DNA of 45,049 bases from Actinomycetota bacterium (GTDB lineage: Bacteria > Actinomycetota > Thermoleophilia > RBG-16-64-13), in the NCBI GenBank assembly GCA_012514635.1, contig JAAYZX010000016.1, forward strand, positions 1-45,049. The letters run 5' to 3'. The notes under the pieces are model-generated. The model did not search any database, was not told the origin of the DNA, and saw only the letters and a program-made list of their open reading frames with translations. Numbering within the stretch: position 1 is the stretch's first letter; every line of letters begins with the position of its first letter. Below are positions 1-45,049 of the stretch, piece by piece. A program made the position numbers and the translations under genes.

Positions 1-8
1 AGAAGAAG

Positions 9-81
9 TGCCCCCAGGGGAATTCGAATCCCCGCCGTCGCCTTGAAAGGGCGATGTCCTAGGCCGCTAGACGATGGGGGC
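9..81 (-). tRNA. tRNA-Glu (anticodon TTC)
   Basis: Reverse complement GCCCCCATCGTCTAGCGGCCTAGGACATCGCCCTTTCAAGGCGACGGCGGGGATTCGAATTCCCCTGGGGGCA folds as a cloverleaf; anticodon loop CTTTCAA; acceptor GCCCCCA/TGGGGGC. Confidence 0.95.
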
Positions 82-222
82 GCACCTCACTACCTGGCCG
101 GTTGAGCGACCGAGGCGGAATGCTATCACACAACCTCCGGCCCGACCACGAGTTTCATCAGCTTCGTGTCACGGTACATTCCCTCTGGCCATCTTTGCCG
201 ACTCCATCTCAAAGGAGGTGAC

Positions 223-669
223 ATGTTCAAGGAGTTCAAAGAGTTTGCGCTGAAAGGCAACCTTCTCGATTTTGCGGTAGGCCTCATTCTCGGTACTGCC
301 TTTGCCGGTCTGGTCAACTCTTTCGTGGAAGACGTCCTCATGCCCCCCATCGGCCTCATCTGGGGTAGAGATTTCACGAACCTATTCGCGGTACTAAAAG
401 AAGGTGCCGACGCGTCGGCTCCCTATGCCTCGCTGCAGGCGGCACAGGATGCAGGTGCTGTGACGTTGAACTACGGGGCGTTCATCAATCTGGTAATTAC
501 ATTCCTCATTGTGGCAATCGTACTCTTCTTTTTGGTGAAAGGCTTCAACCACCTACGTCGCACTAGAGAGGAAGTCGCTACGAAGGATTGCCCATATTGC
601 TTGACAGCGGTACCCCTCGATGCAACCCGCTGCCCGGCCTGCACCTCCGAATTGGGAACCACACACTGA
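223..669 (+). CDS. mscL: Large-conductance mechanosensitive channel MscL with C-terminal CxxC...CxxC zinc ribbon
   Basis: MFKEFKEFALKGNLLDFAVGLILGTAFAGLVNSFVEDVLMPPIG is typical MscL; AAAGGAGGTGAC RBS just upstream of ATG 223; tail CPYCLTAVPLDATRCPAC. Confidence 0.95.
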   Translation: MFKEFKEFALKGNLLDFAVGLILGTAFAGLVNSFVEDVLMPPIGLIWGRDFTNLFAVLKEGADASAPYASLQAAQDAGAVTLNYGAFINLVITFLIVAIVLFFLVKGFNHLRRTREEVATKDCPYCLTAVPLDATRCPACTSELGTTH

Positions 670-673
670 GCGC

Positions 674-754
674 CGCGCGCGGCGGCTTCCCGCCGCGCGC
701 GAACGGACAGGTAAGTGGTGGCGGCACCTGCCGATCGGCAGGTGCCGCCACCAC
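674..754. repeat. Two tandem GC-rich hairpins downstream of mscL (674-701 and 40-bp perfect palindrome 715-754)
   Basis: CGCGCGCGGCGG-cttc-CCGCCGCGCGCG, then GTGGTGGCGGCACCTGCCGA|TCGGCAGGTGCCGCCACCAC. Confidence 0.85.
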
Positions 755-944
755 CCCGCCAACACCGCTCCCATCCTTCCCCACGAGACGATTACCGCAT
801 GTTCTGCTAGTATCGCCGGTCAAGAGACACACAGTCCCCGCGCGAGAGCCCTCTCGGTACCGACACACTCCCATGACTTTTGCCCAACGGCCCGAGTGCC
901 TCGCGGCGCCCCCCACGTACCTGTTCCCGGACAAAGGCAGAGGT

Positions 945-2111
945 ATGAAGAAATCGACAACGCGGTCGGCGACGATCCTTCTGCTGGCAACCCTCATACT
1001 CATGGTTACCACCATCGCGCCCCGGCCGGTCATGGCGTCCACGTTTCCCGATGTCTCCCCCTCCAATCCGGCATACGTTGCCATAGAAGCCCTAGCCGCC
1101 CGCGGCGTAATAAGCGGAACGGTCGACGGCTACTTCAAACCTGATTCGCCTGTGACACGTGGCCAAACCGCCAAGATCCTGGTGGGATGGAAGAAGGTCA
1201 ACCCGTCATCATCGACACAGATCGCCTTCCGCGACCTCGACGCCACCTACGTCCAGTACGTACAGACGGCGGCCGCTCAAGGTTGGATGCAGGGATATCC
1301 CGATGGTTCGTTCAAGCCATACACGTCGCTGACACGTGAACAGATGGCCGTCGTAGTAGTGCGGAGCCTGGGCAAGGAGGCCGACGCCAAAGCGCTTGCT
1401 GCGTCGCAGGTGGACTCTTCTCTTCGCGCGTTCTCAGACTGCGGATCAATATCATCCACCGCGCGTCCTTATGTGGCGTTTGCGGTGAACTGGGGCCTCT
1501 TTTCGGGTGATAAGAACGGCCGTTTCAACCCCACAAATGCCATCACGCGTGCACAGTTCTGCCTCGTACTGTACCGCGCAGACCAGCGTGTCTCACTCAC
1601 CGCCAACCGCGCGGCCCTGGCGGCATTCATGGACACGCACCTCTTCAAGCCGCGCAACAGCCCCATCACCGGAGAGATGGTGCTGCAGAACACCGAGTGG
1701 TACGGGATCCCGCCCATCGTGCAGCTCGTGATCATGACGGCCGAGACCGGGCTGGGGGATCCCAAGTCGGGAGGTGAACTCGCCCGTCACAACAACTTCG
1801 GGTGCCTGCGCTACCACGGAGCCAACACGGTCTGGGGCGAGTTGTCGGACGGGAAGATCTGGGTGGCAGGGGCCGATTGGTACTCGTTCCCCACCCCACA
1901 GATCGGCATGGTCGCTTTCGGTCGCTACCTGAAGGTGGGGATGAACGGTCACTACCTCCGTTGCCTGACGGCCGGTCCACCGGACTGGCGGAGCTTCGCT
2001 GAGGTCTATTACGGCCAGAACGTCTCGGGATTCGAGGGCTACGTTGTGAAGCTCAAGGAGTACGAGGACAAATACCGCGCCATGGCAGCACAGCATGGAT
2101 TGACCCTGTAG
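945..2111 (+). CDS. Secreted SLH-domain protein with C-terminal glucosaminidase-like domain
   Basis: Signal peptide MKKSTTRSATILLLATLILMVTT; three SLH-like repeats (FPDVSPSNPAYVAIEALAARGVISGTVDGYFKPDSPVTRGQ...); C-terminal region resembling N-acetylglucosaminidase (TAETGLGDPKSGGELARHNNFGCLRY). Start chosen internal to the longer ORF 588..2111. Confidence 0.75.
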   Translation: MKKSTTRSATILLLATLILMVTTIAPRPVMASTFPDVSPSNPAYVAIEALAARGVISGTVDGYFKPDSPVTRGQTAKILVGWKKVNPSSSTQIAFRDLDATYVQYVQTAAAQGWMQGYPDGSFKPYTSLTREQMAVVVVRSLGKEADAKALAASQVDSSLRAFSDCGSISSTARPYVAFAVNWGLFSGDKNGRFNPTNAITRAQFCLVLYRADQRVSLTANRAALAAFMDTHLFKPRNSPITGEMVLQNTEWYGIPPIVQLVIMTAETGLGDPKSGGELARHNNFGCLRYHGANTVWGELSDGKIWVAGADWYSFPTPQIGMVAFGRYLKVGMNGHYLRCLTAGPPDWRSFAEVYYGQNVSGFEGYVVKLKEYEDKYRAMAAQHGLTL

Positions 2112-2171
2112 GCGAGACGTGCGGGAAGCTCGGGCAACCTAACTCCCCACTATGCAACAACGAAAACAAAA

Positions 2172-2196
2172 AGCCCCGCGGTGCGGGGCTTTCTTC
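2172..2196. terminator. Rho-independent terminator
   Basis: AGCCCCGC-ggt-GCGGGGCT followed by TTCTTCTTTCTT; A-tract on the other side, so possibly bidirectional. Confidence 0.8.
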
Positions 2197-2207
2197 TTTC
2201 TTATAGA

Positions 2208-2244
2208 TGAGCCGTGCTGGATTCGAACCAGCGATCATCGGATT
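2208..2244 (-). other. Truncated tRNA-Lys 3'-end copy (att-like remnant)
   Basis: TGAGCCGTGCTGGATTCGAACCAGCGATCATCGGATT is identical to 5472..5508 except for one base, then diverges. Confidence 0.85.
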
Positions 2245-2420
2245 CGTAGGCCACTCCAGGCCTGTAGAAAGGCCCAGTCGAACGGGAAGGGTGTGGATGA
2301 GATCGGACTCATGATGCTCTGACTGTGAGACTAGAATTCCTAAATATAGTCACAATTCGGCAAGGCCCCGGCTCCGGCTGGAGCCTTGGCTTTCTTGGCG
2401 GACCACGTTAGTGTCCACAG

Positions 2421-2518
2421 AAGTGGTGTACGAGTCCCCCGGTCACCTGAGGTCTTGAGATGAGGTGACCACTGCTCCATCCTCGAGGATGGAGCGATCG
2501 AGAGTTCGTACACCACTT
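2421..2518. repeat. Nested inverted-repeat structure (three-way junction)
   Basis: Outer 13-bp stem AAGTGGTGTACGA (2421-2433) / TCGTACACCACTT (2506-2518) encloses GGTCACCT..AGGTGACC (2441-2470) and perfect palindrome GCTCCATCCTCGAGGATGGAGC (2474-2495). Confidence 0.85.
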
Positions 2519-2813
2519 GACAGGACGTGGCCTATCATGACCTAAAAAGTTGACCCAAAATCTCAAATCACCGCCCAAATATCATTTGTGCGTTAAGGGA
2601 AACGCCAACGAGCAAGTGGGGTGTTCACTTTTTTAGAAAGGGTGTTCATTCTGACGTTTGATGTTCAATAAGGGCATAGAAAAACCTCGGCAGAGTCGAT
2701 TCAGCTCATGTCTAGGTTTTTGATTCCTTGTAGGGGTGTTGTTACCATGGATAATATGGATTATATTCAATATTGCCCTAGATATTGGTTCTACAAACTA
2801 CTAAGAGGAGAAT

Positions 2814-4322
2814 ATGATGAAGACCCATCATCTAACACTTATTTTACTTCTGGTATCTGTGTTTGCCTTGGCCACAGGTTGCGCGGGTGAATCTGAACCA
2901 ACACCAGAATCGTCAGCAGTCATTACCACAGAGACAGTTGTTACTACAGAAACGACAGAGGCGCCGGTTGAAACAACAGTCCCTGAAATACAAGGGGAGC
3001 CCGAGCTGGTGTGGAGCCACGAACACGGGCATCCTATCTCCAGTGTAGCCACATCCGGCGAAACCGTAGCTGTAGGGGAGTTCAAAGTAACTTACATCCA
3101 CCACCTCTCGGATGGCTCGCTGATGGATGTTCTGATACATGAGCATGACGTGGAGGATATGGAGTTCTCCACCGACGGAAGACTCCTAGGTGCGGGCCAG
3201 GGATATTACGGTGTGCTTCTCACGGATCTCACAGACGACGCCGAACCGCAGACCGTTGGAAGCGGGCACAACAGCCGCCTCGCCTTTTCTCCTGATGGTC
3301 TTCATATAGCGACAGGTAATCGCGACGGGGTCGTTTGGATCTGGGAGCTTGACGGTCTGACCCAGACGGCCACTCTCGAAAACCCTGATGTTGCAAGCAA
3401 TACGGTTACACAAAGATGGCTGCTCGCCATCGATTACCATCCGGCAGGCGAACTGCTGGCAGCAACACACACTGACGGCACCATCTATATCTGGGATATC
3501 GCGAACCAAGAAGTAGTCCAATCACTGCAATATGGTGCCGACGTAACAGCAAACAACACCTTCCGCTTTTCGCCAGACGGCAACGGAATGGCTTGTGCAG
3601 TAACGGAGAGCGGTGAACAGTTGATTCGACTGATGGCAGTCGATGGCGGTGATGCGATACGCGATATGGTCGTGCCGGAACGCGTGATGGACCTGAACTT
3701 CTCTCCCGATGGCAGCTTACTGGCAGTCGCGTCCCGCGAGGCCACGACCATATGGGATGTTGCTTCCGGGGAGTTGATCTCTACCCTAGATCAGACCATA
3801 ACCCCGCCCGACAATACACCGAAAGCATTGACGTTCACGCCCGACGGAGGGCACCTGGCCGTAGGGCTCTGGGACGGAACGATCGAGTTGTGGCGGCTTC
3901 CCGGGGCTGAACCGATAGCTCCTCCGCCAATCGATATGCGCACACCCCCGCCGTTGCCCGGCGATGTTCTATTCGACACCGGCAGCGCAGAGTTGAAGCA
4001 GGAAGCGTTCGTTGAGCTGGAAGCGCTCGCGGAAGAGCTCTATGCCAACTTTACGAAAGCCACGATCACGTTCGTCGGTCATACAGACAGTCGGGGCGAC
4101 GCACAGAGCAACCTTCAGCTCTCGATCGACAGAGCGCAAGCTATCAAAGACTGGTTCCAGGACTGGGCTGACGCAAAGGGCGCCAGTGGATGGGTCTTGC
4201 TTGTCGACGGCAAAGGTGACACCGAGTTGAAAGTGCCCGATGTCGATATCGAAGGCAACTTTCTTGATGATGCCGGTGCATTGAACCGTCGCGTGGAGAT
4301 AGAGATAGACACCGATGAATGA
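2814..4322 (+). CDS. Lipoprotein with WD40-like beta-propeller and C-terminal OmpA-like peptidoglycan-binding domain
   Basis: Signal/lipobox LLLVSVFALATGC; repeats such as LAFSPDGLHIATGNRDGVVWIWEL; OmpA motif VLFDTGSAEL...ITFVGHTDSRGDAQSNLQLSIDRAQAIKDWF; AGAGGAG RBS. Confidence 0.85.
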   Translation: MMKTHHLTLILLLVSVFALATGCAGESEPTPESSAVITTETVVTTETTEAPVETTVPEIQGEPELVWSHEHGHPISSVATSGETVAVGEFKVTYIHHLSDGSLMDVLIHEHDVEDMEFSTDGRLLGAGQGYYGVLLTDLTDDAEPQTVGSGHNSRLAFSPDGLHIATGNRDGVVWIWELDGLTQTATLENPDVASNTVTQRWLLAIDYHPAGELLAATHTDGTIYIWDIANQEVVQSLQYGADVTANNTFRFSPDGNGMACAVTESGEQLIRLMAVDGGDAIRDMVVPERVMDLNFSPDGSLLAVASREATTIWDVASGELISTLDQTITPPDNTPKALTFTPDGGHLAVGLWDGTIELWRLPGAEPIAPPPIDMRTPPPLPGDVLFDTGSAELKQEAFVELEALAEELYANFTKATITFVGHTDSRGDAQSNLQLSIDRAQAIKDWFQDWADAKGASGWVLLVDGKGDTELKVPDVDIEGNFLDDAGALNRRVEIEIDTDE

Positions 4323-4407
4323 TGATGACCAATCGGGATACTACGGCCCGGCTGCAAAGGCTCCTGAGATGCAGGTCAAAACAAAGATGGAAGGAGGAGC
4401 TGTAAGA

Positions 4408-5037
4408 ATGAAAAGACTGACCATCATGATCTTGGCGACTTTGGTGATTCTGGCTTTGGCTGGATGCGGAGGGGATGACGGAACAGCTGGTTCCGCTGGC
4501 TCTACTAGCGATACCGCTACAAAAGTCGATAGCTCCACATCGGACGCAGCCCAAGGCGGCGCTGATGATGCAGAACAGAACAAAGAGACGGCGCAGTCTC
4601 ATGACAGCGTACCTGATCCAGATGTTCCTGTGTATCCGAATGCGGAAGAGGTATACAACGATAAAGGCACAATATTCTACGTGACCACTGATTCAGGTGA
4701 GAAAGTAAGCAAATTCTATGAAGGTCATTCGTACCTTAACGAAGGTAAGAAAGCCCGTAATATGGGTGAAGGATTTTATGAGTATCGGACGCCCCTGGTA
4801 GAGCTTGTGCTGGCTGTTTCGAGGGGTTACACGGCGAGGGACAGTGCTGATGAGAATCCTCAGGAAGAGATAGGCGAGATGAATGCTTATATCGATGAAT
4901 TCGGGGGACTATCGTCAGTGCTTATTCTCGATGTTAGTGCCGATTCACAAATCAGAGAACAGATGATCGAGCACTATTCTTCGGACATCCCTCTTGATAA
5001 AACGCTGATCATGTTCGGATTCCAGGACAAATTGTAG
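4408..5037 (+). CDS. Putative lipoprotein of unknown function
   Basis: MKRLTIMILATLVILALAGCGGDDG lipobox; GGAGGAGC RBS upstream of ATG 4408. Confidence 0.7.
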   Translation: MKRLTIMILATLVILALAGCGGDDGTAGSAGSTSDTATKVDSSTSDAAQGGADDAEQNKETAQSHDSVPDPDVPVYPNAEEVYNDKGTIFYVTTDSGEKVSKFYEGHSYLNEGKKARNMGEGFYEYRTPLVELVLAVSRGYTARDSADENPQEEIGEMNAYIDEFGGLSSVLILDVSADSQIREQMIEHYSSDIPLDKTLIMFGFQDKL

Positions 5038-5179
5038 GAAACGTACTCTGCATGTTCGACCGGGCAGCGAGGTTGGTGTGTGGCCGCTGGGTCTCGGTCT
5101 TGTCCGATGATGACACTGTGGATTTTTCAGTCGTCATGGCGGGGGATGAGGCGACAGAGTGCCGACAGGGGCTGCACTG

Positions 5180-5412
5180 GAGAGGAGACACATCGACTCT
5201 ACCCAGCCTACTTATTGGCCGCTACCACAGGGATGCGCCGTGGAGAAATCCTGGGACTGAAATGGGGCAATGTTGATCTGGAGGCCAAGACTATCTGGAT
5301 CAGGGAGACTCTGATCAGTGTTGGCTACAAGGTTCGCCTCTCGCAGACCAGGTTGCCAAGCTGGTATTCGGCAGCTGTGGTTAGCATTTGGTTAGCAAAT
5401 GGCGCGGTCTGA
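5180..5412 (+). pseudogene. Tyrosine recombinase/phage integrase remnant
   Basis: Frame contains AATTGMRRGEILGLKWGNVDLEAKTIWIRETLISVGYKVRLSQ, typical of tyrosine integrase catalytic domains, then skips to a C-terminus-like tail directly abutting tRNA-Lys; N-terminal part and the RHRRY-containing part are missing. Confidence 0.75.
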
Positions 5413-5441
5413 GCAGCCGCCCAACTCGTGCAGAACAGAAA

Positions 5442-5464
5442 AGCCCCGCAAAACGGGGCTTTTC
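5442..5464. terminator. Terminator downstream of tRNA-Lys (possibly bidirectional)
   Basis: AGCCCCG-caaaa-CGGGGCT flanked by AAAA and TTTT. Confidence 0.75.
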
Positions 5465-5471
5465 TTATAGG

Positions 5472-5544
5472 TGAGCCGTGCTGGATTCGAACCAGCGACC
5501 ATCGGATTAAAAGTCCGGTGCTCTACCAGCTGAGCTAACGGCCC
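5472..5544 (-). tRNA. tRNA-Lys (anticodon TTT)
   Basis: Reverse complement GGGCCGTTAGCTCAGCTGGTAGAGCACCGGACTTTTAATCCGATGGTCGCTGGTTCGAATCCAGCACGGCTCA; anticodon loop ACTTTTAAT. Confidence 0.95.
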
Positions 5545-5744
5545 ACACCCACTACAGGAGACCGCGGCCGACGCCACCTCGGATGCAGCCTTCCGTGACG
5601 AGTTTAGCTCAGCGTCTGAGAGACCGTCAAACCAACCCGCGACCGTTCGAGCAGTATCGGCCTCCCTGCTGTGCCACAGTCACTGCAAAACCCGGCCGCG
5701 CGCGTTATTACGCCGCCCGACACGTCCCGCTGCCCGTCCCGAAT

Positions 5745-6035
5745 CTACCTCCGCTTGGGCCAGGTCTTGGCCGCCCATCCGTAGATCGCGACCACAGCAC
5801 CCAAGACTACCAGCCCGGCCTCAACTATCCACAGTACAACGTTGACCCCGATACCGACATCCAACGTCCACAATGTACGGGTGAGCAAAAAGGCCGCGGC
5901 CCCCACAAAGATCATGACAACACCGGGGAATACTAAAATCGCCGGTGTGATGCTCCGCCAGTTGCGAATAGGCTCCAACAGGTCGTGCACCACCGACTGC
6001 TTCTTTTCTTTCATATCATCCTCCTTATGCGCCAT
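5745..6035 (-). CDS. Small predicted membrane protein
   Basis: Two hydrophobic segments (ITPAILVFPGVVMIFVGAAAFLL; VVLWIVEAGLVVLGAVVAIYGW); same strand as the pur genes; start may be internal (MKEKKQS). Confidence 0.6.
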   Translation of the reverse strand: MAHKEDDMKEKKQSVVHDLLEPIRNWRSITPAILVFPGVVMIFVGAAAFLLTRTLWTLDVGIGVNVVLWIVEAGLVVLGAVVAIYGWAAKTWPKRR

Positions 6036-6063
6036 CTCACCGCGATAGCTGCGGCCAACGCCT

Positions 6064-7605
6064 TTAGTGACGGAAGTGTCTCCGCCCCGTCATGACCATA
6101 GCCATACCCCTCGCTTCCGCCACGTCCCGAACCTCATCATCACGCTTGGAGCCACCAGGGTGGATGGCGCAGGTTACTCCAGCATCGGCGACTACTTCCA
6201 GGGCGTCCGGGAAGGGGAAGAAGGCATCGGATGCCACGGCTGCGCCCTCGAAGGAATGTTGCGCCTTCTGTAGCGCGATCCGCGACGAATCCACCCGGCT
6301 CATCTGCCCCGCGCCGACACCCACAGTCATCAGGTTCTTCACCACCACTATGGCGTTGGACTTCACGTGTTTGGCCACCCGCCATCCAAAGAGCAGATCC
6401 TCCCACTCCAACTCGGTGGGGTTCCGTGATGTCACCACCCGCATGGCGTCGCGCTCGTCGGTTTCTAGATCGCGGTCCTGAACCAGAAGCCCGCCGGCAA
6501 TCTTCTTCATGTCCGTGCGATAGCCCGAACTGCCACGTCGACCCGCGTCCACTAATATGCGGATGTCCGGCTTGCGCGTCAGTATCTCGAGTGCCTCCTG
6601 CTCAAAGCCCGGGGCCGACACCACCTCAATGAACACCTTTGCCATCTCAGTAGCCAGCTCGGCATCAACCACGCGGTTCAAGGCATACACTCCCCCGAAC
6701 GCCGAGACAGGATCACAAGAGAAGGCGCGCTCGTAGGCCACGCCGACATGCTCGGCCACACACACACCGCACGGATTGTTGTGCTTGATGATGACGCAAC
6801 ACGGTAACGCAAACTCGTCAACTACACGACGTGCCGCATCTAGATCCAGAAGATTGTTGAAGGAAAGCTGTGCACCGTGGAGTTGCTGGATAAGCGGGAG
6901 AGCCTCGGGCGACGTAGAGGCATCGATGTAGAAGGCGCCTCGCTGGTGCGGGTTTTCGCCGTAGCGAAGGCTCTGCACTTTCTTGAAGCCGAGATGCAGC
7001 TCGCTGGGAAAGTCACCTTCCACGTCATTGAACCACGTGGAGATTGCTGCGTCGTACGAAGCGGTGTGATTGAAAGCCGTGCGCGCCAATCGTTTGCGGG
7101 TCTCGGGCGACAACTCCCCTTTGTTGGAGCGCATCTCCGCCAGTACACCCGCGTAGTCCGCCGGATCAACTACGACAGCCACTCCTGTGAAGTTCTTGGC
7201 CGCCGCCCGCACCATGGTGGGACCACCGATGTCGATGTTCTCGATGGCTTCTTCCTCGGTGACGCCCTTGCGGGCAACTGTGGCCTCGAAGGGGTACAGA
7301 TTAACCACCACCAGATCGATGGGGGCGATACCCAGCTCGCGAATGGCTTGAAGGTGTTCGGGCACTTCCCGATTGGCCAGAATACCGGCATGAATAAAAG
7401 GATGCAGCGTCTTCACCCTCCCATCCATAATTTCCGGGAACCCCGTCACCGTCGAGACCGGCACAATCTTCAGACCCAACTCAGACAGATAACGAGCCGT
7501 CCCGCCCGTCGAGACGATCTCCACCCCCAGTTCCACCAATCCACGTGCAAAGTCTGCCAACCCGGCTTTGTCGGAAACCGATACCAGCGCTCGGCGAATG
7601 CTCAC
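6064..7605 (-). CDS. purH: Bifunctional AICAR transformylase/IMP cyclohydrolase
   Basis: MSIRRALVSVSDKAGLADFARGLVELGVEIVSTGGTARYL...; full-length 513 aa. Confidence 0.97.
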   Translation of the reverse strand: MSIRRALVSVSDKAGLADFARGLVELGVEIVSTGGTARYLSELGLKIVPVSTVTGFPEIMDGRVKTLHPFIHAGILANREVPEHLQAIRELGIAPIDLVVVNLYPFEATVARKGVTEEEAIENIDIGGPTMVRAAAKNFTGVAVVVDPADYAGVLAEMRSNKGELSPETRKRLARTAFNHTASYDAAISTWFNDVEGDFPSELHLGFKKVQSLRYGENPHQRGAFYIDASTSPEALPLIQQLHGAQLSFNNLLDLDAARRVVDEFALPCCVIIKHNNPCGVCVAEHVGVAYERAFSCDPVSAFGGVYALNRVVDAELATEMAKVFIEVVSAPGFEQEALEILTRKPDIRILVDAGRRGSSGYRTDMKKIAGGLLVQDRDLETDERDAMRVVTSRNPTELEWEDLLFGWRVAKHVKSNAIVVVKNLMTVGVGAGQMSRVDSSRIALQKAQHSFEGAAVASDAFFPFPDALEVVADAGVTCAIHPGGSKRDDEVRDVAEARGMAMVMTGRRHFRH

Positions 7606-8321
7606 AATCCTACCGTCCTTTGCTCTCGATCCGTCGACAACCCATCGATACGCACCATGCGCGACCCCGGCCGTGGAGGAATCACCACTCCTCCAGCGAT
7701 CAACTCCACCACGCGGGGCAGCAGTACATGTTCCACGTCGTGGATGCGCGTGGCGAGACTTTCTACCGTGTCGTCGTCACGCACCTCCAATGCCTGCTGT
7801 AGAATCACCGGTCCGGTGTCCATTCCCTCATCGACGAAGTGTATGGTCACACCCGTCACCTTCACACCATACTGCAGAGCCTCCTGCACGGCCTGCGTTC
7901 CCGGAAACGAGGGCAGCAATGCCGGATGTAGGTTGATCACTCTGTGGGGAAAACGTCTCAGGAATTCGGCAGTCAGCAGATGCATGTACCCTGCCAGCAC
8001 CACCAAGCGTACGCCGCGCACAGCGATAGCGTCGGCCATGGCGCGATCACGGTCCTCGCGGCTGGAGTAGTCCTCGAGACGGAACACAGCCGTAGGAATT
8101 CCCGCCCGTTTCGCCCGTTCCAGGGCAAACACCCCAGGCACATTGCTTACTACCAACACCACCTCAACACCGGCCACACGACCATGTAGGATATCAATAA
8201 TGGCCTGGAGATTGGACCCACTGCCCGAAACCAACACGGCAATTGGAAACTCTGCCCGAGAATCCACGCACACGTCTCGACCTATGTCGTCCCGCTCCCT
8301 GTTGGTTTTAGACGCCATCAC
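7602..8321 (-). CDS. purN: Phosphoribosylglycinamide formyltransferase
   Basis: IAVLVSGSGSNLQAIID...NLHPALLPSFPG...GVTIHFVDEGMDTGPVILQ; overlaps purH start. Confidence 0.96.
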   Translation of the reverse strand: MMASKTNRERDDIGRDVCVDSRAEFPIAVLVSGSGSNLQAIIDILHGRVAGVEVVLVVSNVPGVFALERAKRAGIPTAVFRLEDYSSREDRDRAMADAIAVRGVRLVVLAGYMHLLTAEFLRRFPHRVINLHPALLPSFPGTQAVQEALQYGVKVTGVTIHFVDEGMDTGPVILQQALEVRDDDTVESLATRIHDVEHVLLPRVVELIAGGVVIPPRPGSRMVRIDGLSTDREQRTVGL

Positions 8322-9388
8322 GCCCCTCCGGTCAACGACACCCGCTCCCTGCCCCGCGTAATACGGCCGAGTTGTATTACCGTCTCGTCCGTGTTCTCCA
8401 GGATTTGCAAGGCGTGCTGCGCAGAGTCCCGAGCCACCACCAACACGAACCCCACACCCATGTTGAATGTACGATACATCTCCGCGTCACTCACACTACC
8501 GAGCTCCTGGAGGGCGCGAAACAGATGCGGAACCTGCCATCCGTCCAGACGTAACCGTGCAGACAGCCCCTCCGGGATGACCCGACCCAGGTTTCCCGCC
8601 AAACCTCCGCCGGTCACATGGGCCATAGCGCGAACAGAAATCCCTGCCTCCAGCAGCTGGAATACGCTCTTCACGTAGATACGCGTGGGTTCCAACAAAT
8701 CTTCTCCCACGGTGCGTTCGGAGAGAGGGAAGCGACCGGTCAGCGTCAGCCCGCAAGATTCGAGGATCCGCCTCACGAGTGAATAGCCATTGGAATGCAC
8801 TCCGCTGGAGCCCAGGCCCAGAACCACATCTCCAGCCTCCACCAGTGACCCGTCGATGATGGCATCTTTTTCCAATAGACCAACACAGAATCCGGCGAGG
8901 TCGAATTCGGTGGGCGAATACAGACCCGGCATCTCTGCCATCTCCCCACCCACCAGCGCACAACCGGCGCGACGGCACCCCTCCGCAACACCGGCCACAA
9001 GTTCCGCCATCTCATCCGGCACCAGCCGTCCCGTGGCAATATAGTCAAGGAAGAAGAGTGGCTTGGCACCCAAGGTGACCACGTCATTGACGGACATGGC
9101 CACGAGATCAATGCCCACCGTGTTGATGCGGCCCATCTCCTGGGCCAGAAGGACCTTGGTTCCCACCCCGTCCGTGGCACCCACCAGGACCGGATTACGC
9201 AGACCGGTCGGTAGTTCGAACAGTGCCCCGAAACCGCCGATATCTCCCAAACACCCGGGGATCCGCGTGCTTGCGACGTCTGCGGCTATCCGCCGCACTG
9301 CCTCTTCGCCGGCCTCAATGTCGACCCCAGCAGCGGCATATGTCAAACCTTCGTCGCGATGTCCTTCGTCTGACTCGACCATGCACAA
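8318..9388 (-). CDS. purM: Phosphoribosylformylglycinamidine cyclo-ligase (AIR synthetase)
   Basis: LTYAAAGVDIEAGEEAV...LVGATDGVGTKVLLA...GGEMAEMPG; 4-bp overlap with purN. Confidence 0.96.
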   Translation of the reverse strand: MCMVESDEGHRDEGLTYAAAGVDIEAGEEAVRRIAADVASTRIPGCLGDIGGFGALFELPTGLRNPVLVGATDGVGTKVLLAQEMGRINTVGIDLVAMSVNDVVTLGAKPLFFLDYIATGRLVPDEMAELVAGVAEGCRRAGCALVGGEMAEMPGLYSPTEFDLAGFCVGLLEKDAIIDGSLVEAGDVVLGLGSSGVHSNGYSLVRRILESCGLTLTGRFPLSERTVGEDLLEPTRIYVKSVFQLLEAGISVRAMAHVTGGGLAGNLGRVIPEGLSARLRLDGWQVPHLFRALQELGSVSDAEMYRTFNMGVGFVLVVARDSAQHALQILENTDETVIQLGRITRGRERVSLTGGA

Positions 9389-9435
9389 CCCTCCGTGCCC
9401 GTACCCTACGTAGGAGCAGATGGTAGCATCGCAGC

Positions 9436-9903
9436 ATGTGGGTTACGGTACACCTTTGTTCGGGACTTGGCCTGGGAGCCATCTGGCCCGGCCCTCCCTG
9501 GATCGCCATACCGGCTGCTGTGGCCAAACATGCGTTGCTCGACACCATGCCTCACTGGGACTACACCCGCCATCCCCGCCGGGTGCTGTGGGGGGCACTG
9601 GATGTTGCGGCTGCGCTGATGGTTACGACTGCGGCCGCGCGCCGCGCGCGCGGCCGCCCACGCGGCGCCACCACGCTTCTAGCGGGAGTCGCCGCGGCCC
9701 TCCCCGACCTGGACGTCATCGACGGGCTCTTCCCCAACCGTGCCATTGGTAACGCCCGGCGTAGGCTCTTCCCCAGCCACGTGGAAGGTTACCCTCATGG
9801 AGATGCCGGTCCCTTGTGGGGCGTGTCTCTACAGCTGTTTACGGCAATCGTATCGCTGATACTGTTCGCCCGCCGCTTCCCGCAACAAACGTCGCGCACC
9901 TAA
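9436..9903 (+). CDS. Hypothetical membrane protein
   Basis: ORF with HALLDTMPHWDY and FPSHVEGYPHGDAGPLWGVSLQL plus hydrophobic segments; the only plus-strand gene inside the pur cluster. Confidence 0.6.
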   Translation: MWVTVHLCSGLGLGAIWPGPPWIAIPAAVAKHALLDTMPHWDYTRHPRRVLWGALDVAAALMVTTAAARRARGRPRGATTLLAGVAAALPDLDVIDGLFPNRAIGNARRRLFPSHVEGYPHGDAGPLWGVSLQLFTAIVSLILFARRFPQQTSRT

Positions 9904-11363
9904 CTCCGCCGAGCGGCCTCTTCGAGTCTCAGCTTCGACATGCGCAAAGTCTCCGGCGCGGGACACGGGTACGATCCCGAAAAACAGGCGGTGCAGAAGC
10001 AGTCCTCTTCCAAGCCGGTGGCCCTTTGGAGGCCCTCGAGCGACAGGTAGGCTAAGCTGGTTGCCCCTAGTTCAGCCGTAATACCCCCCAGTGTCTTCTC
10101 GAAAGCGATGAACTCCTCCTGGCTTGCCATGTCGATGCCGTAGAAACAAGGATAAATAATGGGCGGCGACGAAACACGCAGGTGTACTTCGGCAGCACCG
10201 GCGTCGAACAACATCCTGACCAATTCTCTGGTGGTGTTGCCACGCACAATCGAATCATCCACCGCCACGATGCGTTTGCCTTGGATATCGGCCGCCAACG
10301 GGTTCAGCTTCATGCGGATACCCAACTTGCGCATAGCGTTATCGGGCTCTATAAACGTCCGCCCCACGTACCGATTTTTCACCAGACCGATCCCGAAGGG
10401 AATGCCGCTCTCCGCAGCGTAGCCAATGGCGGCCGAGTTGCCCGTGTCCGGGACCGGCACCACCAGATCCGCCTCTACGGGTGACTCTTGTGCCAGACAT
10501 GCTCCCATTCGATAGCGAGCATCGTAGAGCGTGACACCTCTCATGACCGAGTCGGGCCGCGCGAAATAGATGAACTCGAAGACGCAAAGCGCTTCGCGCT
10601 CCGGACGCGCCACAAGCTCCACATGGTACCCGTCCCCATCTATCCAGACCATCTCTCCGGGATGGATCTCGCGAACCAGAGTGGCCCCAATGATGTCCAG
10701 GGCACAAGTCTCGCTGGCGAGGCAATAGCGGTTGTCCAGGCGGCCCAACACCAGCGGCCGGATACCGTAAGGATCACGGAAACCGATGACTTCACGGTCT
10801 GTCAACACCACCGCAGAGAAGGCACCGCGCAACCGAGGGATAACTTCACGCACCGCATCTTTGACATCCTCCGCAGGATGATCTGCCAGCAGTGCGGCGA
10901 TCACTTCCGTGTCCGATGTGGACTGAAGACTCGCTCCGTTGTCCAGCAGTTCATGCGTCAGGCTGTCTGTGTTAACCAGGTTGCCGTTGTGCGCCAGCGA
11001 CAACGAAACCCCAGTGGCACGATTACGGATCACCGGCTGAGCGTTGCACCAACCTGTGGCACCTTTGGTGGAGTACCGGGTGTGTCCTATGGCCATCTGT
11101 CCGGTGAGGCTGCGAAGAGTTGCCTCCGTGAATACCTGCGACACCAGACCCACGTCCTTGAGAACGGTGATCTGACGATTGTCAGTTACGGCGATTCCGG
11201 CCGACTCCTGGCCACGATGCTGCATGGCAAACAGAGCAAAGAATGTGAGTCTAGCGACCTCCCTCTCCGGCGCAAAGATACCGAAGACTCCACATTCGTC
11301 GTGTAGGCGATCGCCCGTCACATCCGCCCCGCGCCAACACGCCGCTCTACAGCGCTCAGTCAT
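9900..11363 (-). CDS. purF: Amidophosphoribosyltransferase
   Basis: HDECGVFGIFAPE N-terminal nucleophile motif; QHRGQESAGIAV; VAVDDSIVRGNTTRELVRML. Start assigned at MTERC.. (8 bp overlap with upstream Zn-ribbon gene). Confidence 0.94.
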   Translation of the reverse strand: MTERCRAACWRGADVTGDRLHDECGVFGIFAPEREVARLTFFALFAMQHRGQESAGIAVTDNRQITVLKDVGLVSQVFTEATLRSLTGQMAIGHTRYSTKGATGWCNAQPVIRNRATGVSLSLAHNGNLVNTDSLTHELLDNGASLQSTSDTEVIAALLADHPAEDVKDAVREVIPRLRGAFSAVVLTDREVIGFRDPYGIRPLVLGRLDNRYCLASETCALDIIGATLVREIHPGEMVWIDGDGYHVELVARPEREALCVFEFIYFARPDSVMRGVTLYDARYRMGACLAQESPVEADLVVPVPDTGNSAAIGYAAESGIPFGIGLVKNRYVGRTFIEPDNAMRKLGIRMKLNPLAADIQGKRIVAVDDSIVRGNTTRELVRMLFDAGAAEVHLRVSSPPIIYPCFYGIDMASQEEFIAFEKTLGGITAELGATSLAYLSLEGLQRATGLEEDCFCTACFSGSYPCPAPETLRMSKLRLEEAARRS

Positions 11364-11574
11364 GATCTTCCTCCCCTTCCTGCGAGGCGGCCGGCATCGG
11401 GACATCCGGCACTCCTTTTTCATCGGCAGCCGGCCCACAATCAGCGCCTGCGCCGGGGATCTCGCGCCAGTCGAGTTGGCTTTGACATATTCGGCACACG
11501 CAGGTATCAGGAAGAAAACCCTTGAGGAAGCTGTTCTTATGACCGCAGCGCGGGCAGATCGTTTCGTTGGCCAT
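11356..11574 (-). CDS. Small zinc-ribbon protein in pur operon
   Basis: MANETICPRCGHKNSFLKGFLPDTCVCRICQSQLDWREI: CxxC...CxxC; overlaps purF start. Confidence 0.6.
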   Translation of the reverse strand: MANETICPRCGHKNSFLKGFLPDTCVCRICQSQLDWREIPGAGADCGPAADEKGVPDVPMPAASQEGEEDHD

Positions 11575-11605
11575 TAGCCCACCTTCCCGCTATTGAGTCC
11601 GCCGC

Positions 11606-12334
11606 TCAGACGACGGTACCCGGCTCGGACGACACTCTGCGTAGGATCTCTTCGTAAGCGTCCTCAACGTCTCCCATATCACGACGAAAACGGTCCTTAT
11701 CCAGTTTCTTACCGGTTGCAATGTCCCAGAAACGACACGTATCCGGCGAAATCTCATCACCTAAACGCACGGCCCCGGTGGCGTCCTTGCCGAACTCAAG
11801 CTTGAAATCCACGAGGGTCACGCCTCTCGCCGCGAAAAACTCCTTCAGTACCGAGTTCACGAGACGGGACAAACGCGTGGTCTCAGCAAGATCCTCCGGA
11901 TCGACAACTGCCAGCTCCTCCAAGTGGCTCTGGCACAGAAGTGGGTCGCCCAGCCCGTCGTCCTTGTAATAATACTCCACCACCGGTGCTTTCTTAAGTG
12001 GAGTTCCTTCCAGATATCCAATACGCTTACACAACGATCCGGCTGCAATATTCCGCACCACGAATTCCACTTGGAACATATCCAGGCGCCGGATCAGCAT
12101 TCCCGTCTCCGACACGGTCTGGAGATAATGCGTAGGCACACCCGCCTTTTCCAGCAGAGTGAACAGCCGCGCCGAGATGGCGTTATTCATGCGACCCTTC
12201 TGCTGGATGGTTCCTTTTTTCTTGCCGTCGAAGGCCGTAGCTGAATCCTTGAAATCTTGTAGATAGACCTCTGGATCGTCGGTGGAATAGACGATTTTGG
12301 CTTTGCCCTCATGCAGTTTTTCGCGTCCGATCAT
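11606..12334 (-). CDS. purC: SAICAR synthetase
   Basis: LHEGKAKIVYSTDDPEVYLQDFKDSATAFDGKKKG... LVDFKLEFG. Confidence 0.96.
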   Translation of the reverse strand: MIGREKLHEGKAKIVYSTDDPEVYLQDFKDSATAFDGKKKGTIQQKGRMNNAISARLFTLLEKAGVPTHYLQTVSETGMLIRRLDMFQVEFVVRNIAAGSLCKRIGYLEGTPLKKAPVVEYYYKDDGLGDPLLCQSHLEELAVVDPEDLAETTRLSRLVNSVLKEFFAARGVTLVDFKLEFGKDATGAVRLGDEISPDTCRFWDIATGKKLDKDRFRRDMGDVEDAYEEILRRVSSEPGTVV

Positions 12335-12462
12335 GGAACCAACACCTCAACCTCGCGGATGACGGGAGGGAACGAAAGTCGGCGGCTTCGGGCGGCAAAG
12401 GCCGAAATTCCCACACGGCCCATTCTAGTCACAATAAAACGGCCGGTCCAGCCGCGTATAGT

Positions 12463-13764
12463 TTAGAACTCCAACGCTTCCACCCTCTCAAAAATGACGC
12501 CCACGTTGCGAAGGGCTGCGGCGGTGTCGAAACACCTCTGGATCTCCTCGGGCGACAGTAGGGCTGTGACCTCCTGATCGCCTTGGAGCAACTCCTGGAA
12601 CGACCTCTTCTCCTGCCACGCCCGCATGGCGCTACGTTGCACCAGCGTGTACGCGTCCTCGCGGAGGCACCCTGCTTTAATCAACGCCAGTAACACCTGT
12701 TGGCTATGGATGAGACCAAAACTCCGCTCCAGGTTGGCAGCCATGTTCTGCGGATAGACTAGAAGCTTGTCCACCAACCACACCGCCTTCTTGAGCATAT
12801 AGTGAAGGAGGATGGTGCTGTCGGGAAGAATAACCCGCTCCACACTGGAGTGACTGATATCCCGTTCGTGCCAGAGCGGCACATTCTCGAAAGCGGCTAC
12901 CATATTGCCGCGGATGACCCGGGCCTGGCCGGCCAGCCGCTCAGAGATGATGGGGTTCCGTTTGTGCGGCATGGCCGATGAACCCTTCTGGCCCGGAGCG
13001 AAGTACTCCTCGGCTTCCAGGACTTCGGTACGCTGATAGTGGCGCACCTGCACGGCAATCTTCTCAATGGTGGTGGCTATTAGTGCCAGCGCCGCCAAAA
13101 ATTCCGCGTGGCGGTCCCGCTGCACCACCTGCGTAGATATGGGCTCGGCCCCGAGACCCAGCTTTTCCATCACCAGCTGCTCTATCTGCGGATCAACGTT
13201 GGCGTACGTCCCCACTGCACCGGAGATCTTGCCCACTGCCGCCTGCGCCGTAGCGCGCTCCAGACGCTCTATGCCACGCTTCACCTCGAACGCCCACAAC
13301 CCCAACACCAAGCCGAACACGATGGGTTCCGCGTGCACTCCATGGCTGCGCCCTATCATGACGGTATCGCGATGTTCCAAGGCCCGGCGGCGGCAAACAA
13401 CACCCAGGAGGCGCGCCTGCTCCAACAGTAACGCGCCGGACCGCTTGATCTGCAACGCAAGCGCCGTGTCCAGCATGTCTGATGAAGTCATACCGTAGTG
13501 GATGTACTTGGAAGCCTCGCCCACATGCTCGGCCACATTCGTCAGAAAGGCGATAACGTCGTGGTGGGTGACCTCTTCTATTTCGAGCACCCGTTCTAAA
13601 TCGAACGCCGCCCTGCTCCTGATCTCCTTCACCGCCTCCCAGGGAACCTGTCCCAGTTCTGCCCACGCCTCACAGGCGGCGATCTCTACTTCCAACCACG
13701 TCTGCATCCGTGCATGGTCGGTCCACACGGCGGCCATCTCTGGAGTGGAGTAGCGCTCGATCAC
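12463..13764 (-). CDS. purB: Adenylosuccinate lyase
   Basis: MIERYSTPEMAAVWTDHARMQTWLEVEIA...GSSAMPHKRNP signature. Confidence 0.97.
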   Translation of the reverse strand: MIERYSTPEMAAVWTDHARMQTWLEVEIAACEAWAELGQVPWEAVKEIRSRAAFDLERVLEIEEVTHHDVIAFLTNVAEHVGEASKYIHYGMTSSDMLDTALALQIKRSGALLLEQARLLGVVCRRRALEHRDTVMIGRSHGVHAEPIVFGLVLGLWAFEVKRGIERLERATAQAAVGKISGAVGTYANVDPQIEQLVMEKLGLGAEPISTQVVQRDRHAEFLAALALIATTIEKIAVQVRHYQRTEVLEAEEYFAPGQKGSSAMPHKRNPIISERLAGQARVIRGNMVAAFENVPLWHERDISHSSVERVILPDSTILLHYMLKKAVWLVDKLLVYPQNMAANLERSFGLIHSQQVLLALIKAGCLREDAYTLVQRSAMRAWQEKRSFQELLQGDQEVTALLSPEEIQRCFDTAAALRNVGVIFERVEALEF

Positions 13765-13804
13765 TGGGCTGCCTTCCTTTCGTCGGCCATGAAAACTGGT
13801 TCGG

Positions 13805-14362
13805 CTAAGTCAATGCGTCATGAGCGCCGTCGGGCTCCTCCGGACCAATAGCGTCCCCCGCCTCCGGCGGCACCAGCCCCACCGCTCGAGGCGACAGCCA
13901 GCAAAGCCGCAACATCTTGGCAGCAAGGATGGCTGCATTGCGTGCGCCGTTGATGGCCACACAGGCCACGGGTACACCGGAAGGCATCTGCACTATGGAG
14001 AGCAGAGAGTCCAGACCCCCAAGATCAGAGGTCTTGACCGGCACCCCGATCACCGGCAACTCCGTGAAAGAGGCCACCACCCCCGGCAACGCTGCCGCCT
14101 TTCCCGCACCGGCTATGATGACCTTGATTCCCCTCGCCTCGGCGGTAAGTGCATATTCACGCACGGCATCCGGATCACGGTGCGCTGAAAGCACACTGAC
14201 CTCAAACCCAATATTGCGGGCGGCAAGCTCCCCAGCAGCCGCCGCCATCACCTCAGCGTCGGATTCCGACCCCATAAGAATCCCCACCAGCGGCGGATTA
14301 TTCCCGATCTCGTCCAGCATGGCTTCTATTTGCGTCTCGGCTCCTGTCACAGGTTCGTTCAT
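13805..14362 (-). CDS. purE: N5-carboxyaminoimidazole ribonucleotide mutase
   Basis: [14 protein letters not shown]...[11 protein letters not shown]...[17 protein letters not shown]. Confidence 0.95.
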
Positions 14363-15645
14363 GATGTCCTACCTCCCACCGCCCGAGCGCCGATATCCGT
14401 CCGCCACTGCGCGCCCGAGAAGTCGATGCGACCCACGCCTTTATATGCCTTCTCCCTGGCCTGCGCGAAATCCGCACCCAGGGCAGTCACCACAAGCACC
14501 CGTCCCCCAGCGGTAACCAGAACGCCGTCCCGTTCAGCCGTGCCCGCGTGAAATACGGTCACCCCGTCCAGGGCCTCAGCCTCCACGATGCCGGTTATTG
14601 TGTCGCCCTTGGAGCTGCCCGCTGGATAGCCTCTCGACGCCATCACCACGCCCACGCACGCGCCGGGTTCCCAATCAACGGACGCCGGAAGCTCCTCACC
14701 CTGGGCAGTAGCCCAAAGCAGCCGGAGTAGGTCACTTCGCATACGAGGGATCATCACCTGCGTCTCCGGGTCACCGAACCGACAGTTGAACTCAAGAACT
14801 TTCGGCCCCTGGGACGTGAGTATCACACCCGCATACAGCACACCGCGATACGAAATGCCTCGGCGCTCGAGCTCGTCCACCGTAGGACGCACAATCTGGT
14901 CCACGATAGCCGATGCCGTATCCGCGTCCACAGTCGGCACCGGCGAGTATGAGCCCATGCCACCAGTGTTAGGACCGGCATCGCCATCCAAGGCGCGTTT
15001 GTAGTCCTGAGCCGGCGCCAATGGCAGCACGCGACCGTCACTAACCAGGGCCAGCAGGCTGGCTTCTTCACCTTCTAGATATTCTTCCACCAGAACACTG
15101 CGCCCGGCGTCTCCAAACCGGCCTTCGATTAAACAGGAACGCAGAGCGTCCTCCGCTTCGCGGCGACTGCCGGCCACAAAGACCCCTTTGCCCGCCGCCA
15201 GGCCGTCGGCCTTGATAACAAGAGGCGTACCATGGTCCTCAACGAACGCCATGGCCGGACTGAACATGGTGAACTCCGCAGCCGTGCCCGTAGGTACTCC
15301 CGCCGCCCTCATTACTTCCTTCGCAAACGCTTTGGAGCCCTCGATATGAGCCCCCTTTGCTCCGGGACCGAAAACCGCCAACCCCGCCGCACGGAATTCA
15401 TCGGCCAACCCGGCCACGAGAGGCGCTTCCGGCCCCACCACCGTCAGGTCGATCCGTTCACTGACGGCAAACCGGCGCAGACCCACAATGTCATCCGCCG
15501 CCACAGGAATCGATATCGCCAAGCGAGTAGTGCCGGCATTGCCGGGAGCACAGTACATGGTATCCAGCAGAGGGCTACGCGCAATGCCCCATAGCAATGC
15601 ATGCTCGCGACCACCACCACCTACCACCAATACCCGCAGACCCAT
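14359..15645 (-). CDS. purD: Phosphoribosylamine-glycine ligase
   Basis: [24 protein letters not shown]...; start chosen at MGLRV inside longer ORF (14359..15696). Confidence 0.95.
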
Positions 15646-15667
15646 GACGCGCCCTCCGTCTACTCTA

Positions 15668-16948
<1,281 letters not shown>

Positions 16949-17063
16949 CTACACCCTCCCGGGAAAGCCGCAACAGCGGCAGATTGCGAGACTGTCGGCC
17001 CTATCCACAAATGCGGGTCACGACCCGCATAGTGTAACCTACTAATGCAGGCTACTGGAAAGA

Positions 17064-18491
17064 CTACTCCTCACTCTTTGCAGCGGACAGCGAGGAAAGT
17101 ACCGCCCGAGCCGCCAGCAATCCCGACGCCGACGCCTGCATCAGGCCACGCGTCACGCCGGCGCCGTCGCCCACGGCGTACAGTCCGGCGATACCGGTCT
17201 GTAGACCTTGGTCCAGCTCCAGCCGCGAAGAATAAAACTTGACCTCTACCCCGTATAAGAGGGTATCCCTCCTGGCAACACCCGGCAGCAGGCGGTCCAT
17301 GGCATTCAGCATATCGATTATGTCCTGAAGGAGCCGATAAGGGAGCACAAAACTGAGATCACCTGGGGTGGCGTCGGGCAGAGTAGGTTCTACGTTACCC
17401 CGTGCAAGCCGAGCCGCCGTGGAACGGCGTCCGGCCCGCAGATCTCCCAAACGCTGCACAATGATGTCTTTGCCTAACACATTGGCCAGACGAGCTATGG
17501 ACTTGCCGTAAACGATAGGTTCGTTGAAAGGATGCGTGAAGCGCGTAGAGACAAGAAGCGCAAAGTTGGTGTATAACGTTTTGCGCTCAGCATCAGCATA
17601 GGAGTGACCGTTGACGGTGACCGCATCGCCGTAGCTTTCTGTACACACCACGCCGTGCGGATTCACGCAGAACGTTCTAACCTGGTCTTCGAACCGGTGA
17701 GAGGTGAACAAGAGCTTGGGTTCGTACAGCTCGGCCGTCATCTCCTCCATGACCAGGGCCGGCAATTCCACACGCACGCCGATATCGACGGCATTGCTGA
17801 CAACAGACAGACCCAACCTCTCGGCCTGGGACTTCAACCACTCCGCGCCTTCCCGCCCTGGAGCGACAATCACGGCCCGTGCCTCCACCTCGCGCCCCGA
17901 ATCGAGAACTACGCCCTGTACGGCTCCACTATCCGTGAGAAGAGACGCAACAGTGGTCTGCGTCTCCACCTTCACCCTGCCGTTCAACGCCCTACGCATG
18001 CTTTCGAGCACCTCTACACAGCGTTCCGTCCCCATGTGACGAATGGGCGAATACAGCAGCTTCAGTTCCTCGCGCATGGCCCGCGTGCGCCACTCCTGCA
18101 CTGCGCTCATGTCATCGCCAAACACAGCGTCAGGGGCTCCGTGCCGGCACCATATCTGATCCACGTCGGAAAGCAGTGCTTCCAGATCAGCGCGCGACAC
18201 ATACTCGCCAAGCCAACCTCCCAGCTCGGCGCTGAGGGTGAGCTTACCGTCTGAGAAGGCGCCCGCACCTCCCCATCCAGAAGTGATGTCACATGGTTCA
18301 CAACGACGACAGCGACCGGTGTATCGAGCAGGGCACGACCTCTGGGAAAGATCGGCACCCTTCTCTACCACAAGGACGTTCAGATCCGATCGCTCGCAGA
18401 GCTCCAAAGCAGCAAAGATACCGGCCGGCCCCGCACCCACCACAACAACGTCATATCGCTCCCCCCGCACCGCCGCTCTAACCACCGTCAC
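17064..18491 (-). CDS. NAD(P)/FAD-dependent dehydrogenase
   Basis: YDVVVVGAGPAGIFAALELCER Rossmann motif; GWGGAGAFSDGKLTL; GTG start proposed near 18491 because upstream sequence overlaps the dnaB 3' end. Confidence 0.8.
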   Translation of the reverse strand: MTVVRAAVRGERYDVVVVGAGPAGIFAALELCERSDLNVLVVEKGADLSQRSCPARYTGRCRRCEPCDITSGWGGAGAFSDGKLTLSAELGGWLGEYVSRADLEALLSDVDQIWCRHGAPDAVFGDDMSAVQEWRTRAMREELKLLYSPIRHMGTERCVEVLESMRRALNGRVKVETQTTVASLLTDSGAVQGVVLDSGREVEARAVIVAPGREGAEWLKSQAERLGLSVVSNAVDIGVRVELPALVMEEMTAELYEPKLLFTSHRFEDQVRTFCVNPHGVVCTESYGDAVTVNGHSYADAERKTLYTNFALLVSTRFTHPFNEPIVYGKSIARLANVLGKDIIVQRLGDLRAGRRSTAARLARGNVEPTLPDATPGDLSFVLPYRLLQDIIDMLNAMDRLLPGVARRDTLLYGVEVKFYSSRLELDQGLQTGIAGLYAVGDGAGVTRGLMQASASGLLAARAVLSSLSAAKSEE

Positions 18492-19866
18492 CTCGCTGAT
18501 CTTCGGGCAGATCGGCAAAACGAGTGTGGTTCTGGATAAACGCCAGGCGACAGCTACCGATAGGACCGTTGCGCTGCTTGCCCACGATAATCTCAGCAAT
18601 ACCGCGATCCGAGCTTTCCTTGTTGTATACCTCGTCGCGATAGATGAAGATGACCACGTCCGAATCCTGCTCGATAGATCCTGATTCACGCAGATCCGAT
18701 AGCACCGGCTTATTTCCCGAGCGCTGCTCCACCTGCCGCGACAGCTGCGACAAAGCCAAGACCGGCACCGACAATTCTCGCGCCATGATCTTCAGAGATC
18801 GTGATATAAGCGACACTTCCTGCTGGCGATTCTCCGCAGTGGCGTCTCCCATCATGAGCTGCAGGTAGTCGATGATGACCAGCCCCAAGTTCTTCTCCCG
18901 CGACTTGAGGCGACGAGCCTTGGCCCTGATCTCCATCATGTTCGATGAGGGCGTGTCGTCGATGAAGATGGGGGCCTTGAACAACGGGGCGCAGGCCGAG
19001 GTCAATTTGCTCCAATCCGACGTCTGCAGCTGACCGTGACGGAGACGATGGCTGTCTACCTTAGCCTCAGAGCACAACATGCGTTGCACTACTTCCATCT
19101 TGGACATCTCAAGCGAGAATATAGCCACACCCTTGCCCCGATCCACCGCCACATTACGGGCGATGTTTAGGGCCAGCGCCGTCTTGCCCATGGACGGTCG
19201 GGCCGCGAGAATAACCAGGTTGGCGGGCTGGAGTCCGGTGATGATCTCGTCCAGCCGACGAAAACCCGTCTCGATGCCCGCGCTGTGCCGCCCCTCGGAC
19301 ATGACCCTCTCCAACTCGACGAAGCTTTCGTTGATCAGCTCGCCGAGGGGACTGAAGTCTTCCGTAGCTTTGGTCTGAGAAATCTCAAAGACGAGTTGTT
19401 CCGCGCGGTCGATGAGATCACGCGGTGCCCCCTGCCCCCGATAACCCAGCTCCGCGATATCTGACCCCACCGAGATAAGCGACCGCAGCAGGTAGTTGTC
19501 TTTGACGATCTCGGCGTAATGACGCGCATTGGTGACCGCCGGCACTGATGACACAAGACTGTGTACGTACGCCCGGCCACCCACCGACTCGAGCGTTCCT
19601 CGCCGTATCAACTCTTCGGAGACGGTAATGGGATCGATTGGCTCGCCGCGCGCGTACAGCTCTTCGACGGCCTCGTAGATACGTTGGTGAGATAGACGAT
19701 AGAAGTGCTTAGGACGTAGGACTTCGGTGACACCCGCGATGAGGTTGGGCGCCACCATAACCGATCCCAGCACCGACGTCTCCGCTTCGAGATTTTGAGG
19801 AGGCAGATGCGCCGGCTCGAGGTTGTCGGCCGGCATCACAGACTTCTGCCGTACTCTGCCCGTCAT
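18478..19866 (-). CDS. dnaB: Replicative DNA helicase
   Basis: PPQNLEAETSVLGSVM...ARPSMGKTALALNIARNVA...SLEMSKMEVVQRM. Confidence 0.96.
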   Translation of the reverse strand: MTGRVRQKSVMPADNLEPAHLPPQNLEAETSVLGSVMVAPNLIAGVTEVLRPKHFYRLSHQRIYEAVEELYARGEPIDPITVSEELIRRGTLESVGGRAYVHSLVSSVPAVTNARHYAEIVKDNYLLRSLISVGSDIAELGYRGQGAPRDLIDRAEQLVFEISQTKATEDFSPLGELINESFVELERVMSEGRHSAGIETGFRRLDEIITGLQPANLVILAARPSMGKTALALNIARNVAVDRGKGVAIFSLEMSKMEVVQRMLCSEAKVDSHRLRHGQLQTSDWSKLTSACAPLFKAPIFIDDTPSSNMMEIRAKARRLKSREKNLGLVIIDYLQLMMGDATAENRQQEVSLISRSLKIMARELSVPVLALSQLSRQVEQRSGNKPVLSDLRESGSIEQDSDVVIFIYRDEVYNKESSDRGIAEIIVGKQRNGPIGSCRLAFIQNHTRFADLPEDQRGDGG

Positions 19867-19897
19867 GGGAGGTCGCTTCCCCCTTTGCTGTTCCTAC

Positions 19898-20353
19898 CTA
19901 ATCACCCTCTGGGACCACGATAACCTTGACTTCCACCGGCTCTACGCTCTGATGTACTTCCACCATGACCATGTGTGTACCCAGAGTCCTGATGGAATCC
20001 TCCAGAAGCACCTTCCGCTTGTCAATCCGGATCTTGCGTGCCGACCACAAGGCCGACGCCACATCGGCATTGGTCACTGAACCGAACAACTTTTCACCTT
20101 GGCCGGCAGGAGCAGTAATGGTCAAGACCGTCCGCGCCAGGATCTCCCGGTTTTCGGCGGCCTGCTCTGCCTCACGGCGTTCCTGTTCCAGCCTGGCCTC
20201 CAGCAGGCTCTGCACCGCTGCCACTCTGGCAGGAGTGGCAACTTCAGCCAAACACCGCGGGAACAGGTAGTTGCGGGCATAACCATCGGCCACATTTGCT
20301 ACTTCGCCCTTGGCTCCAAGCTTCTCCACGTCCTTGAGCAGTATCACTTCCAT
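19898..20353 (-). CDS. rplI: 50S ribosomal protein L9
   Basis: [33 protein letters not shown]. Confidence 0.97.
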
Positions 20354-21378
20354 TCGGTTTCCTCCTCATCTCCGTCACGCTTCGACCCCACCGACTCGCC
20401 GTCGGATACCTGGGGCCGACGCCGGCTATAGCGCATGCGAAAATCCAGCCAGATATCCAGCAAACCCACCCATGTGAGCAAAAGAAATAGGAATTGGCCT
20501 ACCAACGCCAGCGCGTACATTCCCGCCCGTTGGCCGGCACTCCGAGCCCGCACTTCCACCAGCCATTGTGTCAACGCCACACCCTGCACGAAAAATACCG
20601 TGACGAAAACCAGTGTGAGATTTATCCCGGCCAACCACAGCCACCGGCCGGCGTCTCCCACCCAAGACCCCGCCATAATCAGTACCAGCCCCAAGATGAA
20701 TCCGTACGGTGTAACCCAATGCAACCGCAGACAACGCAGAGACATACCTTCCGGCACCGGCAACACCCTGCCCAGTCTGGGCAGTATCACCGCTGCCAAT
20801 GCCACAGCAACCACTCCCAGCACCAATCCCAGGGACATGATGATACCCGGCATTAGGTAGGGCAGCAGAGCAACCAAGCGACGAGTAGCGGCCAACGACT
20901 CCTCGATAGCCGCCTGGTCGACTCCCGCTCCTGCGTACATCCCACTGACCGTCTGAAATGAAGTCTCCGCGATAGTGGCCAGTTGAGCCGGTGTCAGCCC
21001 TGACAGGAACCACGATAAACCAAGCCAAGCCGCTAATCCCAGCCCCGCCGCAACCGTCGACGCCCACAGTAGTCGCGAAATGCCCCAGTTGCGGCGCAGG
21101 CCCATCCCCAACACGACCCCCAAACCTCCGGTGAGCATGAGCGTAAATACGCCGCTCATGGGTCCGGCGAACAGCCAACTGAGCACCGATGCCGCCAGCG
21201 TCAGCACGAAGCCCGTCCTGGCACCCCACTTGGCAGTGACGTAGGACGCGGGTAGAGGGAGTAGGGGAATCAGGAGCACGGAGATGACCGGCACAAAACT
21301 CACCAGCAAAGACAGCACTACCGTGAGCGCCGCTCCCTTGCCCGCGTCCACCGCAGCCGAGGCGGTGAGCGCTCTCAC
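20344..21378 (-). CDS. DUF2232/YybS-like polytopic membrane protein
   Basis: Multi-TM protein located between rplI and rpsR, the typical locus for this family. Confidence 0.75.
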
Positions 21379-21408
21379 CGTTCCTCACCTGAGCGAGGCG
21401 ACGCGTCT

Positions 21409-21660
21409 CTACCGGCTGGAATACGGGAGCAGCGCCATCTCGCGCGCCCGCTTGATGGCCAAAGCGATCTGTCGCTGATGACGCCGGCACGCCCCGGTAG
21501 TACGACGCGACCTGATCTTTGCTCTATCCGACATATACCGCCGCAACCCATTGAAATCCTTGTAGTCGATAAGTTCGACCTTCTCTTTGCAGAAATAGCA
21601 GTACTTACGTCTCCGCGAACCTGACGCCGGCCGCGGGCGACGCCTCCTGGCGAATGCCAC
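21409..21660 (-). CDS. rpsR: 30S ribosomal protein S18
   Basis: [56 protein letters not shown]. Confidence 0.96.
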
Positions 21661-21682
21661 GTACTCTTACCTCCTGAAACGG

Positions 21683-22153
21683 CTAGAAGGGGATATCGTC
21701 CTCTTCGCCGAAATCGATGTCTTTGAAATCGTTGGCCGGCGCCAAATCGGAGGGAGGCGTATAACCGCTACTCCGTTGACCGGAGTAACCTCCGCCACCA
21801 GCGTCACCGCCCTGCCCACTCGGGCTTCCCAGAAATACCACCAAGTTGGCGACGATCTCGACCTTGCTGCGCCTGGTGCCGTCCTGCGCCTCCCAACTGC
21901 GCTGTTCCAGACGCCCCTCTACAGCCACCGGACGGCCTTTGGTGAGATACTTGGCACAGTTCTCACCCTGTTGGCCCCAGACCACCACGTCGAAAAAGCT
22001 GGTGGCTTCCACCCATTGCCCCGATGCGTCCTTGTAGGACCTGCCCACCGCAACGCCCAATTGGCAGACGCTCTTGCCGTTTGGCGTTTGACGCAGTTCC
22101 GGGTCCCGGGTTAGGTTGCCCACGAGGGTGGCATGAGCGAAACCCCTGGCCAT
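21683..22153 (-). CDS. ssb: Single-stranded DNA-binding protein
   Basis: VGNLTRDPELRQTPNGKSVCQLGVAVGRSY...; acidic tail DFGEEDDIPF. Confidence 0.96.
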   Translation of the reverse strand: MARGFAHATLVGNLTRDPELRQTPNGKSVCQLGVAVGRSYKDASGQWVEATSFFDVVVWGQQGENCAKYLTKGRPVAVEGRLEQRSWEAQDGTRRSKVEIVANLVVFLGSPSGQGGDAGGGGYSGQRSSGYTPPSDLAPANDFKDIDFGEEDDIPF

Positions 22154-22156
22154 GAC

Positions 22157-22504
22157 TTACTCCTCGTCTGGTACGTCGTCCGCGACAGGTGCAATATCTG
22201 CACTGGCGATGCCGCCTTTCTCAGGCATACGCACCGGCATGGCACGGAGCACGGTGTCGGCGATCTTGAGGACCCGCGTGATTTCGTCGAGCGTTTTAGG
22301 CTCAGCTTTGAAGTACATCACGTAATAGTAGCCCTCATTGATATGGTCAATCTCGTAGGCGAAACGCCTCTTGCCCCATTCGTCGGTCTTACCGACTGTG
22401 CCCTGTTCGTTTGTGATGATCTCCCGAACCCGATCGAGGAGCGCTGCGCGCGTCTCGTCTTCGGCATCAGGATGCATGATCATCATCAGCTCATAGCTGT
22501 TCAG
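22157..22504 (-). CDS. rpsF: 30S ribosomal protein S6 (likely CTG start)
   Basis: Reading in frame upstream of ATG 22486 gives (CTG)NSYELMMIMHPDAEDE.., restoring the conserved YELM strand; GGAGG at 22511-22515 is 6 nt upstream of CTG 22504. Confidence 0.85.
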   Translation of the reverse strand: MNSYELMMIMHPDAEDETRAALLDRVREIITNEQGTVGKTDEWGKRRFAYEIDHINEGYYYVMYFKAEPKTLDEITRVLKIADTVLRAMPVRMPEKGGIASADIAPVADDVPDEE

Positions 22505-22706
22505 GGTTCACCTCCTTCGGACTAAGCGGCCCCGGCCTCTCTGCCAGAGCAGGGGTGTTATGTACGCGTGCGTCCCCCGCACGCTCGGCCGGTGGAGCTC
22601 ACATCACCACCGGCTTCCACGCCGGCCGCCCAGCGACACCCGGACGCGGAGAGCGAAGTATACACTCAGATGCGGACGACGTGTGGATCGCCGCTTCTAT
22701 GGGCCC

Positions 22707-23849
22707 TCACGAGGGCGATCCTGCCCCCGGCCGCTTTGCTTCAGGAGCCGCACTCGCTTGAGATTCAGCAGTACTCTGCTCCGCATGATACGCTGCCTGT
22801 TGCGCCTGGTATGCCCGTATCTGCCCGCTACGACGCCGGTCTCGCTGCCGCAACACAGCCCGCGTTATAAGGTAGACCACCCACCCAATCAGCGCCAACA
22901 GGACCAGCACGGGTAACGCACCGCCGAGGAAGACCAGGAGTTCATTTACCGTGCGCACCAGAGCCCGAACGGCATCCTTGAGCGCCTGAATGAAGCCCCA
23001 TCCACCGTTCTTCGTGGCCACTGCACCCGACTCATATAGACTCACTGTCAGCGTAGAGAAACTGGAGTGCTCCTCCAAGTAGGCCAAGCGACCCTTCAGC
23101 TGTTCGATCTCACGCTGAACCGAGTAGAGCACATCGCGAACCCTAAGGGTCTCCTCCACTGTGCCTGCTTGGCCCATCAAAGAGAGGAGTGCCTGCTCCT
23201 GAGTTTGAGCATTCTTGAGACGCGCTTCCAGATCCACATATTCTTCAGTCACGTCCTGTGAGTCGACCTGCTGGGCGGTTGCCTTTCCCAATCTCAGGAC
23301 ATCCTCCAGCGCGAGGTTGAGGGATTGGCTGGGCACGCGGATAGTCACCACGCCGCTACGCATGACGCTTTCCTTGCCGGACGCGCTGGAGTTGGCCGAC
23401 ACTACATACCCGCCATACTTATCCGCCAGGAGGCGAGTCTGTTCAAAAGCCGTCTGGAACGTGCCCTCCTCCACTTCCACCTGCAGGGACGCGTTGGTGA
23501 TAACTTTCTGGTTGGATCTATGCGCGATAACGCCATCCTCCGCGCCGTACGGAGAGATGGGCACAAAAGGCGCCATGGCCTCGGCGCCGTTCTCTTCAGC
23601 GACATAATCTCCGCGCGCCGCCCCCGTAATGGAAGTGTTGTAGTAAACGGTGGCCTCCGAGACGTCCTCCCCCGACATCTTTGCGCCACCATCGCCCGTA
23701 CCACACCCGGAGACCCAGACCAACGCAGCCACAAGAAGAACAACAACGCCAACAATCCCGACCGTAGTCAGCCGAGCCCGCCGTTGCAGCCTACACCGGC
23801 CTGAAGTGACTACTGCCGACGACGCTCCCGTGGATGTTGACCTGTTCAT
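22707..23849 (-). CDS. DUF4349-like membrane-anchored protein
   Basis: ITNASLQVEVEEGTFQTAFEQTRLLADKYGGYVVSANSSASG...GTVTIRVPSQSLNLALEDV..; coiled-coil region and C-terminal TM. Confidence 0.75.
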   Translation of the reverse strand: MNRSTSTGASSAVVTSGRCRLQRRARLTTVGIVGVVVLLVAALVWVSGCGTGDGGAKMSGEDVSEATVYYNTSITGAARGDYVAEENGAEAMAPFVPISPYGAEDGVIAHRSNQKVITNASLQVEVEEGTFQTAFEQTRLLADKYGGYVVSANSSASGKESVMRSGVVTIRVPSQSLNLALEDVLRLGKATAQQVDSQDVTEEYVDLEARLKNAQTQEQALLSLMGQAGTVEETLRVRDVLYSVQREIEQLKGRLAYLEEHSSFSTLTVSLYESGAVATKNGGWGFIQALKDAVRALVRTVNELLVFLGGALPVLVLLALIGWVVYLITRAVLRQRDRRRSGQIRAYQAQQAAYHAEQSTAESQASAAPEAKRPGAGSPS

Positions 23850-23921
23850 GACCTCCCCCTCTCACGTATGTCCGTATGACGAGAGAGACCAGGTCCCCGG
23901 TTCCATCCGTTGGCCGTCCGG

Positions 23922-25166
23922 CTAAGAAGCAAGATCCTGCGCCAGTTCGCCCAAAAAAAGTCCCACATCGGTCACGATACCGATGGTCTGAAAACTACCC
24001 CTATCCGATAGCTTGGTCACTACAGCCGGGTTGATATCCACGCACACGGTGCGCACCGACGCAGGCAGCAGGTTCCCGACGGCGATGGAGTGCAGCATGG
24101 TGGACAACATGAGGCACATGCCCGCCTGACGGGCGTACTCACGCATGGCCCGCTGAGCTTCCATAGCGTCCGTCAGCACTTCGGGCAACGGGCCATCGTC
24201 GCGGATGGAGCCGGCGAGTACATACGGAACACCCGCCTTCACCAGCTCGTAGAAGAGACCGCGATCCACCACCCCCTGCTCGACCGCCTGCAAGATACTC
24301 CCACAGGCCCGCACGCGATTGATGGCCCGGAGATGGTGCTCGTGTCCACCCTCCTCCGACAGCCCCCTCTCTAAGTTGATGCCGAGAGACGTACCGTAGA
24401 GACACACCTCGATATCGTGCACAGCGACGGCGTTGCCACCAAATACCACGTCGACCCAACCGTCACGGACCATGCCGGCGAGGGCCGGCGCCGCACCCGT
24501 GTGCACCACCGCGGGACCCACCACCGCAAGTATCTTGCGACCTGTATCGCGCATCCGGCGCATGAGTCCGGCGACTTCGCCTATGACGAGGTGTTTGGGT
24601 TTCTCTGAGGACACCGACGAGCTCATGAATTCGAAGGTACGCGCTTCCCGCGACCGCTCCATCGGCCTCACACGAACACCTCTCCGACCCACTACCAGAA
24701 AGTCCCCTTTCTTGACCTGAGAAATGGGAACAGTCTCAGCGATGTCGGTCTCGATGGTGTTGGCCTCGGCGGTCTCATCAGTAGCGATCAAACGGATCCC
24801 GCAATCCATCTCCGGATGGGCCACCGGCACCCAGCGGCCATGCACTCTCACAAAAGTCTCCAGATTGGTGGTGCTGTAGAAGCCCTCGGGAAAGACACCA
24901 TCGACGGGAGCCGGAGCCAGCTGAGCATCAACCTGTTCCACGGCCTGCGCCCCGTGACGCTGGAGACGGCTGAGAATGGCTTCAAGCTGGACTTCGCCGG
25001 CGGCCTTCACGCGTATAAGCGCCCGTGAGTAGTCAAACTTTTCACGACCAACACGGAAGCTAAGAAAACGAAAATCCCCACCCAGGTCGAGGATGTCGTC
25101 CAGGACCCGGGGGAGGACCATGGAGTCAATTATGTGACCTTCAAGCCTGATGTCCTCATACACCAC
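23922..25166 (-). CDS. LOR/SDH conserved-domain protein (TIGR00300-like)
   Basis: EDIRLEGHIIDSMVLPRVLDDILDLGGDFRFLSFRVGREKFDYSRALIRV...PEGFYSTTNLETFVRVHGRWVPVAHPEMDCGI. GTG start chosen near 25166 to exclude the upstream hairpin. Confidence 0.75.
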   Translation of the reverse strand: MVYEDIRLEGHIIDSMVLPRVLDDILDLGGDFRFLSFRVGREKFDYSRALIRVKAAGEVQLEAILSRLQRHGAQAVEQVDAQLAPAPVDGVFPEGFYSTTNLETFVRVHGRWVPVAHPEMDCGIRLIATDETAEANTIETDIAETVPISQVKKGDFLVVGRRGVRVRPMERSREARTFEFMSSSVSSEKPKHLVIGEVAGLMRRMRDTGRKILAVVGPAVVHTGAAPALAGMVRDGWVDVVFGGNAVAVHDIEVCLYGTSLGINLERGLSEEGGHEHHLRAINRVRACGSILQAVEQGVVDRGLFYELVKAGVPYVLAGSIRDDGPLPEVLTDAMEAQRAMREYARQAGMCLMLSTMLHSIAVGNLLPASVRTVCVDINPAVVTKLSDRGSFQTIGIVTDVGLFLGELAQDLAS

Positions 25167-25190
25167 AGAGGAACCCCCCCATTTGACTGG

Positions 25191-25228
25191 GGGGCGGCCC
25201 CGGCGCCTGCAGGCGCCGGGGCCGCCCC
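25191..25228. repeat. 38-bp perfect GC palindrome between SDH and LOR/SDH genes
   Basis: GGGGCGGCCCCGGCGCCTGCAGGCGCCGGGGCCGCCCC. Confidence 0.95.
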
Positions 25229-25249
25229 AACAACACACTGTTTCAGTAC

Positions 25250-26671
25250 CTACTCTAGTCTTTCCCAGATCTCGTGGAAATGGATCCCCAGCCTCTCCAG
25301 CTCTGCCAACACCGGCTCGTATATCTCCGGCACTACCGGAACCTGCACACCGGTGGCGTGAACCCTCCCCTCCAGGATCATCCGAGCGCCAATGGCCGCC
25401 GGCAGACCCACCGTTCTGTTCATGGAACTGAAGCCTCCGGGAACACCAAAATCGATCATGGTGGAGGTGATCTTCTCTTTGAAATCTCCGTATTCGGCGA
25501 CGAATTCATGTTTGAGTACCAACATATCTCGTTCTTGCGATTGGTAACTCATGCGCTCCAACATGCGGGCCGTCAAAACGTCCACCGGCGCCCCTTGAGA
25601 GATAGGCAGGGGATCGTTGTCAAAGAGACCCAGCCACTCCATGGCCAGAAGCTCAGACGAATCCGCATCCAAGTTCAGCTTCTGCCCAACCAGAGCACGC
25701 ACATCCGCCGCCGACCCCGTGCCGATTGCATCCGCCGTCTTATCCGCACCGGTTGTCGAGGCACCGGTATCGCTCGTGGAGGGACCTCTGGCAAAATTTG
25801 TGGCAGCCCCTACCAGTTCCGCCGTGAAGTCCGCATAGGTTTTGTCGGTCAGATCGTTCCGCTCCTCTTCGCCCAGATATCCCAGCTCGAGCACCTTACT
25901 CATGATCCGACACCAACCCCTGTTGCGGAGCGTGCCCCGGAACATGTGTGCAGCCCCCCCTATACCATAAGTAGCCATGTACGGGAGACTGTTGCGATTC
26001 GGATAGCCTTCTAACATTATGGTGGTGCCTTCTATGTCTACGGGCACGTCCCATCGATGTTGAAACAGTTCTTCACCCGCAACGAGCACCTTCCTGCCGC
26101 CGTGCATATAGAGGGCAGGGTTCTTACCGGCCAGTAGGACTCCGCGCGGACTCCACGAGAACTTATATCCGAAGGGGTTGTCGTTGACCTCCGGCGCCGG
26201 TAACCCCCCACACCACGACGTGAACGAGACCACACGACCACCCCGCCGCTTCACCTCGTTGATTACACGCATGGCCGTCATGTGGTCAATTCCTGGATCC
26301 ACCCCGATCTCATTCAATAAGATCACACCGGCCCTACGCGCAGCACCGTCAAGAGCCGCCATCTCATCTTTCACGTACGACGTAGTTACCATGTGCCTGC
26401 CGTGCCCGACACAGTGTTGCGCCACAATGGGATGATAGGCAAAGGGTAAAAGGCTGACAGAAAGGTCATGCTCGGCAATAGCGGCTTCCAAAGCTCTATC
26501 ATCAGTCAAGTCCAGTGCACGTGTCTGGCCTCGGGGATGATCCCCAACGATCTTCTCGGCTTTTTCCACCGTCCGGGTTGCTACGGTTACGTGGAAGCCG
26601 GGTTGTTCTAGAAGATATTGCACGTGGGCTCCGGCCACCATGCCGGCTCCCAGAACAAGTATCCTCTTCAT
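25250..26671 (-). CDS. Saccharopine dehydrogenase family protein (SDH domain)
   Basis: MKRILVLGAGMVAGAHVQYLLEQPGFHVTVATRT...NEIGVDPGIDHMTAMRVINEVKRRGGRVVSFTSWCGGLPAPE. Confidence 0.88.
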   Translation of the reverse strand: MKRILVLGAGMVAGAHVQYLLEQPGFHVTVATRTVEKAEKIVGDHPRGQTRALDLTDDRALEAAIAEHDLSVSLLPFAYHPIVAQHCVGHGRHMVTTSYVKDEMAALDGAARRAGVILLNEIGVDPGIDHMTAMRVINEVKRRGGRVVSFTSWCGGLPAPEVNDNPFGYKFSWSPRGVLLAGKNPALYMHGGRKVLVAGEELFQHRWDVPVDIEGTTIMLEGYPNRNSLPYMATYGIGGAAHMFRGTLRNRGWCRIMSKVLELGYLGEEERNDLTDKTYADFTAELVGAATNFARGPSTSDTGASTTGADKTADAIGTGSAADVRALVGQKLNLDADSSELLAMEWLGLFDNDPLPISQGAPVDVLTARMLERMSYQSQERDMLVLKHEFVAEYGDFKEKITSTMIDFGVPGGFSSMNRTVGLPAAIGARMILEGRVHATGVQVPVVPEIYEPVLAELERLGIHFHEIWERLE

Positions 26672-26704
26672 CGAGCACCTCCGCGCGCTTGTCTGCAGTC
26701 AGGT

Positions 26705-26735
26705 GGGGCGGCGCCGGCTCCGCCTGCGCCGCCCC
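26705..26735. repeat. GC-rich hairpin directly after LKR stop codon
   Basis: GGGGCGGCGC ... GCGCCGCCCC 10-bp stem. Confidence 0.8.
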
Positions 26736-28049
26736 TCACAGGAATTGCTCCATATACTCGAAATCAGGCGTAAGTCGTCCGTGATAGACAATCACAGCCC
26801 GTTTGATCTCAGGCGGCAGATCGAGATCCCCAAAAGACACAGAGTAGTCCGCGTGAACCAGCGCCGGGATGAAGCGCCTGAGTACTCCACTGAAGTACAC
26901 TGAAGCATCCCTGGGCAACTCGCTCGGGAGGATATCCACCGACATCACCACCACCCCCCTACCCTCCACACCGCCCGAAACACCACCCGTCAACGGATCG
27001 TAGACGAAGTAGGGTGCGCCGGGATCAGTGATTCGTACGGTGCACTCGACGGCACCTTCCAGGTCGGCGCTGATGTCCCCGATCACCTTCAACCGCTGAG
27101 ACCCACATTCCCATTGTTGCCGCAACCCTTTCTTGGTGATCAGCCGAGGATACTTGTCCTCCCAGTAGATACAGTTGACGAGCATCGTCAGATACGGAAC
27201 GTACCGTTCAAAGACTCCGCGATAGCGATCCGGACGTTGGTAATAGTCTTGTAACCGGAAGGCGGCCGCCGCTTGGAGCGGCTCAGCCGTATCCTCCTCC
27301 CGGAAGACTACTTTGTACACACAGTGACGAGACGCATCGCCTCGCTCAATGAGCTCAGCCAACCGCCCCGGCGGGACCTCCTCCACGGGAAGAAGATCTA
27401 AAATCTCCCACGCCCCCCGTGCCACGTTTCCATATCCCGCAAAACCGCAAACAACGGGAGCGAGCTCCGGCAAAAATCCCTCGGTACGAATGCCGTCACC
27501 CACAACGCGCACCGCTTCCTTAGCTTCCTCCAAGTTATGATACTCGAGTGGCCGCTTGAGCGCCGCCAACGGTGTCGCCATACCCTCCCATGCCATCCGC
27601 CGCTCCAGCGCCACGAGAGTCTCCATCATTCCGGCCATACCCGCGAAGTTCCCAAAGAAGATGAGGCGTTTCCCATTTTCGTCCGTGACCTTCTCATAGT
27701 CGATTAGGTTGCAACCCAAGTCCATGAGACGCTTCAGCATGGGCATGTTGTACGACTGACCCTTGATGGTATGAGAGAAGAAGACGTACGTTCCTCCCTG
27801 CCGGAAGGTCTCCGGTTTCATCTCTTTGATGCCTATTTCAATCGGACATGCTCCCAGATCCTCCTGCACCAAGGCTCCTACCGCCAGAAACTCCTCATCG
27901 GAAAATATTCGGAGAGAAGAGGGCTGAACCACTACATCGATCCCGGCTTTCCTCAAAGTCCCAGCGTCCTGGGGAGTGACCGCCACCCGCTTTTCCCACA
28001 CGCTCTTATCCTCACGACGCAGCCCCAAACACTTCCTGTTCGTATTCAC
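26736..28049 (-). CDS. Lysine-ketoglutarate reductase-like protein (AlaDH/PNT N-domain family)
   Basis: LGLRREDKSVWEKRVAVTPQDAGTLRKAGIDVVVQPSSLRIFSDEEFLAVGA...YVFFSHTIKGQSYNMPMLKRLMDLGCNLIDYEKVTDENGKRLIFFGNFAGMAGM. Confidence 0.85.
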   Translation of the reverse strand: MNTNRKCLGLRREDKSVWEKRVAVTPQDAGTLRKAGIDVVVQPSSLRIFSDEEFLAVGALVQEDLGACPIEIGIKEMKPETFRQGGTYVFFSHTIKGQSYNMPMLKRLMDLGCNLIDYEKVTDENGKRLIFFGNFAGMAGMMETLVALERRMAWEGMATPLAALKRPLEYHNLEEAKEAVRVVGDGIRTEGFLPELAPVVCGFAGYGNVARGAWEILDLLPVEEVPPGRLAELIERGDASRHCVYKVVFREEDTAEPLQAAAAFRLQDYYQRPDRYRGVFERYVPYLTMLVNCIYWEDKYPRLITKKGLRQQWECGSQRLKVIGDISADLEGAVECTVRITDPGAPYFVYDPLTGGVSGGVEGRGVVVMSVDILPSELPRDASVYFSGVLRRFIPALVHADYSVSFGDLDLPPEIKRAVIVYHGRLTPDFEYMEQFL

Positions 28050-28534
28050 GACATCACTCCCTCCTCTCCACCCGACTCCTCGTCCGTTTCCATTGTCAAA
28101 GCCCAGCGATAGGCCAGCTTGTAGCTCCGCGCAATCATCAACGTTTCGGTTCGAACCACTCCGGGGACAGAGTGGATCGTGCCCATAACAAACTCCGTGA
28201 GATGCGGTAGATCACGGCAGAAAACCTCCACGATGAGGTCGAATCGGCCCAAGGTCAGTACCGCGTAGCTGATCTCGGGCATGGCAGTTATGGCACGGGC
28301 AACCGCATCGCCGTAACCAGGCGTCACCACAACCCCCAGGATGGCCGGCGCCAGGAATCCCAAGGAATGCGGATCTACCACCCCCACGGTGCGCACTATG
28401 CCCTGATCGGTGAGATTTCTGTAACGAGCCCGTATGGTTGTCTCCGATACTGCCGCGTGGCGCGCAATATCGGTGAAGGACGTGCGGCCGTCTTCCTGCA
28501 GCGCTCGTAGAATTAATCTATCGATTTCGTCCAC
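28046..28534 (-). CDS. Lrp/AsnC-family transcriptional regulator
   Basis: MDEIDRLILRALQEDGRTSFTDIARHAAVSETTIRARYRNLTDQGIVRTVGVVDP HTH; 4-bp overlap with LKR gene. Confidence 0.92.
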   Translation of the reverse strand: MDEIDRLILRALQEDGRTSFTDIARHAAVSETTIRARYRNLTDQGIVRTVGVVDPHSLGFLAPAILGVVVTPGYGDAVARAITAMPEISYAVLTLGRFDLIVEVFCRDLPHLTEFVMGTIHSVPGVVRTETLMIARSYKLAYRWALTMETDEESGGEEGVMS

Positions 28535-28711
28535 TCCATCCCCGTTTCCATCGAAATTCGTATATATATACCTATTTTATAGTGTTTTTCGCCGATATGC
28601 GGGCTCTAAAGACTTGTGTTTCGCAGTTCTGCCTTTCGATCGGGTTACAACATGCAATCGTCGGAAAATCCCGGCGCCAATACGACAGGCGATGTGATTA
28701 AGTGAGACGTG

Positions 28712-29638
28712 ATGTCTAGACAGTGCCGATCCATTTCTGTAGTGGTCAACCCGGCATCGGCCGGGGGATCCACCGCCCGCCTGTGGCCACGGGCCGAAGC
28801 CGCCCTGCGCACAGCGGGTTTCGTTCTAGACGTTCACATTACGGAAGGACCGAATCACGCCACAGCCCTTGCCCACAAAGCGGGCGAGTCGGGATACCAC
28901 GTCGTCCTGTACGTAGGTGGCGACGGCACGGCAAATGAAGTAGCCAACGGTCTACTGCAGCTTCCGCGCCAAGATCGCCCGGCATTGGCGTCACTGCCCA
29001 GGGGGAGCGGGGGCGACTTCCCACGAGCGCTGGGAATGCGCCCCGGCATCGAACAGGCTGTGGCGCGCCTGAAGGCCGACCGTCGCCTGGCCATCGATGT
29101 CGCCCATTCCACCTTCTCCGCACCGAGCCGCACGTCTGTCGACCGTGCCTTCATCAATGTCGCCGACGCCGGACTCGGTGGTGTGGTAGTGGAGCGTGTC
29201 AATCAATCCCGGAAGCCCCTGGGTGGGACCATAGCTTTCCTGTGGGGCTCATTGACTTCGTTCTGGACCTATGCGAACACGCCTATGAAGATCGTGGTGG
29301 ACTCCACTATCATTCACGAAGGACCAACGGCCACGGCCGTCATCGCCAACGGCAACTACTTTGGAGGCGGCCTGAGAATCGCTCCAGCGGCACGCTTCGA
29401 CGACGGCTTCCTGGACATCGTGGTAGTGGGCGATATCAACAAAGCCGACCTGATCACTCAGTTGCCCCACCTCTATCGAGGCACCCACGTGCGACACCCC
29501 AAAGTCTCCATCTTTCGCGGTCGTGAAGTCTCCGTGGAATCGGCCGTACCGTCGCCACTGGATCTCGATGGCGAGCAACCCGGCTACACGCCATTCCACG
29601 TGTCTCTAGAGCCCGGCGCGATCGACGTGTTGATCTAG
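28712..29638 (+). CDS. Diacylglycerol kinase/YegS-family lipid kinase
   Basis: SVVVNPASAGGSTARLWPRAEAAL...YVGGDGTANEVANGL...PRGSGGDFPRALG. Confidence 0.9.
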   Translation: MSRQCRSISVVVNPASAGGSTARLWPRAEAALRTAGFVLDVHITEGPNHATALAHKAGESGYHVVLYVGGDGTANEVANGLLQLPRQDRPALASLPRGSGGDFPRALGMRPGIEQAVARLKADRRLAIDVAHSTFSAPSRTSVDRAFINVADAGLGGVVVERVNQSRKPLGGTIAFLWGSLTSFWTYANTPMKIVVDSTIIHEGPTATAVIANGNYFGGGLRIAPAARFDDGFLDIVVVGDINKADLITQLPHLYRGTHVRHPKVSIFRGREVSVESAVPSPLDLDGEQPGYTPFHVSLEPGAIDVLI

Positions 29639-29720
29639 AAGTCTTCGCCTTCCGCGCCTCGGGCACCGACGGCTCCACAACCACCCTTTACCTTTCGTCC
29701 CGTCGGTCTAGGCCGTCCCC

Positions 29721-30446
29721 CTACAACTGGAACAAAGTGGATCCCCCCAACAACCCGCTGAGCCAACCCAGGCGACCTAAAATAATGAGCACGCCGTAAC
29801 CCGCCAGCAATACTCCCGACACGATACGTATCGCCCTAACATGTCTCTTCGCCCAATCTAGAACATTCAACAGCTTCGAGAACAAGAGACCCGCCACCAC
29901 AAAGGGTGCTCCCAGCCCCACAGAATATACGAATAAGAGTAGCGCTCCTCCCAACGGGTCTCTGCCCGAAGCAGCAAGCGTTAGAATGGATGCCAGAATA
30001 GGGCCCACGCATGGCGTCCAACCCAACGCGAAGGCAAAGCCCGTGAGCATAGCGCCCACGATCCCTTTCGGAGACCGAAAGGGCAAAACCCGACGCTCTC
30101 TTTCCAGCTGACCGGAGGGTATGGCGCCCGCCACCAGCAGCCCCAACACAATTAGCAAGATACCGGCTGCAATCTGGAGTTGGCGCTCATAAGCACGAAT
30201 AGCCTCACCGACAAAAGCCACTCCTGCACCCGCCGCCGTGAACACGACGGCAAACCCCAAGACGAATGCCAGAGTCGCAGGAAGAACGCGTCTTCGTCCG
30301 GCCTGCAGCTCATCGACAGACACACCGGAGACAAACGAGAGATAGCCCGGCAGCAGAGGGAGAACGCAGGGACTGAGAAAGCTGGCGGCCCCTGCCACCA
30401 GCGAAAGCCAGAAGGCTCCAAAGCCCAGTCCGTCACCTAGCTGCAT
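29721..30446 (-). CDS. ccdA: Cytochrome c biogenesis/thiol transporter CcdA
   Basis: FLSPCVLPLLPGYLSFVSG...GFAFALGWTPCVGPILASIL. Confidence 0.93.
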   Translation of the reverse strand: MQLGDGLGFGAFWLSLVAGAASFLSPCVLPLLPGYLSFVSGVSVDELQAGRRRVLPATLAFVLGFAVVFTAAGAGVAFVGEAIRAYERQLQIAAGILLIVLGLLVAGAIPSGQLERERRVLPFRSPKGIVGAMLTGFAFALGWTPCVGPILASILTLAASGRDPLGGALLLFVYSVGLGAPFVVAGLLFSKLLNVLDWAKRHVRAIRIVSGVLLAGYGVLIILGRLGWLSGLLGGSTLFQL

Positions 30447-31056
30447 CTACCATCGCCTTTAGAGAGGAAGCCGCCACCATTCCCACCTTGGTGTCAGCAA
30501 GACCGCCCGCCGCATCAACAATTATTGTAGTGGGGATGGCACGCACACCGTACCTAGATGCCAATTCCCCTTTCTGGTCAATAAGAACCGGTAGGCCCGG
30601 GTCGGTCCCAACCAGCGCCCGCGCCACATTGTCTTCGGCGTCCCGCAGAGCCACGATAAGAAGTCCCGCCTCGGCGCTGTTCTCTCGATAGAACCTATCG
30701 AGTTCAGGAGTCTCCTCCCGACAAGCCCCTCACCAACTGGCCCAGAAGGCCAATACCAGAGGACGCCCCGCATAGCCACCCAACGACACTTCTTGTCCCG
30801 CCGTAGTGACTCCAGAGAAGTCCGCCGCCGGCTTCCGCCCGCTCGCTGTACCACCCGCTGCAAGTGTCCCACCGACTTCAGGACTGGAGTCTGCGTCTGT
30901 GGTAACGGTAGCAACGCCACCACAACCGGCCCCCGTACCAACCATCAAGACCAGCAACGCGACGGATGCCAGGCCAAGAAGTATTCTGGAAGCACTCACA
31001 CCACCCTGAGACCGTTGCGGGCTTCGCGTTCGTCTCTCTTTCGGGATCATCTTCAT
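30433..31056 (-). CDS. TlpA/ResA-like thiol-disulfide lipoprotein, predicted selenoprotein (Sec109 at in-frame UGA 30732-30730)
   Basis: Two ORFs (30730..31056, 30433..30654) share one frame; read-through gives ..GGYAGRPLVLAFWASW-U-GACREETPELDRFYRENSAEAGLLIVALRDAEDNVARALVGTDPGLPVLIDQKGELASRYGVRAIPTTIIVDAAGG..; UGA replaces the first Cys of CxxC; lipobox VGTGAGC; downstream hairpin. Confidence 0.85.
30684..30702 (-). promoter_or_regulatory. Candidate bacterial SECIS hairpin for the TlpA-like selenoprotein
   Basis: Minus strand CUCGAUA-GGUUC-UAUCGAG, apical loop about 34 nt after UGA, loop begins with GG. Confidence 0.6.
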
Positions 31057-31062
31057 CTCTCA

Positions 31063-31851
31063 TCAACTCCTCTTACCACACTGGGGCAGATCTTCATCCA
31101 AAGCAACCCGCTGCAGATCAACAGAAACAACCCTAAGCCGCATAAGCAGCACAATCCCGGCCAGCACGAGTCCTACGCTGACAAGTTGCTGCAGGGTTAG
31201 TCCCGCCCATAAGCGTTCGTTGTTGCGCAGGAACTCCACGAGAAAACGCTCCACTCCGGCCATGATCATGTACCAGGCAAACAGAGACCCCGCACGCTGC
31301 ACTTGACTATGCACAACAAAGACAAGGACGGCAGCGATACCAAACGACGCCAGACTCTCATATAACTGGGTAGGATGAACAAGCAAATTCGTCGGAGGGG
31401 AACCCAAGGGAAATGCCACGGCCCACGGCAGCCCCGATGCGCCACCATAGCAACAGCCGTTGAGAAAACAACCAATCCGCCCCAGACCATACCCAACCGC
31501 CAATCCCGGTGCAATTGCATCCACCGCCGGGCCCAACGGCGCGTGGGTGACCAACAACACCGTCACCACTCCCGCAGTGCCACCAACGAAGCCGCCGTAC
31601 CAAACGAAACCGCGGCCATTGAGCAACGATTCCAGCCGGAACTCAGGCTCGATGATGATGTAATTGAGCTTAGCGCCCACCAAGCCGCCTACCACAGCAG
31701 CAATCAGTACCACGTATACCGTGTCTGTGGAGAGCCCGCGGCGGTGGAATCCCCATGCCGTCAGGGCACCGGCCGCAAAAAATCCAAGCGCCATCATCAA
31801 GCCATAGGCTTGGACTGTGAAAGGGCCGACGTGAAAGAGTTCAGGACACAC
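31063..31851 (-). CDS. lgt: Prolipoprotein diacylglyceryl transferase
   Basis: VGPFTVQAYGLMMALGFFAAGALTAWGF...GRIGCFLNGCCYGGAS. Confidence 0.94.
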   Translation of the reverse strand: MCPELFHVGPFTVQAYGLMMALGFFAAGALTAWGFHRRGLSTDTVYVVLIAAVVGGLVGAKLNYIIIEPEFRLESLLNGRGFVWYGGFVGGTAGVVTVLLVTHAPLGPAVDAIAPGLAVGYGLGRIGCFLNGCCYGGASGLPWAVAFPLGSPPTNLLVHPTQLYESLASFGIAAVLVFVVHSQVQRAGSLFAWYMIMAGVERFLVEFLRNNERLWAGLTLQQLVSVGLVLAGIVLLMRLRVVSVDLQRVALDEDLPQCGKRS

Positions 31852-31884
31852 GCTGGTGCGCTATCAAGGGAGAACCGGTACGGC

Positions 31885-31921
31885 GGCGGCGCCACGGCCG
31901 TTCAACGGCCGTGGCGCCGCC
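31885..31921. repeat. 37-nt GC-rich perfect hairpin
   Basis: GGCGGCGCCACGGCCGTT-c-AACGGCCGTGGCGCCGCC. Confidence 0.95.
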
Positions 31922-31962
31922 CCGAAGAAGCGAGGGAACCCGACGGGTTCCTCTCAATGAGC

Positions 31963-32169
31963 TCAGCCAAATGAGTGACTCGAGCAACTGGACACGCCGC
32001 CGGTGGACGCCCCAGCGCCCGCCCCAGTCATAAAACCGGCGGTGAACTTCTGTTCCACTTCCCTGCCGCCACACTCTGGGCACACCTTGTGTTCGTCCTT
32101 CAAGAAGCCTTGGACAAAGATGTCAAAATCCTTCCCACACAAGCAGCAGTGGAGATCGTAGGACGCCAC
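31963..32169 (-). CDS. Small zinc-ribbon (FmdB-like) protein
   Basis: YDLHCCLCGKDFDIFVQGFLKDEHKVCPECGGREVEQKF; GTG start overlaps TAG stop of upstream gene (TAGTG). Confidence 0.75.
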   Translation of the reverse strand: MASYDLHCCLCGKDFDIFVQGFLKDEHKVCPECGGREVEQKFTAGFMTGAGAGASTGGVSSCSSHSFG

Positions 32170-32498
32170 TAGTCCACCACCCCCAGGCCTTTGAGCTCAT
32201 TCACAATCCATGAGAACGACAAGGACCACGGAGTCTTGATCTCATCACCTACCAGCACCAGAGGAAGCCTGTGGTTCGCCTTTACGGCTTCTTCTAGTGT
32301 TGGATAATTGGACAAAGCAGCATCGTCCACATCAAGGTACGCCACGCGCACACTTTCGTCGTAGTCCTCACTCAAATACCGATTGATATAAGCGACTGTC
32401 TCTTCCAGAGACAGAGACGGCCCTCAACCAACAGAGTGACAGGCATCAAACGCCCGTGACCCCACTATCACAATTTCTTTGCTGGTTACCTTGTCCAT
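32169..32498 (-). CDS. Predicted small selenoprotein with thioredoxin-like/YuzD-like C-terminus (Sec25)
   Basis: Reading through UGA at 32426-32424: MDKVTSKEIVIVGSRAFDACHSVG-U-GPSLSLEETVAYINRYLSEDYDESVRVAYLDVDDAALSNYPTLEEAVKANHRLPLVLVGDEIKTPWSLSFSWIVNELKGLGVVD; GGAGG RBS before ATG 32498; hairpin after UGA. Confidence 0.82.
32396..32414 (-). promoter_or_regulatory. Candidate bacterial SECIS hairpin for the small selenoprotein
   Basis: Minus strand CUGUCUC-UGGAA-GAGACAG, loop about 16 nt after UGA, G at second loop position. Confidence 0.65.
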
Positions 32499-32554
32499 AC
32501 TCACCTCCGCCCGATGCGCTCCGCGCGGCCGGGCTCCACTCTCCCATTGCGCCC

Positions 32555-32878
32555 TTATAGGCCGAACTCCTTTTCATAATCCTTCTGCGTACGGGCGCCA
32601 ACAATCTGGACCTTGACCTTGCCGTCTTCGAAGAGGATGACCGTGGGGATGCTCATGATTCCAAAACGCGCCGCAAGGTCTTGGTTCTCGTCCACGTTGA
32701 TCTTAGCGACGGTCAGCTTCCCGGCGTGATCAGAGGCCATCTTTTCTAGGACCGGACCCACCATGCGACACGGACCGCACCACGGCGCCCAGAAATCCAC
32801 AACCACGCGACCCGAAGCATTGACCACATCTGACTCAAACGTCTGGGCATCCAGTTCTTTCACGAGTTCACTTGCCAT
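32555..32878 (-). CDS. trxA: Thioredoxin
   Basis: VVVDFWAPWCGPCRMVGPVLEKMASDHAGKLTVAKINVDENQDLAARFGIMSIPTVILFEDG. Confidence 0.96.
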   Translation of the reverse strand: MASELVKELDAQTFESDVVNASGRVVVDFWAPWCGPCRMVGPVLEKMASDHAGKLTVAKINVDENQDLAARFGIMSIPTVILFEDGKVKVQIVGARTQKDYEKEFGL

Positions 32879-32932
32879 CGATCGTCTCCTCGTTCAATCC
32901 GCTGTTGTCAACATGCGCCCTCAGTGGTTAGT

Positions 32933-32948
32933 ATACCCCCTGGGGTAT
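32933..32948. promoter_or_regulatory. CsoR/CstR-type operator-like inverted repeat upstream of trxA
   Basis: ATACCCC-CT-GGGGTAT, 7-2-7 inverted repeat about 55 bp upstream of trxA start. Confidence 0.5.
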
Positions 32949-33142
32949 GATTGCAACCACCGCACCTCCCCCTTTCAATTCCGAGACCCGGCCGCCCGGC
33001 CGTTTTCTCGGAGAGGTCCAGGGTACACTGGAGATGACCATCGCGCCACGCTGGTTTGGTACCCCAAGAGAGGCGCATCTAACCGTGGGGGAGAAAATCG
33101 GTGTGCACACGGCCGCTGGGCTGTAAAAAAGGAGGGACTACA

Positions 33143-33799
33143 ATGCGACTCACTTGGTACGGTCACGCCGCCTTCCTCTTGGAGGCTTCAGACGAAACAC
33201 GGATCATTTTGGACCCCTATCGTGCCGGCGCATTCGGCGACGAACTGACCTACGACCCCATCGCAGAGACCGCGGATGCAGCACTCGCAAGTCACGCTCA
33301 TGACGACCACGGCGCTGTTGACACCATCCCGGGAAACCCTCTTACGGCGGTACACCCCCGCGAGCTGTCGGTGGGGACAGTCTCCATACAGGGCATACCC
33401 ACCAAACACGATGATGCCGGCGGTACCAAGCGAGGCGAAAATACGGTGATGGTGCTCGAGGCCGATGGGCTGCGCGTGGCACACCTAGGCGACTTGGGCC
33501 ATCCATTGAGCGCTGCGGAACGTGAGGACATTGGGGCCGTAGACGTGCTGCTCATCCCGGTAGGCGGATACTACACAATCGACGCCGCCCAAGCAGCCAA
33601 AGTGGTGAGCGCCCTCCAACCCTCCATTGTAGTGCCCATGCACTACCGTAATGAGAGTTGCTCGCTTCCCATCACTCCGGTGGATGACTTTCTAGCCACA
33701 CAGACGCGCGTGGTGCAGGTGGGCTCCAGTGTCCTGGACCTCAACTCCATCTCACTGCCACAGGAGACTACCACCTATGTGTTGAAGCCTGCCCGCTGA
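33143..33799 (+). CDS. MBL-fold metal-dependent hydrolase (UPF0173-like)
   Basis: MRLTWYGHAAFLLEASDETRIILDPY...SHAHDDHGAVDT...HLGDLGHPL...VPMHYRNE; GGAGG RBS. Confidence 0.9.
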   Translation: MRLTWYGHAAFLLEASDETRIILDPYRAGAFGDELTYDPIAETADAALASHAHDDHGAVDTIPGNPLTAVHPRELSVGTVSIQGIPTKHDDAGGTKRGENTVMVLEADGLRVAHLGDLGHPLSAAEREDIGAVDVLLIPVGGYYTIDAAQAAKVVSALQPSIVVPMHYRNESCSLPITPVDDFLATQTRVVQVGSSVLDLNSISLPQETTTYVLKPAR

Positions 33800-33864
33800 A
33801 CGGAGATTCATGGGCCCGATCATCCGCCCGCGGGGTCACACCGATTGCAGCCGATAACGACGGT

Positions 33865-34074
33865 CTACTTTTTAACCGGGTACCCCTCCTCGGCCAGCCG
33901 CTCCTCTAGGCTCTCGGGCGTAACCGCATTCTCGTCATAAGAGACGCTTACGGTCTTATCTTCCACGTTGACTTCCACCTTCTCAACGCCCGCCATACCT
34001 CCAAGAGCGCTCTCAATGGCCCGTCTGCAGTGCATGCATGATATGTTGGGTACCTCATACTGCTTATTAGCCAT
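33865..34074 (-). CDS. Heavy-metal-associated (HMA) domain protein, CopZ-like
   Basis: YEVPNISCMHCRRAIESALGGMAGVEKVEVNVEDKTVSVSYDE: GMxCxxC-like metal site. Confidence 0.88.
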   Translation of the reverse strand: MANKQYEVPNISCMHCRRAIESALGGMAGVEKVEVNVEDKTVSVSYDENAVTPESLEERLAEEGYPVKK

Positions 34075-34972
34075 ATCGACCAGAACCTCCTTTCGATCGC
34101 CACTGTCTCAGATGTTCGAGAAACGCCTCCCGCAGCGCTCCGGTCACGCGACCCGGATGATATGCCACCCACAGCGACCGCGAGATTTGCAGCCCCTCGA
34201 TTTGGACCTCCGTCACTTCACCCGCCTCTACCTGACAACGTGCCGCGAGTTTCGAAACGAACCCCACGCCTGCTCCTGCTCTAACGGCACCCAGCAGGGC
34301 ACGCGTGGACCCCATTACCATGACCGGATTCATCGTCATCCCCGGCATGGACTCCGCAAGCCGTTCTGTCACAGTGGCGAGAGTCCCCGATCCCGTCTCG
34401 CGCTCCAGAAGATCCCATTCCGCCAGCGCAGCGGGCTTGTACAACCCGGCGGACATGCCGGCCGGGCCCACCAATATAATCTCGTCCTGGGCAAAAGGCT
34501 CCAGGACCAGCCCCAAGTCGTCACGCCGTGATCCCGTGAAACCGAAGCTGGCCTCTCCGTCGGCAAGCAGCCGATACACACCGGCCGTATCCAGCACCGA
34601 CAGCTCCACAACGGGCTGGGGATGACGACGATGAAAGTCGGCAAGCACTGCCGGCAGCAGGTACTCTCCCGGCACCGTAGAGGCGGCCAACCTCAGCACC
34701 CCTGAGACCTCCGTGGCCGACTGTTGAACCTCCTCGCGGGCGACACGGTACCGCCGCAGTATCTGCCGTCCTTCCTTCTCCAAAGCTTCGCCGGCCGCAG
34801 TCAGCACCACGGGCTGGCGGCTCCTATCTATGAGTCGGGCTCCGAACTCCCGTTCGAGCTTCTGGAGTTGCAGACTAACCGCAGACTGCGTTATGCCGAG
34901 CCGTTGTCCTGCAGCCGTAAGGCTCCCCACTTCGGCGACTATGCAGAAAGTTTCAAGATAGCGCAGGTTCAT
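34067..34972 (-). CDS. LysR-family regulator, selenium-metabolism-associated type
   Basis: MNLRYLETFCIVAEVGSLTAAGQRLGITQSAVSLQLQKLEREFGARLIDRS LysR HTH; ASTVPGEYLLPAVLADF; divergent to yedF-like gene. Confidence 0.85.
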   Translation of the reverse strand: MNLRYLETFCIVAEVGSLTAAGQRLGITQSAVSLQLQKLEREFGARLIDRSRQPVVLTAAGEALEKEGRQILRRYRVAREEVQQSATEVSGVLRLAASTVPGEYLLPAVLADFHRRHPQPVVELSVLDTAGVYRLLADGEASFGFTGSRRDDLGLVLEPFAQDEIILVGPAGMSAGLYKPAALAEWDLLERETGSGTLATVTERLAESMPGMTMNPVMVMGSTRALLGAVRAGAGVGFVSKLAARCQVEAGEVTEVQIEGLQISRSLWVAYHPGRVTGALREAFLEHLRQWRSKGGSGRYG

Positions 34973-35030
34973 ATTTACATGATTATTCGTTATCCTTTTG
35001 CCATAAAAAAATCATATTAGGATGGTGCCC

Positions 35031-35366
35031 ATGGCTACGACAATGTGGATGATCGGCTCCGACGCACTCGGTGTTGACTCCGGACTTGGTAAGGTACTCA
35101 TGCAGGCTTTCTTCAATAGTATAGGCGAAAGACTTACGGAATCCGCTATTTTCTGGTTCTATAATCGCGGGACACTTCTCACCCAGCCGGACTCCCCCGT
35201 CCTCGAAGCCATAAAAGCACTGGAAATGAACGGAAACAAGGTTGCCACGTGCGGAACCTGCCTGAGCTACTACAATATAAAAGACACGCTGGCAGTCGGC
35301 GAGATAGGTAACATGCCTCTTATGCAGGAGTTGATCATCTCGTCCGAGAAGGTGGTGTCGCTATAG
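35031..35366 (+). CDS. yedF: YedF-like (DsrE-fold) selenium metabolism protein, lacking the TusA domain
   Basis: MWMIGSDALGVDSGLGKVLMQAFFNSI...NRGTLLTQPDSPVLEAIKALEMNGNKVATCGTCLSYYNIKDTLAVGEIGNM matches recalled YedF C-terminal domain pattern. Confidence 0.75.
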   Translation: MATTMWMIGSDALGVDSGLGKVLMQAFFNSIGERLTESAIFWFYNRGTLLTQPDSPVLEAIKALEMNGNKVATCGTCLSYYNIKDTLAVGEIGNMPLMQELIISSEKVVSL

Positions 35367-35396
35367 GCGACAAGGAAGGGGGGGTGCAGGGAGAGC

Positions 35397-38300
35397 GTGC
35401 AAGGATTCGCGACCTTACCAGCATCCCTGTGGACGTGGGCCGGGAGCTCGGAATACGAGCCACCCGGCCCCGACGAATGGCCGGATACCACGGTGGGTCA
35501 GGCAATGCAGGAAGCCTTTCGCCGCGCCGGCTACTCCGGTCCTCTCCCTGAGGAAAAACCTCCTGCTGAGCCTTCCCCTCCGGAGGAGGAACCCCCGGAC
35601 GACGATCCCGACCAAGAGGACAAGCGCCCGTCTTCGCCTCCGCAGCAAAGTCTCCCGCGCTGGGCCAAGCTGACCTTAGCCCTCACCGGCGTCCTGGTGG
35701 CGATTGTGGTGCTTGCATTCACATTCTCCAACTTCTGGACCGAGTTCCTCTGGTTCCAAGAAACCGGCTATGTTTCCCTATTCTGGGCACGCATATGGGG
35801 CAAGCTACTGGTGGGCGCCATCGCAGGAGCGGCGGCCGCCGGTCTCTTCTTGGCAAACGTCTTCCTCGCCAGACGCCTCTCCCCAAGAGAATCCGACAAC
35901 ATCGTACTTCCCGGGCTGTCGCCCGCCGGGGACCCGGCGCGGCGAAGCCGTTGGATCAGGATCGGTCTCGTTGCAGCGGGATTCACGGTGGCGCTGTTCT
36001 TCGGCCTGGCGGAGGGAAGTGGCTGGGAAGAAATTCTGCTGTTCTTCCATCGCATCCCTGTCGGTTATCAGGATCCGCTCTTTGGAAAGGATGCCTCCTT
36101 CTTCATTCACACCCTACCCTTCATTCGCCGGCTGTTGGATTTCTCCACCGCCGCGCTGATCTGCACCTTTCTGGGAGTTCTTGCAGTGTACGCGCTGGAT
36201 CGTGCCGCAAGACTGTCGGGTTACCGCCTGCATCTTGCCCCATACGTCAAAGGGCACATCTCCGTACTGGCTGCGCTGCTACTGGTGTGCGTGGCAGTCG
36301 GGTTCATAGTCTCCTCTTGGGAGTTGGTGCACTCGCCCCGCGGAGTGGTGTTCGGAGCCGGGTACACAGACACGGCCGTCCAGTTGCCCGTGATGCGGGT
36401 GCTGGCCTTGGTGGCACTGGTATCCGCAATCATATTTCTGCTGAACATCTATTATCGGGGTTGGCGACTACCGCTCATCGCCGTTGGATTCTTGACACTC
36501 ATGTGGCTTGGTGCAGGCCAAGTGTACCCGGCGATAGTGCAGCAATATCGTGTGTCGCCCAACGAGATCGAAGTAGAGAGCCCTTATATCGCCAACAACA
36601 TAGATGCCACTCGCTTTGCCTATGGACTCGATCGCGTGCAAAACCGCTACTACCCGGCCCTTACCAGCCTCAACACTGAAAGCATCGAGAAGAACAGGGC
36701 AAGCATCAACAACATGCGGCTCTGGGACTCGCAACCGCTGCTCGAAGCCGTCACTCAGCAACAGGAATTGCGGCTTTACTACCACTTCCGGGACGTAGAC
36801 ATAGATCGCTACGAGGTCAGCCTTCGCTATCGCCAGATTATGTTGGCTGCACGCGAACTAGACCATACAAGTTTATTGAGTCAAGCAAAAACCTGGGTAA
36901 ACGAGCATCTCACTTACACGCACGGCTACGGAGTTGTCATCAGTACGGTGAACTCCACCACCGCGGACGGGCTTCCTGAGTATCTCGTCAGTGATATACC
37001 GCCTCAGACCATTACCAGTCTAGAAGTCACCCGGCCCGCCATCTACTACGGTGAAGTAGGCAATGAGTTCGTCATTGTCAATACCAAGGCCAAGGAGTTC
37101 GACTACCCCGGTCGGGACGAGAATCAGTTCACCACCTACACGGGCACCGGCGGCATTCCCATGGAATCCTTCTGGAAACGAGCCGCTTTCGCCCTACGAT
37201 TCGGGGATCTCAAATTGCTTGCCTCTGAGTACCTCACGCCCGAATCGCGCATCATGTTCCGCCGCACTATTCGCGAACGTGCGGCGGTCATAGCCCCTTT
37301 CCTGCAGCTCGACGGCGATCCCTACATTGTGCTGCGGGACGACGGCACTCTCATCTGGATGTGGGACGCATATACTACGACATCACGCTTCCCCTACTCG
37401 GAGCCTCGCTCTAACGGCGTCAACTACATCCGTAACTCAGTGAAGATGACTATAGACGCCTATGACGGCTCCATCACCCTGTACCTGGTAGACTCCAATG
37501 ACTCGCTGGCAGCCACTTACGACAAGAGCTACCCGGGGCTGCTCCGGCCCGCAAACGAGATGCCCGAAGATCTGCGTAGGCACATGCGCTACCCACAGGA
37601 TTTGTTCGCGCTGCAGGCGCAGGTCCTCTCCGTGTACCACATGCAAGACCCACAGATGTTCTACAACAAGGAGGACGTCTGGCAGATCCCCAACGAGATC
37701 TACTCGGCAGAAGAGATACCCATGGCTCCTTACTACGCCATCATGACTCTTCCTGGGGAGGAAGAGGAGGAATTCCTACTCATGCAGCCGTTCGTACCGT
37801 TGGAGAAGTCCAACATGGTGGCCTGGATGACGGCCCGCATGGACGGAGATCACTACGGCGAACTTCTAGTCTACGAGCTGGCCAAGGACAAGCTCGTTTT
37901 CGGACCGGCGCAGGTGGAAGCCCGCATCTCCAATGATCCGGTCATCTCCGCCCAGCTCGCACTCTGGAACCAAGCGGGTAGCCAGGTAATTCGAGGGAAC
38001 CTGCTCGTGATCCCTGTGGAGGAGTCACTCCTCTACGTGGAGCCGCTGTTTCTCCAGGCAGAGCAGCAACCCATACCGGAGCTCAAACGTGTCATCGTGA
38101 GCTATGGGGAGCGAGTAGTCATGGAGCCAACCCTCTCCCGTGCGTTGGAGCGTATGTTTGGTGCAGATGCAGGCAGCACTCCTCTCGGTCCCTCCGGCGG
38201 TGAAGTGCCGGGAGGTGTCACCACCAGCACCACTACCACTACCGTCTCTGTCCCCACCACGGTGGGCACCGGCCCAAGCAGTCTCACCACCGACACAACG

Positions 38301-38522
38301 GATACGCTCACAACCGGCCCCGGACCCACTGACACCGACTCCACAACCGAGACCACCGGCGACCCCCTACCCACAGACAGGAATGAGCTTATCGCGCTGG
38401 CCGCCGAACTCTACACGCACGCCCTGGAGGCGCAACGTGTAGGTGACTGGTCGGAATACGGTCGCCTCATACAAGACCTGGGGCGCGTCCTCGCCACGCT
38501 GCAGGCACTGACCGGCCCGTGA
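35397..38522 (+). CDS. UPF0182 family membrane protein
   Basis: Seven N-terminal hydrophobic segments and the long extracellular domain (RVSPNEIEVESPYIANNIDATRFAYGLD..., DGDPYIVLRDDGTLIWMWDAYTTTSRFPYS); T/S-rich C-terminal linker. Exact start uncertain (GTG 35397 or later). Confidence 0.88.
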   Translation: MQGFATLPASLWTWAGSSEYEPPGPDEWPDTTVGQAMQEAFRRAGYSGPLPEEKPPAEPSPPEEEPPDDDPDQEDKRPSSPPQQSLPRWAKLTLALTGVLVAIVVLAFTFSNFWTEFLWFQETGYVSLFWARIWGKLLVGAIAGAAAAGLFLANVFLARRLSPRESDNIVLPGLSPAGDPARRSRWIRIGLVAAGFTVALFFGLAEGSGWEEILLFFHRIPVGYQDPLFGKDASFFIHTLPFIRRLLDFSTAALICTFLGVLAVYALDRAARLSGYRLHLAPYVKGHISVLAALLLVCVAVGFIVSSWELVHSPRGVVFGAGYTDTAVQLPVMRVLALVALVSAIIFLLNIYYRGWRLPLIAVGFLTLMWLGAGQVYPAIVQQYRVSPNEIEVESPYIANNIDATRFAYGLDRVQNRYYPALTSLNTESIEKNRASINNMRLWDSQPLLEAVTQQQELRLYYHFRDVDIDRYEVSLRYRQIMLAARELDHTSLLSQAKTWVNEHLTYTHGYGVVISTVNSTTADGLPEYLVSDIPPQTITSLEVTRPAIYYGEVGNEFVIVNTKAKEFDYPGRDENQFTTYTGTGGIPMESFWKRAAFALRFGDLKLLASEYLTPESRIMFRRTIRERAAVIAPFLQLDGDPYIVLRDDGTLIWMWDAYTTTSRFPYSEPRSNGVNYIRNSVKMTIDAYDGSITLYLVDSNDSLAATYDKSYPGLLRPANEMPEDLRRHMRYPQDLFALQAQVLSVYHMQDPQMFYNKEDVWQIPNEIYSAEEIPMAPYYAIMTLPGEEEEEFLLMQPFVPLEKSNMVAWMTARMDGDHYGELLVYELAKDKLVFGPAQVEARISNDPVISAQLALWNQAGSQVIRGNLLVIPVEESLLYVEPLFLQAEQQPIPELKRVIVSYGERVVMEPTLSRALERMFGADAGSTPLGPSGGEVPGGVTTSTTTTTVSVPTTVGTGPSSLTTDTTDTLTTGPGPTDTDSTTETTGDPLPTDRNELIALAAELYTHALEAQRVGDWSEYGRLIQDLGRVLATLQALTGP

Positions 38523-38549
38523 TGGGTCAGGCCCCGCTCAGCGCAACCG

Positions 38550-39713
38550 CTACGATGCGTTCCGCGTCCGGGTCCGGTAATTCGGTACCTGGTTGAGGAG
38601 ATCCGGTCCGGCAGCTGCAAGTAGCGCGTACACTTCGCTGATGTCCTCCAGCGACAGCATCCCTATTAAGTGGCCGTCATCCACCACAGGCAGCGCCTTC
38701 AGACCGGCACCGCGCATGCGCGCAAATGCGTCGTAGACAGATTCGGAAGGCGAAATGCTGGGGACGTCCTGTCGCATGGCTTGGGATACCGGATAGTATC
38801 GACCGTGCCGGCTCAACGCATCTATCAAGCGATCGCGCGTGAGCAGGCCCAGCAGCTCACCGTCTTCGTTGATGACCAAGAAATCCTCTTGGTAGGTGTG
38901 GAACAGGCGGGCGGCCAACTCCCCTACCACCTGAGTGGGGCGTGCGTACTCGATATTAGTATTGACGGCTTGGCCCACAGTGAGCGGCCTCAAAACCCTG
39001 CCCGTCTCCTCTCCCCGACCCTCCGCCTGGGCTCCAAAGAAGATGAACACCGCAATTAGCAGCAGGAAGATGCCACCTCCCAACAGGCCCCACAGCCCCA
39101 ACCCGAGCGCCAGTGCCTGACCTACACGAACCGCCACTTGGGTAGCGCGTACCCGCCCCAGCCTCATAGCCAGAAGCGCACGGAACACTCTACCGCCGTC
39201 GAGCGGAAATGCCGGCAACAGGTTGAAAGCAGCCAGCGTCAAGTTCACCACTGTTAGATACAGATAGGCACCCTTGAAACTAGGCTCCAGCAGCATGCGA
39301 CCAAACGCTTCTAGACTCGCCAGCTCTCCAGGCGCATAGATGAAAAAGGCCCCGATCACCATTGCAAACCCGATAACAAGGTTGGAGAGGGGACCCGCTA
39401 CGGCAATAAGCAGCTCTTTGCGTGGTTCTTTGGGAATCTCCGCCATCTGCGCCATTCCGCCAATGGGCAGCAGAGTAATGCCCTTCACCTCCACACCGAA
39501 ATACTGCGCCACACGCGAATGGGTCAGCTCGTGGATGGTGACCAACCCGAACAAGAGAATCACCAGCAACGCACCGTAAAATGCACCCAGCCATCCGCCC
39601 GGTTCGTAGACACCGCCCCATAAGTACGCAAAGTAGACCACAATCAAAAGGAAGGTGATGTGAACCTTGACGTCAATACCGAATACACGAAACAACTTCA
39701 GTGACGCACGCAT
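38550..39713 (-). CDS. M50 (site-2 protease) family metallopeptidase with CBS domain pair
   Basis: TIHELTHSRVAQYFG HExxH-like; NLLPAFPLDGGRVFRALLA; CBS-type C-terminus. Confidence 0.9.
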   Translation of the reverse strand: MRASLKLFRVFGIDVKVHITFLLIVVYFAYLWGGVYEPGGWLGAFYGALLVILLFGLVTIHELTHSRVAQYFGVEVKGITLLPIGGMAQMAEIPKEPRKELLIAVAGPLSNLVIGFAMVIGAFFIYAPGELASLEAFGRMLLEPSFKGAYLYLTVVNLTLAAFNLLPAFPLDGGRVFRALLAMRLGRVRATQVAVRVGQALALGLGLWGLLGGGIFLLLIAVFIFFGAQAEGRGEETGRVLRPLTVGQAVNTNIEYARPTQVVGELAARLFHTYQEDFLVINEDGELLGLLTRDRLIDALSRHGRYYPVSQAMRQDVPSISPSESVYDAFARMRGAGLKALPVVDDGHLIGMLSLEDISEVYALLAAAGPDLLNQVPNYRTRTRNAS

Positions 39714-39927
39714 ATAATCAACTCCACATGGGCGGAAGATATCCTACTTCAGCAAGGGAACCGCGATCGTCTGCGCCGATAACTTCTATTCCCCATCCGC
39801 GCCTGTCGAAAACGGTCGGATACTGACGGGACCAGGCTCGTGTACATAACGCGTTAAGCGGGAATACAATACTGACACTTCTACCTTTCATCCCGCAGGA
39901 CAACGTGCAGACAGGAAGCGTTCACAG

Positions 39928-40413
39928 ATGAAACCAAAACGCAGGAGAGACACCGACAACCTGCACCAGTTGAAAGTTGAGGCCGACAGGTTACTGCTTG
40001 AACTCACCGGAGCAGACAGGGTATTCAGGCCGGCACACACGGCCTTTCGACCCAACACCGACGTATACCTTAGCAAGTCCCGAGAGGCATTGATCATCAA
40101 GCTCGAGTTGGCGGGTATCGATCCTTCTTCAGTCCATCTCGAAGCAGAAGAGCGCATGGTCCGCATCCGTGGCGAGCGCGTGGATACCAGCCGTGCCGAC
40201 AAAGTTTATCAACAGATGGAAATAGACTACGGGTTCTTCGAACGAGTGCTGAGTCTTCCCGTGGATGTGAACCCGCAGGAAGCCACTGCGCGTTACGATG
40301 ATGGCTTCCTGGAAGTCATCCTGCCCCTGCCTCCGCATTCGGGACTACGGAGGATCCCTGTCAACGTCAGGGACTCCGAACCGGACACGGATGAGAAGGG
40401 GAGCGCAACGTGA
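39928..40413 (+). CDS. Hsp20/alpha-crystallin small heat-shock protein
   Basis: PNTDVYLSKSREALIIKLELAGIDPSSVHLEAEERMVRIRGER...YDDGFLEVILP. Confidence 0.9.
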   Translation: MKPKRRRDTDNLHQLKVEADRLLLELTGADRVFRPAHTAFRPNTDVYLSKSREALIIKLELAGIDPSSVHLEAEERMVRIRGERVDTSRADKVYQQMEIDYGFFERVLSLPVDVNPQEATARYDDGFLEVILPLPPHSGLRRIPVNVRDSEPDTDEKGSAT

Positions 40414-42875
40414 GCGAACATACCCAAAACGATCGCATAGAGGAGATGATCGGCGATCTTCTAGGCTCTGCAGAAAACGAAGAGACACCCTCTGACATCG
40501 CCGACACCGAGAATCTCCCGGACACTCTACCCGTGCTACCCCTCAAAGAGACGGTGGTCTTCCCGGACACCATGATGCCCCTGGCGGTGGGACAACCGCG
40601 CTCGGTGCGTCTCATCGATGACGTGCTCGCCCGAGACCGCATCATGGCAGTTGTGGCCGTGAAGACGGAGGATGTAGAAGTGCCCACCCCGGCGGACTGC
40701 TACAACGTGGGAACGCTGGTGTCCGTGCAGAAGATGATCAAGGCTCCGGACGGAACACTTCGCATCGTTGTACAGGGAATAAGAAGGCTGTCCGTGGCCG
40801 AGTACGTATCAGAAGAACCCTTCCTGGTAGCGCGTGTTCACGAGTACCCAGACGTGGTTGAGGAGGGCAAGGAACTCGAGGCCCTCCAGCGCAACCTGGT
40901 ATCCATCTTCCTGCAAATAGTTAAATTGGTACCCTATCTCCCCGAAGAGTTGCAGATGGCCGCTGTGAACATCGAAGACCCGGCCACCCTGGGATACTTC
41001 ATTGCGTCGACCATGCGCACAAAGACGGCCGAGAAGCAGGAACTGCTGGAGGAGGTGGACGTCGCCAAGCGTCTGCGCCGCCTCACCGGCATCCTCAACC
41101 GCGAGCTCGAAGTCCTGGAACTCGGCACGAAAATTCAGAGCCAGGTGCAGTCGGAGATAGACAAGAACCAACGCGAGTACTTTCTCCGTCAACAACTCAA
41201 GACCATCCAGGAAGAACTGGGAGAGGTCGACGAGACCCAGGCAGAAGTCAACGAACTGCGCGAGCGAATCGACAGCGCAGAACTCCCAGAGGAAGCCGAT
41301 AAACAGGCCCGCCGCGAACTCGACCGCCTATCCAAGTTGCCCTCTGCGGCTGCAGAATACGGCGTCATCCGTACCTACTTGGACTGGATATTATCGCTGC
41401 CCTGGAATACGTCCACCGACGACAACCTGGACATCGCACACGCCCACGAAGTCCTGAACGCCGACCACTACGATCTCGAGGATGTCAAAGACCGCATACT
41501 CGAGTTCCTAGCCGTACAGAAGCTGAAGAAAGAGATCAGGAGCCCCATTCTCTGCTTCGTGGGACCGCCCGGCGTAGGCAAGACCAGCCTGGGCCAGAGC
41601 ATTGCGCGGGCCATGGAACGCAAGTTCGTCCGTATCAGCGTAGGCGGAGTTCGTGATGAAGCCGAGATACGTGGGCACCGTCGCACCTACATTGGAGCCA
41701 TGCCCGGCACGATCATGCGGGCCCTTCGCGACGCTGAGAGCAACAACCCCGTCTTCATGATCGATGAGATCGACAAGATGGGCGCTGATTGGCGCGGCGA
41801 CCCATCGAGCGCCATGCTCGAAGTCCTGGATCCGGAGCAACACACTACCTTCAGGGACCACTACCTAGACCTGCCGTTCGACCTCTCACGGGTCATGTTC
41901 ATCACTACAGCCAACATGCTGGACACTATCCCCGGCCCTCTCCAGGACCGTATGGAGATAATAAGCATCGCCGGTTATATCGAGGACGACAAAGTCCACA
42001 TCGCCCGCAACTACCTCATTCCACGCCAACTCGAGCGCAACGGCCTTACTGCCGAACAGCTCCAGTTCACGGACGACGCCATCCGCATAGTGATACAGAA
42101 CTACACGCGGGAAGCCGGAGTACGAAATTTGGAGCGCCAAATCGGCACCATCGCCCGTAAATTCGCACGCACGGTGGCGGAAGAGGGTAAAGAAAACTTG
42201 GTTGTCGCCGCCGAACAGATCCCCGATTATCTGGGCAAACAGCGTGTCTTTGCTGAGGGGAAACGTCGTACGGCCGATCCAGGCGTCGCTACCGGGCTGG
42301 CTTGGACGCCCACCGGAGGCGACATCCTTTTCATCGAGTCCCGCGCAATGCCGGGGACCGGTCGTCTAATCCTCACCGGGCAACTCGGCGACGTCATGAA
42401 GGAATCGGCACAGGCGGCCCTCACGTACATTCGCAGCATCGCTTCTTCCTATCGAATGGCCGCCGACTTTTTCAAAAAGCACGACATTCACGTCCACGTA
42501 CCGGCAGGCGCCGTGCCCAAAGACGGCCCCTCGGCCGGTGTAGCCATCGCAACTGCGCTGGCATCAATGGCAACCAACCGCCCGGTAGATTCCGATATCG
42601 CGCTGTCCGGCGAGGTCACCCTTACCGGACAGATACTCCCCGTAGGCGGTATCAAGGAGAAGGTTTTGGCGGCGCGTCGCGCAGGCATCCATACGGTCTA
42701 CCTACCGGACCGCAACGAGGCGGATGTGGAGGAGATCAAGCCGGAATTGGTTGAGGAAATCCAATTCCATTACGTGAGTCACGTCGACGAAGTGCTGAAG
42801 AAAGCACTGCTGAGGCGGCGCCGGGCGACCACGTCCAAGGCAAAGCCTAAAACGACACCCAAAACGGCGTCCTGA
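40410..42875 (+). CDS. lon: ATP-dependent Lon protease
   Basis: [29 protein letters not shown]...[20 protein letters not shown]...[18 protein letters not shown]. Confidence 0.96.
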
Positions 42876-42889
42876 CTGAGAGCGCGCCG

Positions 42890-43399
42890 ATGAATCCGTG
42901 CCACGAAACGCAGAGGGAGGCCGGGCCGCAGGCCGCGGCCTCCCCACCGCGCCACTGGCGCAACTTGGAGCCGGAGACCGTGTATACCGAGCTCCTACAT
43001 CCGGCCGACCTTTTTTTTGAGATCCACGGAAGATCTTTTTCGGAGCTGTGCGAACACGCACTGTACGCCCTGTTCCACAATATAGCGGAGCTCGATTCCG
43101 TGATGCCTCGATCCACCCAAACACTGCAGGCGTCGGCCTCCGCTCCGGCGGAGGCGCTACGCCGCTTGGTAGCGGAAGCGCTTGTTCTCTTCGATGCCGA
43201 GCACTTTCTCGCGGCCGGCTGCCAAGTGGACGTGTCAAATACCGCTCCCCTCACTCTAACTGCGGTGCTGTGGGGTGAAATGTTCGATCCCCGGCGGCAC
43301 GAACTGCTCAGCGAGATCAAGGCAGTGACCAGACACCAGTTGGCTGCAGATCAAGAGAAGACCGGACGGTGGCGGGCAACCATTCTTCTCGACGTCTGA
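42890..43399 (+). CDS. Archease-like protein
   Basis: LLHPADLFFEIHGRSFSELCEHALYALFHNIAELDSV..EALRRLVAEALVLFDAEHFLAAGCQVDV..GEMFDPRRHELLSEIKAVTRHQL; next to rtcB. Start could be GTG 42980. Confidence 0.8.
   Translation: MNPCHETQREAGPQAAASPPRHWRNLEPETVYTELLHPADLFFEIHGRSFSELCEHALYALFHNIAELDSVMPRSTQTLQASASAPAEALRRLVAEALVLFDAEHFLAAGCQVDVSNTAPLTLTAVLWGEMFDPRRHELLSEIKAVTRHQLAADQEKTGRWRATILLDV
42915..42944. repeat. GC-rich hairpin at archease 5' region
   Basis: GGGAGGCCG GGCC gca GGCC g CGGCCTCCC. Confidence 0.75.
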
Positions 43400-43417
43400 A
43401 TCGCGGGGACCCGCAAC

Positions 43418-43437
43418 CGGCGGCCGGCCGGCCGCCG
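43418..43437. repeat. 20-bp perfect GC palindrome between archease and rtcB
   Basis: CGGCGGCCGGCCGGCCGCCG. Confidence 0.9.
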
Positions 43438-43473
43438 ACAGTTTTCTGAAGTATCAGTAATCAGGAGGGACCG

Positions 43474-44928
43474 ATGAACACCACCCCACTCCCACCTCTC
43501 CATCGGAAAGGTGACGTGGTTTGGGAGATGGCGCGCACCGGCGACATGAAAGTACCCGGTCGAATCTACGCCGACTCCCAGATGATAGACGATCTCCACG
43601 AAGACCAGAGTCTGATGCAGGTCCACAACGTGGCGTGCCTGCCGGGAATAGTGCGGTATTCCATGGCCATGCCGGACATCCATTTTGGGTACGGCTTTCC
43701 CATCGGAGGCGTGGCCGCTTTTCGCATGGATTCCGGCGTGGTGTCGCCGGGCGGCGTAGGCTACGACATCAACTGTGGAGTAAGACTGCTGGGCACTTCG
43801 CTCACTGCCGACGACATCACCGGTAGAGTCAAGGGTATCGTTGATCAGTTCTTTCGCGATGTCCCGGCAGGTGTGGGTTCCGCAGGCGCCATCGCCAAGC
43901 TCAGTCGCGCCGAAGTCGGCAGTATCCTGGTCAAAGGTGCGGCGTGGGCCGTGGAGCACGGCTACGGACGCCCCGCCGATCTGGCGCACACTGAGGCGGA
44001 AGGCTGCCTGTCCGGAGCCGACCCGGAACTCATAAGCGATCGAGCTTTTCGGCGCGGTCTAGACCAAGTAGGTACCCTCGGCTCTGGGAACCACTTCTTG
44101 GAGCTGCAGGTAGTCGAAAAGATTTTCGCTCCGGAAGCCGCTACGGCATTCGGTCTGCGCCAAGGTCAGATCACGCTCATGGTGCATTGCGGTTCGCGCG
44201 GCTTCGGCTATCAGGTATGCGACGACTACCTAGAAGTCATGGAGCAGGCCGCCCACCGATACGAGATCACCATTCCCGACCGTCAACTCGCCTGTGCGCC
44301 ACTATCGTCATCGGAAGGCAAGGCCTATCTATCGGCCATGGCATGTGCCGCAAACTACGCATGGACCAACCGACAGATACTCACGCATCTAGTTGAGCGT
44401 GCCTTGATGAAGACCCTGTCCGTCTCCCGCGACTCACTCGACCTTCAACTCGTCTACGACGTAGCGCACAACATTGCCAAAATCGAACGTCATGAAGTGG
44501 ATGGAGAGACTCTGACACTGTGCGTACACAGGAAGGGGGCGACGCGGGCGTTTGGTCCTGATCAGAGCGAAGTCCCTGCCGACTACAGGAGCGTCGGCCA
44601 ACCCGTGCTGATCCCAGGGGACATGGGTACCGCATCATACGTGTGCGTAGGTACGCAAACGGCTATGGAGGAGACATTCGGCTCCACCTGTCACGGAGCA
44701 GGCCGCGTGCTGAGTCGCGCGCAGGCCCTCAAGCGCGCCAAAGGGCGCTCCATTGACCGCGAACTTAAACAGCACGGCATAGTGGCTCGTGCACAGAGCA
44801 GAAAGACTCTGGCCGAAGAGATGCCGGAAGCCTACAAGGACGTCGACTCAGTGGTGGACGTCATGCATCGCGCAGGAGTCTCGTTACGCGTGGCCCGTCT
44901 ACGCCCCCTAGGAGTGGTAAAGGGCTAG
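43474..44928 (+). CDS. rtcB: RNA ligase RtcB
   Basis: MAMPDIHFGYGFPIGGVAAFRMDSGVVSPGGVGYDINCGVRLL...GTLGSGNHFLELQVV...STCHGAGRVLSR. Confidence 0.96.
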   Translation: MNTTPLPPLHRKGDVVWEMARTGDMKVPGRIYADSQMIDDLHEDQSLMQVHNVACLPGIVRYSMAMPDIHFGYGFPIGGVAAFRMDSGVVSPGGVGYDINCGVRLLGTSLTADDITGRVKGIVDQFFRDVPAGVGSAGAIAKLSRAEVGSILVKGAAWAVEHGYGRPADLAHTEAEGCLSGADPELISDRAFRRGLDQVGTLGSGNHFLELQVVEKIFAPEAATAFGLRQGQITLMVHCGSRGFGYQVCDDYLEVMEQAAHRYEITIPDRQLACAPLSSSEGKAYLSAMACAANYAWTNRQILTHLVERALMKTLSVSRDSLDLQLVYDVAHNIAKIERHEVDGETLTLCVHRKGATRAFGPDQSEVPADYRSVGQPVLIPGDMGTASYVCVGTQTAMEETFGSTCHGAGRVLSRAQALKRAKGRSIDRELKQHGIVARAQSRKTLAEEMPEAYKDVDSVVDVMHRAGVSLRVARLRPLGVVKG

Positions 44929-45017
44929 GAGCCTGTCGGGAAATCCCCGCAGGTGAAGTCTAGACTCTCCCGGGCCGGGCGGGTAGTGTGGCTGGAAACC
45001 AACCAGGAGGCGCGCTC

Positions 45018-45049
45018 GTGGCCCGGGAGTTTCTGCCCTATGATCTCGA
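45018..45049 (+). CDS. Start of truncated CDS, possibly an IS-type transposase
   Basis: AGGAGG RBS then GTG GCC CGG GAG TTT CTG CCC TAT GAT CTC (MAREFLPYDL..), resembling recalled N-termini of IS1182-like/DUF772 transposases; only 10 codons visible. Confidence 0.35.
   Translation, partial: MAREFLPYDL

Follow-up and report, generated by a model that had tools for sequence, protein, structure and literature searches.

A 98-bp three-way inverted-repeat structure as the very probable remnant of an internally deleted IS256-family element

The window analyzed here, a 45,049-nucleotide stretch of contig JAAYZX010000016.1 from a thermoleophilian Actinomycetota bacterium, contains a short non-coding element that is almost certainly what an internal deletion has left of an IS256-family insertion sequence, and is probably immobile. 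In relatives, the insertion sequence is ≈1.4 kb long. A sequence-only reading of this DNA had described a 98-bp layout in which an outer stem encloses two hairpins, and had proposed that it could be a structured RNA, a replication or transfer origin, or a MITE with IS256-like ends. The three-way layout is real, and the IS256-like end sequences quoted at the time are present in the window. The feature extends beyond the 98 bp, however: the homologous unit is 126 bp long (2407–2532). The features are listed in Table 1, where the + strand given to the element is the direction of the lost transposase gene.

Table 1. Features of the IS256-family remnant and its surroundings (window positions).
Feature	Position	Strand	Basis or remark
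Whole internally deleted IS256-family element, GTTAGTGTCC...GGACGTGGCC	2407–2532	+	Ends match those of L052 and L053, where they lie ≈1.3 kb apart
Left terminal inverted repeat, 27 bp	2407–2433	+	Aligned to left ends in G015, G002 and G014
Right terminal inverted repeat, 27 bp, outward TTGACA	2506–2532	+	Aligned to right ends of full-length elements
Leader hairpin 1 (GGTCACC...GGTGACC)	2441–2470	+	Fold, and counterpart in intact parents just inside the left end
Perfect 22-bp palindrome at the deletion junction	2474–2495	+	Left GCTCCATCCTCGAGGATGG plus right GAGGATGGAGC
8-bp microhomology GAGGATGG, inferred deletion junction	2485–2492	+	Present on both parental sides
Left att-like repeat (tRNA-Lys fragment), 48 bp, bounding the island with the IS remnant	2197–2244		96% identical to 5461–5508

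Two ends of an insertion sequence and their probable junction

Homologs were sought in 61 genomes with a 146-bp query region. The left part of the element (2407–2492, 86 bp) and the right part (2485–2532, 48 bp) matched intact relatives at their opposite ends, with left and right matches at 38–122 and 1401–1449 in G015:C65, and at 1398–1484 and 2765–2808 in G002:C2, in each case ≈1.3 kb apart on the same contig. The open reading frame between the matched ends encodes a transposase of ≈408 amino acids in both relatives, with E values of 5.6e-136 and 5.3e-132 for Pfam Transposase_mut and scores of 347 and 335 bits for NCBIfam transpos_IS256 (cut-off 150). Since the two matches are separated by ≈1.3 kb around a transposase gene, the window sequence corresponds to the two ends of an IS256-family element whose central part is missing. 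When compared with the relative L052, the window was identical to the left end from 2450 to the junction at 2492, and 2482–2532 matched the right end apart from two mismatches and two 1-nt gaps. A counterpart of hairpin 1, altered in sequence, was found in L052, L053, L055, L056 and L061.

Two clean copies of the element are flanked by 8-bp target-site duplications (TSDs), AGAGAAAC in G002 and TCCGGCAA in G092, which delimit the ends of the element as GTTAG...GGCC. Applied to the window, these ends give the 126-bp unit, and the outer stem of the 98-bp structure is formed by the two arms of the terminal inverted repeat, now close to each other. Full-length family members align with the 27-bp ends on both sides, and these ends share a TGGTGTA(C) motif and an outward TTGAC with IS256, IS1542, ISEae1 and ISCth4. 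(ISCth4 is reported to have an 8-bp TSD and a TGTAAA motif (PMC7780238).) The parents of the window copy also carry the Transposase_mut/IS256 transposase and, in clean copies, 8-bp TSDs. The window copy differs from the family in that it has neither a transposase gene nor the 8–9-bp TSD (flanks CGGACCAC and TATCATGA), and in that only 72 bp separate its 13-bp arms. Because the transposase gene is absent, we class it as a deletion derivative and not as an insertion sequence. The intact relative in G015:C65 has no TSD either. The same genome yielded no intact parent; its assembly is 98.2% complete in 129 contigs and of a kind from which repeated IS copies often drop out. We infer the parent element from relatives in other genera.

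In the fold of 2421–2518, the outer stem comprises 14–16 pairs and includes the perfect 13-bp inverted repeat that had been described (2421–2433 with 2506–2518). Hairpin 1 has an 8-bp outer stem, and hairpin 2 (2473–2496) contains the perfect 22-bp palindrome GCTCCATCCTCGAGGATGGAGC, also found as described. The fold energy was −51.9 kcal/mol, compared to −29.6 ± 3.1 kcal/mol in dinucleotide shuffles (z = −7.2), and no shuffle was as stable as the native sequence. Perfect 13-bp inverted repeats with arms no more than 100 nt apart occurred at a mean of 0.02 per mononucleotide-shuffled window.

The palindrome can be traced to both parental ends. The left end of L052 reads ...CACTGCTCCATCCTC-GAGGATGG-CTTAAATC..., while the right end reads ...ACTA-GAGGATGG-AGCATCAGAGTTCGTACACC..., so that the left copy of GAGGATGG is followed by CTTAAATC and the right copy by AGCATCAG. 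The window tracks the left end through GAGGATGG, and the right end thereafter. Left GCTCCATCCTC-GAGGATGG joined to right GAGGATGGAGC gives exactly the palindrome, which neither parental side carries in perfect form alone. Because the parent carries the joined sides as subterminal repeats complementary to each other, we consider the palindrome a by-product of the deletion. The two copies of GAGGATGG lie in the transposase leader and just 3' of the stop codon, and a deletion between them, presumably by slippage or short-repeat recombination, would have removed ≈1.3 kb, including the whole transposase gene. The surviving outer stem would be the terminal inverted repeat, the expected binding site of the transposase, and hairpin 1 would be a leftover of the transposase leader. 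As the window copy has no TSD, it may have been either deleted in place or inserted in deleted form.

The suspicion that the structure occupies a non-coding position inside a relic element was borne out. It sits in a decayed, degenerate island integrated at tRNA-Lys, with 48-bp att-like repeats and an integrase fragment. The right att-like repeat (5461–5508) overlaps an intact tRNA-Lys gene (5470–5544). Between the repeats lie a lipoprotein-like gene for a WD40/OmpA-domain protein (2814–4322), a predicted protein with no Pfam match (4315–5037) and, within an open reading frame at 5080–5412, the phage-type integrase fragment. The decayed island as a whole (2169–5544) spans ≈3.3 kb, and a terminator-like hairpin is duplicated beside each repeat (2169–2192 and 5439–5462). 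The remnant most likely has no present function.

Mobility and other readings of the locus

The proposal of a MITE with IS256-like ends held with respect to ancestry, as the ends match those of full-length IS256-family elements, but not with respect to mobility. Like the IS-derived internal-deletion MITEs MITEPsy1 (PMC3189936) and MITEAba12 (PMC6382973), the 126-bp unit is short and non-coding and bears the terminal inverted repeats of a known transposase system. Its size is within the bacterial MITE range (PMC3189936), and the 27-bp repeats are almost intact on both sides and retain the TGGTGTACGA motif. Unlike those MITEs, however, the window copy shows no evidence of transposition: it lacks a TSD, and a search for additional copies returned only the one in its own genome, where a MITE would be expected in several. 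A one-mismatch pattern for the 12-bp core of the terminal repeat matched 19 times in that genome, compared to 12 times for the reversed control pattern. The assembly yielded no transposase with matching ends. The only near-full IS256-type transposase found there, that of C124, shares 54% identity with the L052 transposase, and the right end of its element is clearly different (GAGTTACACCACAAGAAGGGACTTGACC). A pattern scan of the genome and viral contigs for the leader motif GTGACCACTGCTYCATC gave mostly chance matches; six had IS ends nearby, all in already known relatives and none in a second short derivative. No blastn match was found in phages or E. coli genomes, and plasmids gave only weak partial matches, mostly in Klebsiella (E about 0.4).

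Among the loci examined there was no second short derivative, with one ambiguous case. The left-end copy in G010 (L054) matches the window to 2500, eight bases beyond the junction, and is accompanied by a weak right-end-like stretch, which would favor a MITE, but the right-end similarity was not significant (120 of 2000 shuffles were equally good). A bona fide MITE, mobilized in trans by an IS256-family transposase now or formerly, is an unlikely description of the unit. With a single copy, no TSD, no cognate transposase found and no other short derivative, the window copy is probably a dead deletion derivative; it is MITE-like in origin, and its status as a MITE is not established. The G010 sequence itself (L054 1028–1170; G010:C68:14827 onward), with a left end and eight junction-passing bases like those in the window, could be a degraded sister of the derivative.

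That the locus encodes a functional, cloverleaf-like structured RNA is very improbable, even though the fold is so stable and hairpin 1 is conserved among intact IS relatives. The two hairpins go back to leader and subterminal sequences of the IS, and the three-way shape is accounted for by IS anatomy plus the deletion. No Rfam family reached the gathering threshold over the structure, and relaxing the threshold to E ≤ 5 gave one overlapping, chance-level hit (E 2.6); scans of the window and of the full-length relatives returned only two tRNAs at the gathering threshold. No promoter-like site was found directly upstream. Both hairpins together with a closed outer stem occurred in no homolog among the loci examined, and covariation was analyzed on the parental leader alone. 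That the structure is an origin of replication or transfer for the relic island, as the inverted repeats near its left edge might have suggested, can be dismissed almost completely: there was no rep or relaxase among the neighboring genes examined, and as the source of the sequence an origin is refuted, the sequence being that of IS256 ends.

Leader hairpin and complementary 3' repeat in intact relatives

We folded 36 leaders of intact IS256-family elements from Actinomycetota, Pseudomonadota and Bacillota. They came from Thermoleophilia relatives, Streptomyces, Pimelobacter, Rhodococcus, Arthrobacter, Gordonia, Sphingomonas, Rhizobium, Pseudomonas, Sphingobium, Enterobacter (ISEae1) and Enterococcus (IS1542). 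The leader segment from about −68 to +8 was predicted to fold around the ribosome-binding site (RBS) and start codon of the transposase. The mean fold z was −3.9, with values below −2 in 31 of the 36, and the mean pairing probability across −14 to +3 was 0.71. In 20 aligned leaders, the stem covering the start codon was formed in 88% of cells, compared to 14–61% when it was shifted by one to three columns. This stem showed two-sided changes at four pairs (12 cells), a pair count reached by 35 of 500 shuffles. Coding constraint contributes to the conservation of the stem, whose 3' arm extends into the first codons, and one control of the method can be exceeded through relatedness alone. The RBS/start-codon hairpin was observed at 95–160 of L052 and in the leaders of L053, L159–L163, L175–L178 and L180–L191, in three phyla; no Rfam match to it was found in the loci scanned. 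One of these elements, L176 (NZ_CP129141.1, Streptomyces sp. HUAS CB01), is a 1,428-bp “plasmid” that consists of one complete IS256-family element, GGTTGCGTCC...GGACGTGACC, and is either an assembled IS circle or an assembly artefact.

The intact elements also carry, after the transposase stop codon and before the right terminal repeat, a sequence complementary to the leader's 5' arm. In L052, 102–113 is complementary to 1404–1415, and equivalents were present in most of 29 other elements, including G015 (TGCTCCATCCTC with GAGGATGGAGCA), G216 (CGCGTCATCCTC with GAGGATGACGCG), Arthrobacter (GCGTGATTCTTGG with CCAAGAATCACGC) and IS1542 (TACAATGTTTT with AAAACATTGTA). The complementarity was element-specific. 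Scored against their own partners, 19 elements gave a mean match of 9.47, compared to 6.48 when the partners were permuted (highest of 1000 permutations, 7.89); for 11 further elements, the corresponding values were 9.27 and 5.89 (highest of 2000, 7.91). The observed means were thus reached by none of the 3,000 permutations, although several elements of the second set (L182, L185, L188 and L189) match only weakly. L184 was excluded, as its right end was unrecognizable.

A repeat that varies and yet stays complementary would be easier to reconcile with pairing between nucleic acids than with a fixed site for a protein. The 3' repeat could alternatively serve in transposase binding; in ISCth4, the IS256-family transposase binds subterminal base pairs 14–25 of the terminal repeat (PMC7780238), and these fall outside the leader-complementary repeat. 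Judging from sequence comparison and predicted folds, the leader hairpin and the 3' repeat may constitute a conserved translational switch. A more specific version, which we put forward tentatively and regard as somewhat doubtful, is a conserved device in which the hairpin sequesters the RBS and start codon and the 3' end of the transcript, through the co-varying repeat, opens or tightens transposase translation. The 3' repeat could act from the same transcript, from an antisense transcript or from one derived from a circle. An antisense RNA has been described at the start region of IS256 in Enterococcus faecalis (PMC10266640), and the transposase of ISPpu9 is regulated by leader structure and small RNAs (PMC8450116). 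As in the intact parents, the RBS of ISPpu9 likely lies in a 5'-UTR structure, and its regulatory RNA is encoded both upstream and downstream; ISPpu9 is a different insertion sequence, however, whereas the IS256-family parents are known here from sequence and fold predictions alone. A literature search, with subscription papers mostly outside its coverage, returned no description of this paired repeat in the IS256 family, and the novelty of the side result is uncertain.

The locus itself is of little importance, a fossil whose appearance follows from the anatomy of its parents. It does carry the lesson that a perfect palindrome in non-coding DNA may be what a deletion between complementary repeats leaves behind. 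The parental leader and its 3' repeat could matter more than the locus: if the proposed pairing is true, it would offer a testable route to understanding how the widespread IS256 family limits its own transposase.
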